Part shown: positions 1 to 57,734 of the stretch, in pieces
Position numbering within the stretch: position 1 is the stretch's first letter
Layout: each line of letters opens with the position of its first letter
Assembly (NCBI GenBank): GCA_013792135.1
Contig: VMSP01000024.1
Location: forward strand, 1-57,734
Direction of reading: 5' to 3'
Length of the DNA: 57,734 nucleotides
Source of the DNA: Desulfocapsa sp.
GTDB taxonomy: Bacteria; Desulfobacterota; Desulfobulbia; Desulfobulbales; Desulfocapsaceae
Position numbers and translations under genes: made by a program
Notes under the pieces: generated by a model
What the model was told of the DNA's origin: nothing
The model's database searches: none
Seen by the model: only the letters and a program-made list of their open reading frames with translations

Positions 1-177
1 TAATGGCAGAGATAACCTTTTCCGAGTTGGGACGATCGCTTTTGTCTCAGGATCCAAGCGTCCAATGCAAATACGCTTTGCCCGAGACTGCTGTTTGTCT
101 TTATCCCAATAAGATTTCGACTCGTAAGCGTAGATTATCCCAGTCTTTTTGTTGGTTTGGTACACAATCGCTGCCAT
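1..177 (-). CDS. IS-family transposase, N-terminal part (cut by window edge)
   Basis: Open reading frame of 59 codons running off the left edge with no stop. It starts at an ATG preceded by a strong ribosome site (AAAGGAGGAG) at a normal distance. The residues following the start (AIVYQTNKKTGIIYAY, then YWDKDKQQSRAKRICIGRLDP) match my recollection of the N-terminus of DDE transposases of the IS1634/IS4 group, which begin with a short basic strand-rich segment before the catalytic core. The catalytic part would lie outside the window, so activity cannot be judged. The end of this element should lie between its start and the broken transposase next to it. Confidence 0.6.
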   Translation of the reverse strand, partial: MAAIVYQTNKKTGIIYAYESKSYWDKDKQQSRAKRICIGRLDPETKAIVPTRKRLSLPL

Positions 178-266
178 GGTCACTCCTCCTTTCCTCGTTA
201 CAATATACCAAAATTAACGAGGAAAATGCAAGAAGATTTGTGGCCTAATGCAATATTTTTAACATG

Positions 267-623
267 TTACCCCTGTTCATCGTTACATATGATCGGGAAT
301 TCAGGAAACAAATGATAGACCTTGAGACCACGATCATTCACCGTGTCGAAAAACGTTGAGCGTTTGATTCCATTAGCGGGAGCAATGAATTTCCTGGCAT
401 AATCGTCCTCCTGCAGGGCCTGGATCAGGTCTCTGCCGGAAGAAAACTCCTGCAGGTGAAAATAAGTTAAAATGTTGATTAATTCTTCGGTGTTCATTGC
501 CAGTTGTTTGTTGGATCTTGATAATAATGGTGGTGTTTTTGTAAGTATGTCCTCTATTGGAATAAGTAATTGTTTCTGTGCTGGTACGAAATGCCATCGA
601 GAGTGAATTTTGACGTCTTTCAT
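267..623 (-). pseudogene. truncated IS4-like transposase, N-terminal fragment
   Basis: A 118-codon frame with a good ribosome site (GGAG before the ATG). The sequence SRWHFVPAQKQLLIP near the N-terminus and the block ALQEDDYARKFIAPANGIKRS are typical of the N-terminal domain of IS4-type transposases of about 400 residues. The similarity stops after about residue 103 (RGLKVYHLF) and the frame ends shortly afterwards, so the DDE catalytic part is missing. The truncation lies immediately upstream of another minus-strand transposase start, which suggests that a second element inserted into this one. Family assignment is from memory of the family; the truncation is seen directly by length. Confidence 0.6.
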
Positions 624-794
624 TGTAACTCCATGAAATAGTTTATATATTTCAATAATCTTTGCGGCGTCTTTTTCAATTTGTCAAGGGCAAAATGGCC
701 TTCTGCCTACTTTGTTTTTAGTTGTTTTTATAGTAGCATTTTCCATACCGGACAATGCTGATAAAATATTAGTTCCGGGTGGTGAATGGCATGA

Positions 795-2339
795 TTATTC
801 TGGTGTATAATCAAGTTTGTTATGATCCCGGCCGGTGAAATAATTGATCCAGGATGAGCTTCCTTGAAGAGACCAGTCCTTAGGGGGCAGGGGCGGACAA
901 TGACATAGAGCCTCTGGGTGACCGGCTGGGTTATTGTGGTAAACCTTGACCCAGAAGCAGAGTCGTTCTTGAGGATAGACCTCACAGAAACCATGTAGGG
1001 AACCACCGCAGGGGCCGTTGATCATTCTTTTGGGGCAGCCGGATTGCGGGCAGAGATAACTGGATTCAGCCAGGGTGCAGTCCCCACACATGCGACAGCG
1101 AAAGAGAAGCATCTTGATCAGCTGTTCACAAAGGGTGTAGAGGCTGCGAGCCTGCTGGTGCTGGTCGGCCCGGAGGCTGACTGCTCGGGTCAGGGGGAAA
1201 AGAAGTCCCTCCGACTGGAATGCGGAGTCATGGATCTGTTGGTTGACGCGAAAGAGGGCTGATGGTGAATGGGGCGTTTCATTCTGTTGTCCAGATTTGG
1301 GAAAGAGATACCAAGTGGATGGAGTGGGGAAATGCACCTCTTGCTGCATTTCCTGCAGGTTGGCGGTTTCTGCGTAGTGTCCTGCCTGATCCAGAAGAAA
1401 AGCGATCTTGTCGAAATCAAGATTATTGCCGCCAAGATGAACCCCGGCGTAGCCCATGTGCTTGAGAACGGTCACCATTCTGGCCCCCCTCAGCAGTCGG
1501 GCCTCTTCCCCTTTGTCCTGATTGACCGCTTCTTCTCGCATGCGCTGCAGCAGAGATTCGGGAAAGAGAACGCCAGGGACCTGGCCCCGGCACATGATCT
1601 CGGCAACCTTCAGGCTGGGGATAAAGACGCTGGCAATGAGGGGGGGGGTAATTGTATTCTGGTGACAGAAGGATAATAACTCCTGATACTTATCCATGTC
1701 AAAGCCAAGCTGGCTGATGACAAAATGGGCACCTGCGGAGACCTTGGTGAATAGCTTGGCATATTGGAATAGCTGTTCAGCTTCGGTGGTCTTAAAGGGG
1801 GAGACCACGCAGCCGGCCAGAAAATCCATGGATGGCAGCGGCATAACGCCTCCTGGTGCTCCTCTTTCCAGCGGAAGGGTTTGTCGCAACCGGTCAATGA
1901 GGGTCAGGAGTTGGGGGGAGTCGAGGTCAAAAACCGGCATGGCCTGGCCGTGGAAACCGTAACGGGGATAGTCACCACCCAGTACCAGCAGGTTGAGAAG
2001 GCCGTGTCGGTGGCATTCGAAGAGCTGGCTTTCAGCCATGTTCCTGTTCTTGTCCTTAAGGGAGAAATGGATCAGCGAGGCAATGCCCATGGACTGGATA
2101 TCAAGCCCCAGGGATGTGGGGGCGAGTGCGGGATGGCCTCCGGGATTGTCGGTGATTGACAGGGCCTTGATTCGGCCATCTTTTTTTGCTTCTTCAGCAA
2201 ATTTGAGAATGCCTTCCAGCTTTTTTCCACCTGAGCCACGGCCTGGTACCAATTCAAAGGTGATGGTGAATTCTTCGTTTTTGAAGAGGGAGGTCCTGAA
2301 GGTATCAGTCGTTTGTAAGGAGGGCATTGGGTTGATCAC
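795..2339 (-). CDS. methylenetetrahydrofolate reductase fused to MetV-type C-terminal domain
   Basis: 514-residue protein. Residues ~20-310 have the MetF barrel pattern (FTITFELVPGRGSGG near the start, then LGGDYPRYG), which binds FAD and methylene-THF. Residues ~400-490 form a Cys-rich module (RCRMCGDCTLAESSYLCP, then CPKRMINGPCGGS) known as the MTHFR C-terminal or MetV domain. In acetogens and many anaerobes MetV is a separate partner of MetF; here both are one chain. The likely role is the methylene- to methyl-THF step of the folate branch, for one-carbon assimilation or the Wood-Ljungdahl pathway. The frame begins with GTG at 2339; an ATG five codons later is an alternative, and neither has a clear ribosome site. 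The gene stands alone, divergent from the kinase gene. Confidence 0.8.
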   Translation of the reverse strand: MINPMPSLQTTDTFRTSLFKNEEFTITFELVPGRGSGGKKLEGILKFAEEAKKDGRIKALSITDNPGGHPALAPTSLGLDIQSMGIASLIHFSLKDKNRNMAESQLFECHRHGLLNLLVLGGDYPRYGFHGQAMPVFDLDSPQLLTLIDRLRQTLPLERGAPGGVMPLPSMDFLAGCVVSPFKTTEAEQLFQYAKLFTKVSAGAHFVISQLGFDMDKYQELLSFCHQNTITPPLIASVFIPSLKVAEIMCRGQVPGVLFPESLLQRMREEAVNQDKGEEARLLRGARMVTVLKHMGYAGVHLGGNNLDFDKIAFLLDQAGHYAETANLQEMQQEVHFPTPSTWYLFPKSGQQNETPHSPSALFRVNQQIHDSAFQSEGLLFPLTRAVSLRADQHQQARSLYTLCEQLIKMLLFRCRMCGDCTLAESSYLCPQSGCPKRMINGPCGGSLHGFCEVYPQERLCFWVKVYHNNPAGHPEALCHCPPLPPKDWSLQGSSSWINYFTGRDHNKLDYTPE

Positions 2340-2416
2340 GTTAAAGGGTATGAAATGGGGTGCAGGGCCTTTTTTCTCCTTGCACGTCTACTGAAACTAT
2401 AGGTACTATTGTACGC

Positions 2417-3505
2417 ATGACTCAGAAAAATGAAAGTGAAAACGTACTGGCGCTTGTTCCCTTGCTCCATGATTCCGGTCTTCTTACCAGCCGGGAGGCT
2501 GCTGCTCCTCTGGCATCCCTTGTGGTGCAGAGGTTGGCAGGTGACGGCTCAAACCGGCAATTCTGGCGGGTCGGACGCAAGGATGGTGAGAAGATTTGTC
2601 TGGCTGTGGCCCCTGCCGGCAGGACAGATCTGGATATGCTGGAAGCCAGATCGGCCCGGTTGATCGGCGTCCATCTCCATGATCGTGGTGTCCGGGTTCC
2701 AGCCCAATATGGCTGGGATGAGGAACAGGGACTGCTGTTGTTTGAGGATCTCGGGGATGTGAAGCTCCATGACCTGGTGGAGCAGAGTCGCAATCAGTCT
2801 GGGGAACTGGATCTGCATGCCCTCCGCTCCTGGTATATTCAGGCCGTCCAGCAGCTGGCCTGGATGCAGATTCACGGTGCCGTTGGGTTTAACTGCGACT
2901 GGTGCTGGGATACCAAGGAATATGATCGTCCCTTGATGCTGGGCCGGGAATCCGGTTATTTCCTGCGGGCATTCTGGCAGGAGCTACTGGGACAGGAGCT
3001 GGTTCCGGGAATTGAGGAAGAGTTCGAATGGGTCGCAACTGCAGCCTCTCAGGCTCCAGTCACTTTCTTTCTGCACCGGGATTTTCAGTCGAGGAACATC
3101 ATGGCGCAGAACGGTCAGCTGTGCTTTATCGATTTTCAGGGGGGAAGGATGGGGCCTCTGGGCTATGATCTGGCCTCACTGCTTATTGACCCCTACACCG
3201 CCCTGCCAGCCTCGTTGCAGGAAGAGCTCCTCGTGGTGTATCTTGATGCCGTGATGGCTCTGCATCCTGTAGACGCCCGGCTGTTCCGACAGGAATATTG
3301 TTTTCTTGCCCTGCAGCGGAATCTGCAGATTATCGGCGCCTTCTCATTTCTGAGCAGGGTGCGGGGCAAGGCTTTTTTCGCCAGTTTTATCGTGCCATCC
3401 CTGGTCTCCTTGGCTGAGCGTTTACGAGATCAGGAACTGCGTGACCTGCGGGTACTCCCGTGCATGGTGACCCAGGCCCTGAAGCTTTTTCAGCAGGGGG
3501 TGTAA
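2417..3505 (+). CDS. aminoglycoside-phosphotransferase-fold sugar kinase (AmgK-like)
   Basis: About 362 residues from the ATG chosen here; a longer frame with GTG at 2360 exists, but it would run into the divergent gene's promoter space. The kinase-like fold is shown by the N-lobe GDGSNRQFWRV, the brace FEDLGDVKLHDL, the catalytic loop HRDFQSRNIM and the metal-binding segment FIDFQGGRMGPLGYDLASLL. This pattern is that of the APH family branch containing AmgK, an anomeric kinase of N-acetylmuramate/N-acetylglucosamine in cell-wall recycling. The partner nucleotidyltransferase MurU, often adjacent to amgK, is not next to it, so the substrate is inferred only from the family. Confidence 0.65.
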   Translation: MTQKNESENVLALVPLLHDSGLLTSREAAAPLASLVVQRLAGDGSNRQFWRVGRKDGEKICLAVAPAGRTDLDMLEARSARLIGVHLHDRGVRVPAQYGWDEEQGLLLFEDLGDVKLHDLVEQSRNQSGELDLHALRSWYIQAVQQLAWMQIHGAVGFNCDWCWDTKEYDRPLMLGRESGYFLRAFWQELLGQELVPGIEEEFEWVATAASQAPVTFFLHRDFQSRNIMAQNGQLCFIDFQGGRMGPLGYDLASLLIDPYTALPASLQEELLVVYLDAVMALHPVDARLFRQEYCFLALQRNLQIIGAFSFLSRVRGKAFFASFIVPSLVSLAERLRDQELRDLRVLPCMVTQALKLFQQGV

Positions 3506-3698
3506 TGGAATTCAGGGTGTAGTTTTTAAACGTGTAATCTGACATGATTTGGTAAAGAGATCAGAGCTAATCTGACAGCTTGTTCAGTACATATAATCAG
3601 GAAGAAGCTTAACTTGCATTTTTCCTTAAGTGGGTATGCAGTTATATATAGCGACATAAATAATTGATGATTGTGTTGGTTAGTGCTATTCTTCCATC

Positions 3699-4208
3699 AT
3701 GAAAGCACTCACTATAACAGAACCGGAAACTATGGCGCACGCGCTTCAAGATGAAATCCGTCGATCCAACGAGGCGCGCTATGATCACCGACTCCATGCT
3801 GTACTTCTTGTTGCCCAAGGGGTCAAATGCCCTGAGGTTGGAAAGCTCCTTGGCGACTCAACCAGAATAGTCCAGTATTGGGTTAATCAGTTTGAACGCG
3901 AAGGCTTTGCTGGGCTTGCCGATGCTGATCACCCTGGTCGCCCTCCAAGGCTGGGAGAACAGCACATGGAGACTATCGGCAAAGCTCTTCGAAAAACTCC
4001 TGCTGATTTTGGTCTCAGCACAAATATGTGGGACGGAAAAACACTGTCAGCATTCATCAAAGTGCAATTTAATATTGACCTCGGGGTGCGGCAGAGCCAA
4101 AGACTTTTTCGTCAACTCGGTTTTCGCTTAAGGGAACCCCGTCCAATAATTGCAAGGGCTGACCCCGAGAAACAAGCTGAGCATAAAAAAAATTTCAACG
4201 AATTGTAG
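3699..4208 (+). CDS. IS630 transposase, frame A (DNA-binding part)
   Basis: 169 residues with a helix-turn-helix region (KCPEVGKLLGDSTRIVQYWVNQFEREG) followed by a second winged-helix-like part (GFRLREPRP). This is the N-terminal DNA-binding half of IS630 transposases. It ends at a TAG at 4206-4208. Just before the stop is an uninterrupted run of eight A residues (4185-4192), and the -1 frame continues directly into the catalytic domain, so a programmed -1 slip would make a fused protein of about 345 residues, the usual length of the family. Confidence 0.8.
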   Translation: MKALTITEPETMAHALQDEIRRSNEARYDHRLHAVLLVAQGVKCPEVGKLLGDSTRIVQYWVNQFEREGFAGLADADHPGRPPRLGEQHMETIGKALRKTPADFGLSTNMWDGKTLSAFIKVQFNIDLGVRQSQRLFRQLGFRLREPRPIIARADPEKQAEHKKNFNEL

Positions 4209-4744
4209 CCGATTCGAAAATCGACCTATGGGCTATTGATGACGTTCATTTCCAACAACACGGCTCTCGTTGTCGTATGTGGATTTCTCCCGAGGAAAAA
4301 GATCCTGTGCTGAAGCATGAGCCTACACGCAACAAGATTGGTTATTTCGGAGCAATCCGCCTTCGAGATGGAAAATTTATCTATCGCCGGGAGACAGAGA
4401 AATTCAATGCAGAAACGTTTATAAAATTTCTCAAACAACTCAGAAAGGCAAGTTGCCATTCCGGGAAAACAGTGGTCAGCATTTCTGACAATGCTCGCTA
4501 TCATCATGCTAAGCTGCATAAGGAATATCGCGAAGGCTGCAATGATCGTTTCAGGCTGGACTTTCTGCCGCCTTATAACCCTGACCTCAACCCAATAGAA
4601 CGAGTCTGGAAATTGACTCGCCGGTGTTGCATCCACAACACATGCTTCCCTTCATTGAAGAATGTGTTGTCCGCCGTTGAAGAAAAATTCAACGAGTGGC
4701 ATAAGGGAAGTCAGATATTAAAGAAACTATGCGCAATAAATTAA
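4187..4744 (+). CDS. IS630 transposase, frame B (DDE catalytic part)
   Basis: Reading frame open from the A8 run to the stop at 4744, in the -1 frame relative to frame A. It carries the three acidic positions of the DDE_3 catalytic core: LWAIDDVHFQQHG (first D), SISDNARYHHA (second D) and PDLNPIERVWK (E). No independent ribosome site or ATG precedes the first catalytic aspartate (the first ATG at 4277 lies after it), so expression must rely on frameshifting from frame A. All catalytic residues are intact, so the element may be active. Confidence 0.8.
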   Translation, partial: KKFQRIVADSKIDLWAIDDVHFQQHGSRCRMWISPEEKDPVLKHEPTRNKIGYFGAIRLRDGKFIYRRETEKFNAETFIKFLKQLRKASCHSGKTVVSISDNARYHHAKLHKEYREGCNDRFRLDFLPPYNPDLNPIERVWKLTRRCCIHNTCFPSLKNVLSAVEEKFNEWHKGSQILKKLCAIN

Positions 4745-4752
4745 GTCGCTAT

Positions 4753-5059
4753 GTGTAGCTCAGCTCAATCATGCTTAACGTGCTGTATTTACGACACTTA
4801 ATGGCGCAGGCAAAAAGCTAATGATTTTCAAAGTTTTCACATAATTTCAAATGGTTACATTCACTCTGGTTGAGCAAACTGCATACCCAATTTTCCTTAT
4901 ATGGTTAAGATTGCCAATGGCTCCTTTTTAAAAATTTTCCAGAAATACTTGTAAAAAAAATTTGACCGTGATTATAATGAATCACTATTCATTATAAATC
5001 GGGAGAAGGAGTCAGGAATAGACTGATTTTAAATACATAAACTATAAACAGGTCTCGAT
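4753..5059. other. intergenic region upstream of PilZ gene, with palindrome
   Basis: AT-rich, no gene seen. It holds the right outer inverted repeat of the IS630 surroundings (4877-4889), the motif GGTTAAGATTGCCAATGG at 4903-4920, and a perfect palindrome ATAATGAAT-CACT-ATTCATTAT at 4974-4995. The stretch 4900-5055 resembles 5722-5870 upstream of the diguanylate cyclase gene. Confidence 0.5.
4974..4995. promoter_or_regulatory. perfect 9-bp palindrome upstream of PilZ gene
   Basis: ATAATGAAT, four-base spacer, ATTCATTAT. It lies 65 bp before the PilZ gene start. It may be an operator for a dimeric regulator. A degraded counterpart occurs near 5790-5822 ahead of the diguanylate cyclase. Confidence 0.35.
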
Positions 5060-5434
5060 ATGGAGCTTAAGAAAATATACCTTCATGTACCCTTGAGAAG
5101 ATACTTTCGTGTACCCTTAAAAGGGAAGGCGATTCTTTCAAACAGTAGCAATCCGACGATAAGGGCCTGCACAATCGACATCAGCCAAGGAGGGGTCACT
5201 GTCAAGACCTTCTCAGAGGAGGTTTCCACCGCTGAATACCAGATCGAAATTCTCACCGAAGCGGGACAGAGAATTGAGATGTTTGCCCAGCTTGTTCGAG
5301 CCGATGATTCTATAGCCGGTTTTCAGACTCTGCAGATAGATCAGAAGAGTCAGGAGGTCATCAGGCATCTGTTTTTTGAATACCAGAAAACCACTGATTT
5401 CATTAAACAGTTGGAGGAAGAAGGAATTGTGTAG
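5060..5434 (+). CDS. PilZ-domain c-di-GMP-binding protein
   Basis: 124-residue single-domain protein. Both PilZ signature motifs are present: RRYFR at residues 13-17 (RxxxR) and DISQGG at 40-45 (D/NxSxxG), so c-di-GMP binding is likely. The C-terminal ~35 residues are helical (FEYQKTTDFIKQLEEE). There is no membrane segment, so it should act in the cytoplasm as an effector. A diguanylate cyclase gene follows about 0.6 kb downstream in the same direction, and the DNA upstream of the two genes is related, which suggests shared control. Confidence 0.85.
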   Translation: MELKKIYLHVPLRRYFRVPLKGKAILSNSSNPTIRACTIDISQGGVTVKTFSEEVSTAEYQIEILTEAGQRIEMFAQLVRADDSIAGFQTLQIDQKSQEVIRHLFFEYQKTTDFIKQLEEEGIV

Positions 5435-6012
5435 CACATTTCGAAGTGTGCTTCCAACAGTAACACATAAACGCAAGCCTCTGAGGATCTTGCAAAAGTA
5501 ATAATTTCTTGAAATTCTCAATTTGCTCGAAGATTTCTTTGTAAATTCCAAAATATTTGACTCTATCTTAGAGTACAGGGTTAAAATTTAATTTTAACTT
5601 ATGTGGTGCTGGTGTTAGATGCCTAACTGTTCCTCTTAATTTTGGCCCATATTCTATGGGCTGCCAATCTGTTCGCTCGGAGTGAAATCCTGTCAGGAAT
5701 AAGGTTCACCCTGCAGTTGTACTTAAATGGTTAACCTTGCCATTGGCATTTTTTTACTTCTTACCCCAAATTCCTGTTAAAAATATTTAACCTGTGATTG
5801 AATAAATCAACGTTCATTTTTATGATGATGAGGGGAATTAGGAAAAACCTGAAAATCAGTTTTTGATTAACTGGTTAAGGTTGGCACTGAATATGTTGGA
5901 AAAAACACGGACGGCTCAAGAATCAAGAATAATACTAGAGAGAATCTGCCTAGCAGCAATATTGGCTTATTTTTCCTAATACACTGCTCGCAAGCCATTG
6001 GAGAAAACAACT
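5435..6012 (+). other. gene-free region upstream of diguanylate cyclase with repeated motif
   Basis: About 580 bp, AT-rich, without a convincing gene. Two further copies of the 18-bp motif seen at 4903 occur here: GGTTAACCTTGCCATTGG at 5729-5746 and GGTTAAGGTTGGCACTGA at 5873-5890. The region 5722-5870 is similar to that upstream of the PilZ gene. Confidence 0.45.
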
Positions 6013-6969
6013 ATGCTTAATATTGGCAAGCAAGAACTGCAAGCGACATTGCAGCAACTAGACCAAGCTATTTACAACCATGAACAGTGGTCCAAGGATC
6101 TCGCCCGTTCGATAATCTGTCGATTGCCCTACGATAATCGAGATATAGCGGATGATGCCCATCATCAGTGTCGCTTCGGCCAGTGGTATTACGGTAATCG
6201 GCCTCAGGCACTTCGCGATCACCCTGCATTCGTGGCGATCGAGACTGAGCACCGCCACATGCATCAGCTTGGAGCACGGTTGCTTCTTGCCGCTGCAAAC
6301 GAAGCGCTAGGGTCTCCGCGGGACTATGACAGTTTCACAAATGCTGCTGACCGCCTGCATCTGGAAGTTTATTCGCTCAAGCAGGAACTCGAGGAGTTAC
6401 TCAATAATCGCGACGCATTAACAGGCGCTGAGAACCGCACCAGCATGCTCACCCGGCTGCGGGAACTACGTGAGTTGGTCAAGCGCGGCATTCAGGAATG
6501 CAGTATCGTGATCATGGACTTGGACCATTTCAAAACGGTCAACGATACCTATGGCCATCCCGCTGGCGACCAGGTGCTCGTGGCCTGGGTGAGTTACATC
6601 AAGCAACATCTGAGGCCCTACGACAGAGTGTACCGTTATGGAGGTGAGGAATTTCTACTGTCCTTTCCGAGTACCAATCTTCAGACCGTCCAGGATATCA
6701 TCGAACGCATACGCAAGGGGCTTTCTGCAGTTGCAATCGGCGCGGACGAAACAAAGACGATCATGGTTACTGCATCATTCGGGATTACCATGCTCGAACC
6801 GAGCGTCAGCGTTGAGGAGTCGATCAATCGCGCGGACAGCGCATTGTATGCAGCCAAGAAGGCCGGGCGCAACCGTGGTTGCATCTGGGATCCTACTATG
6901 GCACCTATTCAGGATGGAGGAGACGCTCATCAGGACGCAATCGCCGGAGAGATCGGAGAGAAGAACTGA
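6013..6969 (+). CDS. dgcZ: zinc-sensing diguanylate cyclase, CZB-GGDEF (DgcZ-like)
   Basis: 318 residues from an ATG with GGAG nine bases upstream (a TTG at 5998 is in frame but less likely). Residues 1-125 form a CZB domain: His23, Cys53 (HQCRFGQWY), His80 and His84 fall one position from the zinc ligands of E. coli DgcZ (22, 52, 79, 83). Residues ~130-300 are a GGDEF domain with active-site motif GGEEF at 210-214 and an inhibitory-site RxxD (RPYD, 201-204) at the standard five-residue spacing. It should make c-di-GMP, inhibited by zinc binding and by product. The PilZ gene just upstream is a plausible receptor. The C-terminal ~20 residues beyond the domain are acidic and variable. Confidence 0.9.
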   Translation: MLNIGKQELQATLQQLDQAIYNHEQWSKDLARSIICRLPYDNRDIADDAHHQCRFGQWYYGNRPQALRDHPAFVAIETEHRHMHQLGARLLLAAANEALGSPRDYDSFTNAADRLHLEVYSLKQELEELLNNRDALTGAENRTSMLTRLRELRELVKRGIQECSIVIMDLDHFKTVNDTYGHPAGDQVLVAWVSYIKQHLRPYDRVYRYGGEEFLLSFPSTNLQTVQDIIERIRKGLSAVAIGADETKTIMVTASFGITMLEPSVSVEESINRADSALYAAKKAGRNRGCIWDPTMAPIQDGGDAHQDAIAGEIGEKN

Positions 6970-7115
6970 ACTGCGAAGATTCTGACTGTGAACCTCGGAT
7001 TTAATAAAATTTCTTATGTCTGAATTGGCTGCTTACATTTGAATTACCACAATTCAGAGAACCTCGAAAATCCTAATTTTTTTTTAATCTTTCCTTCAGC
7101 GGGCATCCCAATGTT

Positions 7116-7748
7116 TTAAATCCCTTCCTCGTTTCCCGTCTGTCTTTCGTCTTCTTCTGAGGTCTGTAGATCCTCAAAGGCCTGACGCACTTTATCCAGT
7201 TCGTGCCGGTATCCTTCGGCATCACCATATTCCAGGAACTTGCTGTAACGGCTGTGGAAACCACTTGTTCGTCTCGCGTGTTTGATCGGACACCAGTATT
7301 GTTCTGTTCTTCCCGCTATCTCATGGATATAGGCGATCAATCCGTTGAAGTAGCCGCAGTAGATACAGTTCAGTTTTTCAATACCATTGAGGTAGCTGAG
7401 GGCATGCCGGTCGATGACAATGTACCTGCTCCGTTTGACCTTGGGAATCTTGTAGATGGGAAAGCAGACGGCCTGGAACAGGGAGACAAGGAGGTCCAGG
7501 AACAGGGCAGGAAAGAGGCAGGACCAGATAAAGGGTATGGTGAGGATGTTGAGGAGTTCCGCCTCCTTCAGATAAAGGGAAATCCTGGTGGCAAAGAGTT
7601 TGTGCTGCCTTTTGATCTCTTTGTCAAAGCGTATTTTTTTGCCTTGGATCTTGTAAGAATACTCAGCCTGCTTCTTCTGGATTTCCTGGGCCAGCTCCTG
7701 CTCAAGTTTTTTAATGGTCTCGATCAGGCTTTGCAGTTTATTATTCAT
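7116..7748 (-). CDS. conserved unknown protein: coiled coil, membrane hairpin, CxxC segment
   Basis: 210 residues, function not recognised. Residues 1-60 are a charged helix with coiled-coil character (LEQELAQEIQKKQAEY). Residues ~65-100 are hydrophobic, long enough for one or two membrane passes. This is followed by a conserved-looking cytoplasmic part with NCIYCGYFNGL (a CxxC), then TEQYWCPIKHARR with a third Cys and a His, which could bind a metal. I have the impression of similar proteins in other proteobacteria but cannot name a family. It lies downstream of the OmpA-type lipoprotein gene in the same direction, 103 bp away. Confidence 0.6.
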   Translation of the reverse strand: MNNKLQSLIETIKKLEQELAQEIQKKQAEYSYKIQGKKIRFDKEIKRQHKLFATRISLYLKEAELLNILTIPFIWSCLFPALFLDLLVSLFQAVCFPIYKIPKVKRSRYIVIDRHALSYLNGIEKLNCIYCGYFNGLIAYIHEIAGRTEQYWCPIKHARRTSGFHSRYSKFLEYGDAEGYRHELDKVRQAFEDLQTSEEDERQTGNEEGI

Positions 7749-7851
7749 TGGGGTCTTATCCTAATGTCTATGAAAAGAGAGCAGAACAAAGTTTTCTGTG
7801 CTTTGTTCTGTGCTGGCTTAGTGTGGGGCACTGACAAGGTGTGTCTTGATT

Positions 7852-8934
7852 TTATTTGCTGATGATGGTGGCCATCACTCGGCGATTTTGCTGCCGGCCT
7901 TCTTCTGTGGCATTGGAGGCAATGGGTTGTGAAAATCCATATCCTGCGGTGCTGAGGCGGGCAGGGTTGATGTTGAACTGTTGGACCATGTACCTCTTTA
8001 CACTTTCTGCCCGTTGCCGTGAAAGGGTGGTGTTGTATCTCTCTGAACCCATGTCGCAGGTATGACCTTCCAGAGTGATGGATATCTGCGGATGTTCAGC
8101 CAGAAAACTGCCGATTTCATCAAGATTGTTTTTTGCGTCCGGGCGGATGGTGTCCCGGTCAAAGTCAAATTTCACATTGAGCAGGAAGGATACCGGTGGA
8201 GGGGAGTTCTTTTCAAAGAAGACTTTTTCGATAAACTCATTTATCCCTAGGGTGCTGGCAAGCGTATTTCCGGTGGTGACAAAACCGCACTCCCCGGCCC
8301 TTGCAACTGCCGCCATGGTATTCTGACCTGCGGCGGCATCGCCAATAAGAATGGTGTAGATGCATAGTCTGTCACCATAAGCAGCCTTTAACCGGGACGC
8401 AGCCTCTTCTGGATATGTCTTGTCGGCAGAGACCTGCAGGCCATCACTGATGACTATCAACGCGATATTTCCCACAGTGTCCTTTAATGTCTCTACGCTC
8501 TTGACCAAGGGAATACTTATGGGGGTCAGGCCCTTTATCTGCACACTCTTCACTGCCTGAGCAAAAGCAGGCGGGGTGTAATCGGCCATGCCGTAAATGA
8601 GACTGTCATTTGCCAAAATATCTCTGGTCACAACAGTGTCGCCAATAATGTGCAGGCCAGCCTTGAGCTTCAGGTCGCTGATGGCTTGATTCATTCCAAG
8701 GATAATATTTCTGGACTGGTCAAATTTCTGGCTGCCGTTGTAGGTATCCCACATAGAGGATGAACCATCAAAAATAACCAGGAGATTGTCAACCTTCTGC
8801 TGGTATCCCTTACTTAGCAGTTCCTGATGATTGCTGTTGATGAAAAGACATTGTTTCTTCGGGGCACAACCACAGCTCAACCCCACGATAAAAAAGAGCA
8901 AAATAATTATTAATCGTTTCAACTTGTTGTCCAT
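7852..8934 (-). CDS. OmpA-family lipoprotein with von Willebrand A domain
   Basis: 360 residues. A signal sequence ends at Cys residues in GLSCGCAPKK, so it is probably a lipoprotein. Residues ~50-230 form a VWA domain with the metal-site motif DGSSS and a second conserved Asp in VISDGLQ. Residues ~245-360 are an OmpA C-terminal peptidoglycan-binding domain (FDFDRDTIRPDAK, then LEGHTCDMGS and LSRQRAESVKRYM ending NRRV). The arrangement suggests an outer-membrane-anchored protein gripping the cell wall, with the VWA domain binding another protein. Its partner is unknown. Confidence 0.85.
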   Translation of the reverse strand: MDNKLKRLIIILLFFIVGLSCGCAPKKQCLFINSNHQELLSKGYQQKVDNLLVIFDGSSSMWDTYNGSQKFDQSRNIILGMNQAISDLKLKAGLHIIGDTVVTRDILANDSLIYGMADYTPPAFAQAVKSVQIKGLTPISIPLVKSVETLKDTVGNIALIVISDGLQVSADKTYPEEAASRLKAAYGDRLCIYTILIGDAAAGQNTMAAVARAGECGFVTTGNTLASTLGINEFIEKVFFEKNSPPPVSFLLNVKFDFDRDTIRPDAKNNLDEIGSFLAEHPQISITLEGHTCDMGSERYNTTLSRQRAESVKRYMVQQFNINPARLSTAGYGFSQPIASNATEEGRQQNRRVMATIISK

Positions 8935-9235
8935 GCAGATTTGAAGGTTGGATGATATTCTACGCCATAAATAATCGATTGCGGACTATACGTTATTTTG
9001 TAAAAATAAAGCAAGGAGATAAAAAAAACGTTACGACTTGGCAGTGAGGGTGCATTGTTGGGTCTTTTGGTGTATAATAATTAAAATCTCTCTCGAAAGA
9101 GCGCCTTGCTCAGTGTCTCCTGCCTCCTGGTTGGAGAAAGTGAGATTGAGACTTATGGTATCCCATCAACGTATTGTATCCCTTGCTGGTTCATGAAAAG
9201 AATTCCGATTGTCGGATTGCATATAAAAGGAAGAA
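8935..9235. other. divergent promoter region between lipoprotein gene and der
   Basis: About 300 bp. A TATAAT at 9073-9078 could be a -10 box for der, but no well-placed -35 is clear. No gene or stable hairpin was seen beyond a short CTCTCTCGAAAGAG. Confidence 0.3.
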
Positions 9236-10579
9236 ATGTCAACGCACTCTATAGTTGCCCTGGTTGGGCGTCCCAATGTGGGAAAATCAACCCTCTTTAA
9301 TCGTATCACCAAATCCAGACAGGCCATTGTTGACGCGACTCCGGGTGTCACCCGTGACCGTCATTATGCGCGGGTGGTCTGGGACGAGAAGATGTTCATG
9401 CTGGTGGATACCGGAGGCATTGATGATAATCCCGAGGATCTGATGGTGGATCATATCAGGGAACAGGCCATGGCAGCCATTGAAGAGGCTGATATTATTA
9501 TCTTTCTCATGGATGGTCGGCAGGGCGTCATGCCCGCAGACCTTGAGGTGGTGGATCTGTTGCGTCGCACCGATAAGACCATTTTTCATGTGGTGAACAA
9601 GATCGACAGCCCTGAACAGGAATTGAAACTACTTTCTCCTTTTTATGAGTTGGGGGTGGAGCCCTTGTGGTCGCTCTCCGGTGAGCATAGTTTCGGTTTT
9701 TATACCCTGATGGATGCCTTGAATAAAGAGCTGAAAGTGAATGAGGATGAAGTTGCTCTGCCGGAAAATACCATCAAGGTAGCCTTTTTCGGACGTCCCA
9801 ACGTGGGCAAGTCGTCTATGATTAATCAGATACTTGGCCAGGAGCGGATGGTGGTCTCTGATATCTCCGGCACAACGCGAGATGCTGTGGATACCCTGCT
9901 CAGTTATGACCAGTATAATTATCTGCTCATAGATACAGCCGGCATTCGCCGGAAGGGAAAGACTACCGAAAAGCTGGAGAAGTTCAGTATCCTGAAAGGA
10001 CTCTCCTCCATGGAGAAATGTGATATTGCCGTGGTCCTGATTGATGCCGGTGAAGGGATTACTGAGCAGGATACCACGGTGATCGGCTACACCCAGGATC
10101 AGGGACGGGGGCTTATTATCCTGGTGAATAAGTGGGATCTGATTCAGGATGATAAAAAGAAACAGGAACATCTGTGGTCGGAGATAGCACGGGCCTTGCC
10201 CTTTGTCGGATTTGCCCCTATTCTCCATGTCTCGGCGCTCACCGGCTATGGGATTAAAAGGCTTTTTCCGACGATCGGGGCAGTGTATAAACAGTTTACG
10301 GCTAAATTCCCCACGTCAGCTCTGAACCAGTTGCTTCAGGATGCCGTGGTGGCCCATAGTCCGCCCATTTATAAGAATAAGCGGCTCAAGTTTTATTTTA
10401 CCTCACAGATTGGAACCAAACCGCCGCAATTTGTGATCATGAGTAACAGCTCCAAGGGGGTCCATTTTTCCTATCAGCGTTATCTGACGAACCGTTTTCG
10501 GGATGGGCTGGGTTTGGACAAGGTGCCTGTGCAGATAGTGATTCGTGATAAGAATAGGGATAGAGAGGAGAAGAAGTAG
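9236..10579 (+). CDS. der: ribosome-assembly GTPase Der (EngA)
   Basis: 447 residues with two tandem GTPase domains: GRPNVGKST at residues ~11-19 with DTGGI and NKID, and GRPNVGKSS at ~185 with DTAGI and NKWD. A C-terminal KH-like domain follows (PPIYKNKRLKFYFTSQIGTKPP). This is the full Der architecture, required for maturation of the 50S subunit. The start has a purine-rich ribosome site (AAAGGAAGAA). Small genes for a basic protein and a VF530 protein follow closely and may be cotranscribed. Confidence 0.97.
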   Translation: MSTHSIVALVGRPNVGKSTLFNRITKSRQAIVDATPGVTRDRHYARVVWDEKMFMLVDTGGIDDNPEDLMVDHIREQAMAAIEEADIIIFLMDGRQGVMPADLEVVDLLRRTDKTIFHVVNKIDSPEQELKLLSPFYELGVEPLWSLSGEHSFGFYTLMDALNKELKVNEDEVALPENTIKVAFFGRPNVGKSSMINQILGQERMVVSDISGTTRDAVDTLLSYDQYNYLLIDTAGIRRKGKTTEKLEKFSILKGLSSMEKCDIAVVLIDAGEGITEQDTTVIGYTQDQGRGLIILVNKWDLIQDDKKKQEHLWSEIARALPFVGFAPILHVSALTGYGIKRLFPTIGAVYKQFTAKFPTSALNQLLQDAVVAHSPPIYKNKRLKFYFTSQIGTKPPQFVIMSNSSKGVHFSYQRYLTNRFRDGLGLDKVPVQIVIRDKNRDREEKK

Positions 10580-10643
10580 GTCTGTTTTTGTCTCAGAGAA
10601 GAAAACAGAGGGAACTCAAAAACAATTCAAAGGAGGAACAATT

Positions 10644-10760
10644 ATGGGTAAGGAACAGAATACCAAGAAAGAAGTGAAGAAAGAACCCGCGAAGAGCATG
10701 AAGGAAAAAAAAGCGGCCAAGAAGGCGAAGAAAGAAGATAAGAAGGGGCAGATGCCATAA
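10644..10760 (+). CDS. small lysine-rich basic protein
   Basis: 38 residues, chosen start ATG with an excellent ribosome site (AAAGGAGG) eight bases upstream. The composition is mostly Lys, Glu and Ala (KKAAKKAKKEDKKGQMP at the end), with no hydrophobic core, so it is probably unstructured and may bind nucleic acid or the ribosome. It sits between der and the VF530 gene, 4 bp before the latter, which suggests cotranscription. A longer upstream frame starting inside der is less likely given the ribosome site. Confidence 0.6.
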   Translation: MGKEQNTKKEVKKEPAKSMKEKKAAKKAKKEDKKGQMP

Positions 10761-10764
10761 CAGT

Positions 10765-11007
10765 ATGAATAATCAGCAACCGAATAATCCTTTGCATGGT
10801 GTCACTCTTGAGATGATTATTACCCGTCTGCTGGAGAAGTATGGCTGGGAAAAAATGGGCAGGAAGATCAAGGTGAAATGTTTTGTCTGTGAGCCAAGCA
10901 TCCAGTCCAGTCTGGTGTTTCTGCGAAAAACGCCATGGGCCAGGAAAAAGGTTGAGGATTGGTATATCCGTAATTTTGTCAAGGAGTGGAAGGAGGTTCA
11001 GAAATAG
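10765..11007 (+). CDS. VF530-family DNA-binding protein
   Basis: 80 residues with the family signatures NNPLHGVTLEMIITRLLEKYGW at the start and SSLVFLRKTPWARKKVEDWY in the second half. The VF530 family (DUF2132) is a small helical fold reported to bind DNA. Four bases separate it from the preceding small basic protein gene. Its cellular role is not established. Confidence 0.85.
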   Translation: MNNQQPNNPLHGVTLEMIITRLLEKYGWEKMGRKIKVKCFVCEPSIQSSLVFLRKTPWARKKVEDWYIRNFVKEWKEVQK

Positions 11008-11046
11008 ATTCATTGAGTTCTGAACCTCCTGATATCTTTGCCTGCA

Positions 11047-11340
11047 TCAGCCGCATGATAGGTGTGCCCATACAAAGGCCATAGCCAGAAAGGAACCGGC
11101 CAGACCCCACCAGAAATCCCCCCAGCTCCAGTGGCCCTTGCTCCACAGGTCCAATCCCTCTTTTAACACCGTCACCACAATCCCGGCACAGAACAACGGC
11201 GTCCAGTAGATGCCGGCCATGGTCAGGAAAAATCCCCAGAAAAAATGGACCTGCAGGTCAAGCCTGAAGAGGTCCATGATCATATTTCCATAGCGCTGAT
11301 ATCTTGCCAGGATAAACCCGGAAGGCTTATTGACAGGCAA
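11047..11340 (-). CDS. small membrane protein of unknown function
   Basis: 97 residues if the TTG at 11340 is the start (GGGGG lies a suitable distance upstream); an ATG at residue 20 is an alternative. There are two or three hydrophobic stretches (VHFFWGFFLTMAGIYW, LFCAGIVVTVL, WWGLAGSFLAMAFVW). The short soluble motif KEGLDLWSKGHWSWGD recalls small VanZ-like or DUF2279-like envelope proteins. It begins 4 bp after the aminotransferase gene and should share its transcript. Confidence 0.55.
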   Translation of the reverse strand: MPVNKPSGFILARYQRYGNMIMDLFRLDLQVHFFWGFFLTMAGIYWTPLFCAGIVVTVLKEGLDLWSKGHWSWGDFWWGLAGSFLAMAFVWAHLSCG

Positions 11341-11344
11341 ACTA

Positions 11345-12529
11345 TTACCCCCTGGCTTGGGCCATGGCCTTCTGAAAAGGCTCAGCTGAGCGTTTGATCA
11401 CGTCATCAGAGATGCAGAAGGCGAGGCGGAAATAACCCGGAGCGCCGAATCCGCATCCCGGGACCGCCAGGATCTTGTGCTCCTGGAGGATGGCGCAGAA
11501 GGCCACATCGTCGGCGATGGGTGACTTGGGGAAGATATAAAAAGCACCTTTGGGGGGTACAAAATCATACCCTGCCTCAGTGAGGATTGTGCAGAACAAT
11601 TCGCGTCTGCGGGTGTAGATTGAGCTGTCAACGCTCACATCCTGAAGCTTGGCCACCACTCGCTGCATGAGGGCGGGGGCATTAACAAAACCGAGGATGC
11701 GGTTGGCAAGCGTAAGGGCGCCAAGCAGGACAGCCTTCTCCTCTATCTCCGGATGGACAGCCAGATAGCCGATGCGTTCACCCGGCAGGGAAAGGTCCTT
11801 GGAGTAGGAAGAAAGGACAATACTGTTGTGGGTGGCTTGGAAGACGCTACCAACTTCGTGATTGTCAAAGACGATCTTGCGGTAAGGCTCGTCGGCAATG
11901 AGGTAGATGGTGGTCCCAAATCTTTTTCCTGTCTCGTCCAGCAGTTTCCCAAGAGCGTTGAGAGACTCCTGTGAGTAGATCTGGCCGGTGGGGTTGTTGG
12001 GAGAATTGATAAGAATGGCTTTGGTTTTATCGGTGAGGGCCGCTGCAATGGCAGCAAGGTCAAGGTTGAATTCCAGGTCGGTTGCCACGATCTTGCTGAC
12101 TCCTCCATGGTTATCCACATAGAAGTTGTATTCGACAAAATAGGGGGCCAGCAGGATGACCTCATCACCTGGGTTGAGCAGTGATTTCATGACGATATTT
12201 ATGGCGCCGGCCGCTCCACAGGTCATCAGCATGTCATTGCCTTGGACCGTGATGTCTTGTTCGAGCGACATTCTGGCGGCTAAATTCTCACGAACCCAGA
12301 GGTAGCCTCCATTGGGCATATAGGCGTGGACGCCGGGTGACTGGTCGGCTGCAAGTTCCTTGATCACGGTGGTAAATTCAGGAGGCGGCGGAACATCGGG
12401 ATTGCCCAGACTGAAATCAAAGACATTCTCTGCCCCGAACTGGGCCTTCATCTTGGCCCCTTCCTCAAACATCTTGCGAATCCAGGATGACTTTTCGGCA
12501 AAAGTACGCATTTTATTGGAAATAGACAT
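11345..12529 (-). CDS. class I/II pyridoxal-phosphate aminotransferase
   Basis: 394 residues with the aspartate-aminotransferase fold pattern: NPDVPPPPEF substrate region, GAAGAINIVMKSLLNPGDEV, NSPNNPTGQIY, IADEPYRKI with the cofactor Asp, and SSYSKDLSLPGERIGYLA, where the Lys should bind pyridoxal phosphate. The C-terminal half has the arginine-containing GYFRLAFC. The substrate cannot be read from the sequence; the LPGER variant suits broad amino-acid or aromatic aminotransferases. It is part of a minus-strand group with the DnaJ-like gene and ftsY upstream. Confidence 0.85.
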   Translation of the reverse strand: MSISNKMRTFAEKSSWIRKMFEEGAKMKAQFGAENVFDFSLGNPDVPPPPEFTTVIKELAADQSPGVHAYMPNGGYLWVRENLAARMSLEQDITVQGNDMLMTCGAAGAINIVMKSLLNPGDEVILLAPYFVEYNFYVDNHGGVSKIVATDLEFNLDLAAIAAALTDKTKAILINSPNNPTGQIYSQESLNALGKLLDETGKRFGTTIYLIADEPYRKIVFDNHEVGSVFQATHNSIVLSSYSKDLSLPGERIGYLAVHPEIEEKAVLLGALTLANRILGFVNAPALMQRVVAKLQDVSVDSSIYTRRRELFCTILTEAGYDFVPPKGAFYIFPKSPIADDVAFCAILQEHKILAVPGCGFGAPGYFRLAFCISDDVIKRSAEPFQKAMAQARG

Positions 12530-12554
12530 GATTCTCCTTTATCTCTTGCTTCGT

Positions 12555-13382
12555 TTATCGTTTTTTGAAATATTCGTAGGCCACATTAATCTCTTTCATC
12601 TTCTCTTCTGCAACTCTGCGGAACTCTTCACCCAGGTGCACCACCTTGTCAGGATGATATTTCATGCTCAGGGTTCGATAGGCCTTTTTGATTGTCTCCA
12701 TGTCAGCCCCTGGTTCCAGACCGAGCACTGCATAATAGTGGGCCGATGAATCCCGAGTGGTCGTACCGGGATGCTGCCGCCGGTACATGTATTTTGCCTC
12801 AATGGTCCGCTGGTCATAAGCAGTGATCTGCAGATAGACGGCAATATTGCGTGCTATCGTAAGCTCTGCTTCCGGAACTTCACTCTTGGTGTAGAGGATC
12901 TGGTAGACCAACTCCAGCAGGATAAGTCTTGGTTCATAGGCAAAAGTGGTTCTGAATTCCTGGAGTAGGGATTCCAGGGACTGGGTGGAGGCAACGGCCT
13001 CTTTGATCATATCCTTGACCCAGAACATCTGGTCCTGAGAGTAACGGAGGTTATACTGGAAAAAGCGCTGAATAGTGGAGATCTCTTCCTTGGTGATTTT
13101 ACCGTCGATCTTGGCAATATTGATCAGGACCTGGATCAGCAGCCAGACAAACCGGTTGTGGCTTTCACTCTGAGATGCTTCATAAGTGGAAACCTTTTTC
13201 TGTACCCAATAGGTGAAACCCCAGAAGATGGCAATAAAGATAAGTACACCTGCCATCCCGGAAAAGATGAGGGCGCCGACAAAATTAAGCAGAGCAGGGG
13301 CGCCGCCGGTGATCAGGATAATGAGGGCCAGGAGCAGTAGACAGCCGCCGCATCCAGGTTGTTTATGTTGTTGATAAGGCAT
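12555..13382 (-). CDS. membrane-anchored TerB/DnaJ-domain protein (DjlA-like)
   Basis: 275 residues: an N-terminal Gly/Cys start ([16 protein letters not shown]) leading into one or two membrane segments up to ~residue 60, a TerB-like helical domain (~70-190; [17 protein letters not shown]), and a C-terminal J domain (~208-275) with the HPD motif ([13 protein letters not shown]). This is the arrangement of DjlA, a membrane co-chaperone for DnaK. It lies between ftsY and an aminotransferase gene on the same strand, 38 bp from ftsY. Confidence 0.8.
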
Positions 13383-13420
13383 CGGGATATTGATTTAAGG
13401 TGATTTGTGGGGAAAGGCGG

Positions 13421-14599
13421 TTATCTGCCTTCTTTTTCTTGAAACAGCGCTTCGACAAATTCATTGGGGTCAAAGTCACGCAGGTCTTCGAGCTGTTCGC
13501 CAATGCCGATAAAGCGGATGGGGATCTTCAGCTCACGGCAGATATTGACTACAATCCCACCCTTGGCTGTGCCGTCCAGTTTGGTTAGAGTCAGGCCGGT
13601 GATGTCAACCGTAGCGTTAAAAAGTTTTGCCTGCGAGATGGCATTCTGGCCGGTGGTGGCGTCAAGGATCAGCATGACCTCATGGGGCGCGTCTGCTATT
13701 TTTTTGCCTATAACCCGTTTGATCTTCTTCAACTCTTCCATCAGGTTTACTTGGGTGTGAAGACGTCCTGCCGTGTCAACAATGACTACATCATAGTTTT
13801 TGGCCAGGGCTATGTCCATAGCATCATAGACTACAGAGGAAGGGTCCGCACCTTCATGCTGAGAGACAACCTGCACATTGTTGCGTTCACCCCATATCTT
13901 TAACTGGGCGACTGCCGCCGCCCGGAAGGTGTCTGCTGCCACCAAGAGTACGGATTGTCCGGCATTGGTGAATTTGTGGGTGATTTTGCCGATGGTTGTG
14001 GTCTTGCCGACTCCATTGACCCCAACCACCATGATGATAAAAGGACCTTTGTCCGGCATGACCAGTTCAGCAGGTCGGTCTGATTCCGTGATAAAGGAAC
14101 GGATTTTCTCTTTAAGCACTTTTTTGAGCGTCTGCGGGTCAGAAAGTTCCTTGCGCTTGAGCTTGCGCCGGGCCTCGTCCAGAAGTTCCTGGACAGTATT
14201 GATCCCCAGATCGGCGGTGATCAGGATTTCTTCCAGGTCATCGAGGAGTTCCTTATCGATTTCTTTTTTACCAAGAAAAAGAGTGTCAATGCGATATACC
14301 AGGGATTCTTTGGTCTTGGTCAATCGTTCCGAGAGTCGCTGGAACATGGAGCTGCTTTTTTTGCCGGGGCTGGCCTCTTTTTTCGGAAGATCAGAGAAAG
14401 ACGATGTCTGTGGCAGGGGTTCGATGGATGCAGGCGGTTCCTGAGTATCTTCCAAAATTAAGGGAGGGGGCTCAAGGGAAATATCACCTGTAAGCGAAGG
14501 TTCGGCTTGGTCTGGCTCTGTCTGATCGAGGTGCTCCTGATCTGGAGCTGGAATCTGTTCTTCTTTTTTACCAAATTTTTTCTTGAACCAGCCGAGCAT
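13421..14599 (-). CDS. ftsY: signal recognition particle receptor FtsY
   Basis: 392 residues. Residues 1-90 are an acidic, Pro/Glu-rich A domain that targets the membrane. The N domain (~90-175) and the GTPase G domain follow, with GVNGVGKTTTIGK (P-loop), DTFRAAAVAQL, DTAGRLHTQ and TKLDGTAKGG. It receives SRP-bound ribosomes at the membrane. The divergent mrp gene lies 318 bp away. Confidence 0.96.
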   Translation of the reverse strand: MLGWFKKKFGKKEEQIPAPDQEHLDQTEPDQAEPSLTGDISLEPPPLILEDTQEPPASIEPLPQTSSFSDLPKKEASPGKKSSSMFQRLSERLTKTKESLVYRIDTLFLGKKEIDKELLDDLEEILITADLGINTVQELLDEARRKLKRKELSDPQTLKKVLKEKIRSFITESDRPAELVMPDKGPFIIMVVGVNGVGKTTTIGKITHKFTNAGQSVLLVAADTFRAAAVAQLKIWGERNNVQVVSQHEGADPSSVVYDAMDIALAKNYDVVIVDTAGRLHTQVNLMEELKKIKRVIGKKIADAPHEVMLILDATTGQNAISQAKLFNATVDITGLTLTKLDGTAKGGIVVNICRELKIPIRFIGIGEQLEDLRDFDPNEFVEALFQEKEGR

Positions 14600-14917
14600 A
14601 CGAAAGTCCTTTAAGACGTTTAAATGTCTTTATTGAGATGTCACTTTTTTGTGATCATGGATTACAGTTTAAAAAAAATATATTACGGTCAGGAAAGGAA
14701 GAAAGCAACAAAAACAGTATTCTTAGGATATCTGACAGGGTATTTTTCAGGATTTTATTTGCATTTACAGATATCAGGATTACTGTACGAAGAATTGCAG
14801 TCACACTGTTCCGGGATGAGCCGGTTGGCTTACCTTTACTTGTGATCCATAGCAATAAACATTATTTCTTAAAAGTAAACGTTTGCTTTTTATCTCAATA
14901 TTACAAGGGGAAGTACT
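14600..14917. other. divergent intergenic region between ftsY and mrp
   Basis: 318 bp AT-rich spacer with no convincing gene. Short frames here have no ribosome site. It must contain promoters for both directions, but I see no clear consensus pair. Confidence 0.4.
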
Positions 14918-15889
14918 ATGTCGAGTTCGTGTGGATCAAGCAGTTCCTGCTCAAGCAGCAGTTGTAGTAGTCAGGAATCACAGCAGGCCAAAATGGCTCA
15001 GCAGGAGAATGCCATTACCCGGTCACTGGGGAAAATTAAACACAAGATTCTGGTCATGAGCGGCAAGGGCGGGGTTGGTAAATCCACAGTCTCTGTCAAT
15101 CTGGCCTTGGGATTGGCGAAAAGAGGCCATCAGGTGGGGTTGATGGATGTGGATCTTCATGGCCCGGATGTTATCCGGATGTTGAACATGAAGGGGAGTA
15201 TGGAGCCACCCGCGACTCCTGATGCCTTGGTGCCACCGTTGAAGTACAATGATAATCTGAAGGTCGTTTCCCTCGAATATATGATGAAGGACAGGGACGA
15301 GGCCATTATCTGGCGCGGCCCTCTGAAGATCCAGGCTATCCGTCAGTTTGTTGCCGATATGGATTGGGGCGAGCTTGATTACCTGATTATTGATGCCCCT
15401 CCGGGAACCGGTGATGAGCCTCTGTCCGTGGCTCAGACCATTCCCAATGTCACGGCCATTGTCGTAACCACTCCTCAGAAGGTTGCCCTGGCCGATGTGC
15501 GAAAGTCCATCAATTTCTGCAAGACAGTGGAGATGGAGATTACCGGTGTAATTGAGAATATGTCCGGTTTTGTCTGCCCCCATTGTAATCAGACTGTTGA
15601 TATCTTTAAAACCGGCGGCGGTGAAGAGTTGGCCCGTGATTTTGATCTGCCGTTCCTGGGCCGGGTTCCCATGGATCCGAAGGTGGTTATTGCCGGTGAT
15701 GATGGAGTGCCATATCTTTCATCCGATGCTGTCAGTCCGGCCACCAAGGCTTTTGACGCAGTGGTGACCGCTGTGGAAAACCGTCTGCCTCCTTTGGCTG
15801 CAGCAAAACCTGCACTGAACATGGCGGCTGCCACCAGCAGTTGTGGATGTGGTGGCGGTGGGTGCAATCCTGCCAAATGTGATTGCTGA
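14918..15889 (+). CDS. mrp: Mrp/NBP35-type Fe-S cluster carrier ATPase
   Basis: 323 residues. The N-terminus is Ser/Cys-rich (SSCGSSSSCSSSSCSSQ), followed by a deviant Walker A (MSGKGGVGKSTVSVNL), DVDLHGPDV, IIDAPPGTGDEPLS and the cluster-binding CPHC in GFVCPHCNQ. The C-terminus ends in another Cys cluster (CGCGGGGCNPAKCDC). Mrp/NBP35 proteins are dimers that carry an Fe-S cluster at the CxxC and deliver it to apo-enzymes. The two extra Cys clusters at both ends are an elaboration often seen in anaerobes. The start follows AAGGGGAAG. Confidence 0.9.
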   Translation: MSSSCGSSSSCSSSSCSSQESQQAKMAQQENAITRSLGKIKHKILVMSGKGGVGKSTVSVNLALGLAKRGHQVGLMDVDLHGPDVIRMLNMKGSMEPPATPDALVPPLKYNDNLKVVSLEYMMKDRDEAIIWRGPLKIQAIRQFVADMDWGELDYLIIDAPPGTGDEPLSVAQTIPNVTAIVVTTPQKVALADVRKSINFCKTVEMEITGVIENMSGFVCPHCNQTVDIFKTGGGEELARDFDLPFLGRVPMDPKVVIAGDDGVPYLSSDAVSPATKAFDAVVTAVENRLPPLAAAKPALNMAAATSSCGCGGGGCNPAKCDC

Positions 15890-15926
15890 TCAAAGAGTGA
15901 CTTGGAAGTAGGAAGTGGTGAATAGT

Positions 15927-15982
15927 AAAAAGAGAACAGGAAGAGTGGAGTGTCAAACCTTTTTTCTGTTCTCTTTTTTTTT
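15927..15982 (+). terminator. rho-independent terminator of mrp
   Basis: Stem AAAAAGAGAACAG (15927-15939) pairs with CTGTTCTCTTTTT (15966-15978), ending in a T tract. The loop is long (26 nt). The AT-rich outer stem could also serve the opposite strand. Confidence 0.6.
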
Positions 15983-16009
15983 GTGAATTATTTCTAATAT
16001 ATAACTGAT

Positions 16010-16639
16010 ATGTTTATTAAACAACTGACTGTTGGGGAAATGGGTGTCTGCTGTTACATTGTCGGCTGCGTAAAGACCGGTAAGTGTGCGGTGATTGATC
16101 CCGGCGGTGATGAAGAACAGATTCTCTCTGAGGTGAAGCGAGCGAATCTTACCATTGACTATATTATTGCCACCCATGGACACCCCGATCATGTCTGCGG
16201 CAACAGGCGGCTCAAGGAGGCCAGTGGTGCGCCCATTGTCATGCATGAGGCGGATGCGGTATTTTTTGCCCGGCCGGAGGTGGTGAAATATTTTTCCATG
16301 CTCGGGCTTGAAGCCTCGCCTCCTGTTGATATCCAGGTTCTGGGCGGTGACGTGATTACCATTGGTGAGGAAAAACTGCAGGTGATTCATACCCCGGGAC
16401 ATACCCCCGGTGGTATCTGTCTGTACAATGCACCGGATCTTTTTACCGGTGATTCCCTCTTTGTTGGTGGTCTTGGCCGTACTGATTTCCCTGGTGGTTC
16501 CCATGGAGAGTTGATTGAAGCGATTACCACCAAATTACTGACTTTGCCGCCGGAGACTGTGGTCTGGCCGGGACATGGTTATGGTGGTAATCGCTCCACC
16601 ATCGCTGAAGAAAAAAGATCGAATCCTTATATCCGTTAA
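16010..16639 (+). CDS. metallo-beta-lactamase-fold hydrolase (glyoxalase II-like)
   Basis: 209 residues with the metal-binding motif THGHPDHVCG, then HTPGHTPGG, FTGDSLF and a final WPGHGYGG. These are the ligands of the MBL fold in the glyoxalase II / hydroxyacylglutathione-hydrolase-like branch (YcbL type). The substrate is probably a thioester, but the short C-terminus lacks the helical substrate domain of true glyoxalase II. No ribosome site is obvious at the ATG. selB follows 100 bp downstream. Confidence 0.85.
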   Translation: MFIKQLTVGEMGVCCYIVGCVKTGKCAVIDPGGDEEQILSEVKRANLTIDYIIATHGHPDHVCGNRRLKEASGAPIVMHEADAVFFARPEVVKYFSMLGLEASPPVDIQVLGGDVITIGEEKLQVIHTPGHTPGGICLYNAPDLFTGDSLFVGGLGRTDFPGGSHGELIEAITTKLLTLPPETVVWPGHGYGGNRSTIAEEKRSNPYIR

Positions 16640-16740
16640 GGGCAGAAAATCAGGGGGGTTAATCTTTGATTTCCTGGTGTCCTCTCGCTTAGCCGGCCAC
16701 CCATGGCTCTTATTTTCTATCCTCTGACTTTCTGATACTC

Positions 16741-18675
16741 ATGCGTGAAATTGTTCTCGGCACCGCCGGCCATGTTGATCATGGCAAGACCAGCCTGATC
16801 AGGGCCCTGACCGGTATTGAAACAGACCGGCTCAAGGAAGAAAAAAAACGTGGAATCACCATTGAGCTGGGTTTTGCCTATCTGGATCTGCCTTGTGGTC
16901 ATCGCCTGGGGATTGTCGATGTGCCCGGTCATGAAAAGTTTGTCAAGAATATGGTTTCCGGGGTCATGGGAATGGATCTGGTGGCTTTTATCGTGGCGGC
17001 TGATGAGGGGATCATGCCCCAGACCAGGGAACATTTTGAAATCTGTCGTCTGCTTGGGGTGAAAGAAGGCATTATCGTTATCACCAAGAAAGATATGGTG
17101 GAAGCAGAGTGGCTGGATATGGTGGAAGAGGAGGTGCGTGATTTCTGTGTAGGGAGCTTTCTGGAAGAGGCCCCTCTGTTGCGCGTCTCATCCACCACTG
17201 GCGGGGGAATTGCCGAGCTGAAAGAAGAGCTTGACCGTTTTGTCGGCAGGCAGGAGCTCAAAGAAGTTTATGGCCCGTTTCGTCTGCCGGTTGATCGGGT
17301 CTTTGCCATGAAAGGTTTTGGGGCGGTAATTACCGGGACATCCATTTCCGGACGCGTCGCCATTAGTGAAGAGTTGCGCTTTTACCCCTCTGAGCTGATT
17401 GCCAAGGTGCGTGGTCTGCAAGTTCATTCCCAGTCTGTAGAAGAGGTTGAGGCCGGACATCGGACGGCAATTAATCTCCAGGGGGTTGATACTGCACTTA
17501 TCGAACGGGGAATGGTGGCGGCAACTCCAGGTTCTCTGCAGCCAGGTTTCATGCTCGATTGCGACTTCCTTTATCTTGCTGCCAATGAAAAACCGCTCAA
17601 ACACCGAACCAGGGTGCGTATCCATCTGGGGACGGCCGAGGTCATGGGCCGTATCTCCCTGCTGGAACAGGATGAATTGTTACCGGGTGATACTGTTGCA
17701 GTCCAGCTTCTTTTTGAGGAATCCATAGCCGTCTGGCCAGGGGATCGATATGTGGTGCGCAGCTATTCTCCGGCGACGACCATTGGCGGCGGCAGAGTGC
17801 TGGGAAATCAGCCGGCACGGAAGAGGAAACGGGCTACAGAATACGATCGTCAAGTGAATGGTAAGGTCTTTCAGATCCTGCAACATGGAACCGTTGAAGA
17901 GCAGATTCTCCTTTTCCTGGAGGAGAGTCAGACGACCGGGTTGACCGCCGATGAACTCTCTATTCGTATTGGCCTCTTTGGCAAGCAGTTGAAAAAGGTG
18001 ATGACCAACCCCCTTTCAACCCGGAAGATAGTGGTGGTTGATTCCGCATCCCAGCGTTATCTGGCCAAGACGGTTAGTGATAGGGTGGAAGAGACCTTGC
18101 TCGCCACCCTTACCGCCTTTCATCGTGACAACCCTCTGCAGAGCGGCCTGTCGAAAGAAGAGTTGCGTTCCGGGTTTGGCAGAAGAGTGGAACAGAAGGT
18201 TTTTCAGTTCTGCCTGGGTGAACTGTTGAAAAAAGAGCTTGTTGTTCAGGAGGAGTCGGTGGTGCGGCTCACCACCCACCGGGTTGCCCTGCAGGCGGAT
18301 GAGAAGGCCCTGCAGCACGATCTGGAGGAGTGGTATCGACAGAAAGGTCTGGCCACAGCCACTATCCGTGAGAGTATGGAGCATTTTGCTGATGCCCCGG
18401 AAAGCATGGTCAAGGAGGTGCTGGCTTTGCTGCTGCGGCAGGGTCAATTGGTTAAAATCAGCGAGAGCCTCTATTATCATGTCGACACTATCAATTCCCT
18501 GGCTCAGGATCTCATTGCCTTCATCAACCGTGAGGGAGAGATTGACGCCCCGCGCTTCAAAGAACTGACCGGTCTGACCAGAAAGTTTTCCATTCCTTTG
18601 CTTGAGTATTTTGATAAAATTAAACTGACCATTCGTGTTGGTGATACCCGGGTCCTGCGTAAAAAAGTTTCCTAA
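16741..18675 (+). CDS. selB: selenocysteine-specific elongation factor SelB
   Basis: 644 residues. The GTPase domain opens with [19 protein letters not shown], has the effector segment [19 protein letters not shown] and [12 protein letters not shown], and continues with TKKD. Two beta-barrel domains follow, then a long C-terminal part (~370-640) of repeated winged-helix units, which is the SECIS-RNA-binding part of SelB and separates it from EF-Tu. It shows that the organism makes selenoproteins. No selA, selD or tRNA-Sec was found nearby. Confidence 0.95.
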
Positions 18676-18720
18676 TCGTATCTCTGTTTTCAGTCCTTGG
18701 CTAAAGGAGGGTTGCTTCCT

Positions 18721-19890
18721 ATGAAAAAGGTCATTACAACAGAAAAACAACCGATCAAACTCTGGCTGGACGATATTGAATCGGGGGCCTTCGAGCAGGC
18801 GAGAAACCTCGCCAATCTTCCTTTTGTCTTTCAACACGTTGCCTTAATGCCGGATGCCCATCAGGGCTATGGCATGCCCATTGGTGGGGTGATGGCCTCT
18901 GAAGAAGTGGTGATCCCCAATGCGGTGGGGGTTGATATCGGTTGCGGCATGTGTGCGGTGCGGACTTCGCTCACCACCATCTCCACGGAACAATTGAAAG
19001 GGGTGCTGACTGAGATCAGAAGGACGGTTCCCTTGGGTTTCAGCCATCATAAAAAGAAGCAGGATTCGAGGTTAATGCCCAAACCAGATGTCTCTCTGGA
19101 TCAGCTGACCATTGTTTCCAGGGAATATCAGTCCGCGCTCACCCAGCTTGGGACGCTGGGGGGCGGCAATCATTTCATCGAGATCCAGAAGGGCGATGAC
19201 GGGCGTATCTGGCTGATGGTCCATTCCGGCAGCCGCAATATTGGTTTCAAGGTTGCCAACTATTATAATCAACTGGCGGTGAATCTGAATCGGCAGTTGG
19301 GGGCCAATATCCCAAAAAGCTGGCAACTGGCATTTTTACCCATCAGCAGCTTCGAGGCTCAGACGTATCTCCAGGAAATGCGCTACTGTGTTGCTTTTGC
19401 CTTTGCCAATCGGAAGATGATGATGGAGCGGGTCAAGGATGCCCTCTTGTCCGTGGTGCAACCGGTGTTCTTTGAGTCGATGATCAATATTGCCCATAAT
19501 TATGCGGCCATGGAACTTCATTTTGGCAGGAATGTATTGGTCCATCGCAAAGGGGCAACCAGGGCCCAGGCCGGCGAGATCGGTATTGTCCCCGGATCTC
19601 AAGGAAGTCCCAGTTATATTGTGAGGGGCAAGGGAAATCCTGAAAGTTTTGAGTCCTGTTCTCATGGAGCTGGAAGAAAGATGGGTCGCAAGCAGGCCCA
19701 GCGGCAGCTTGATCTGGCCCACGAAAAGAAACGCATGGATGATCAGGGAATTATCCATGCCGTCCGTTCTGTAGGCGACCTCGATGAGGCGCCGGGCTCC
19801 TACAAGGATATCGATGAGGTGATTGACAATCAGCTCGATCTGGTGGAGGTGCTGGTGGCCCTGCGTCCTCTAGCGGTGATCAAGGGGTGA
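18721..19890 (+). CDS. rtcB: RtcB-family RNA ligase
   Basis: 389 residues from an ATG preceded by AAAGGAGG (an in-frame ATG is also possible eight codons upstream). Metal-binding motifs are DIGCGMCA, GGGNHFIE and HSGSRNIG, and the guanylylated His lies in ESCSHGAGRKMGR. RtcB joins RNA 2',3'-cyclic phosphate or 3'-phosphate to 5'-OH ends using GTP. The family is near 400-480 residues, so this is the short form. Its last 41 bases recur at 26793-26833. No archease gene lies next to it. Confidence 0.9.
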   Translation: MKKVITTEKQPIKLWLDDIESGAFEQARNLANLPFVFQHVALMPDAHQGYGMPIGGVMASEEVVIPNAVGVDIGCGMCAVRTSLTTISTEQLKGVLTEIRRTVPLGFSHHKKKQDSRLMPKPDVSLDQLTIVSREYQSALTQLGTLGGGNHFIEIQKGDDGRIWLMVHSGSRNIGFKVANYYNQLAVNLNRQLGANIPKSWQLAFLPISSFEAQTYLQEMRYCVAFAFANRKMMMERVKDALLSVVQPVFFESMINIAHNYAAMELHFGRNVLVHRKGATRAQAGEIGIVPGSQGSPSYIVRGKGNPESFESCSHGAGRKMGRKQAQRQLDLAHEKKRMDDQGIIHAVRSVGDLDEAPGSYKDIDEVIDNQLDLVEVLVALRPLAVIKG

Positions 19891-20093
19891 TGTTTTTTTG
19901 GGTGACACATTGACTCTGCGTTTGTTATCCTTTGCGCTCATCAAAAGGTTACCTCCTTAGTTGGCTTGGTTTAGCTGTTAAAGTTTTGATAGTATAACTT
20001 TTTTTATATTGTTTTGTTGTTTGTTTGCAATGTTTAGGTATTACTTCTCACCCTGTCAAAAATTTAAAAATATCACTCGAACTGTTTTACAAT

Positions 20094-22160
20094 ATGAAGC
20101 ATAACCCTGAAAAATCGATTCGTTGCAGGATACTGATACCTTTATCCCTGACCATTACAGCTCTTTTCTGCACTTTTATCTACAGCACGTATCAGATCCG
20201 TGCCGAGCAGAACCTGATCGATATGCGCCATCACTACGAGGTTACCCAGGCATACGTCGATGTGTCACAGGCCCAGCGTGAGACGTTGCTGCTCAATCTT
20301 ATGATCGAAATATCGCGCAACACTCAGTTGCGCCAGGCGATGATGGCCAACGACCGTGATACCCTTTACCAGCACTCCCTGCCGCTGTTTAATCAGCTCT
20401 TCCAGGCCCACGGAATCTCGCACTTTTACTACCATACGCCGGCTGCTACGACCTTGCTCAGGGTCTACAGCCCCGATGAATTCGGCGATCAAGTGGTCCG
20501 CAAGACCTTTTTACAGGCGGCCCACAGCCAGAAATTTGCCTTTGGGTTGGAACTCGGCAGATTCGGTATGCCGACATATCGGGGCGTTTTTCCGTGGCGA
20601 GTGGCAGATAAGTTGATCGGGTATATTGAGCTGGGGATCGAAGTCGATTACGTCCTCAAGCAACTGCAATCGATTGTCAAACAAGATTTCATGATCACCC
20701 TTGACAAACAGCAGCTTGATCGTGAGCAGTGGGAACTTGGCCGGAAGCACTCTGGCCGCTTGAATAACTGGGATTTATTCAGCGACCAGGTGATTGCCTA
20801 TCAAACCCTGCCTGATTCAAGCAACATGAGTAAAATCAAACTGTTGGCCGTGAAGAGCCTTGCTGCGGAGGAAGCATACAACGACATGGCTATCGATCAG
20901 CAGGTCTATCGCATCAAGGGCTTTCCATTGTTCGATTTTTCAGGCCAGTTGATTGGCGGTTTCTATGTGTTGCATAATGTCACGCAGCAGATAACCTCCT
21001 TTAAGGCGTTCCTCGTACCTATTATTCTGGCGAGTACCAGTCTGTGTCTGGTGCTGTTTTTCTTCGCTTATATCGTGCTGGGCAGAATGGACCAGAAGTT
21101 GGCGGTTACTCGGCAACGCCTCAATGATGAAGTCGCTAACGTCACGCTGGCCAACCGGCAACTGGAAGAGGAGATCGGTAACCGGCGCCAGGTCGAATCG
21201 AAACTGCAGCTTCTCAACCAGACACTGGAAGAGCGGGTTGCGCAACGCACGGTGGCGCTGGTAGAGTTGAATCGGGAGTTGCAGGAAACACAGGCAACTA
21301 TTCTACATCAGGACAAGATGGCCTGTATCGGTCAGCTTTGCGCCGGCATCGCCCACGATATCAACAACCCGATCGGTTTTGTCAGTCATAATTTGGGCAC
21401 CTTTGAGCGTTATCTGGAACGTTTGAACCAATTTTTTACCCTGCAGATAGAACTGATCAAACGCCGAGGCGATAAGGAGATGGTTGCCGCCTGCATGAAA
21501 GGGCGGCAGGATTTCCGCATCGATGAGATGCTGCGTGAGATGTCGGTCATGCTAGCGGAATGCCGCGACGGCACCACTCGCATCAGCCAGACCGTACAGG
21601 GTCTGCGCAACTTTTCGTGCAAGGAAATCCCGCGGCGCGAATTTATTGATCTGCATCAATGTATCGACAGTACCCTTGCGCTTATTCGTCACGAGCTGCA
21701 CACCAAGATCGAAGTTGTGCGCAACTACGGGGACATTCCCCGATGTTACTGCTGCGCCGGGCAGATGAACCAGGTGTTTCTAAATCTGTTTATTAACGCC
21801 ACCCAGGCCATTACCGGGCCGGGGAAAATTCAAATTCAGAGCTGGGCCGAAGACAAGAAGATTTGGATTACCATCAGCGATAACGGCTGCGGCATCTCCC
21901 CCGACAAGCTCGAACACATCTTCGAACCCTTTTTCACCACCAAAGAGATCGGTGTCGGTACCGGTCTCGGCCTGAGTATTGTCTACGACATTGTCACCCG
22001 CCATAAGGGTATCATCGATGTTGCCAGCAAACTAGGCTCGGGAACCACCTTCACCCTGTGCATGCCTCTTGATATGAGAGCAAAACTACGTGACCCGAAC
22101 GCAGCGGCCCTGTTCTCAGCAAATCTGATCCGTACCGAAAATGGTGACCACCGTGACTGA
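20094..22160 (+). CDS. sensor histidine kinase with periplasmic Cache-like domain
   Basis: 688 residues from the ATG used here. A membrane segment at ~14-34 and a second at ~305-330 enclose a periplasmic region of about 270 residues with the look of a double Cache ligand-binding domain (FYYHTPAATTLLRVYSPDEFGD, GVFPWRV, IGYIELGIEVDYVL). A coiled coil precedes the phosphoacceptor His (~421) in GIAHDINNPIGF; the ATPase N box is NQVFLNLFINATQAI, with DNGCGI and GTGLGLSI. It would sense a small extracellular ligand and phosphorylate the NtrC-type regulator whose gene overlaps its 3' end by 20 bp. GC content appears higher than in flanking genes. Confidence 0.88.
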   Translation: MKHNPEKSIRCRILIPLSLTITALFCTFIYSTYQIRAEQNLIDMRHHYEVTQAYVDVSQAQRETLLLNLMIEISRNTQLRQAMMANDRDTLYQHSLPLFNQLFQAHGISHFYYHTPAATTLLRVYSPDEFGDQVVRKTFLQAAHSQKFAFGLELGRFGMPTYRGVFPWRVADKLIGYIELGIEVDYVLKQLQSIVKQDFMITLDKQQLDREQWELGRKHSGRLNNWDLFSDQVIAYQTLPDSSNMSKIKLLAVKSLAAEEAYNDMAIDQQVYRIKGFPLFDFSGQLIGGFYVLHNVTQQITSFKAFLVPIILASTSLCLVLFFFAYIVLGRMDQKLAVTRQRLNDEVANVTLANRQLEEEIGNRRQVESKLQLLNQTLEERVAQRTVALVELNRELQETQATILHQDKMACIGQLCAGIAHDINNPIGFVSHNLGTFERYLERLNQFFTLQIELIKRRGDKEMVAACMKGRQDFRIDEMLREMSVMLAECRDGTTRISQTVQGLRNFSCKEIPRREFIDLHQCIDSTLALIRHELHTKIEVVRNYGDIPRCYCCAGQMNQVFLNLFINATQAITGPGKIQIQSWAEDKKIWITISDNGCGISPDKLEHIFEPFFTTKEIGVGTGLGLSIVYDIVTRHKGIIDVASKLGSGTTFTLCMPLDMRAKLRDPNAAALFSANLIRTENGDHRD

Positions 22161-23511
22161 GAAAAAAACACACCTTCTTTATGTGGATGACGAAGCGGCC
22201 TACCGCAATATTTTTTGTCGGGAAATGGGGGAAGATCAGCGCGTTACGATTGAAACCGCTGCGGATGGCCCGACTGCCCTGCGCATGCTCGAAACCAGGC
22301 GCGCCGACATCGTCCTGACCGATCTGAGCATGCCCGGCATGGATGGCATCACCCTGCTGCAGGAAATTCACCGGCGCTATCCTGAGATTTTCGTCTTGAT
22401 TCTTACCGGTGTCAATTCGGCCCATGAAGCGGTCCGGGCGATGAAGGCTGGCGCCTACGACTATATCCTCAAGCCGTTCGATGTCACCACGCTGCAGATG
22501 CAGCTGGAAAAAATCCTCCAGCATCGCCATCTGCTTGACAATAATAAAGAAGGGCAAAACGAGGCCCATTTTGAACAGCTGGTTGGCCAGGACCCCGCCA
22601 TGTATGAACTGTTCGAGGGGATCAGACGCATCGGCCCGACCAATATCACGGTCCTGATTCGCGGTGAAAGCGGCACTGGTAAGGAACTGATTGCCGCCGC
22701 CATTCACGCTCGCAGTGCCCGTCGGGACCAGATATTTGTCCCGGTCAACTGCGCCGCCCTTACCGAGGGCCTCATCAACAGCGCCCTGTTCGGCCATGAA
22801 AAAGGTGCCTTCACCGATGCTGGAGCTCGAAAAATAGGTTTTTTCGAGCTTGCCCAAGGCGGCACCATCTTTCTCGACGAAATCGGAGAGATCCCCTTGC
22901 AGACCCAGGTCGCCCTGCTGCGGGTGCTCGAGTTGGGCACCTTTCACCGGGTCGGCGGCACCGAAACCATCCAGGTCGATACCCGCATTATCTGTGCCAC
23001 CAACAAAGATTTAGAGGCCGCTATGCGCGAAAAAATATTCCGCGAAGATCTTTTCTATCGGCTCAATGTCGTCACCCTCACCGCGCCGCCTCTACGTGAT
23101 CGGCAATCCGACATCCCGCTGCTCGTCAACTTTTTTCTGCGCAAGTTTAACCGCGAGAGCGGCAAGCAGATCAGCTTCGTCGACCAGGCTACCATGAACC
23201 GGCTCTGTGCCTACCGCTGGCCGGGTAACGTGCGTGAGCTGTCCAATGCCATCGAGCGCGCCGTGGCCTTCTGTCCCGGCAGCGAATTGCGTCTCAAACA
23301 TTTCCCCGCCGAACTGCAGCACGCTGTCGTTGCTGAGAAAGATTTCTCCCTCCAACTGAGCTCCAGCTCCCTGCCCGAAATCGAAGCCGAAGTGATCGGC
23401 AAAGTCCTTGAAGAAAAACACTGGAACCTGTCGCAGGCTGCTGAAGCACTCGGCATTGCCCGGGGCACCCTCTACAGCAAAATAAAACATTACGGCATTG
23501 TAAAAAACTGA
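22141..23511 (+). CDS. NtrC-family sigma-54 response regulator
   Basis: 456 residues: receiver domain with phosphoacceptor Asp61 (LTDLSMPGMDG) and KPF at 111-113; AAA+ domain with GESGTGKE Walker A, GTIFLDEIGEI Walker B and GNVRELSNAIERA; C-terminal Fis-type helix-turn-helix (NLSQAAEALGIARGTLYSKI). The sigma-54-contacting loop reads GAFTDA at residues 222-227 instead of the usual GAFTGA. The gene overlaps the kinase gene. Directly downstream lie three palindromes and a sigma-54 promoter, so its target is very probably the multiheme cytochrome gene. Confidence 0.92.
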   Translation: MVTTVTEKKTHLLYVDDEAAYRNIFCREMGEDQRVTIETAADGPTALRMLETRRADIVLTDLSMPGMDGITLLQEIHRRYPEIFVLILTGVNSAHEAVRAMKAGAYDYILKPFDVTTLQMQLEKILQHRHLLDNNKEGQNEAHFEQLVGQDPAMYELFEGIRRIGPTNITVLIRGESGTGKELIAAAIHARSARRDQIFVPVNCAALTEGLINSALFGHEKGAFTDAGARKIGFFELAQGGTIFLDEIGEIPLQTQVALLRVLELGTFHRVGGTETIQVDTRIICATNKDLEAAMREKIFREDLFYRLNVVTLTAPPLRDRQSDIPLLVNFFLRKFNRESGKQISFVDQATMNRLCAYRWPGNVRELSNAIERAVAFCPGSELRLKHFPAELQHAVVAEKDFSLQLSSSSLPEIEAEVIGKVLEEKHWNLSQAAEALGIARGTLYSKIKHYGIVKN

Positions 23512-23558
23512 TTCATAGTCGTGGGCAGCAACGCCTTTTCTTGACTTGCTGAACTGCA

Positions 23559-23576
23559 CTGTTGAAAATTGAACAG
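23559..23576. promoter_or_regulatory. upstream activator site 1 (palindrome)
   Basis: CTGTTGAAAATTGAACAG. Half-sites CTGTT and AACAG pair exactly. It is one of three near-identical 18-bp copies between the regulator gene and the sigma-54 promoter, and is a likely binding site for the NtrC-type regulator encoded just upstream. Confidence 0.65.
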
Positions 23577-23652
23577 CCGCCGGACGTGGCCCAATTCCGC
23601 CCCATCCCACCCCATCCCTCTCTTCTCACGATCAGCCGCTGTTGTTTGCGAG

Positions 23653-23670
23653 CTGTCGAAATTTGAACAA
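23653..23670. promoter_or_regulatory. upstream activator site 2 (palindrome)
   Basis: CTGTCGAAATTTGAACAA, matching site 1 at 15 of 18 positions. It is centred 94 bp downstream of site 1. Confidence 0.6.
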
Positions 23671-23731
23671 CTTTCTTTGTTTCAGAAATAATACCGAAAA
23701 CCCATAGGTTAAGCTTGTGCCGAAACTCTTG

Positions 23732-23749
23732 GTGTTGATAATTGAACAG
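23732..23749. promoter_or_regulatory. upstream activator site 3 (palindrome)
   Basis: GTGTTGATAATTGAACAG, matching site 1 at 16 of 18 positions. It lies 79 bp after site 2 and about 85 bp before the -24 element, a normal distance for enhancer sites used by sigma-54 activators. Confidence 0.65.
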
Positions 23750-23833
23750 TTACGGCTCCGTCTGGAACCGGCGTGATTCCAGACTGAGCTCAATAACATG
23801 CTGATATTAAACGATGAATAGTTTTTTGTAGAT

Positions 23834-23848
23834 TGGCACTAAAATTGC
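23834..23848 (+). promoter_or_regulatory. sigma-54 (-24/-12) promoter of the multiheme cytochrome
   Basis: TGGCAC, five bases, TTGC: an exact match to the -24/-12 consensus with the required spacing. Transcription should begin near 23859. It points to the cytochrome gene, whose ATG is 235 bp downstream. The T tract after -12 is also typical. Confidence 0.8.
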
Positions 23849-23858
23849 TTTTAATGAA

Positions 23859-24082
23859 GAAGACGTCGAAATCATTCATTCTACAATGGATTAAATGTTC
23901 CTTTTTTATTTCACGATAACAACGCAAAAGCTGGGGATGGACCATAAGTCCATCGACGAGTGAGTAACGACAAAAAAACAGGGTGGTAGTAACGCCGGGG
24001 TGCCGTGAGCCGATGAAGGTGGCGTCTTGAAAGCGAACTGGCATAAAATCTGTAATAAACGTACCACGCAGGAGGCGTTATA
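23859..24082 (+). promoter_or_regulatory. long structured 5' leader of the cytochrome mRNA (unclassified)
   Basis: About 220 nt between the predicted transcription start and the ATG, without a gene. A perfect 7-bp hairpin GATGGAC-CATAA-GTCCATC lies at 23936-23954, followed by a G-rich stretch in which ACGCC (near 23991) can pair with GGCGT (near 24022). The ribosome site GGAGG (near 24071) lies at the end. Length and structure suggest RNA-level control. The region is not a confident match to any riboswitch class that I know. Confidence 0.4.
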
Positions 24083-26161
24083 ATGAAAAAAACAATATTG
24101 GCAACAGCTGCCTTTGCTTTATTGGCCAGCAATGCATTTGCAGAAGATAGTGCCCGGACGATCGGCATGTCATTCAGCCCGACCCCGGCACTTCTCGGCA
24201 AATCGGTTCAATTTACCTGCAAAGCAACAGGTGAATGGACGAGAAGATTGAGGACGGCGCAGATCTCGGTGTATGACGCCTCTCACTCCACACTTGTGTC
24301 CCAGAAGTCAATGGCAATCAGTGGTTTGAGTGCAACCTATAATTACACCGTCCCCACCAACAAAACAACCGGCAACTGGGACTACAAGTGCTATCTGCAG
24401 GACAGCCGAAACCATAAAGTGACTAAGACAAGCAATTTTCTTGTTGTGGCTAACAGCACGCCACCACCACCACCTCCCCCCCCGCCACCGCCACCGCCGG
24501 TCGAGCCTCCACCAGTAGTTCCACCTCCGGTAGGAAGTATTCCCCAGCATCTGGCCATCTCCAGCTACGACGGACCCTCAACCTGTATTGCCTGCCATCA
24601 GGTTGAGGCTCAGGACATGCTGAACAGTCTGCATATGCAATGGTCCGGACCAACAACCAAGTTAAGCAATGCCAGCGGTCAAGTTCTCGGCAAGGCAGTT
24701 GGCGGTATCAACACCTTCTGCACCTACGCCCCGTCGTCAAAGGGTGCCTGCTATTCCTGTCATGTACGTGCCGACGGCAATGCCCCTCATCCACCGGATG
24801 TCAATGACGTGGATTGTCTCATGTGCCATAGTGATATCTATCAACGCACGACTGTTGCCGATGCGACTAATCCTGTAACCGTCACCGATATCTATGGTAA
24901 AGTAAAGACCTACATTTTCGGTGCCCAGGACGCGGAAGGCAACTACACCACCGTTCCCGACTATGCACTCATGCCGGCTGGAACGACTATGGAATCTCTG
25001 GCGCAGAACGTCCACAAACCAACCAAGACTTCCTGTCTGCGCTGTCATGCCAAGGCTGGCGGTGGTGACTGGACGAAACGCGGCGACATGGGCCTGAGCA
25101 CCAAAAATCCCACGGTCACCGAAGACGTACATATGTCCTCCGATACTGGTGGTAAGAATATGACCTGTACTTCCTGCCATGTATCACAGAAACACAAAAT
25201 CGGCGGTCGCGGCATTGATCTTCGCGCAAGCGAGGCAGCTGAGCCGAAATGTACCACCTGCCATACTACCGCGCCGCACTCAAGCGCTGATTACAACCGT
25301 CACTCCCAGGGTCAGGTAGCTTGTCAGACATGCCATATCCGTACATTCGGCAAGGGTGGCGCAACTGAAATGTCCCGTGACTGGTTGAAGCCCGTCTGGA
25401 ACCCGGCCTTCTGTTCCGGACAGGGTGGTTATGTCGGCGAAGAAGTTAAGGTTGCCAACGTAAAACCTGAGTATCGCTGGTTTGACGGTACCTCTTACGT
25501 TTACAATGTTGGCGAAACAATCGCGAAAAATGCGGATGGCACCTACACCATGGCCAAAGCCAATGGCAAGGCTTTTGATGGCAAGTCCAAGATCGTACCG
25601 ATCAAGGATCACTGGTCAATTATGGCTCTGCACGAAAGCGGTAAGATCATTCCGCCGGTAATCATGGACATGTTCATGACCGGAGATTTTGACAAGTCAG
25701 TAGTGGCCGGTATGGAAGAGCAGGGTATGACCGGCAGCTACACCATCGTTAAAACCAATGCCGAGATGTTAATCACCCATGGTGTTGATCCAAAGTCAAA
25801 GGCTCCTACCTGTACTGAGTGCCATGACAGCACCGGCAAAACAGTTGACGGCACCAAGATGCTTCCCTATGGAGAACTTGGGTATCATACCTGGCCCGCA
25901 AAGGTCGCCAACTGTACCCTTTGTCATGAACAGAAATCCATGTCATGGCAGGCTATGCACAACAAGCATGCGGCAAGTAATGGAGGAGATGTTAAACTGT
26001 CGTGCGCAAGCTGTCATACAAGTGAACCAAAAGGTCTTGTTAAACCGACGAGCGATTTGTGCAACGACTGCCACAGCTCCAAATCATGGAGTAACGGCCA
26101 AGAACTGCATAAAAAACATATTGAAAAAGGTTATCAATGCGTAAAATGTCATAAGTTCTAA
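24083..26161 (+). CDS. secreted 12-heme c-type cytochrome with Ig-like domain
   Basis: 692 residues. A signal peptide (ending ASNAFA) precedes an Ig-like beta domain at ~25-123 with Cys46 and Cys103 placed for a disulfide. A linker with 13 consecutive prolines and more PPV repeats spans ~127-150. Twelve CxxCH heme sites follow, the first at 168-172 (CIACH) and the last (CVKCH) two residues from the C-terminus. The first heme region (QDMLNSLHMQWSGP) resembles multiheme cytochromes of the octaheme tetrathionate/nitrite reductase type, but no definite enzyme was recognised. It is probably a periplasmic or cell-surface electron-transfer protein. The start has GGAGG. It is monocistronic, between its own sigma-54 promoter and a strong terminator. 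Confidence 0.9.
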   Translation: MKKTILATAAFALLASNAFAEDSARTIGMSFSPTPALLGKSVQFTCKATGEWTRRLRTAQISVYDASHSTLVSQKSMAISGLSATYNYTVPTNKTTGNWDYKCYLQDSRNHKVTKTSNFLVVANSTPPPPPPPPPPPPPVEPPPVVPPPVGSIPQHLAISSYDGPSTCIACHQVEAQDMLNSLHMQWSGPTTKLSNASGQVLGKAVGGINTFCTYAPSSKGACYSCHVRADGNAPHPPDVNDVDCLMCHSDIYQRTTVADATNPVTVTDIYGKVKTYIFGAQDAEGNYTTVPDYALMPAGTTMESLAQNVHKPTKTSCLRCHAKAGGGDWTKRGDMGLSTKNPTVTEDVHMSSDTGGKNMTCTSCHVSQKHKIGGRGIDLRASEAAEPKCTTCHTTAPHSSADYNRHSQGQVACQTCHIRTFGKGGATEMSRDWLKPVWNPAFCSGQGGYVGEEVKVANVKPEYRWFDGTSYVYNVGETIAKNADGTYTMAKANGKAFDGKSKIVPIKDHWSIMALHESGKIIPPVIMDMFMTGDFDKSVVAGMEEQGMTGSYTIVKTNAEMLITHGVDPKSKAPTCTECHDSTGKTVDGTKMLPYGELGYHTWPAKVANCTLCHEQKSMSWQAMHNKHAASNGGDVKLSCASCHTSEPKGLVKPTSDLCNDCHSSKSWSNGQELHKKHIEKGYQCVKCHKF

Positions 26162-26190
26162 CCTGTTGTTCTAGTATCTCTGAAAAAAAA

Positions 26191-26224
26191 GGATGCCCGT
26201 TATTTTGGGCATCCTTTTTTTTTT
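26191..26224 (+). terminator. rho-independent terminator of the cytochrome gene
   Basis: GGATGCCC (26191-26198) pairs perfectly with GGGCATCC (26207-26214), followed by at least ten T. Eight A precede the stem, so it could act in both directions. Confidence 0.95.
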
Positions 26225-26269
26225 ATTCTATTGGCACAATAAAGTGCAGTTTGCATAGATTGTAATAAA

Positions 26270-26430
26270 GAGGGGACAGGTTATCTCATTAACCTTCCTC
26301 TGTTATCCTTACTTTGTAACTTCGTTTGCCAACAGGATAGCTGAAAATCATGTCCTGACGTGTCTTGTGTGCTCGGCCCCTCTGTTCATCAAATGGATAT
26401 GATCTCCTGTCCTGTCAATGGAGAAACACA
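26270..26430 (-). pseudogene. decayed copy of the tilS 3' end
   Basis: About 110 bp resembling the 3' end of the intact tilS at 30270-30390, in the same orientation. An identical 14-base block GGATAGCTGAAAAT (26335-26348) matches 30313-30326, and the surrounding sequence agrees at roughly 70 percent over about 80 bases (TTTGCC, TCTTGTG, ATGGAT and others). The translated frame is broken by shifts. It is a remnant of duplication or rearrangement, not a gene. Confidence 0.6.
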
Positions 26431-26683
26431 GTACTCTTCCAGGCAGAGGAATAAACTTCGTTGTAATCTTCCCATTAACCATGATATCTTTTTTTGAGCT
26501 TCATATACCTGTTTTTGTCTCGTAAGCAACTGATGACAGAAAAATAGATATTGTGAAGATAGATTGTTTCAGTATTTTATGTAAGATGTCTTCCTGCCGT
26601 TCGACGAGTCTCAGGGGTAATATGTTCGACAAAATTCTTGTTATACTGTTCGGACTTACTAACCATCACAGCAGGAGGATGTA

Positions 26684-26833
26684 ATGGTAACAGTAAAAAA
26701 AAACTATCGTAGAGAAATCGATATGGGATGATCTGCCCGGCAGATGTTGCGCAAGGCGGAACGAGATGGGCTTGAGACACTGATTGCAAAGATGCTGGTG
26801 GCCCTGCGTCCTCTGGCGGTGATCGAAGGGTGA
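26684..26833 (+). pseudogene. chimeric remnant: CooS-like N-terminus joined to rtcB 3' tail, in-frame TGA
   Basis: A 50-codon frame opens with an ATG after AGGAGG, is interrupted by TGA at 26729-26731, and stays open to 26833. The last 41 bases match the end of rtcB (19850-19890) at 38 positions and in the same reading frame (MLVALRPLAVIEG against VLVALRPLAVIKG). The preceding SARQMLRKAERDGLET recalls the N-terminal helix of nickel carbon-monoxide dehydrogenase (CooS); this part is a weak resemblance. A 6-bp inverted repeat (ATCTGC-CCG-GCAGAT, 26731-26745) directly follows the TGA. The simplest reading is a deletion product with a nonsense codon. Confidence 0.45.
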
Positions 26834-26888
26834 GAGTGGAATTTGGGTATGGGACTTTCTATGTGGGGATTTGAATTTGAGTAAGAAC

Positions 26889-27527
26889 ATGATCTCCTTT
26901 GAAGCTGTGATCATCGGCATGCAGGGCAGAATACTGGTACAGGATGTCTCTTTTTCCATCATGACCGGGGAAAAGGTGGTCTTGCGCGGCAGATCGGGCA
27001 GCGGCAAGACCACCCTGCTCAAGTCCCTGGTCGGTGGGGCGCGGATCACACAAGGGGTTATTCGGGTCAATGGCCTTGCTGTCCTGCCCGAGAACATCCA
27101 GCGGATCCGGCAGGATCTTGCCTACATCCCCCAGGAGCCGATCGTCAGCCAGGAGACCGCGGCAGAGGATCTGCTGCTGCCCTTCACCTTCAAGGCCCAC
27201 AGCGGCAAGGAGCCGACCGCGGCCCAGATTGAGGCGGTGCTTGCCCGGCTTCTGCTTGATCCCGCCATTTTCAGGCAGAAAAGCTCCACCCTCTCCGGTG
27301 GCGAAAAGCAGCGGCTGGTCATTGCCCGGGCAATCCTGCTCGACAAGCGGATCTTTCTCGCTGACGAGATCACCTCGGCCCTCGATCCGGAGAGTAAAGA
27401 TGCAGTCTTTTCTTTTCTCCTGGAGTCTGAGCACACCGTGCTTTCCATCTCCCACGACCCGGAGTGGATTGGCCGTTGCAACCGGGTTTTTACCATCGAG
27501 AATGGTATCCTCCGGGAGGAGAAATAA
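26889..27527 (+). CDS. fetA: ABC transporter ATP-binding protein, FetA-like
   Basis: About 212 residues from the ATG (TTG at 26871 is in frame). Walker A is GRSGSGKTTLLKSL, Q-loop PQEP, signature STLSGGEKQR, Walker B RIFLADEITSALDPES and the switch His in ISHDPEW. The gene overlaps by one base the start of the FetB-type membrane gene. FetAB (YbbL/YbbM) exports iron and protects against oxidative stress. The assignment rests mainly on the partner. GC-rich compared with the neighbouring hypothetical gene. Confidence 0.8.
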   Translation: MISFEAVIIGMQGRILVQDVSFSIMTGEKVVLRGRSGSGKTTLLKSLVGGARITQGVIRVNGLAVLPENIQRIRQDLAYIPQEPIVSQETAAEDLLLPFTFKAHSGKEPTAAQIEAVLARLLLDPAIFRQKSSTLSGGEKQRLVIARAILLDKRIFLADEITSALDPESKDAVFSFLLESEHTVLSISHDPEWIGRCNRVFTIENGILREEK

Positions 27528-28327
27528 TGGAAGCTCTTGATATCCCTCTGGCCAGATTTGCTCTGCTCTACCTCTTGCTGCTTTTGCCTCTTTACTTTCT
27601 CCAGCGACTGAAGCTCGGCCTTGGCCGCGAGGTGCTGATGAGTGTTGTACGGATGAGCGTGCAACTCTTTCTGGTGGGGATCTACCTTAAGTACATCTTC
27701 GCCATCAACAGTCTCCTGGTCAATATCCTCTGGATCCTGGTGATCATGGTGGTCGCCAACCTGAACATCCTCAAAAAAGCAGGTCTAGCCGTCAGAAAAC
27801 TTTTCTGGCCCTCGCTGGCCGGAGTGGCCTGCGGTACCCTTGTCGTATTGGGCGTCTTTCTCTTTCTCGTGGTCCGGCCAACCCCTCTCTATGACGCACG
27901 CTACATGATTCCCCTGGCCGGCATGCTGCTCGGCAACTGCATGAACGGCAATATCCTTTCCCTGGAACGCTTTTATTCGGGGCTGCGCAAGAGCGAAAGC
28001 ACCTTCCTCTCCTATCTGCTCATGGGGGCCACCCTCAAGGAGGCGGTCCATCCCTTCATGCGGGAGGCGATACGCAGCTCGCTGGCTCCCACCATCGCCT
28101 CCATGATGACCATCGGCATCGTCTCTCTGCCCGGCATGATGACCGGTCAGATCCTGGGCGGTTCCTTTCCGCTGGTGGCCATCAAGTATCAGATCATGAT
28201 CATGATAGGCATCTTCAGCAGCCTGGTGATTTCCATGGTGGCCAGCCTCTATCTCAGCCTGCCCTTTGCCTTTGACCGGATGCTGATGCTCCGGCCCGAG
28301 ATCTTTGCCGGCAAGAAAAAAGGCTGA
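27527..28327 (+). CDS. fetB: iron export permease, FetB/UPF0014 family
   Basis: 266 residues with about seven membrane segments. The family motifs are RMSVQLFLVGIYLKYIF, IPLAGMLLGNCMNGNILSLERF, LKEAVHPFMREAIRSSLAPTI and GIVSLPGMMTGQILGGSFP. The start ATG overlaps the fetA stop (TAATG), with GGGAGGA as ribosome site. It forms with FetA a half-size ABC exporter for iron. Confidence 0.88.
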   Translation: MEALDIPLARFALLYLLLLLPLYFLQRLKLGLGREVLMSVVRMSVQLFLVGIYLKYIFAINSLLVNILWILVIMVVANLNILKKAGLAVRKLFWPSLAGVACGTLVVLGVFLFLVVRPTPLYDARYMIPLAGMLLGNCMNGNILSLERFYSGLRKSESTFLSYLLMGATLKEAVHPFMREAIRSSLAPTIASMMTIGIVSLPGMMTGQILGGSFPLVAIKYQIMIMIGIFSSLVISMVASLYLSLPFAFDRMLMLRPEIFAGKKKG

Positions 28328-28557
28328 GGAGGGGGAGGATGAAATCCTCTGCCCAATAAAACCCGGGGTTGGGTGAAAGATTCCCGTGCCCTCTTTTTAT
28401 CTTTGTGATGGGGGGATGTTTTGGGTACGGTAATTCCTATTGCATGGAGTGGGGCGATCACGGAAGTGGTTGTTTTCGTCTCTTTTGGCTTATATCTCCG
28501 GCTATCTTTGTTTTCGGCATGATAGTCAGATCTGTAGAATAATTTGGAAGGGTTTAT
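28328..28557. other. spacer between fetB and the unknown gene
   Basis: 230 bp with no gene recognised. GC-rich at the fetB side and AT-rich towards the next gene, which fits a junction of unrelated DNA. Confidence 0.3.
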
Positions 28558-29337
28558 ATGGCACAAGTATATTACGCACGTCTCTTGTTGGAGTGTTGGG
28601 GAATAAAAGTGGAAGATATACCCACATCCGACAGATCGCGGAAGAAAGAAGCAGACTTTGTTGCGACTTTTGGCACTACGCGGGTACTAATTGAAGAAAA
28701 AACGAAGGAAGATAATGCGGAGAATATAACTGCTCGCGCGCAGCAATTAGAAAGTGGTGAAATCTACGCAAAAACAATTCCTCTCGTCCGGAATGAAACT
28801 CTGTCGGGCATTATTCGGGATGCAGCCAAACAGTTGCGCTCATCATCCGACAAACCACATGACTTCAGGCTAATTTGGTTTACAGCAACAGGACCAGACG
28901 CTGAAGCCAAATATGAGCAATTCATGGCAACCTTGTATGGGCGTACAAATATATTTGAAATGAATTCAGAAGGGTATCTGCGTTGCTATTTCTTCAGAAA
29001 TAGTGACTTCTACCGTCGGGCATCTGTAGTTGATGGGGCAATTGTTGCTTATACGCACGGTAATTCGATTTCTGCTAAATTGTGTTTAAACCCACTGTCT
29101 CCGCGCTTTTCAGAGCTTAGGAGCTCTCCGATCATTGAACCATTCTGCACGGCAATAGAAGACCCAATTGAACTCGAATCGGATGGTATGGCCTTTATTC
29201 TTGACACGGATCTCAATCGTAAGAACAAAGGCCCACTTTTAGCATATCTGCAAGAGAAATACTCTACAAGGCCGCTCATGAAAATCGATCTTGGCTACAC
29301 AGGAGCATCAATTCTTGTTCAAAAGGATGATGCATAA
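28558..29337 (+). CDS. unrecognised protein with possible PD-(D/E)XK nuclease core
   Basis: 259 residues, not recognised as a known family. Ribosome site GGAAGGG. The N-terminal part EADFVATFGTTRVLIEEKTKED has the layout of a PD-(D/E)XK nuclease: Asp33, twelve residues, then Glu46-x-Lys48 at the end of a hydrophobic strand. A charged helix (ENITARAQQLESGEIY) and an alternating strand (DFRLIWFTATG) follow. The remaining residues give no family clue. The gene seems AT-richer than the adjacent fetAB and is not coupled to another gene, which suggests acquisition. It may be a restriction- or defence-type protein, but no partner gene is present. Confidence 0.5.
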   Translation: MAQVYYARLLLECWGIKVEDIPTSDRSRKKEADFVATFGTTRVLIEEKTKEDNAENITARAQQLESGEIYAKTIPLVRNETLSGIIRDAAKQLRSSSDKPHDFRLIWFTATGPDAEAKYEQFMATLYGRTNIFEMNSEGYLRCYFFRNSDFYRRASVVDGAIVAYTHGNSISAKLCLNPLSPRFSELRSSPIIEPFCTAIEDPIELESDGMAFILDTDLNRKNKGPLLAYLQEKYSTRPLMKIDLGYTGASILVQKDDA

Positions 29338-29340
29338 TAT

Positions 29341-29384
29341 TTGTTCATCTGGCACGACTTGGTCGCTCCCGACCAGATGAACAA
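29341..29384. terminator. 12-bp perfect inverted repeat after the unknown gene
   Basis: TTGTTCATCTGG (29341-29352) and its exact complement at 29373-29384, 20-nt loop. It lies 3 bp after the stop codon. No T tract follows, so it may act as an RNA stabiliser or processing site. Confidence 0.4.
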
Positions 29385-29499
29385 TGGCGTATGCGCTCAC
29401 AAGCGTGGAAATTATGAGCACAGAATCAGGCACTGAACACGTGCAGGAAGAACTCCAGTATGAGGCCATTTCTGATCTTTCTGAGGTCCTCCTCTCACT

Positions 29500-30225
29500 A
29501 TGATCATTAACTTTTGGGGAAACCTGAAAGGACTGTTACGGCCTCCATTCAGGGGAGAGAAGAGGGTTGAGTACGAACTCAGCCGCAAGGCCTCAGTCAA
29601 GGATATCGTCGAGTCCTTCGGGGTTCCCCATACCGAGGTCGGGCGCTTGACCATTGCTGGCCGCGACATCTCTTTTTCCTCTCCCGGTTCCCATGATGAC
29701 AGAGTGGATGTGTATCCTCTCTGCCCCCCGGTGGATGTATTGACCCCGACGCTCCTGCGGCCGGAGCCTCTGGCCGCCATCACCTTTGCGGTCGATGTGA
29801 ATGTCGGCAAACTGGCCAGCCTGCTGCGAATGGCAGGCTTTGACACCTTTTACCGGAATTATATCTCTGATCCGGAATTAGTCATGGTCGCTGTGCAGGA
29901 AGGGCGCATAGTGCTGAGCCGGGATACAGATCTTTTAAAACGGAAAGAGCTGGTTTACGGCTATCTCGTGCGAGAAATCTATCCGGAAAAACAGTTGGCT
30001 GAAGTTGTGCATCTCTTCGGGCTCAAGGACCAGTTGCAGCCCTTGAGCAGATGCATGCGCTGCAATGGGCTCTTGCAACCGGTTGACAAGGAGCAGGTCC
30101 TTGACCAACTGGAACCGCTGACCAGAAAATATTATCACGTCTTTCATCAGTGTTCGGAGTGTAAGCACATCTATTGGCCGGGAAGCCATCTTGACAGGAT
30201 GCTGAAGGTCTTGGATACATTGTGA
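29500..30225 (+). CDS. Mut7-C RNase-domain protein with ubiquitin-like N-terminus
   Basis: 241 residues. Residues 1-85 have a MoaD/ThiS-like ubiquitin fold pattern (VEYELSRKASVKDIVESFGVPHTEVGRL). Residues ~90-170 are a PIN-like Mut7-C domain with acidic residues in FAVDVNVGKLASLLRMAGFD and VLSRDTDLLKR. A zinc ribbon follows with CMRCNG and CSECKHIYWPG. The same layout is known in many bacteria, and an RNase role is inferred from the PIN-like fold. A 29-codon frame (29414-29503) overlaps its ATG as ATGA but lacks a good ribosome site. Confidence 0.85.
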   Translation: MIINFWGNLKGLLRPPFRGEKRVEYELSRKASVKDIVESFGVPHTEVGRLTIAGRDISFSSPGSHDDRVDVYPLCPPVDVLTPTLLRPEPLAAITFAVDVNVGKLASLLRMAGFDTFYRNYISDPELVMVAVQEGRIVLSRDTDLLKRKELVYGYLVREIYPEKQLAEVVHLFGLKDQLQPLSRCMRCNGLLQPVDKEQVLDQLEPLTRKYYHVFHQCSECKHIYWPGSHLDRMLKVLDTL

Positions 30226-30246
30226 TCACTTGATCACAGTGATGAA

Positions 30247-31329
30247 TTAAGACGAGCGCTCATCATCGTTGCTGCCTCCGGTCATCCCTCCCCGGTAATT
30301 GCATTTGCCGGCCGGATAGCTGAAAATTAGCTCCCGGCCTCTCTTGTGGACCCGCAATCCTTTGCTCAGATGGATTTGAGCTCCCCCTTGTCTCCTGTGG
30401 ACCAAATCGAGAAGCAGTTCTATTTGCCGGAATTGCGGTCGTTCCTCCATCTGCCAGCAACATTTTTCAAGGATGCGCCGTTGCAGGGCAGGGTGGCACT
30501 TACAGAACTCTTTGGTGTCTATCTGAATGATATGGGATGGTGCCTCAAGGGGGACCGGTTCAATGGTGATTACACTGACCGCCTCTTGCCAAGCCTTGCC
30601 AGCCATCTCTTCCAGCAGAGCTTCTTCATCCTCAAGGATCTGAGTGGTCTGGAGCAGGGTCTGGCGGATGGATTTGTTGAAGTGATCCTGCAGATAGGGC
30701 AGGAGGTCGAGTCGTACCCTGTTTCTGAGATATGTGCGTTCCAGATTGGAGCTGTCGACAGAGAAGGGGATCTGTTCTACCTGCAGATAGTAAAGCAGGG
30801 TCTCCTTGCTTTCGTGCAGGAGCGGCCGGATGACCCAGCTGTTTTTGAATTGCATTCCAGACAGTCCTTTGCGTCCGCTACCGCGGATAAGGCGGATCAG
30901 GATCTCCTCGGCTTGGTCATCAGCGGTATGGGCCACAGCTATTGCTGTTCCCTGGTATTGATGGCGCATTGCCTCCAGCGCTTGATAACGAAGGGTGCGG
31001 GCAGTCTCTTCAATGGATGTTTTCTCCTGCTGGACCGCAGTCCTGACATCGACGCTGACCCGTTCAAATCCGGCCTGTAACTGGTGAGCCAGGGCCTGCA
31101 CCAGCTCGATCTCCGCTCCGGTTTCATTTGGTCTCAGGCCGTGATCAACATAGACGGCAATAAATCTGACCAGCGGTAGGGTGGAGCAGAGGATATGAAG
31201 CAGGGCCACGGAGTCAGGACCGCCGGAGACTGCGACTATGACGGTATCTCCTCTTTGTGTCGGGGCCTGTTCTGTAACCAGGGCAGCGATACGTTGGCGC
31301 AGGATTGCGGGAGGTGTGGATTGTTTCAC
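30247..31329 (-). CDS. tilS: tRNA(Ile)-lysidine synthetase TilS
   Basis: 360 residues. The PP-loop SGGPDSVALLHIL lies at ~35-47, with DHGLRPNETGAE, AHTADDQAEEILIRLIRGSGRKGLSGM and LRNRVRLDLLPYL typical of TilS. It modifies C34 of the Ile-CAU tRNA to lysidine, essential for decoding AUA. A decayed copy of its 3' end lies at 26270-26430. It is 18 bp downstream of pntB and may be cotranscribed. Confidence 0.95.
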   Translation of the reverse strand: MKQSTPPAILRQRIAALVTEQAPTQRGDTVIVAVSGGPDSVALLHILCSTLPLVRFIAVYVDHGLRPNETGAEIELVQALAHQLQAGFERVSVDVRTAVQQEKTSIEETARTLRYQALEAMRHQYQGTAIAVAHTADDQAEEILIRLIRGSGRKGLSGMQFKNSWVIRPLLHESKETLLYYLQVEQIPFSVDSSNLERTYLRNRVRLDLLPYLQDHFNKSIRQTLLQTTQILEDEEALLEEMAGKAWQEAVSVITIEPVPLEAPSHIIQIDTKEFCKCHPALQRRILEKCCWQMEERPQFRQIELLLDLVHRRQGGAQIHLSKGLRVHKRGRELIFSYPAGKCNYRGGMTGGSNDDERSS

Positions 31330-31347
31330 GGGAATGTGCTTTGAGCT

Positions 31348-32736
31348 TTATTGTTTGAGGGTTGCCACTAATTTCTGCAGGGAAGATCTGGCGTCGCCAA
31401 AGAGCATCATGGTGTTGTCCATGAAGAAGAGTTCGTTTTCAATGCCGGCAAAACCAACACTCATGGAGCGTTTAAGGACAATCACCGTCGTAGCCTTTTC
31501 CACATCCAGCACCGGCATGCCGTAGATGGGGCTGCTGGGGTTGGTCTTGGCCGCAGGATTGACAACGTCGTTGGCTCCAATCACCAGGACTACATCGGTG
31601 CCTGCAAAATCATCATTAATGTCTTCCAGAGCAAACAGCTGCTCATAGGGGACATCGGCCTCGGCCAGCAGGACATTCATGTGGCCCGGCATCCGACCGG
31701 CAACGGGGTGGATGGCGTAGCGGACATTGACCCCCTGCTCGCCAAGATAGTCACCAAGCTCCCGGGTGGCGTGTTGGGCCTGGGCCGCGGCCATGCCGTA
31801 TCCGGGGACAATGATCAGTGATCCGGCATTGGCCAGGATTGTGGCCACATCCTCCACCTCATATCCCTTTATCGTTCCAGTCGGGCCTTCTCCTGTGTCG
31901 TCTGCAGATTCGATTATTTTGCCGAAGGCGGAAAACAGCACATTGGCCAGGGAGCGGTTCATGGCATCGCACATGATCTTGGTCAGAATGATACCGGAGG
32001 CGCCGACCAGAGAGCCGGTAATGATCAGGGCGTTATTGTTCAAGGCAAAACCCGTCATGGAAACGGCCAGGCCCGAATAGGAGTTGAGCAGGCAGATGAT
32101 AACCGGCATGTCAGCTCCGCCGATGGGAATAACGGCCAGCACGCCGAGAGACAGGGACAGGGCAAGAATGCCGAAAAAGACCAGCGTATTGCTGGGATCC
32201 TGGAAGAGCAGAGAGGCAAGGACAAGGGTGACCAGAACAATGGCACCATTGATAAATTGTTGCCCTGGATAGGTGATGGGACGGGTTGAGATCAGATCCT
32301 GGAGTTTTGCATAGGCCATGAGGGAACCGGTAAAGGTCAGTCCGCCGATGATCATGGAGAGGAGGAGGGTGATCAGGGTAAAGGAGTCAAATTCGGTGTT
32401 CGGGCCTCGAAACTCAGCCATGGCAACGAGAGCCGAGGCAGCCCCACCGCAGCCGTTGAACAGGGCCACCATCTCGGGCATGGAGGTCATCTTGACCTTG
32501 AGCGCGGCATAGCCTCCGATGACAGTGCCGATGATTATGCCGATAATGATCAGAGTGAAACCATGGAGCCCGGGTGTGGTCAAGGTTATGCCGATGGCAG
32601 CGGCCATGCCGATCATGGACAGGAGATTGCCCCTTTTGGCCGTGTTGGGAGAACTCAGATATTTGATGCCGAGCATGAAGAGCGTGGCGGAAAGAAGATA
32701 GATGAGATTGATGCTGTGATTAGACATGGGGTTCAC
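31348..32736 (-). CDS. pntB: NAD(P) transhydrogenase subunit beta
   Basis: 462 residues. About nine membrane segments fill residues 1-260 (ATPGLHG replaced by TTPGLHGFTLIIIGIIIG, then FNGCGGAASALVAMAEF), followed by the soluble NADP(H)-binding domain III with VPGYGMAAAQAQHATREL, MPGHMNVLLAEADVPY and the final MLFGDARSSLQKL. It couples hydride transfer between NADH and NADP+ to proton translocation. It is separated from pntAB by 262 bp containing tandem repeats. Confidence 0.95.
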   Translation of the reverse strand: MNPMSNHSINLIYLLSATLFMLGIKYLSSPNTAKRGNLLSMIGMAAAIGITLTTPGLHGFTLIIIGIIIGTVIGGYAALKVKMTSMPEMVALFNGCGGAASALVAMAEFRGPNTEFDSFTLITLLLSMIIGGLTFTGSLMAYAKLQDLISTRPITYPGQQFINGAIVLVTLVLASLLFQDPSNTLVFFGILALSLSLGVLAVIPIGGADMPVIICLLNSYSGLAVSMTGFALNNNALIITGSLVGASGIILTKIMCDAMNRSLANVLFSAFGKIIESADDTGEGPTGTIKGYEVEDVATILANAGSLIIVPGYGMAAAQAQHATRELGDYLGEQGVNVRYAIHPVAGRMPGHMNVLLAEADVPYEQLFALEDINDDFAGTDVVLVIGANDVVNPAAKTNPSSPIYGMPVLDVEKATTVIVLKRSMSVGFAGIENELFFMDNTMMLFGDARSSLQKLVATLKQ

Positions 32737-32998
32737 GTACTTTTTTGTGGTTTGTATGAAGGTAGCCCGGCACCATGAACGAATTTAAGGCCAACAGGGT
32801 GCTTGATTTCGGTTTTGATATTTCGAGCACAGTGAGAAATCTTGTTATCCGTGACGGGCATAAGATTTCTCCCGCTGGTCGAAATGACAAAAAAGGTTGA
32901 AATGACAGATCAGGTCGAAATGACAAAAAAAGAAAATTAGGATCTTGACAACAGGCTACTGAATGCCTCTTCCATGCATCCATTGTCCTCTTCCGTTC
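32737..32998. repeat. 18-bp tandem repeats inside the pnt gene cluster
   Basis: Spacer between pntAB and pntB. Three copies of GGTYGAAATGACA start at 32877, 32895 and 32913, an exact 18-bp period. The first copy is preceded by AAGATTTCTCCCGCT, so this is a copy (reverse orientation) of the dispersed TGTCATTTCGACC...GGGAGAAATC repeat also present near 39838 and 50988. The minus-strand frame through it (FLSFRP repeated) is a by-product of the repeat. Confidence 0.6.
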
Positions 32999-33283
32999 CT
33001 ATTTCTTGAACATCTGCAGCATCCGTCTGGTCACCATGTAGCCGCCAACCACATTGATGGTGGCAAAAATAACGGCCAGAAAGCCTATTAGAGAGATGGA
33101 GCTGAATGATTCAGAGTGTCCCGTGGCCAGAAGAGCTCCCACAATGGCAATGCCGGAGATGGCATTGGAGCCAGACATCAGGGGGGTGTGCAAGGTCGGC
33201 GGCACCTTGGCGATGAGTTCCGCCCCGGCAAAACAGGCAAGGACAAAAATGGTCAAGCCGATGATGATTGTTCCTGTATCCAT
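32999..33283 (-). CDS. pntAB: NAD(P) transhydrogenase subunit alpha 2
   Basis: 94 residues, three membrane helices: TGTIIIGLTIFVLACFAGAELI, SNAISGIAIVGALLATG and SLIGFLAVIFATINVVGGYMVTRRML. The VPPTLHTPLMSGSNAISGI motif is diagnostic for domain IIa of transhydrogenase. In this organism the alpha subunit is split into two genes. It starts 13 bp after pntAA. Confidence 0.93.
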   Translation of the reverse strand: MDTGTIIIGLTIFVLACFAGAELIAKVPPTLHTPLMSGSNAISGIAIVGALLATGHSESFSSISLIGFLAVIFATINVVGGYMVTRRMLQMFKK

Positions 33284-33296
33284 CTTTTTACTCCTG

Positions 33297-34439
33297 TTAT
33301 ATTTTCGAGTCGGCCATCAGCTTACTGGTCAACTCGTGGATCACCTGGCCGCCTTTGGTGACCAGCGAACCACGGGTAATTTCATCATCCATGTTCATCT
33401 TGAAGCCGTTTTCGTCACAGAGATGAAGAAGAAATTTCTCGATATTCCTGGAAAACATTTGACTGGCATGGAAAGACATGGTGGATGGCAGGTTACTGTG
33501 ACCGACAATGGTTACTCCATGGACCACTATGGTCTTTCCGGGCTGGGTCAGAGCGCAGTTGCCGCCCATCTCTGCGGCAAGGTCAACGATGACCGAACCC
33601 AATTTCATGCTTGCCACCTGAACCTCGCTGATCAGGATGGGTGCCTTGCGGCCTGGAATCAGGGCGGTGGGGATGACCACGTCGGACTTAGCAATGTGCT
33701 TGCTGATCAGCTCCGCCTGTTTCTGCTTATATTCGTCTGACATCTCCTTAGCATATCCGCCGCCCCCGGAACCGTCCTCACTGATCGGTACCTCAACAAA
33801 TCTGGCCCCCACCGAGTGCACCTGATCTTTGACTTCCGGCCGGACATCAAAGGCCTCCACCACGCCACCCAGACGTTTGGCGGTGGCGCAGGCCATGAGT
33901 CCGGCAACACCGGCGCCAAGAACCAGTACCTTCGCCGGAGCAATGGTGCCGGCAGCAGTCATGAGCATGGGAAAGAAACGATTGATGGTGTCTGCAGCCA
34001 GCAACACGGCCTTGTAGCCGGCAATAGTGCTCATGGAGCTGAGTACGTCCATGGATTGGGCAAGGGAGGTGCGGGGGATGATATCGAGCCCGAAGGAGGT
34101 GATCTGCTTTTCAGCCAGTTTTCTCACCAGTTCATGTCTGAGGGTAGATTGGATGATGGCGATGAGGACAGTGTCGTTTTTCAACATCTCCGCCTCTTGC
34201 AGTGAAGGTGGTCGCACCTTGATCACACAATCTGCCTGTCCTGCAAGTTCCTGCGGCGAGTTTACCAGAGTGGCACCAGCCTGTTCGTATTCATGGTCGC
34301 TATAGCCGGCGCTGCTTCCTGCACCTGTCTCAACCAGGAGTACAAACCCTTTTTTAGAGAGACGCTTAATCGAGTCAGGAGTAAGCGCGACCCGGTTTTC
34401 CCCTTCTTCTGTTTCCTTCAGGACGGCGAGTTTTATCAT
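33297..34439 (-). CDS. pntAA: NAD(P) transhydrogenase subunit alpha 1
   Basis: 380 residues, soluble domain I. It has the alanine-dehydrogenase-like fold, with KETEEGENRVALTPDSI at the start, VLVLGAGVAGLMACATAKRLGG as NAD-binding loop, and IPTALIPGRKAPILIS. It binds NAD(H) and works with PntAB and PntB. The full-length alpha of E. coli is about 510 residues, here divided. Confidence 0.93.
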   Translation of the reverse strand: MIKLAVLKETEEGENRVALTPDSIKRLSKKGFVLLVETGAGSSAGYSDHEYEQAGATLVNSPQELAGQADCVIKVRPPSLQEAEMLKNDTVLIAIIQSTLRHELVRKLAEKQITSFGLDIIPRTSLAQSMDVLSSMSTIAGYKAVLLAADTINRFFPMLMTAAGTIAPAKVLVLGAGVAGLMACATAKRLGGVVEAFDVRPEVKDQVHSVGARFVEVPISEDGSGGGGYAKEMSDEYKQKQAELISKHIAKSDVVIPTALIPGRKAPILISEVQVASMKLGSVIVDLAAEMGGNCALTQPGKTIVVHGVTIVGHSNLPSTMSFHASQMFSRNIEKFLLHLCDENGFKMNMDDEITRGSLVTKGGQVIHELTSKLMADSKI

Positions 34440-34497
34440 AGCTTCTTCTGTTGAGTTTTGGGTAAATGAAGCGGTGGCAGTCTCAGGATGGTAATGC

Positions 34498-35943
34498 TTA
34501 TTTGGTCCCGGTGCCTAGTTTCTCCAGCAAGCGGCTGTGGATATTGTCAAAACCGCCATTGGAGAGGATGGCAACCACATCCCCCTTTTGCAGGGTGGTC
34601 ATGAGATGATCCAGGATCGTGTCGGTATCAGCAAAGGTGCGGGCATCCAGTCCCCGTGCCCGCAAGTCAGAGGCCAGTTGGGAGGATGAGAAAAGATCCG
34701 CCTCCGGAACATTGGCAAGGGGCAGCGGTTTTCTGATCAAGATCAGGTCCGATGCATCAAAGGCGCTCACATAGTCCTGCTGGAAAATGGATCGCCGGGA
34801 TGAGTTGGTCCTTGGCTCAAAGATCGTTACCAGCCGTTGGCCGGCATAAGCATCCTTCAAAGCGCCAAGGGTCTCCCGTACCGCTGTTGGATGGTGAGCA
34901 AAATCGTCGATGACGGTGATGCCGGCCTCGATCCCGCGCACCTCCTGGCGGCGTTTGACCCCGCCAAAGCGGCTGAGTGCGTTGTTGATCTGCTCAGGAG
35001 CAAGACCGATCCGATGCAATACCGCGGTAACGGCCAGACTGTTCAGGCTGTTGTGGCGGCCAGGCATGCGGACTGCCATCTCTGCCCAGGGTTCACCCTG
35101 GTGGTGGACCTGGAACCGGGTCATCCCCTGTTCGGCGCGCACATCAGCAAGGGACCAGGTCAGGTCAGGACTGAACCCATATCCCTGGACTTCACAGGGG
35201 GCGTCTGCCACGACCTCTGCCACATTGGGGTCATCAAGGTGGGCAACGATCAGACCGTCAGCAGGCAACTTTACCACAAATTTACGGAAGGAGCTTTTTA
35301 TGGCGTCGAGATCGGCGAAGATGTCGGCATGGTCGAATTCAACCGAGGTGATGATGGCGATGTTGGGTCGATAATGAAGAAATTTTGATCCTTTGTCAAA
35401 GAAGGCGGTATCGTATTCGTCACCCTCCACCACAAAATGAGGGCCATTACCCAGACGGAAATTGGCATCAAATTCACGGACGATGCCCCCGATCATAAAG
35501 GAGGGGTCAAGCCCTGCTCGATGCAGTGCGGAGGCCAGCAGCGAGGAAGTGGTCGTCTTGCCGTGGGTGCCGGCAACCACCAGTGAGGTGCGGGAGCGGA
35601 TAAAGAAATGGGCCAGGGCCTGGGGAAATGAAAGATAGGGTATGGCAGCATCTGCGAGCCCATGGGCCTCCGGGTTTTTGCGGGTGATGACATTGCCGAC
35701 AATGACCAGGTCGGGCCGGGGGAGCAGGTTTTGCGGACCATATCCGCTGGCAGCCTGAATCCCTTGTCCTTCAAGGAAATCAGACATGGGCGGATAGACC
35801 CCGCTGTCGGATCCGGTTACTCTGTAGCCGGAGGCCTTCAACATTCCGGCGAGAGCTGCCATGCCGGTGCCACAGATCCCCATGATATGGATGTGGAGGA
35901 TCTTCTCCGGCGCCATATTGAGTATCGGATCCAGTTCGATCAT
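34498..35943 (-). CDS. mpl: murein tripeptide ligase Mpl
   Basis: 481 residues. N-terminal HIHIMGICGTGMAALAGMLK (Rossmann), SDSGVYPPMSDFL, central ATP loop VVAGTHGKTTTSSLLA, EGDEYDTAFFDKGSKFLHY and VIDDFAHHPTAVRETL. These are features of the Mpl branch of Mur ligases, which joins recycled L-Ala-gamma-D-Glu-mDAP to UDP-MurNAc. The ATG overlaps the stop of a 59-residue gene as ATGA, so this start is favoured over the upstream GTG. The presence of an AmgK-like kinase elsewhere also points to peptidoglycan recycling. Confidence 0.93.
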   Translation of the reverse strand: MIELDPILNMAPEKILHIHIMGICGTGMAALAGMLKASGYRVTGSDSGVYPPMSDFLEGQGIQAASGYGPQNLLPRPDLVIVGNVITRKNPEAHGLADAAIPYLSFPQALAHFFIRSRTSLVVAGTHGKTTTSSLLASALHRAGLDPSFMIGGIVREFDANFRLGNGPHFVVEGDEYDTAFFDKGSKFLHYRPNIAIITSVEFDHADIFADLDAIKSSFRKFVVKLPADGLIVAHLDDPNVAEVVADAPCEVQGYGFSPDLTWSLADVRAEQGMTRFQVHHQGEPWAEMAVRMPGRHNSLNSLAVTAVLHRIGLAPEQINNALSRFGGVKRRQEVRGIEAGITVIDDFAHHPTAVRETLGALKDAYAGQRLVTIFEPRTNSSRRSIFQQDYVSAFDASDLILIRKPLPLANVPEADLFSSSQLASDLRARGLDARTFADTDTILDHLMTTLQKGDVVAILSNGGFDNIHSRLLEKLGTGTK

Positions 35944-36119
35944 TCCTTGCACACCGTTTTTTTAATTGTGTGGTAGATGGTGTCAAAGTTCTGTTCAAAG
36001 GTGGCAGGTGTCAGTCGACCAACCTCGATGAATTTGATTACGATTTCCTTGGTAACCTTCAACAGGGTTTCGTCGGAGACGGGTCTGTCTGGATGAGTGT
36101 CTGCGTTTCTTTCTGACAT
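35940..36119 (-). CDS. 59-residue conserved-type small protein coupled to mpl
   Basis: A small frame with start ATG at 36119 and TGA overlapping the mpl start by three bases, so the two should be translationally coupled. The sequence has an amphipathic core (LLKVTKEIVIKFIEVGRLTP, then FEQNFDTIYHTIKKTV), predicted helical and without membrane segments or Cys metal motif. I recall comparable small proteins in other deltaproteobacteria but know no function. Its tight link to mpl suggests a role in cell-wall recycling or simply operon position. Confidence 0.6.
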   Translation of the reverse strand: MSERNADTHPDRPVSDETLLKVTKEIVIKFIEVGRLTPATFEQNFDTIYHTIKKTVCKE

Positions 36120-36189
36120 GTCTTTAAGTAATTAAATAAAATTGATAAGTTGAACTATTCTAGTAATATTTGTTTTAAGCATTAGCATG

Positions 36190-36240
36190 CCACCTCTGCC
36201 GGCGGAAGAAGGCCAATTCGTCACGAAACAGCAGAGGTGG
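36190..36240. repeat. 10-bp perfect inverted repeat between mpl operon and crp-type gene
   Basis: CCACCTCTGC (36190-36199) and GCAGAGGTGG (36231-36240) with 31 bases between. GGGG then TTTTC follows. It lies in a divergent promoter region of about 280 bp that holds no gene, and might be an RNA hairpin in the leader of the Crp-type gene. Confidence 0.4.
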
Positions 36241-36401
36241 GGTTTTCAGAAATAACGGTCAGGCCATCCCTGTATGCTTGATTTTTACTGTAGTTAGTAG
36301 AGTTTTACCAGAATAAATTTATGAATGTGGTCAGGAGGTCCGGAAAATGGTAAATGGATCTCTCTTGAGAGGTGCATGCAAAGGATAATTTGGAGCAGGA
36401 G

Positions 36402-37073
36402 ATGGAAAAGATGGGAAAACGTGAGTTGATAGGCGACAGCGTCTTGTTTGGGGGTCTACCGGAAGAACAGCTTGACGCGGTAGTGAAGATCTCCGTGGAA
36501 AAGAAGTTCGGCAAAGGTGAGGCAATATTCTTTGAAGGGGACCCCGGCAATGGTTTCTATATGGTTGCAGAGGGCAAGGTGAAGATCTTCAAGATGTCCT
36601 TTTCCGGTAAGGAACAGATCCTGCATATCTTTGGGCCGGGAGAACCTTTTGGTGAGGTGCCGGTCTTCCATGGACAACCCTTTCCGGCCAATGCTGAGAC
36701 TCTGGTGAAGAGCACCTTGATTTTCTTCCCCAGGGAGAAGTTTATTGCCCTTGTTCACGAAAATCCCTCTCTGGCTCTGAGTATGCTTGCTGTTCTTTCC
36801 TTGCGTCTACGCCGCTTTGTTGATCAGATTGAAAACTTATCTTTGAAAGAAGTACCGGCAAGGCTTGCCGGATATCTGCTCTATCTACTGGATGAACAGG
36901 GGAGTAAGGAGACTGTGGAACTGGAGATATCGAAGGGGCAACTGGCAAGTCTGCTTGGAACCATTCCTGAGACCCTTTCCCGTATCTTTGCCAAAATGAG
37001 TGACGAGGGGCTTATTGCTGTGGACGGTAAGAAAATCCGTATTCTTGATCGGGCGGCCCTGACAGATAAGTAA
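36402..37073 (+). CDS. Crp/Fnr-family transcription regulator
   Basis: About 223 residues from the ATG used (GGAG ten bases upstream; GTG at 36372 is an alternative). Residues ~10-125 are a cyclic-nucleotide-type beta-roll (FGKGEAIFFEGDPGNGFYMVAEGKVKIF, FGPGEPFGEVPVF). The dimer helix is followed by a winged helix (EISKGQLASLLGTIPETLSRIFAKM). No Cys cluster of Fnr type is present, so it does not sense oxygen with an Fe-S cluster. The class fits Dnr/HcpR/Crp-like regulators of anaerobic metabolism, but the ligand is unknown. Confidence 0.88.
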   Translation: MEKMGKRELIGDSVLFGGLPEEQLDAVVKISVEKKFGKGEAIFFEGDPGNGFYMVAEGKVKIFKMSFSGKEQILHIFGPGEPFGEVPVFHGQPFPANAETLVKSTLIFFPREKFIALVHENPSLALSMLAVLSLRLRRFVDQIENLSLKEVPARLAGYLLYLLDEQGSKETVELEISKGQLASLLGTIPETLSRIFAKMSDEGLIAVDGKKIRILDRAALTDK

Positions 37074-37129
37074 TTTCTTCCGCCTTTTTTCAGGCATTAC
37101 CGGGGTAGAGCAGGAACCTCGTCTTGCTG

Positions 37130-38074
37130 TTACAGGGAACTCCTGTTTTTAGACGATTTTTTGTTGATGGTAGCGTACTTTTTAGCATCGGATGATTTTG
37201 TTTTCTTGATCGTAAAGTATTTTTTCGTTTGTACTGGTTTGAGATTGACAGCGGCGATCCTCTTTTCATCCGGTTGTGGTTTCACCTGCGCAATCTGCAC
37301 GGCTTGTCCTGTTGTCAGATCGCTGCCGAAAATGAGGGGGCGGGAGGTGTGGAAGGCGTATTGTTGTCCTTCCACTGTGACTTCGGGTGGAGCCCGGTGT
37401 CCCTGGAAAAAATCATACCCCTGTTTCAGGTTTTCCCAGAAGGGGACCCAGGGAGATTTGGTGTTCTGGGCCATCTTGTCCCAAGTCATGCGAAAAGGGA
37501 AGATATGGACTGAAAACTGATCCTGTCCGGCGCTTAATGATGCATCAACAATAGTGTATATTTCTTCGATTCGGAAATCGTTCATGGCAAAGCAGCCCAC
37601 TGAGGTGCATTTCCCATGAACCATCAGGGCGCCTCCCGTGCGTTTGTGGAGCCTGTCGAATTCGTTTGGATATCCCAGATTAAAGGAAAGATGATAGTCG
37701 CTCCAAGGGTTGAGGGCGGTGACGCTGACAGTGTAGAATCCTTCAGGACTTTGTTCGTCGCCTTCTTTTAACTTGGGGCCAAGTTTTCCCGAATACTTGC
37801 AGATCTTGTATGTCTTAAACAGTTCATAGGCGAGATTTTTTTTTACCCAGATCTCCATCTCATTTTCTTCTTTGAAGATACGCATGAAGATCGGCTGGCC
37901 CAGACGCAGATTTTTATTCTGCATCTCCTGTTCGAGTTGTGGCGCCAGGCGCTGATAGGCAGCCCTTGAGATCTCGCTTCGGGGTATGTTGACTTCTGCA
38001 TGCGCATATCCGGTAATGGTGAGGGATAACAGGCAGATAACAAGAGAATGAAGAGTTGACGTTACAGGGAACAT
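37130..38074 (-). CDS. YafK-type L,D-transpeptidase-family protein
   Basis: About 314 residues from the ATG beginning the signal peptide (SLVICLLSLTITGYAHA); a longer frame starts at 38134. The YkuD catalytic motif is MVHGKCTSVGCFAMND, with the catalytic Cys, in a domain of ~60-230. The segment SPEGFYTVSVTALNPWSDYHLSFNLGYP is typical of the YafK/DpaA group, whose E. coli member detaches Braun lipoprotein from peptidoglycan. The C-terminal ~60 residues are Lys-rich and low-complexity (KKYFTIKKTKSSDAKKYA). Confidence 0.85.
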   Translation of the reverse strand: MFPVTSTLHSLVICLLSLTITGYAHAEVNIPRSEISRAAYQRLAPQLEQEMQNKNLRLGQPIFMRIFKEENEMEIWVKKNLAYELFKTYKICKYSGKLGPKLKEGDEQSPEGFYTVSVTALNPWSDYHLSFNLGYPNEFDRLHKRTGGALMVHGKCTSVGCFAMNDFRIEEIYTIVDASLSAGQDQFSVHIFPFRMTWDKMAQNTKSPWVPFWENLKQGYDFFQGHRAPPEVTVEGQQYAFHTSRPLIFGSDLTTGQAVQIAQVKPQPDEKRIAAVNLKPVQTKKYFTIKKTKSSDAKKYATINKKSSKNRSSL

Positions 38075-38268
38075 AGCGGCAAGAAAGGTAGTATTCAGCT
38101 TGAGTTTGAAAGTGACGGCAGAGATAACCATCACTAAATTATATCTCTATCTAGAGAATATAAATCAGGAAATGGAGAGAAAGTCCAGAAAAAAGAGTTG
38201 GTATGGACAGATAGTTCGGGAGTGGGCCAGAATAGAAGGCAACCCGAGGGAAAAATGAGGCGGGGGGG

Positions 38269-38916
38269 TTAATAAAAGAGGGAATTGATCCAAGAACCCC
38301 GTGGTGGGTCGACTTCATCGTCCAGTCCTATTGATTGCCGCTTGAGTCCGAACATGGCAAGAATATTGTCATCCATACAGAGGCGATAGTCATAGGAGGA
38401 GATGATATTTCTATCTTTGGGGTTAATAAGCCGGGCAGAGATGTACATAATGCGGTCGGTATAAGAATACGTTCCCACCAGGATAGCTTGAGCCGAGAGG
38501 GATTGTTTGTTATTGATGTCCTTGACATCGCGGGAAAGCATGGTCTCGCCTGATCGCTCTTGCATGAGCAGGGTGTCACGAAGTTTGAGCTCTTTTGTGG
38601 TGTAACCAAGCTGCACCAGACGTGAGCTTATGTGTTCCTGGAGAATCCTGCCGAATCTTGATGTTTCTTTTAAGTCGTTATTGTTGACAAAAGTAGTGCT
38701 TAGAACGGGCAGATCCGGCTGCCTTGGCATCAGTGGCGGAAAGGCTTTCTGGGTCAGGTCGTCGGTAATCCGGGCGGCAAGGTTAATCAGGTTTTCCTCG
38801 GCACCGAGTTGTTTTTCCAGCCTGGTGCAGTTAAACGAGGAACATGCGGCCAGCGAGAGAGACAGGACGAGAGTCAGAATTATACGAAGAAACATGATAG
38901 CTAGGTGATTGTTCAT
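38269..38916 (-). CDS. FlgO-family outer-membrane lipoprotein
   Basis: About 215 residues from the ATG used (a longer frame reaches 39009). The lipobox is SLAACSS. The FlgO-type domain shows ITDDLTQK, VNNNDLKETSRFGRILQEHISSRLVQLGY and ILVGTYSYTDRIMYISARLINPKDRNIISSYDY. FlgO proteins associate with the outer membrane near the flagellum in Vibrio. Here the gene pairs with another lipoprotein gene, not within the flagellar cluster, so a flagellar role is only inferred. Confidence 0.75.
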   Translation of the reverse strand: MNNHLAIMFLRIILTLVLSLSLAACSSFNCTRLEKQLGAEENLINLAARITDDLTQKAFPPLMPRQPDLPVLSTTFVNNNDLKETSRFGRILQEHISSRLVQLGYTTKELKLRDTLLMQERSGETMLSRDVKDINNKQSLSAQAILVGTYSYTDRIMYISARLINPKDRNIISSYDYRLCMDDNILAMFGLKRQSIGLDDEVDPPRGSWINSLFY

Positions 38917-38941
38917 GGCGGATTGAGTCAGGGATAAGTAA

Positions 38942-39622
38942 TCAATGGTTACTGATCTGGATTTCTCTGGTCTGGGTGTTATCTTGATAATGCCAGAAGT
39001 CTGAATCATTAATGTAATAGATGTCCGAGGTTCTGAACAGGTATTTGTTGCTGGAAATCATGGAGGTGGTGATGATTATTTCATACTGTCCGGCGCTATC
39101 CGTGGCGGAGTTGGCCACATCCAGAAAGCCGGCCGTGGCAACAGCCTGAACGTCCCAGGTGGCCCAGCGCAACACTGTAACTGCTGCACTCAGGGCAGTG
39201 AGAACTCCAGGCGGCCTGGCCGCAGAACGCTTGTCGCGATGATAGACGACCTGGACCTTGTAATTAACAATAATAGCATCTTTGTCTTCGGTCGCGCTGG
39301 TGGGGACGCCAAAATGAACAAGCTGGGTGATCAGGAGGTCACGAAAACCTTCATTGAATTGCGTGGTTTCTCCGGACTTACAGGGTAAATTTTCTGTGCC
39401 GCAGGTCGCTCTGACCAGAACAGGGGTGCTGACATATTCGTGACTAAGCAGGGCCTTGTTGATCTGATTGGCCACGTCATTAGCCAGGACATCCCAATGG
39501 TGGGCTGCCTGCATCTTCTGCTGTTCGCTGAAGTCATAGGTGACTGGTTGCGGGATACGGCTGCATCCACTGGTGCAGAGGATGATAAAAGCGATAAAAG
39601 TGGTGAAAACGATAGGGCGCAT
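38942..39622 (-). CDS. lipoprotein of unknown function
   Basis: 226 residues. The signal sequence ends with lipobox LCTSGC. The mature part (HHWDVLANDVANQINKALL, then GFRDLLITQLVHFGVPTS) resembles in outline the FlgO-like helix-strand pattern, and two Cys at TCGTENLPCKSG may form a disulfide. It lies 26 bp upstream of the FlgO-family gene on the same strand, so the two lipoproteins probably work together. Confidence 0.6.
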   Translation of the reverse strand: MRPIVFTTFIAFIILCTSGCSRIPQPVTYDFSEQQKMQAAHHWDVLANDVANQINKALLSHEYVSTPVLVRATCGTENLPCKSGETTQFNEGFRDLLITQLVHFGVPTSATEDKDAIIVNYKVQVVYHRDKRSAARPPGVLTALSAAVTVLRWATWDVQAVATAGFLDVANSATDSAGQYEIIITTSMISSNKYLFRTSDIYYINDSDFWHYQDNTQTREIQISNH

Positions 39623-39803
39623 GGCCGATTCTCCGATAAAATGATTATACAGTGACAGAACTGTATCGGATAAGATTGAGAAAAGTAAAGGAAAAAGGAT
39701 GTTGGCCTCTTGGCTGGATGGTATCTTTCTTGCCTGATCTTCAGTGAAGGCGTATACTGATGTTTATTGTGATACTGAATGATATCTGATTGGTACAGAA
39801 CCT

Positions 39804-39935
39804 GAGCCTCTTGCAAAAGTTACAAAAAGGTAGATTTGTCATTTCGACCAACAGGAAAAATCTTCAGTGCAGCACTGGAATAAAAGATTTTTCACTTCGT
39901 TTGAAACGACATAAACGGACTTTTGCAAGAGTCTC
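39804..39935. repeat. MITE-like inverted-repeat element upstream of PHP gene
   Basis: 132 bp bounded by 17-bp inverted repeats (GAGCCTCTTGCAAAAGT and the complement of GAGACTCTTGCAAAAGT, one mismatch). Inside lie TGTCATTTCGACC, an AAAAATCTT ... AAGATTTTT hairpin and a second TTTGAAACGACAT arm, i.e. nested symmetry. It has no coding capacity. The inner motif occurs again near 32877 and 50988. Confidence 0.65.
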
Positions 39936-39962
39936 AACCTCTCTTCTTTTTTCTTTTCTGAT

Positions 39963-40808
39963 ATGTCTATAGATCTGCATACCCATTCAAATTTTTCAGA
40001 TGGCACCATGACCCCCACCGAACTTGTGGCTATGGCCAGAGATAAAAAAATATCAGCCCTGGCACTGACCGATCATGATACTATGGCGGGAACGGAAGAG
40101 GCTATTCTGGCGGGAGAAAGGATGGGAGTGGAAATTGTTCCCGGTATTGAGATCAGTGTGCTGTATAATCACGTTGAATATCATGTCTTGGGATACTGGG
40201 CCGATCCCTGCTACAGCCCGCTTGCTGCAGCCTTGGAGCGCTTGCAGGGGGCAAGGGCTGAGCGTAATGGAAAGATTCTTGAAAAACTCAAAGCCTTAGG
40301 CATTCCGGTAACGGCTGAAGAATTGCAACGTGTGTCTGAGCAGGGGCAGACCGGCAGACCGCATATCGCCAGGATTCTGGTGCAACGCGGGGTGGTCCTG
40401 ACCATGAGTCAGGCCTTTGACCAGTTCCTGAAAAAAGGTGAGGCTGCCTATGTGTCGCGTTTTGCCTACAGTGCGGCGGAAGCGGTAGCTTTGATCCGTC
40501 AGGCTGGAGGGCTTGCGGTCCTTGCCCACCCGACGCAGAATGATCCGGAAGTCATCCGTTTACCTGCGGTTCTTGATGATCTTGTCGGGGCAGGTCTGGA
40601 TGGCATTGAGTTGTACTATCCAACGCATTCGAATAAAGTGAAGAAGAAGTTGCGAGCACTCGCTGTTGAACATGATCTCGTGCTCACCGGCGGCAGTGAT
40701 TATCATGGTGAAGTGCGACCCGGCACCAGTCTGGCGGGTGGGAAAAATATTTTTGTCCCACCGGAACTTCTTGAGAAGATGAAAGAGAGATTGTGCCTGC
40801 GGTCCTAA
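39963..40808 (+). CDS. PHP-domain phosphoesterase (RNase AM / YciV-like)
   Basis: 281 residues. PHP metal motifs: DLHTHSNFSDGT, LTDHDTMAG, PGIEISV, VLAHP and GGSDYHGEVRPG. The length and order match the YciV/RNase AM group, a 5'-3' exonuclease / nucleoside 3',5'-bisphosphate phosphatase. The SD is weak. The upstream MITE-like element lies between the promoter side and the ATG. Confidence 0.88.
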   Translation: MSIDLHTHSNFSDGTMTPTELVAMARDKKISALALTDHDTMAGTEEAILAGERMGVEIVPGIEISVLYNHVEYHVLGYWADPCYSPLAAALERLQGARAERNGKILEKLKALGIPVTAEELQRVSEQGQTGRPHIARILVQRGVVLTMSQAFDQFLKKGEAAYVSRFAYSAAEAVALIRQAGGLAVLAHPTQNDPEVIRLPAVLDDLVGAGLDGIELYYPTHSNKVKKKLRALAVEHDLVLTGGSDYHGEVRPGTSLAGGKNIFVPPELLEKMKERLCLRS

Positions 40809-40853
40809 TTTCAGGCGAAGATTAAACCATACCTATGACGGGAACTGCTGATC

Positions 40854-42242
40854 ATGTATTCCATACTGATTGTTGATGATGAACCGAACTATCTGGTGAT
40901 CCTTTCTGAGCTGCTGCGCGATGAGGGGTATGAGATTTTTACCGCCCCGGGCGGTGCCCAGGGTCTGGTGCTTATTCAGAACGTGGATCTGGATATGGTG
41001 ATTACAGACATGCAGATGCCGGGTATGGACGGCCTTCAGCTTCTTGGGGCCATTAAAAAAATCAACAGTGATCTGCCGGTGGTGATGATCACCGCCTTTG
41101 CTCAAGTGGATAAGGCAGTGGCTGCCATGCAGGCAGGGGCCTTTAATTATCTGGCCAAGCCTTTTTCTAATGATGAACTCATTGTTACCATAAATAAGGC
41201 GGTCCATCATTATTCGCTGGTTCGGGAAAACATCCGCTTGCGCAAGGAAATCCTGACCCGCACTGGTTTTGCCGGTATGGTCGGCAAAAATGCGCGCATG
41301 GTTCAGGTCTATGAGTTGATTGAAAAGGTGGCGCCAACCCCATCATCGGTACTGATTACCGGTGAGAGTGGAACGGGCAAAGAACTTGTAGCCAAGGCCA
41401 TACATGTGAACAGTCCCCGTCAGGATAAGGCCTTCATTACCGTAAACTGTGCAGCCCTTGCTGAAAATTTGCTGGAGAGTGAACTCTTCGGTCATGAAAA
41501 GGGGGCCTTTACCGGGGCCGTGGCAATGCGTAAGGGCCGTTTTGAGCTGGCAGACGGCGGTACTCTGTTTCTTGATGAAATCGGTGAGATTCCACTCTCC
41601 TTGCAGTCTAAACTGCTTCGAGCCCTGCAGGAAAAGAGCTTTGAGCGGGTGGGTGGGAGCAAGACGCTGTCTGTTGATGTGCGGATTATCAGTGCCACCA
41701 ATAAAGATCTGAAGGAAGAGGTGGATCAGGGCCGTTTTCGTGAGGACCTGTATTATCGGCTCAATGTGATCCATGTTCTCTTGCCGCCCCTGCGGGAGCG
41801 GATGGATGATATCCCGATCCTGGTCGCATATTTTATCAAGACTGTTTCTGAACGTCTGGCAAAGCCCGGACTTTCCATCAGTCCCGATGCCCTGCGTCTT
41901 CTGGTAACCCTGCCTTGGGAGGGGAATGTACGGGAGTTGGAAAATACTATTGAACGGGCGGCAATCCTTTGTAATAACAACAAAATTGAAGCAGAAGATG
42001 TGCAGCCGGAATCCACGGCCAGAAGCCCTCAGGCCGCCTGGACGCATGCCATGGATCTTGCTCAGTTGATTCCGGATACGGTGGAACTCAATGAGGTTCT
42101 CTATGCGGTGGAAGAAAAGATGTTAAACCGGGCCCTGGAGGCCTCTGGCTTTGTCCAGGCACGAGCGGCGGAGAGACTGGGGATCACCAAAAGTCTGCTC
42201 CAGTACAAGATGAAAAAATACGGGATCAAGAAAGGGAAGTGA
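40854..42242 (+). CDS. orphan NtrC-family sigma-54 response regulator
   Basis: 462 residues: receiver with Asp52 (ITDMQMPGMDG) and AKPF, AAA+ domain with GESGTGKE, canonical GAFTGA, GTLFLDEIGEIPLSL, GNVRELENTIERA and Fis-type HTH (ARAAERLGITKSLLQYKM). No kinase gene adjoins it; it follows the PHP gene by 45 bp. The target is unknown, perhaps flagellar genes. Confidence 0.92.
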   Translation: MYSILIVDDEPNYLVILSELLRDEGYEIFTAPGGAQGLVLIQNVDLDMVITDMQMPGMDGLQLLGAIKKINSDLPVVMITAFAQVDKAVAAMQAGAFNYLAKPFSNDELIVTINKAVHHYSLVRENIRLRKEILTRTGFAGMVGKNARMVQVYELIEKVAPTPSSVLITGESGTGKELVAKAIHVNSPRQDKAFITVNCAALAENLLESELFGHEKGAFTGAVAMRKGRFELADGGTLFLDEIGEIPLSLQSKLLRALQEKSFERVGGSKTLSVDVRIISATNKDLKEEVDQGRFREDLYYRLNVIHVLLPPLRERMDDIPILVAYFIKTVSERLAKPGLSISPDALRLLVTLPWEGNVRELENTIERAAILCNNNKIEAEDVQPESTARSPQAAWTHAMDLAQLIPDTVELNEVLYAVEEKMLNRALEASGFVQARAAERLGITKSLLQYKMKKYGIKKGK

Positions 42243-42277
42243 GTGTTGTTCCCGGTCAAAAGCTGACAGAATGTTTT

Positions 42278-42339
42278 CGCGCAGACGCAGAGACGCAGAG
42301 GCGCTGAGAAGGACGAAAAAAGTTTTTTTCTGCGTCTCT
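42278..42339. repeat. dispersed repeat, CGCAGAGACGCAGAGGCGCTGAG type
   Basis: GCAGACGCAGAGACGCAGAG followed by GCGCTGAGAAGG, a run of A/T and TCTGCGTCTC in inverse order, forming a hairpin between the regulator gene and nadK. Related copies lie near 44235, 45977, 47583, 53930 and 54832. Confidence 0.6.
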
Positions 42340-42385
42340 ACCCCAGACCAGACGACTTGTTTTGATACCTGGAATTATGTCCCAG

Positions 42386-43249
42386 TTATTTGCCTTGCGG
42401 GATGCCCCAGTGCAGTTTGTTGCGCAGGATGGAGAAGTAGTCCCGGTGGGGAGAGATGATCAGTTGCAGGGGATGCTCTGCTGCCTCGATTTCCAGCATC
42501 TCATTGCTCTGCATGTCCCAGGCCGACTGGCCGTCGATAATGATCTTGGCGTAATGACCAGGTCCATCATCGATGCGGGTGCTGAGTTTGGTCTCAGGTG
42601 GCAGGAGGACCGGCCTGCTGCTGAGCATGAAGGGGCAGATCGGGGTGACCAGGATTGATGCCAGTCCTGGATAGACCAGCGGCCCCCCGGCTGAGAGATT
42701 ATAGGCGGTGGAGCCGGTGGGAGTCGAAAAGATCAGTCCGTCTGCCTTATAGGTGGTGATATATTCTGTGTTCGCTCGGGTGGAAAGTTGCAGGACCCGG
42801 TCCAGGGTTCCCTTGCTGATCACCACCTCGTTTAAGGCGTACCAATATCCTGTCGGCTTATTTTCCCGGATGATGCGGGTCTTGAGCATCATCCGATTTT
42901 CAACGGTTACGGCCCCCGAGATGATTTCTTCCAGAGCCGGTAGGGCCTCCTGCTCAGTCAGCTCAGTCAAAAATCCCAAGTTGCCCAGATTGATCCCGAT
43001 CACCGGAATGGAGTGACGGGCCGCCTGGTCTGCCACATGGAGCAGAGTTCCATCCCCGCCCAGGATAACCAGGATATCAAGATCAGGATCAATCTGGTTG
43101 ATTGTGGCCGTGATTCCCTTGCCCTTCAACCAGTCGCAGAGCATGTCGGCAAAGGCGTCGGCCGGCTTGTGATCTTTTTTGATTATAATGCCTGCCCGGC
43201 GCACAGAAAAATCAGAGACAGTGCGAAAGGGATAAAGATGGGTTGCCAT
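42386..43249 (-). CDS. nadK: NAD kinase
   Basis: 287 residues from ATG 43249 with GGGAAG upstream. Motifs GGDGTLLHVAD, GINLGNLGFLTEL, ALNEVVISKG and ADGLIFSTPTGSTAYNLSAGGP. Phosphorylates NAD to NADP; supply of NADP fits with the nearby pnt genes. The start lies just one base after the proC stop. Confidence 0.95.
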   Translation of the reverse strand: MATHLYPFRTVSDFSVRRAGIIIKKDHKPADAFADMLCDWLKGKGITATINQIDPDLDILVILGGDGTLLHVADQAARHSIPVIGINLGNLGFLTELTEQEALPALEEIISGAVTVENRMMLKTRIIRENKPTGYWYALNEVVISKGTLDRVLQLSTRANTEYITTYKADGLIFSTPTGSTAYNLSAGGPLVYPGLASILVTPICPFMLSSRPVLLPPETKLSTRIDDGPGHYAKIIIDGQSAWDMQSNEMLEIEAAEHPLQLIISPHRDYFSILRNKLHWGIPQGK

Positions 43250-43250
43250 T

Positions 43251-44063
43251 TTATTTCTTCCCGAGCTCAATGGAACGATTGGTTGCGGCTTCGATGGCAT
43301 CCATGATGATTCCCTTGAAGCCCGCCTTCTCCATGACATGCTGGGCGGCAATGGTGGTGCCTCCAGGAGAGGTGACCATGGCCCGGAGGACGGCTGGATG
43401 TTTGCCGCTTTCCTGCATCAGTTTAACCGAACCGAGCACGGTCTGAAGGACCAGAGTCTCGGCAACGGGACGGGCCAGACCGGTTTTTATTCCGGCATCG
43501 ATCATTCCTTCAATGAAGGTAAAGACATAGGCCGGCCCGGAACCGCTGAGTCCGGTGACTGCATCCAGATATTGCTCTTCCATGATGACGGCTACACCCA
43601 CCGCGTCAAACAGGGATTTGGCGAGAGCCATGTCTGCAGTTGTACTATTTTTATTACCACTCAGGGCCGAGGCGGATTCCAGGACGAGGGCCGGTGTATT
43701 GGGCATGACGCGGATGATCTTGCACTGCCGGCCGCCGAGATGACTTTCATAAAAAGAGATGGGCAGTCCGGCGGCAATGGAGATGATCAGATGTTCAGCG
43801 GTGATCAGCTCTTTTGAGCCAGTGAGAAGAGAGCCCATCACCTGGGGTTTTACCGCCAGGATCACGGTGGCACAGGACTTCCAGATTGGGGCCCCGCTGT
43901 CAAAGGGTTGCACTTGATAGGTCTCTTTGAGATAGTCGCGCCTTGCGCTATCAGGTTCGGCTACCAGGATGTTCTCTGCTGCATATAAGCCAGACTGAAT
44001 AATACCGCGAATCAGGGCTTCACCCATCTGGCCGCCGCCGATAAAACCGATTTTTGTTGTCAT
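43251..44063 (-). CDS. proC: pyrroline-5-carboxylate reductase
   Basis: 270 residues from ATG 44063 with AGGA upstream. KIGFIGGGQMGEALIRGII binds NAD(P)H; MPNTPALVLESASALSG and the C-terminal TGLSGSGPAYVFTFIEGMIDAG with MVTSPGGTTIAA are family signatures. It performs the last step of proline synthesis. Cotranscribed with nadK. Confidence 0.95.
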   Translation of the reverse strand: MTTKIGFIGGGQMGEALIRGIIQSGLYAAENILVAEPDSARRDYLKETYQVQPFDSGAPIWKSCATVILAVKPQVMGSLLTGSKELITAEHLIISIAAGLPISFYESHLGGRQCKIIRVMPNTPALVLESASALSGNKNSTTADMALAKSLFDAVGVAVIMEEQYLDAVTGLSGSGPAYVFTFIEGMIDAGIKTGLARPVAETLVLQTVLGSVKLMQESGKHPAVLRAMVTSPGGTTIAAQHVMEKAGFKGIIMDAIEAATNRSIELGKK

Positions 44064-44234
44064 ATTTTTTTGTCCTTTTTTGTTGAGTGGAAAGATCAGG
44101 GAACTGTACCATGTCTCAGGAAAACAATCCATACTGGAAGAAATCAATCTGTTGATGAAGTATGGCGTTGACTATGATAGGATTCAGGTAATAAAAAAGT
44201 TAACTCTTCAACGAATTATGGATTGAAGAATGAT

Positions 44235-44303
44235 CTCGCACAAGACGCGGAGGCGCTGAGAAGGACAAAAAAAGTTTTTCTCAGCGCCTCTGCGTCTTGC
44301 GAG
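44235..44303. repeat. strong hairpin repeat between proC and the Trm112-like gene
   Basis: About 26-bp near-perfect inverted repeat: AGACGCGGAGGCGCTGAGAA on one side and TTCTCAGCGCCTCTGCGTCT on the other, loop of A/T. It belongs to the same family as 42278-42339. Confidence 0.65.
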
Positions 44304-44349
44304 AAATATTACGATGGCGAATTTACGGGTTTAATGATGAGAGGGAAAA

Positions 44350-44529
44350 ATGATCAATAAAGATTTACTTGATATTCTGGCTTGTCCCAAATGTAAGGGG
44401 CCTGTCAGGCTTACTGAAGCAGCCGATGGTCTTGTCTGTGAAAAGTGTCGGTTGCTGTACGAGATTCGTGATGATATACCGGTGATGCTGATTGATGAGG
44501 CCAAGGATATCGATGGGCAGGGAAGGTAG
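44350..44529 (+). CDS. Trm112-family small zinc protein
   Basis: 59 residues: MINKDLLDILACPKCKGP, then LVCEKCRLLYEIRDDIPVML. Two CxxC-type pairs bind zinc, and the domain matches the Trm112/YcaR family (UPF0434), 55-60 residues long. Some members activate methyltransferases. The upstream GAGGGAAAAA is a passable ribosome site. Confidence 0.85.
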   Translation: MINKDLLDILACPKCKGPVRLTEAADGLVCEKCRLLYEIRDDIPVMLIDEAKDIDGQGR

Positions 44530-44535
44530 TTTGTT

Positions 44536-44823
44536 TCAGCTCTCGAGCTTGTTTTTGAACTGTTCGTTTACCTTGTATACAAAGGCCAGAACCTCGGCCA
44601 CGGTGCGGTAGAGCTCGGCCGGGATCTCCTGCCCCAGGGGGACTTTTGCCAGCAGTTCAACGAGATCGGGGTCTTCCTGGATGTGAATACCAGCCTCTCT
44701 GGCGGTTTCGATGATTTTCCGGGCAATTTCTCCTTTGCCACTGGCCACGACCCTGGGGGCGCTGCTTTTTTCAGCGTCGTAAACGATGGCAACGGCCTTG
44801 TCCATTTTTTGGTTCTCGGCCAT
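44536..44823 (-). CDS. FlhB C-terminal-domain homologue (FlhX/YlqH-like)
   Basis: 95 residues matching only the cytoplasmic domain of FlhB after its NPTH cleavage site: AVAIVYDAEKSSAPRVVASGKGEIARKIIETAREAGIHIQEDPDLVELLAKVPLGQEIPAELYRTVAEVLAFVY. The cleavage motif itself and membrane part are absent. Such stand-alone copies can replace part of FlhB function in export specificity. It follows fliK by one base, so is cotranscribed. Confidence 0.88.
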   Translation of the reverse strand: MAENQKMDKAVAIVYDAEKSSAPRVVASGKGEIARKIIETAREAGIHIQEDPDLVELLAKVPLGQEIPAELYRTVAEVLAFVYKVNEQFKNKLES

Positions 44824-44824
44824 A

Positions 44825-45871
44825 TTATACCTTTGTATTCAGAAGTGATTGACCAGCCGGCATCAGCAGTCTGACCAGATCTGTGTTGGGGGCGTTTGCC
44901 GTTCCTGAAAAAGAAAGCCCCTGAAGTGGCATCTCCGTCAGTTGCTGTTTGAGATCGTCACTGAACTGACTGACGAAATCAGCCTTTTCCTGAGAATCAC
45001 AGTTGAATCGCATCCATAATCCCTCCTCTGTCTGTAGAAATTCGATCTGGAGATTGCCAAGCCCGGTCAAGGCCAGATGGAGGGAAAAGTGTAGTTGTTT
45101 ACTCTTCTCCTGACCTTCTGTCTCTTGTTCCTGTTTCTGATCAATAAGAAGGTAACCCTGATCCAGAAAAGGGAATGGCAGGGGAAGGATTATGGTGTTT
45201 TCCTGCCCCAGACGCAACTGACTTAACTGGAAACTCTCGATTGTGGAGAGTGCAGATTTGCTAGCCTCTCCGATCTTTTCTGATTCTCCAAAAAGATGTG
45301 CTATCTCCAACAACGCTGATTTAAGGGTGCCGGCTCCTTCACTTTTCAGTCCTGTTTGCAGTTTTGCTTCCATCTGCAGACCGAGGGAGTCAATCATCTG
45401 CCGTAGAAGGTTTCCCCCTTCTGTGCTGTCCAATGGTCGTTGCTGCAGCGCAATAAAATTTTCTAATACCTGAAGGCTTGAGCTTGATAGAGTCTCTATT
45501 GCCGGATTTGGAGGTTGTTGAAGCAGCTGGAGAAGATTGGTCAGATCAATATTTTGACCGACAAAGCTCAGTGAGTGTCCCAGGAATTGCTGCAGGGGAG
45601 AGCTGATAATCTTGAGTTCAAGTTGGGGGCTGGTGGCGGTAACCTCGAGCTGAAGCGATTGGCCAGGGGTGAGGGTAACAGAGTCAGCCTGGACCATGAG
45701 ACGGTTTGGACCTATATCGAGGACAAATTTATTTTCACCTGCACCATTGAGCACGAAGGCCTGTACAGTCTGGCCTTCCTGCATATGATGCGGATTCTGT
45801 TGTTGTCCACCTGCTCCGGAAGTTGATGAGCCGAGAATGGCGGAAGGTGAGAGGGGGGCAATTGGTTCCAT
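44825..45871 (-). CDS. fliK: flagellar hook-length control protein FliK-like
   Basis: 348 residues, low conservation overall. The N-terminal beta segment (VQAFVLNGAGENKFVLDIGPNRLMVQAD) and the C-terminal core (LHLALTGLGNLQIEFLQTEEGLWMRFNCDSQEKADFV) agree with FliK of deltaproteobacteria. Neighbours are flhB-like gene and PilZ genes. FliK measures hook length and switches export specificity through FlhB, in keeping with the FlhB-domain gene downstream. Confidence 0.75.
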   Translation of the reverse strand: MEPIAPLSPSAILGSSTSGAGGQQQNPHHMQEGQTVQAFVLNGAGENKFVLDIGPNRLMVQADSVTLTPGQSLQLEVTATSPQLELKIISSPLQQFLGHSLSFVGQNIDLTNLLQLLQQPPNPAIETLSSSSLQVLENFIALQQRPLDSTEGGNLLRQMIDSLGLQMEAKLQTGLKSEGAGTLKSALLEIAHLFGESEKIGEASKSALSTIESFQLSQLRLGQENTIILPLPFPFLDQGYLLIDQKQEQETEGQEKSKQLHFSLHLALTGLGNLQIEFLQTEEGLWMRFNCDSQEKADFVSQFSDDLKQQLTEMPLQGLSFSGTANAPNTDLVRLLMPAGQSLLNTKV

Positions 45872-46072
45872 GGTCTTCTTTCGGCAGAAAAGGAAATAAT
45901 CTTAACGTAGCTTGTCGATTTGATAGACCTTCTTGAAATGATACGTTGTGAGTAACTATTTATTCAAGGATTAAGACTGCGTCTCCGCGCGAAAAAAAAT
46001 GTTGTACAATGGCTCATAGTTGTTGTTTTAAGTCGTTATTCCGGCACGACGGGTTGCTCTGAGGCGGGCTAG

Positions 46073-46744
46073 TTATGCTATCTGAATGTTTTCACGGAGT
46101 TGTCTGCGTTGTTCCTTCAAACAACAGGATACGATGAAATCGCGTTCTTTCTGTTCAAGTTCATCAAACTGTAATGCTATTTGCCAATGTTCTCTGCGTA
46201 ACTTTTTCATCCGGATAACGTGCGATAGGCAGTGAATTTCTTTATCAGTATGGGGAATCTTAATATGAAGCTTGATGCGTTGTTTGTTGAGAAATTCTTT
46301 TGGGAAAATAGCCAGGGTTCCACCTCCGGAAAGATCCAGGGTCTCGCCAGTATGATTCCAAGCCTTGGCTCTTTCTTCGGGACCAGGTTCGTAACTGGCA
46401 GAGATGGCGGCTCGTACATCTGCGCGGTAATAGGCGCGCATACTGGTAGGGTCAATGGTGTTTTGGGCAACCAACTCCAGGATCCGGTCCCCTTTGCTTG
46501 ATTCAATCCCAGCCTTGAAGGTGATTGATTTGTCTTCGCCTTTCACGGCTACGAGGCAACTTCTCTTGGTATCAATATCTAGAGGGAGCTGTTTTGGGGG
46601 AAAGACCAGAAAGAAATGAGGAGCCTCAGACTCTTTGTAAATACATTTGAGCTGCACGGAACCACCGCTTAAAAGCGGCAGATTTATTTCAGCAGCTTGG
46701 CTGTCCTGGAGCTTTTTGATAAGATCAACGAGAGAATATGGCAT
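46073..46744 (-). CDS. PilZ-domain protein with YcgR-like N-terminal domain (copy 1)
   Basis: 223 residues. The N-terminal ~95 residues resemble the flagellar-brake (YcgR-N) beta domain; the PilZ domain has RAYYR (103-107) and DLSGGG (137-142). It could slow the flagellar motor on c-di-GMP binding. A paralogue follows upstream with 37 bp between, same strand, and both lie in the flagellar cluster. Confidence 0.85.
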   Translation of the reverse strand: MPYSLVDLIKKLQDSQAAEINLPLLSGGSVQLKCIYKESEAPHFFLVFPPKQLPLDIDTKRSCLVAVKGEDKSITFKAGIESSKGDRILELVAQNTIDPTSMRAYYRADVRAAISASYEPGPEERAKAWNHTGETLDLSGGGTLAIFPKEFLNKQRIKLHIKIPHTDKEIHCLSHVIRMKKLRREHWQIALQFDELEQKERDFIVSCCLKEQRRQLRENIQIA

Positions 46745-46781
46745 TGGACATTAAGGGAGTAGGGTAAAATATAAATTTCGT

Positions 46782-47474
46782 TTATGTCTCTTTAACCTGA
46801 ACTTTGAGACGAAGCAGACGACGTTGGGTAATCAGACACTGGCCAACGATCCTGTCTCTGTCTTCATCGTTGATCTCGTCGTAATGATAGGCGACCACAA
46901 AACTATTTTCTTCGACCTCCGAAATCCTGACCGGAAGGGCTAGAAAAGTGATGACAGAATCGGTTTGGTCATCATGGATGGGGAGCTGGATCCTGACCAG
47001 TTTGTCAGCTGGGGGCTTGTCTTGAAAAATGGCCAGGATACCGCTGCCGCTGATATCAATGCTGGTCCCGGAAAATTTCCAGTGTTCTTCCGGAGTGCCA
47101 AACCCTTCAGGCAACAGGGAGCTGACAATAATGGGTGTGGTATAATCAACCCGGAAATATTCGCGCATCTGCTCATGGCTGATGGTCTTTTGGACAATCA
47201 TCTCCAGCACCTGATTGTTCACCACTTGCTCGATCATGGCCTCCAGAGAGACACTTTTGCCGGCCATATCCAAGTTGATGATACAGGGTGACTTGGTATC
47301 AAGGGCATTGACAGGCAGGGCACCGGGCTCAAACAGGAGATTGAAACGAGGGGTGGTTGTCTTCTGAAAGATACATTGTACTCGATATCGTTTATCGGTA
47401 GCTTGAAGCGGCAAAAAGATTCTAACCGGTTTGGTATCTGGAATATTATTGATGAAATTAGTTTGTGTAGTCAC
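46782..47474 (-). CDS. PilZ-domain protein with YcgR-like N-terminal domain (copy 2)
   Basis: 230 residues, paralogue of the adjacent gene (REYFR at 104-108, DISGSG at 140-145). YcgR-like beta domain at ~15-95. The different residues after the second motif could alter c-di-GMP affinity. Its position upstream of fliK-type genes again suggests a motility effector. Confidence 0.85.
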   Translation of the reverse strand: MTTQTNFINNIPDTKPVRIFLPLQATDKRYRVQCIFQKTTTPRFNLLFEPGALPVNALDTKSPCIINLDMAGKSVSLEAMIEQVVNNQVLEMIVQKTISHEQMREYFRVDYTTPIIVSSLLPEGFGTPEEHWKFSGTSIDISGSGILAIFQDKPPADKLVRIQLPIHDDQTDSVITFLALPVRISEVEENSFVVAYHYDEINDEDRDRIVGQCLITQRRLLRLKVQVKET

Positions 47475-47648
47475 GATGAGCGTTCTCTGAATGAAGGTTC
47501 AGGGTATTGGGACGATGGACGAGTTTTATATATTCCCCGGCTCTTATACGGCGCATAGGAACCCAGATATAAAGATTCTTTCAGCGTCTTTGCGGGCGCT
47601 TAATCTCAAATCTATGGTCAGGTGAATAGTAAAACTTTTTTTATACTA

Positions 47649-48068
47649 TCAGTCTTGACAAGAACTATCAAGATTTCTGTGTATTGTCGATTCGTTCAGC
47701 AACTTTTTTTTGACCAGCAAGGTTTGTTCCCATACCTGATCACAGCTCAGCATAACTTTTGCCAGGATATGTTGGTACCCTTTGACAAAATGTGTGTTTA
47801 CAATTTCCTGGCCGGCAAGATTCATAATGGCAATGAGTTGATCATCCTGACTTACCATGTCTTGTTGCATCTTTGCAAGTTGCCGGCTTCTCAGCAGGAT
47901 CTGTTGGGGGGACAAGGTGGGAATGTCGGCTGTCAGAGAAAATGCGGCCTGTTCCAGGAGGGTATATCGTGCTATAGCGTTGCGGAAGGATTTTTCTACA
48001 TCGATGATTGCTTGAGGGGAAGGCGGAACGAAAGCGGTGATTGCCGGCGGAGTCCCCTCAGCGTACAT
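47649..48068 (-). CDS. FlgN/FliT-like export chaperone candidate
   Basis: 139 residues, mostly helical (SPQQILLRSRQLAKMQQDMVSQDDQLIAIM). No definite family; but size, helical content and position after fliS and another similar gene fit a flagellar chaperone. Its start overlaps the preceding gene by 11 bp. Confidence 0.5.
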   Translation of the reverse strand: MYAEGTPPAITAFVPPSPQAIIDVEKSFRNAIARYTLLEQAAFSLTADIPTLSPQQILLRSRQLAKMQQDMVSQDDQLIAIMNLAGQEIVNTHFVKGYQHILAKVMLSCDQVWEQTLLVKKKLLNESTIHRNLDSSCQD

Positions 48069-48522
48069 GATTGAGGATGCCGCCGTTTTGAGAAGAAGTG
48101 CTCTGGCGGTATCCGTTCAGGGCAGTGCGACCACCCTGTATTGCCTTGATATCATGGGCAAGCAGGGATTTTATATTATTGATGACAGAGAGAAAAGAAC
48201 GGTTATGGGTCAGAATCTGTTGCATAAGCTTTTGGCGCCTGTCCATCAATGGATGAGAAGAGAGATGGGCGGAGAATGTTGGTTCCATTTCTTTCAGGAT
48301 AGCGATAAGCTCTTGATCGGCAAGAGCTGCCTTTTCCTGCATCTGCAGGATCTCTGTTCCGCTGCTGTCAAATGTTGAAGGGGTATTGTCGCCCCTGTCA
48401 TGGTTGATGGCCTCAAACAGGGCGAGTATATCCTCATAACGGTTGACTGAAGTCTGGAGCAGGGTATCAAAATCGCTCATGGTTTGTTGTTGAGGTATGA
48501 GTTCAGGCATAAGATGAGGCAT
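48058..48522 (-). CDS. FlgN/FliT-like helical flagellar protein
   Basis: 154 residues, or about 140 if a later ATG (MSDFDTLL) is used. Helical with ILKEMEPTFSAHLSSHPL and LMQQILTHNRSFLSVINNIKSLL; the C-terminus IKAIQGGRTALNGYR is reminiscent of FlgN/FliT-type chaperones. Overlapping next gene suggests coupled translation. Confidence 0.55.
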   Translation of the reverse strand: MPHLMPELIPQQQTMSDFDTLLQTSVNRYEDILALFEAINHDRGDNTPSTFDSSGTEILQMQEKAALADQELIAILKEMEPTFSAHLSSHPLMDRRQKLMQQILTHNRSFLSVINNIKSLLAHDIKAIQGGRTALNGYRQSTSSQNGGILNHVR

Positions 48523-48695
48523 AATTCGTCACGTTTTCATAGCTGTTTACCATTTTTTAATCATAGGTCGGACTTAATTCCGACAACAGGGGCTTCGTGG
48601 CAAGCCCATCGTCAGGTTAAAACCCGACAAACAAACGGAATCATTTATAATGAAATTGTATAATTAACACGTTCCGGTTAGTTTTTTGCATTGAG

Positions 48696-48790
48696 TCCCC
48701 CTCCTTTTTTCAAGGAGGGGTTAGGGGTGGTTGCTTTTTATTTTCACAATTTTAACCACCCCCAGCCCCTCCTTAACAACAGGAGGGGAG
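48696..48790. repeat. GGGGTTAGGGGTGG inverted repeat between fliS and chaperone genes
   Basis: CCCCCTCCTTTTTTCAAGGAGGGG, then TTAGGGGTGGTT, and about 25 bases on, AACCACCCCCAGCCCCTCCT. Nested hairpins. The same repeat type is at 57409-57522. It fills the 305-bp gene-free spacer and may reduce transcription past fliS. Confidence 0.6.
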
Positions 48791-48827
48791 CAAAAGTATT
48801 TCAAACAGTAATCGTTTTCCGTATCTT

Positions 48828-49307
48828 TTATCCCGCGGCGTTAAGGGGGACATACACTTTTTCAAGTTGAGCTTGTTGTGTTTTTTGCTCGGTCACTGTC
48901 TTCGTCTCGTCCTGTTGCTGGTGGTTGATGTCAATGGCCTGGCCCCAGGTCTCACGGAGGTCTACCAGCAACCCTTCAACGGTTTTCAGCTTTTCTCCGC
49001 TGTCATCTTTGCGGGCAGCGTTCAGTTCACGAATCATGAATTGATAGAGTCCATCCAGGTCGGCGGCAATTTTACCGCCTATTTCATGGTTCAGGGTGTT
49101 GGAAAACTCAACAATGATGGCCATTGTCTTGCTGATCCGCTCCAGCTTCTGCACCTGATTTCCCTGTTCCCCGGCCATGATCGCCTGACGGGTAAAACGG
49201 ATGGCGCCATCATAGAGCATGATCAGGATCTGTTCCTGGGTGGCTGTATAAATCTGATTTTGCTGGTATTGCTGCTGTTGCTGGTATTGATTGGCGTAAG
49301 CGTTCAT
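48828..49307 (-). CDS. fliS: flagellin export chaperone FliS
   Basis: 159 residues. Gln/Tyr-rich N-terminus (ANQYQQQQQYQQNQIYTAT), then the FliS core EQILIMLYDGAIRFTRQAI and FSNTLNHEIGGKIAADLDGLYQFMIRELNAA. Binds the flagellin C-terminus before export. Follows fliD by 19 bp. Confidence 0.95.
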   Translation of the reverse strand: MNAYANQYQQQQQYQQNQIYTATQEQILIMLYDGAIRFTRQAIMAGEQGNQVQKLERISKTMAIIVEFSNTLNHEIGGKIAADLDGLYQFMIRELNAARKDDSGEKLKTVEGLLVDLRETWGQAIDINHQQQDETKTVTEQKTQQAQLEKVYVPLNAAG

Positions 49308-49326
49308 AGTTAAGTCCCTTTAACTT

Positions 49327-50751
49327 TTAACCTTTCATCATGTTGCTCAGCAAATCCATTTGCTGAGTGAGGAAATCCCCTTGAGCATTCAAGCCGCTGA
49401 CGAGCGCTTCCATTGTGGTATATTGGGCCCGCAATGAGGCCTCTCTTTTGGCCATTCGTGGTTCCATATTGATGATCTGGTCATCAAATCGCTTAACAGA
49501 GAGATCGTAACTCTTTTTCTTACTGGCATACAGCCCGTTGGTACTGCTGGTCACATCGAGCAGGTAATAGTTGAATTTTTTCATGATCCCGTCAACGCTG
49601 TCTTTGCCGGAGAGCAGGCTGACGGCACCCTCAAAATTGTCCTGAAGGGCCGCATCCATTGTGCTGTTGTTCTGGGCTAGAGTGCCATCCCATTGGGTAG
49701 TAATGCCGAGCTGGGACAAGACACTCATGGATGAGTTGCCGGTGTTGATGACCGAACTTAAAACCGATTGCAGGCCGCGTTTGACACTATTAATTGAGGA
49801 ATCACCCCGCAGGACCGAGCCAAGGAGTTCCGGGCTCTCGGCATCTGTGGTGGTGTCAGTTTTGCCAAACTCGTCATAGCCGGAGAGTATCCAATTCATG
49901 ACCTTATTGTAGCTGGTCACAAAGGTGGTCAATTTTTCCTTCAGGGCACTGCTGTCTGGTTTTATTTCCAGTAGATGTGTCTTGTATGGTGGTATTCCTG
50001 TAGCATCTGCCTCACTGACGGCGTTGAGATTAAGGGTAACGCCGCTGATGGCACCGCTGATGGTGTTGCTGTTGCTGACCACTTTTATGCCATCGACATA
50101 GGCCACAGCCTGTTGAGCTGTTTGAGTCTTGGTAGTGTTAAAGGCGATTGGGCTAGCATCGGCGGCCTTCAGGTCACTGGCCACGCTGAAGGTGGCGCTG
50201 GAGTCGGTACCGGTAAAGACCAGACGATAGGGGGTGTCGGTGCCATCATTGATGAGGGTGGCTTTAACCCCGGTGTCGGCGGATTTTTCATTGATGGCAC
50301 TAGCCAGACCAAGCAGGGAGTTATTGTCTTCACTAACCGTGATAACGGTGTCTTCGCCCTCGCCGTTGGTAATGGTAAAGGTGCCGCTGCCGAGCAGGGG
50401 ATCTGTCTGTGATGCCCAACCTGCGCTGACGGTCTTTTGCACCTGGGCCAGCTGCTGCACGGCGATATTATAGCTGCCGCTGGCGGCGTCGGCGCTGGTG
50501 GCAGTAAAGGGTGCGCTCGCGCTTAAGGAGACACTGGTGGATTTGACTTGACTGGTGAGGGTCATGTCGCTGACCGCGCTTTTCAGGCCATCGAGGGTGG
50601 TCTTGAACTGGGCGTAGGCCTCAATGCGACTGGTCGCCGCGGTTTTTTTGGCTTCCACTCGGGTAATGGGCGCCCGTTCAAGCTCCATCAACTGAGTGAC
50701 GATTTTATCGGTGTCTATACCGGTGGAAAGTCCGCTGAATGTGATTGACAT
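49327..50751 (-). CDS. fliD: flagellar filament cap protein FliD
   Basis: 474 residues, ribosome site GAGGGG. ITFSGLSTGIDTDKIVTQLMELERAPITRVEAKK at the N-terminus, YNIAVQQLAQVQKT and the C-terminal helices KFNYYLLDVTSS / LRAQYTTMEALVSGLNAQGDFLTQQM. It forms the pentameric/hexameric cap helping flagellin assembly. Confidence 0.95.
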   Translation of the reverse strand: MSITFSGLSTGIDTDKIVTQLMELERAPITRVEAKKTAATSRIEAYAQFKTTLDGLKSAVSDMTLTSQVKSTSVSLSASAPFTATSADAASGSYNIAVQQLAQVQKTVSAGWASQTDPLLGSGTFTITNGEGEDTVITVSEDNNSLLGLASAINEKSADTGVKATLINDGTDTPYRLVFTGTDSSATFSVASDLKAADASPIAFNTTKTQTAQQAVAYVDGIKVVSNSNTISGAISGVTLNLNAVSEADATGIPPYKTHLLEIKPDSSALKEKLTTFVTSYNKVMNWILSGYDEFGKTDTTTDAESPELLGSVLRGDSSINSVKRGLQSVLSSVINTGNSSMSVLSQLGITTQWDGTLAQNNSTMDAALQDNFEGAVSLLSGKDSVDGIMKKFNYYLLDVTSSTNGLYASKKKSYDLSVKRFDDQIINMEPRMAKREASLRAQYTTMEALVSGLNAQGDFLTQQMDLLSNMMKG

Positions 50752-51089
50752 TTTTATTCCCCTCCGAGAAAAAACACCTTGCTATCTTGTTCTGGTTCCC
50801 ACGCGCCGCATGGAAATCGAATGGTGCCTGCGTTTGCAGGCAGTGAAATGAATGCAGTGCATCCAAGATGGTTCTCATGCGCCCCGTAGGAAGTGCTCTT
50901 GTGGGGCGCATGGGAACCAGATGTAAAAGAGTACACCTCATCTGTTTGCGGTGAAAACGACACTTTCCATCCAGCACTGTCCCTCCTGTCATTTCGACCG
51001 GTAGGGAGAAATCATAATCGCTTTTTTGATAATCCGACGGGAATGTAAGGTTGCTTACTCCGTTCGGAATGCCAACAAAAGCTAGGGTC
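50752..51089. repeat. repeat-filled spacer between flaG and fliD
   Basis: 338 bp. Palindromic repeat with TCTGGTTCCC at 50790-50799 and a closing GGGCGCATGGGAACCAGAT (ending 50922); an inner near-perfect 16-bp arm pair at 50870-50919. TGTCATTTCGACCGGTAGGG (from 50988) is a copy of another dispersed family. No gene. Confidence 0.55.
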
Positions 51090-51434
51090 TTACGCCTGCG
51101 TATCCACGAGATTGCCGCGCAGATCTTCCAGTGCCTGCGACAGATTCAGCATCTCTTCCGCCGGCATCTGGCGTACCACCTCATTGGTCTTAGTGTCATA
51201 GATCTTGACAATGAGATCGGCGTTGTCGTTCTGCTCAAAACGGACACTGTACAATCCATCTTCAGTGATTCCCTTGATCTGGCTGAGCAGTTCTTCCGAC
51301 TGGACTCCCTTTTGTGAGGAAGGAGCCTCTGGCGTATCCGCAGTTTTGTTCTTCCGTTGTGAATCTATCTGCTCGGGGGCCTGGGCCTTCTGCTGCACGG
51401 CTCCACCGACGCTACTGGTCATATCTATATTCAT
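51090..51434 (-). CDS. flaG: FlaG family protein
   Basis: 114 residues from ATG with GGGAGGAG upstream. The conserved FlaG region is LYSVRFEQNDNADLIVKIYDTKTNEVVRQMPAEEMLNLSQAL, preceded by a flexible Gln/Lys-rich N-terminus. FlaG affects filament length. It lies between a flagellin gene and fliD. Confidence 0.9.
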   Translation of the reverse strand: MNIDMTSSVGGAVQQKAQAPEQIDSQRKNKTADTPEAPSSQKGVQSEELLSQIKGITEDGLYSVRFEQNDNADLIVKIYDTKTNEVVRQMPAEEMLNLSQALEDLRGNLVDTQA

Positions 51435-51461
51435 TATGTTCTCCTCCCTTGCGGTCAAGGG

Positions 51462-51493
51462 AAGAGGGGTCGGCCGCGAAGCCGGCCCCTCTT
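51462..51493. terminator. hairpin between flagellin 1 and flaG
   Basis: AAGAGGGG and CCCCTCTT arms around a GC-rich core, directly upstream of the flaG ribosome site. It may partly end the flagellin 1 transcript so that flaG and fliD are made at a lower level. T residues follow only on the plus strand. Confidence 0.4.
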
Positions 51494-51502
51494 TATTTTC
51501 CA

Positions 51503-51553
51503 TCTGGTTCCCATGTGTCGCATGGGAACTCTATTCTGCCTGCGTCGCAGGCA
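51503..51553. repeat. dispersed repeat, GGTTCCCATGNGNCGCATGGGAAC type
   Basis: GGTTCCCATGTGTCGCATGG followed by GAACT, then TGCCTGCGTCGCAGGCA, two adjacent short hairpins. Relatives at 47541-47567, 50790-50922, 53960-53991 and 54786-54827. Confidence 0.55.
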
Positions 51554-51574
51554 GTTGGCAGTTAGCTTACCTTC

Positions 51575-53596
51575 TTATCCCAACAGGGACAATGCCAACT
51601 GTGGAGCCTGATTTGCCTGTGCCAGAATAGAGACACCGGCCTGCTGCAGGATGTTGTTCTTGGTCATTGCCGAGGTTTCCTGGGCAATGTCCGCATCCAG
51701 AATCCGGCTGCGGGCAGCTGAGAGATTCTCAGAGACGTTGGCCAGATTGGAGATGGTGGACTCAAAACGGTTTTGGACCGCACCGAGATCACCACGCATG
51801 GAGTCGATCTGGGCCAGAGCGCTATCAACACTGGAGATGGCAATAGTGGCACCCTGACGGGTTTCGATATTAACCTGATCAATGGTGGTGGTGGTATTGC
51901 CTAGAGAAGTCAAGCCAGCATCGGCAAGTCCTTGGCTGGTCCCGGTGATTTCGATATCAGCGGCACTATCCAGAGAGATACTGCCGTAATACGTTCCATC
52001 TGTAAAACCGGTTCCAGTAACTCCGGTCAAGGTTTCAGCGATGGTCATGTTTGTCCCATCATCCACTGTCTTGGCGATATCGATCTTTCCAGTATCGGCA
52101 TTGACCGAGGCAGTATAGGTCCCATCTGCCGTAATCGCAGCAGCAACCTCAAAACTGGTTACTTGGCCGTCATTGTTCCCGGCATTGTTAGCATCAAAAC
52201 TAATATTTGTTGTTGTCGTCCCATCACTAATGTCCAATGAATAAGTTTGGACGGTATCTGCAAAACCAGTTTTTGCTTGACCATCAGCATCAACATTAAT
52301 AGCCACACCACTGCCAGCATCACCAGTGATGACTACATTACTATACGTAGTCTGACTAGCAAGGGTATTGACTACTGTACCGGTCCAGGCTGCAGTTTGA
52401 AAACCTTCAGTTGTGACTTCCGTAGTCTCAGCAACAGTAATATTTTCACCACCAGCGGCATTGAAGAACCAGCCGGCAGCATTACCACTAACAGTGATTC
52501 CGATAGCTGCCAGGCCATCCGTCACTGTACTATTCGAGCCATCGAGCAATGCAGTCATCTGTGCGGCTGAAGTTCCCGTGCCGGTACCGCCAGTGATGTC
52601 GAGAATATCAAAGCTTCCCTGAGAGGTTGAAACTGTCAATTTATAGTCAGTTCCAGCAGAAAGGGCTGTAAATGCACCTGAAGTTGTACTGATATTTGCC
52701 GCTGCCACTGCAGTAGCGCCTACGCCAGCGGTGTTGATGGCATCAGCAAGGGCTGCAGCATCACCGGTAGAGGTAATTCCAAAACCGTTGACGGTTAAAT
52801 CACCAGCAATGATAGCAGCACCTGAGACATCTGCTCCAGTTTGTATGTTTCCTGCTGTGGCAACAGCAAGATTTCCGAAGGACAGGGACTGGGTGTTGGT
52901 GGCCGTAGCCGTGACAGTGGAATCGGCAGCTGAAATGGCTGCCGCCTGCGCGTTGGCGTCTCGGGCGACGATACCCACGTCATTGCCGTTAATAACCAGT
53001 TCGCCTGCAGTCAGGGTGCCTGCGACAGCAGTACCGGTTACCGGAGTACCATTCGGTGCCAAAATCTTGGTACCGTCGGAACTCAGATCAGCCGTTTTGG
53101 CACTGGCGATATCAAAGCTGATGGTCTGCTGGGTGCCGGCATTGGCGCCCACCTGGAAGGTGGAGACTCCGGCGGTACCATCGAGCAGCTTCTTGCCGTT
53201 GAACTCGGTTGTTTCGGCAATACGGTTCATCTCTGCCTGCAACTGGGCAACTTCTGCCTGTAGAGACGCTCGGTCACTGGTACTGTTGGTATCGTTTGCT
53301 GACTGGACAGACAGCTCACGCATACGTTGAAGAATATTGGTTGTTTCCTGAAGGGCACCCTCAGCCGTCTGGGCCAAAGAGATACCATCGTTGGCGTTAC
53401 GTCCTGCTTGATTCAGACCGCGGATCTGCGAGGTCATACGATCTGAAATTGCCAGTCCTGCTGCATCGTCCTTAGCGGAGTTGATACGGAGACCAGATGA
53501 CAAACGCTGCATTGATTTTGACAGCGCTGATTGAGATGTGCCCAGGTTACGCTGAGCATTGAGAGACATTACGTTTGTGTTAATTGTTAATCCCAT
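51575..53596 (-). CDS. fliC: flagellin (copy 1, large)
   Basis: 673 residues from ATG with AAGGAGG. D0/D1 at the N-terminus ([53 protein letters not shown]) and C-terminus ([28 protein letters not shown], ending ALSLLG). The central part (~175-580) is a long, Thr/Ala/Gly-rich variable region making the surface of the filament; usual flagellins are 270-500 residues. A sigma-28-type promoter is upstream. Confidence 0.96.
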
Positions 53597-54031
53597 GATA
53601 TTCCTCCTTGAATATATAAGTATGGGGTACTGCTGGGCGTCCTTGCCCGGGTCGAGCAATTTTTTACTGCTTTATTTACTACCGGTTGTGCTTTGATTGT
53701 ATCTGGGTTGTGGCACCTCCTTTGTTGGTAAATTTTTGTTTCATAATTTTCTATCGGTCATCTGTTAAAAAGACTTTAGGGGAAAATGCAATAAAAGAGT
53801 TTTTTCCCTTAACAGATCTATCGGTGCCGGTAGAGAAGAAGTTTAGGAGAAAAATGAAAATAAATGATGACCGGAATAAATGTCGGCTTTTTATTCATAT
53901 CTGGTCGTTCAGTATAAAAGATTTCTCGTGCAGAGACGCTGAGGTGCAGAGAAAAACTCCATCTGATTCCCATGCGTTGCATGGAAATCAGGACAAAACT
54001 TCTTTTGCTTTTCTCTGCGCGAGGTCAGTAT
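53597..54031. other. flagellin 1 upstream region with dispersed repeats
   Basis: 435 bp. Near the gene is the leader with an extra SD-like AAAGGAGGTG that has no credible gene behind it, then the sigma-28 promoter, then repeats at 53930-54031 (CGTGCAGAGACGCTGAGGTG and CCCATGCGTTGCATGG types). Confidence 0.5.
53751..53778 (-). promoter_or_regulatory. sigma-28-type promoter of flagellin 1
   Basis: On the minus strand TAAAGTCT (53778-53771), 12-bp gap, ACCGATAG (53758-53751); compare consensus TAAAGTTT-N11-GCCGATAA. The leader to the ATG is about 145 nt. Confidence 0.65.
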
Positions 54032-54040
54032 TTAATCTGT
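54013..54040. repeat. left 28-bp direct repeat bounding the MNT/HEPN module
   Basis: CTCTGCGCGAGGTCAGTA then TTTAATCTGT; identical to 54852-54879 except one base. It includes the hepT stop codon. Confidence 0.7.
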
Positions 54041-54391
54041 AGAAAGCTTTTTTATTTCACAGTAGAGCGTTTCAATTTGTTTTTTTAACCGAGGTAAATC
54101 ATCAATCACTGTTTGCCACAGGACGTCAATATCAACACCAAAATATTCATGGATAAGGATGTTACGCATTCCTTTCATCTGAATCCAGGGAATCTCAGGA
54201 TATTTCGACTGGATAGATTCAGGAATATGACTTGCAGCTTCTCCTATGATCTCAAGATTGCGAATTACGGCATCAATGGTTTTCCTGTCTTGTGACCACG
54301 AGGAAAAATCAAGGTCTTTGGTATATTCCGCGATGAGATTTAATGAGTCGCTTATGTCATCCAGACGAAATTACCAGTTCCTAGGCGACAC
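54032..54391 (-). pseudogene. hepT: HEPN toxin gene (HepT/DUF86) with an in-frame stop at codon 7
   Basis: From the GTG at 54391, overlapping the end of the mntA-like gene, the frame reads MSPRNW, TAA (54371-54373), then FRLDDI and stays open to 54032 (119 codons in total). The sequence after the stop is a complete HepT: KTIDAVIRNLEIIGEAA and the RNase motif MRNILIHEYFG (R-x4-6-H). The N-terminus fits HepT of the usual RNWxFRLDDI form, so the stop is most likely a CAA-to-TAA change. A start after the stop (CTG) would keep nearly all the domain but has no ribosome site. The toxin is thus probably silenced. Confidence 0.75.
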
Positions 54392-54680
54392 GCACTGCCT
54401 CATGCATGATTTCGTCTCTTAATTGCTTTTTAAGTGCACCTTCCGTAACAAGGTCAACTGGTCTGCCTACAATAGTTTCCAGATACTGTTTTAAATGAAG
54501 AAAATCGAAAATTCCAGGTGTATTGCGATAACGAACAAGGATGTCGATATCACTATCAGGTTGGGCAGTGCCTCTGATTACTGAACCGAAAATTGATAAT
54601 GATTCGACGTGAAAGCGGTTGTAAAGTACGTCTTTATGAGCTTGGAAGGCAGTACGTAATTGATCATCAGATTTTCCCAT
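54381..54680 (-). CDS. mntA: MNT-type nucleotidyltransferase antitoxin
   Basis: 99 residues. The nucleotidyltransferase motif SIFGSVIRGTAQPDSDIDILV (GSx10DxD) is intact, followed by PVDLVTEG. MntA adenylylates a Tyr near the HepT active site and neutralises it. It overlaps the hepT start by 11 bases. The frame is intact although its toxin is broken. Confidence 0.85.
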   Translation of the reverse strand: MGKSDDQLRTAFQAHKDVLYNRFHVESLSIFGSVIRGTAQPDSDIDILVRYRNTPGIFDFLHLKQYLETIVGRPVDLVTEGALKKQLRDEIMHEAVRVA

Positions 54681-54851
54681 GATTGAGCAACCTCTTGTAT
54701 CGTAAGGAATTTATAAGGAAAGTTGTCTGCTGTCAGTCTAAGACTAAAGCAAAAAGAAATGCAAGAAAAAAACATTATGTTGAGTTGTTATCTGGTATCC
54801 ATGCGCTGAAGTATGGGAACCAGATAAAAAATTTTCCCTGCGTCTCAGCGC

Positions 54852-54879
54852 CTCTGCGCGAGGTCAGTCTTTAATCTGT
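54852..54879. repeat. right 28-bp direct repeat bounding the MNT/HEPN module
   Basis: CTCTGCGCGAGGTCAGTC then TTTAATCTGT; 27 of 28 bases match 54013-54040. A repeat of the CATGCG palindrome type lies before both copies, so similarity extends over about 80-90 bp on each side. Confidence 0.7.
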
Positions 54880-54978
54880 GAATCAAGGTGAATCGTTATG
54901 TAAGTTTTGGTATAATCAGATTGTGCAATCGGTTTAGTTGGGTCAAGATGGAGAATAAAAGGAAAGCACAAAGACGAC

Positions 54979-55009
54979 AAAGGCCGGTTGCTATCAGCAA
55001 CCGGCCTTT
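54979..55009 (-). terminator. terminator of flagellin 2
   Basis: AAAGGCCGGTTGCT (54979-54992), loop ATC, AGCAACCGGCCTTT (54996-55009), perfect 14-bp stem, 24 bases after the flagellin stop on the minus strand. Confidence 0.8.
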
Positions 55010-55033
55010 CTTATGCTCTATCTAATGTGAAAA

Positions 55034-57217
55034 TTATCCCTGCAGTAACTGCAGTGCCAGCTGGGGTGTCTGGTTGGCCTGGGCCAGGATGGCAACGCCT
55101 GCCTGTTGCAGAATGTTGCTCTTTGTCATGGCCGAGGTCTCCTGGGCAATGTCTGCATCAAGAATCCGACTGCGGGCGGCGGAAAGATTCTCGGATACAT
55201 TCTGCAGGTTGGAAATGGTGGATTCAAAACGATTCTGGATGGCACCCAGATTGCCGCGGATGGTGTCGATCTGGCTGATGGCGCCATCAATGGTCCTTAT
55301 GGCGTCGCTGGCTCCTTCGACCGTGCTGATATCCACATCGTCGACGGAGTCGAGTGTGCTGGCATTGGCAACCCCTGCTGTGCTATCGAAAAGGGAACCG
55401 ACGCCGCCATTGATAGTGCTGCTTACGTTGAAGGTACCCGTGCTGTAGAAAGTGACCTCACCGCCTACAACGGTGGAATCAGTCACGCTGCCGGCATCGC
55501 CTGCTAGTGCTACTCCTGCACCTTCATGGCCGGTAATCGTTATGGTGTCGGCGGGGTTGTCATTGCTATGGGTATAGTTGCCAATCTTGATGTCATAGCC
55601 GGCTGCCTGGGTTAAAGTGATGCTGGTCTTGTTGCCACTCAGGGTGGCGGTTATGCCGCTTTTTCCTGACTGCCCATTGATGGCGGCGGCCAAGGAGGTG
55701 AAATCGTCAGTGGTCACAGTGGCGCTGATCGGGATGGGTGTGGCGTTGCTGCCCTGCAGGGTGATTCCTACAGTACCATCACTGACCAGTCCGGAGATGG
55801 TAGCCAGGGTTCTGGCCTGGGCGGTCACGCCGGTGATTGCTGATTCGAGATTGACCGTATTGGCAATCACCTTGGCGCTGGCGTTTTGATCTATGGTGGC
55901 GGTGCGGGTGCCTTCAGGACCGACAATATTTAATATTTGAGCCTCAACGTTGTTGCCACCATCTGTGTCAGCCGCAGCTACGGTTGCTGTCTCAATGCCA
56001 AGGGCATCGGTAGTGGTCGTTGTAGTTGTACTGGCTGGAGTTATTGTATCTGCAAAAGTTCCTCCAGTCAGGGCGTTGCTGCTTACGGCAGTGCTTCCAG
56101 GGCCGGCAAATGTAACCGTGCCGCCTATTGTGGTGGAGTCTGTGCCGCCGCTTGTCAGGGAAATGGTGCTGGCTGCAATAGTGCCACCAGCGCTATTGAG
56201 GAAATCTCCTATTTTAATATCAGCACCGGTGCTATCGGTCAGGGTTATCACATTACCACTGATGGTAGAGTGGATGCCGGTCGTTGCGAATGCTCCGTCG
56301 ATTGCGGTATTCAAGGCAGAAAGGTCTGCTGATGTCACGGCAGTGGAGGGGATATTGACTGATCCGCCACTGCCGGTCAGAGTAAAACTGACATTCCCGT
56401 CAGCAGAAAGTGTACCGATGGTGGCGGTGGTGGCAGCGGTAGCAGTCCAGCCGGTGGCAGTCGTTACGGCGGGAGTAACCAGTGCGGCAATCTCTGCTGC
56501 ACTCATATCGGCGGTTACGCTTAGGGACGCAGTAGCGCTGGAAATATCATTCGTGATTGTAAGGGTCTGTATTCCGACATTATTGCCAGCGGTGGTGTCA
56601 TTAGCGGCTGCCGCTGGAGTAAGTGCAAAGAGAGAAGTTGTTGAAGCCGGTATTGTTGTGGTAATGACGGTGCCAGAGGGAGTACTCGTTGATGCCAGTG
56701 AGTTAATCCCCAGATCCGCAGCCTGAGCAGAGGGGATGGAGAAGGAAATAGTCTCGTTGGCATTGGCGCCTACCTGAAACTGGGCAATGTTCAGGGTGCC
56801 GTCGAGGACGTTTTTGCCGTTAAATGAGGTGCTGCTGGCAATTCTGGTCATCTCCTGCTGGAGCTGGTCGACTTCGGCCTGAAGAGAGGTGCGATCCGAG
56901 GCGCTGTTGGTGTCGTTGGCTGACTGAATGGCCAGTTCCCGCATCCGCTGGAGGATGTTAGTGGTCTCCTGGAGCGCACCTTCCGCCGTCTGGGCCAGGG
57001 AAATACCGTCGTTGGAGTTTCGCGCGGCCTGATTCAGCCCGCGGATCTGGGAAGTCATCCGGTCGGAAATGGCCAGACCGGCTGCATCGTCTTTGGCCGA
57101 GTTGATTCTCAGGCCGGAAGAAAGCCGCTGCATGGAGCGGGAAAGATCATTCTGTGATTTACCTAAATTGCGTTGAGCGTTTAATGATGGAACGTTTGTA
57201 TTGATTGTAAGTGCCAT
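55034..57217 (-). CDS. fliC: flagellin (copy 2, large)
   Basis: 727 residues; ribosome site AAGGAGG. Conserved ends: [20 protein letters not shown] at the start and [20 protein letters not shown] with ALQLLQG at the end. The central region (~175-635) is highly Thr/Ser/Ala-rich with repeated beta-type segments ([22 protein letters not shown]), distinct from copy 1. Own promoter and terminator, so separately expressed. The two ends match copy 1 closely, which suggests gene duplication with later middle divergence. Confidence 0.96.
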
Positions 57218-57333
57218 GGTCGATCCTCCTTGAAAGGGTAGCTTGGCGTCGTAATCTTTACAAACGTAATGTCGGTGTTGCTGTCGGTTTCTCAGGCCGT
57301 TGTTCTTTGTGTTGTACCTCGCAGGTAACTCAC

Positions 57334-57361
57334 TTTTCGTCAGGGGTGCGGGAAAACTTTA
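57334..57361 (-). promoter_or_regulatory. sigma-28-type promoter of flagellin 2
   Basis: On the minus strand TAAAGTTT (57361-57354, exact -35), 12-bp gap, GACGAAAA (57341-57334). Same layout as for flagellin 1. Confidence 0.65.
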
Positions 57362-57472
57362 GGGGTTTTCTGGAGAAATGACGCTAAGGTTGAAAAAACT
57401 TACCACCCCCAATCCCTCCTAAAACAGGAGGGGAGTAAGAGTGGCTATTCTTGATCAATCTCTGAAGCAGGA

Positions 57473-57522
57473 AACCACCCCCAACCCCCTCCTTGTTTTT
57501 AAGGAGGGGGTTGGGGGTGGTT
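57473..57522. repeat. 22-bp perfect hairpin, CCACCCCCAACCCCCTCCTT type
   Basis: Arms 57473-57494 and 57501-57522 are exact reverse complements, with loop GTTTTT. A partial copy lies just upstream at 57403-57435. It is the same family as at 48696-48790. It may end transcription between the rightmost genes and flagellin 2. Confidence 0.75.
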
Positions 57523-57552
57523 CCTTTTCATCAATTTTAAAGAGGCTTGGCA

Positions 57553-57675
57553 ATGTTCCATAATCGACCGGGATTAAAATCTATCCGTAAGGGGCAGGGT
57601 GAATTTATCCTAACTCGCTTACAAAACAATATCGACAAGTTGCATTATATCCTGGACAACACCTCCCACAACTGA
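57553..57675 (+). CDS. possible 40-residue small protein
   Basis: ATG frame (MFHNRPGLKSIRKGQGEF..., ends DNTSHN) with AAAGAGG seven bases before. No family recognised; charged, likely helical end (TRLQNNIDKLHYILDN). It is followed by a stronger start at 57714. It could be a real small gene or a chance frame. Confidence 0.3.
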   Translation: MFHNRPGLKSIRKGQGEFILTRLQNNIDKLHYILDNTSHN

Positions 57676-57713
57676 TAGAAGATTCATATTACAAATATGA
57701 GGGAGGAGTTACT

Positions 57714-57734
57714 TTGAATGTGAACCATGTCATA
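57714..57734 (+). CDS. start of a gene leaving the window (candidate)
   Basis: GGGAGGAG (57701-57708), five bases, then TTG AAT GTG AAC CAT GTC ATA, open to the window end. The ribosome site is good. Too short to identify. Confidence 0.35.

Follow-up and report, generated by a model that had tools for sequence, protein, structure and literature searches.

Organization of the locus

The window, by which we mean the whole stretch of 57,734 bp that was analysed, carries on its forward strand the genes of a sensor histidine kinase and an NtrC-type response regulator and, across a gap of 571 bp, that of a multiheme c-type cytochrome. All three copies of an 18-bp motif lie within this gap, together with a dyad, an IHF-like site and a sigma-54 promoter:

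20025..22160, + strand: sensor histidine kinase (Pfam dCache_3, E 3.7e-12; HATPase_c, E 2.4e-24), whose true start may be an internal ATG
22141..23511, + strand: NtrC-type response regulator, a sigma-54 enhancer-binding protein with REC, AAA+ and Fis-type HTH_8 domains, presumed to bind the sites
23559..23576, + strand: predicted enhancer site 1, CTGTTGAAAATTGAACAG, centre at about -292 from the inferred start (0 mismatches; 30.0 bits)
23653..23670, + strand: predicted enhancer site 2, CTGTCGAAATTTGAACAA, centre at about -198 (3 mismatches to CTGTTGAAAATTGAACAG, 15/18 equal; 28.9 bits)
23732..23749, + strand: predicted enhancer site 3 (proximal), GTGTTGATAATTGAACAG, centre at about -119 (2 mismatches, 16/18 equal; 26.8 bits)
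23760..23784, no strand: dyad, GTCTGGAA-N9-TTCCAGAC, with perfect 8-bp arms, between site 3 and the IHF-like site
23794..23806, - strand: IHF-like site, TATCAGCATGTTA, a full match to WATCARNNNNTTR, centre at about -60
23834..23849, + strand: sigma-54 promoter, TGGCACTAAAATTGCT, TGGCAC-TAAAA-TTGCT, score 11 of 11; transcription start inferred near 23860
23860..24082, + strand: inferred 5' leader of about 220 nt, matching no Rfam family
24083..26161, + strand: multiheme c-type cytochrome with 12 CXXCH motifs and N-terminal export, the presumed target gene, with a region related to octaheme tetrathionate reductase (OTR)

The regulator has the complete domain set of the NtrC type (Pfam Response_reg, 1.1e-26; Sigma54_activat, 4.3e-67; HTH_8, 5.9e-13), a Walker A motif (GESGTGKE) and the recognition helix IARGTLYSK, and its sigma-54 contact loop reads GAFTDA instead of GAFTGA. 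In the available part of PMC4641369, GAFTDA is among the loop variants expected to stay active, and is carried by DVU2106. The loop differs even inside the genus, being GAFTDA in 4, GAFTSA in 1 and GAFTGA in 4 of 9 orthologues (own included). The protein stays under the curated NCBIfam cut-offs of AtoC (427.8 bits against 714), NtrC (419.9 against 558.6) and ZraR (376.8 against 760), and reaches no cut-off among the matches listed (25 of 115 families). A second NtrC-type regulator, 44% identical to it, is encoded at 40863-42233 of the window.

The cytochrome falls below the cut-off of TIGR04315, the family of octaheme tetrathionate reductase (243 bits against 375), and its sole PDB sequence match at E 0.001 is 1sp3, with residues 285-588 as the best stretch. 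By these scores it is related to the OTR family without being a member by cut-off.

Three copies of the motif

The first-pass annotation had reported three copies of an 18-bp palindrome, found only between the regulator gene and the sigma-54 promoter. Both the copies and their confinement are borne out: allowing up to three mismatches, CTGTTGAAAATTGAACAG has three matches in the window, at 23559, 23653 and 23732, against 0.07 expected (both strands; mean of 100 dinucleotide shuffles, 0/100 of which reach three), and no further match exists on either strand of the 57,734 bp. The term palindrome holds for the perfect 5-bp arms (CTGTT/AACAG) but not for the whole, which is imperfect, site 1 read in reverse having 3 mismatches to the degenerate motif. 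A scoring matrix made from 47 sites of relatives, with the window left out, ranks sites 1, 2 and 3 first, second and third in the window, followed by the reverse reading of site 1 at 17.5 bits and the best unrelated place at 12.1 bits.

Sites 1 and 2 start 48 and 142 bp past the regulator stop codon, and site 3 starts 102 bp ahead of the start of the -24 element. The proposal that site spacings approach whole helical turns applies to the first (94 bp, or 8.95 turns at 10.5 bp per turn) and fails for the second (79 bp, 7.52 turns).

The sigma-54 -24/-12 consensus is TGGCAC-N5-TTGC(A/T), with GG and GC as its hallmarks, and the window promoter matches it at every scored position. Between the enhancer sites and this promoter is the IHF-like site, predicted from its match to the consensus WATCARNNNNTTR as quoted in the available text of PMC7962754. 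Among 10 blocks of the genus the consensus is matched in full in 6 (at -60/-61), with one mismatch in 3 and not at all in 1 (the second block of genome G015). Over 19 blocks, full matches occur in 7 against 0.26 in mononucleotide shuffles, and matches with at most one mismatch in 15 against 4.3, figures that overstate independence, as related blocks share descent.

The dyad at 23760-23784, whose core TGGAA-N9-TTCCA is kept in part among genus-mates, is possibly the operator of a second regulator. About 80 nt at the start of the leader (23850-23931) are 74-79% like the leader of hexaheme-type genes in G007 and G004; a hexaheme-type leader before the OTR-like gene of the window is a possible scar of gene exchange. 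A riboswitch in the leader was considered and rejected, with no Rfam match at gathering score, one match far below it and a folding z-score of -0.9.

Conservation within the genus

Of the 17 genomes available for the genus, several of which are incomplete, 9 (counting the own genome) encode a regulator at least 90% identical. Behind it, 9/9 of these genomes have three sites (at most one mismatch to the generic motif) and the promoter, a count that is non-independent in that genus-mates share descent. The distance from the start of site 3 to the -24 element is 102 bp in 8/10 blocks of the genus and 103 bp in the other 2, and the sites are better conserved than the DNA between them.

Where the blocks of other genus-mates are intact, sites 1 and 2 are 83-84 bp apart, so that the 94 bp of the window represent about one helical turn more; this fits the suggestion that both lie on one face of the helix. 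Sites 2 and 3 are 77-81 bp apart in the genus, near a half-turn offset. For helical phase between the proximal site and the promoter the evidence is borderline: 14 spacings (102-105, 111-115 and 121-123 bp) give R = 0.65 (simulated p ~0.0015), and adding 94 and the weaker 107, 78, 78 and 120 reduces this to R = 0.41 (p ~0.05), with some loci sharing descent. In G015 the block is duplicated (locus L052, 3755-3968 and 5606-5888), with both of two tandem genes for hexaheme cytochromes preceded by a copy of their own, and site 1 of the first copy is damaged and displaced.

The fixed distance of 102-103 bp also bears on whether the sites mainly autoregulate the kinase-regulator operon, or act both ways. 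Sites 1 and 2 start close behind the regulator stop codon, as given above, and the kinase gene has at its start (20053) a match to the degenerate motif with 3 mismatches, to which G013 and G001 offer only poor equivalents, observations that would be in keeping with such a role. However, the promoter faces away from the operon, the window holds no further match to the 18-mer within three mismatches, and in relatives the stretch of up to 1.5 kb ahead of the regulator gene contains no site, although it is mostly kinase gene and leaves the operon promoter outside. We therefore regard autoregulation as highly improbable, and favour the reading of the sites as enhancers of the downstream promoter.

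Sites follow the regulator, not the cytochrome

It had been anticipated that the motif would be conserved upstream of orthologous cytochromes. A cytochrome of the window type (at least 60% identity) stands behind the promoter in G002 (as second gene) and in G011 (N-terminal part, at a contig end). We could not find a site with at most one mismatch to the core at 8 further long orthologues (L212-L219), a set that leaves out a ninth long match starting at a contig end (G012:C44) and shorter fragments. L215 has no upstream DNA; of the 7 informative loci, 5 offer at least 2.8 kb, and L214 and L218 about 0.5-0.65 kb, which barely spans the distance at which the sites of the window lie. The motif is thus absent before 7/7 stand-alone orthologues with upstream DNA, and the anticipated conservation does not hold. 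The sites therefore belong to the slot of the regulator and not to the cytochrome. The enhancer reading is not refuted by this, since it is the regulator that the sites accompany, ahead of whatever gene comes next.

The genes behind the block vary accordingly in their encoded proteins. OTR-like cytochromes with 10-12 CXXCH motifs are found in the window, G011, G013, G002 and G001, and hexaheme cytochromes in G015 (twice) and G004, while in G007 a hexaheme-type leader is followed shortly by the contig end. A protein with 16 CXXCH motifs stands behind the block in G008 and an MtrC-like one with 10 in G044. In G055 and G043 the products are large proteins without CXXCH, and G043 has a better site pair 3 kb further on, before another gene. 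Locus L129, from a Geobacter sp. MAG, has an OmcA/MtrC-like cytochrome and, judged by eye, a TetR-like gene and a porin-like protein; G444 (L211) has a 10-CXXCH cytochrome plus an MtrB/PioB barrel; L123 and G421 (L210) have cytochromes with 4 to 14 CXXCH motifs; and L119 and G406 have small exported proteins without heme motifs. On these comparisons, the sites follow the regulator, and what stands behind the promoter differs from species to species.

We tentatively propose that kinase, regulator, tandem enhancers, IHF site and sigma-54 promoter may form a fixed 'expression slot' in Desulfobacterota that exchanges extracellular-electron-transfer genes, a real possibility towards which we would not yet lean. 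If so, cells would swap terminal cytochromes with signal and switch unchanged, the cargo comprising OTR-like 10-12-heme, hexaheme, 16-heme and MtrC-like cytochromes, as well as a decaheme cytochrome with an MtrB-like barrel.

Motif and regulator clade

In distant Desulfobacterota, sites occur beside regulators 46-75% identical to that of the window and carrying the helix [AS]RGTLY[SG]K. We took at most one mismatch to the 16-base core as a site. Among 30 listed regulator loci the helix RGTLYSK is present in 14, and in 14/14 of these the 1.5 kb downstream contain one site (G043) or more. The other 16 listed loci, which lack RGTLYSK, have none (0/16; L033, with helix AQETLYSK, offers only 348 bp to search). 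There is some circularity in this comparison, since sites in the own genus, G044, G055, G043, G003 and G009 had been seen before the generic motif was drawn up.

A prospective test came from searching 395 genomes of the phylum at protein level, which gave 13 matches; leaving out two of the first set (G000, G008) and three found by the motif (G406, G421, G444), 8 loci were new. Sites are present at 6/7 prospective loci with [AS]RGTLY[SG]K (L224 and L225 have one each, and the seventh, L223, has 240 bp downstream), and L228, whose helix is DRVTLYNK, has no site. Over this and the first set together, the 16 tested regulators whose helix is clearly different have no site. Some of the new loci share genera with motif-found genomes (G610 with G421, G347 with G444) and are not independent of them.

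In a tree of 36 regulators, the site-bearing ones fall into one group of 21 with support of 100/99, in which 20/21 have sites and L033 is the exception. Loci L036-L050 (15) show 0 motif matches in 126 kb counting both strands, against 4 in 115 kb for the window, which we take to be the three sites plus the reverse reading of site 1, from the matrix ranking. Outside the genus, the number and spacing of sites vary: L224 and L225 have a single site (at most one mismatch), the proximal distance ranges over 78-120 bp when weaker sites are included, and in L119, L222 and G421 the sites lie 0.5-2 kb from the regulator.

G003 and G009 encode a paralogous regulator, 48% identical to that of the window, and double TG[CT]CCGATNTTGAACA sites occur in them at 2 and 4 places. 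Five of the six have sigma-54 promoters 102-115 bp further on, the sixth being at a contig end, and some precede receptor-like genes (by eye). They represent a possible multi-target regulon.

Scans by motif

Disregarding proteins, we searched for pairs of sites with starts 68-98 bp apart. The pair motif is present in 12/257 genomes of the order, with 0 for the reversed control. In the genome_contigs collection (84,980 species), a scan that possibly excludes the own genome, it occurs in 30 stretches, of which 19 are labelled Desulfobacterota (15 genomes) and 11 are others. A sigma-54 promoter (at least 9 of 11) follows 102-122 bp past the last site in 16/19 Desulfobacterota stretches, against a background of 0.047 per 230 bp. 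Among the three without one, L115 is at a contig edge; L118 (G044) has the triplet with a weaker promoter (8 of 11, spacing 107); and L124 (Desulfonema magnum) has tandem sites with neither a recognisable promoter nor a regulator relative in its 8-kb locus. The L124 sites fall into two groups, at 3251-3420 and 5666-5786 when the locus is read in reverse, and they precede two genes that, judged by eye, encode subtilisin-like proteases. The 11 stretches from elsewhere have no promoter within 260 bp (0/11; the locus L136 ends too soon) and were rejected as members of this system, being taken as chance or other palindromes.

A combined pattern of site plus promoter with a gap of 61-91 bp has no match in 257 genomes of the order, with 0 also for the control; even the own genome is missed, because the pattern required an A at position 7, which is absent from site 3. 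With a gap of 92-122 bp it matches in 4/257 (G003, G009, G043 and G055; control 0). A relaxed version run on the phylum matches in 4/395 genomes, the own one, G406, G421 and G444 (control 0); the last three have 2-3 tandem sites and, nearby, a relative of the regulator with 52-71% identity, which in G421 lies some 2 kb upstream.

Other targets in the own genome

The own genome is a 4.2 Mb draft in 186 contigs. With fewer than two mismatches the degenerate consensus matches only at the three window sites; with up to three it has 85 matches against 36 for a reversed-pattern control, and the loose motif alone therefore yields background. The 85 matches correspond to 84 distinct places once repeats with identical flanks are dropped, and of the 81 further ones 2 have within 300 bp a promoter-like sequence of score 9, where chance would give about 4. 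Thus, a second own-genome target was rejected, and the motif, put forward as a means of finding other targets, yields none there. We conclude that, within the limits of the 186-contig draft, one target is recognisable by sequence in this genome.

The loose matches could indicate chance repeats or a repetitive element at the locus. Against this stand the expectation for the window given above, the conservation of the sites over the intervening DNA in the genus and the zero control counts in the motif scans of order and phylum; because of that conservation, such an origin is very unlikely, to the point of being negligible.

The sites might also serve another regulator, either a paralogue elsewhere or a repressor, with the adjacent gene there incidentally. 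At least 28 matches related to the regulator were found in the own genome by protein search, and the similar core of G003 and G009 occurs both beside their paralogue and elsewhere, which leaves room for this idea. Yet in Desulfobacterota the motif goes with this clade of regulators and with its recognition helix, and no second place in the own genome pairs the motif with a good promoter. We therefore consider a different binder highly improbable, and the adjacent regulator the preferred one.

A predicted enhancer-dependent switch

The enhancer role suggested at first pass is reinforced by conserved triplets behind orthologous regulators, a promoter at 102-103 bp, the prospective test and the coincidence of the regulator clade with the motif; because of this computational comparison across relatives, enhancer function is strongly supported. 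What the DNA shows directly is the sites themselves, the matches to the promoter and IHF consensus, the conservation of all these, and the correspondence of the motif with the regulator clade. As expected of upstream activating sequences (UAS), the predicted dyads lie about 80-300 bp upstream of -24 and are conserved with the regulator. The three sites are almost certainly docking sites for the adjacent two-component regulator, which would switch on the multiheme cytochrome gene. More fully, they very probably represent tandem UAS for this NtrC-type protein, acting with its kinase, an IHF loop, the sigma-54 promoter and the cytochrome gene.

In the mechanism that we envisage, the dCache-type sensor kinase would phosphorylate the regulator. 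Using the helix IARGTLYSK, regulator dimers would then occupy the dyads (TGTYGA-N4-TGAACA) centred near -119, -198 and -292. The bound regulators would assemble as an AAA+ oligomer, which an IHF bend at about -60 may bring, by looping, into contact with sigma-54 RNA polymerase poised at 23834. Hydrolysis of ATP would then open the promoter of the multiheme cytochrome at 24083. We infer phosphorylation and, from the known kind of system, binding, looping and activation with its direction. In its own genome this looks like a dedicated one-promoter switch.

Comparison with known systems

Two-component sigma-54 activators of the NtrC/AtoC type with tandem UAS and IHF are a textbook kind. The window has in common with it the REC, AAA+ and Fis-type HTH domains, dyad UAS about 100-300 bp upstream, a -24/-12 promoter and an intervening IHF-like site, but differs in having its own motif TGTYGA-N4-TGAACA, three sites and a GAFTDA loop.

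We found no description of the motif in the literature searched, including the available running text, as distinct from figure logos, of PMC4641369, PMC3333781, PMC2725144 and PMC7962754. The present analysis would thus provide both a DNA motif and a target gene for a clade of sigma-54 activators on which that literature yielded no such description. It would also link this clade, in Desulfobacterota that are for the most part uncultured, with multiheme cytochromes and with porin-cytochrome genes. Any genome can be searched for cytochromes under such control by the rule that combines helix and motif ([AS]RGTLY[SG]K with TGYYSNWNNTTGAACA), and cargo exchange behind a constant promoter may offer a handle on the swapping of electron-transfer genes.

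In the RpoN regulon of Geobacter sulfurreducens, activator genes likewise adjoin sigma-54 promoters and there is a link to extracellular-electron-transfer cytochromes; the window motif was not found in the available portion of that account (PMC2725144). A relative of the module was found by motif alone in a Geobacter sp. MAG (L129). The nearest published case that we found, according to the part of PMC4641369 available, is DVU3142 of Desulfovibrio, which regulates the octaheme cytochrome complex (ohc). There, too, a sigma-54 activator gene adjoins a multiheme cytochrome operon with a sigma-54 promoter and predicted sites, given without a sequence in the part available, although DVU3142 is single-component and divergent from ohc, and the cytochrome complex is a different one (PMC4641369).
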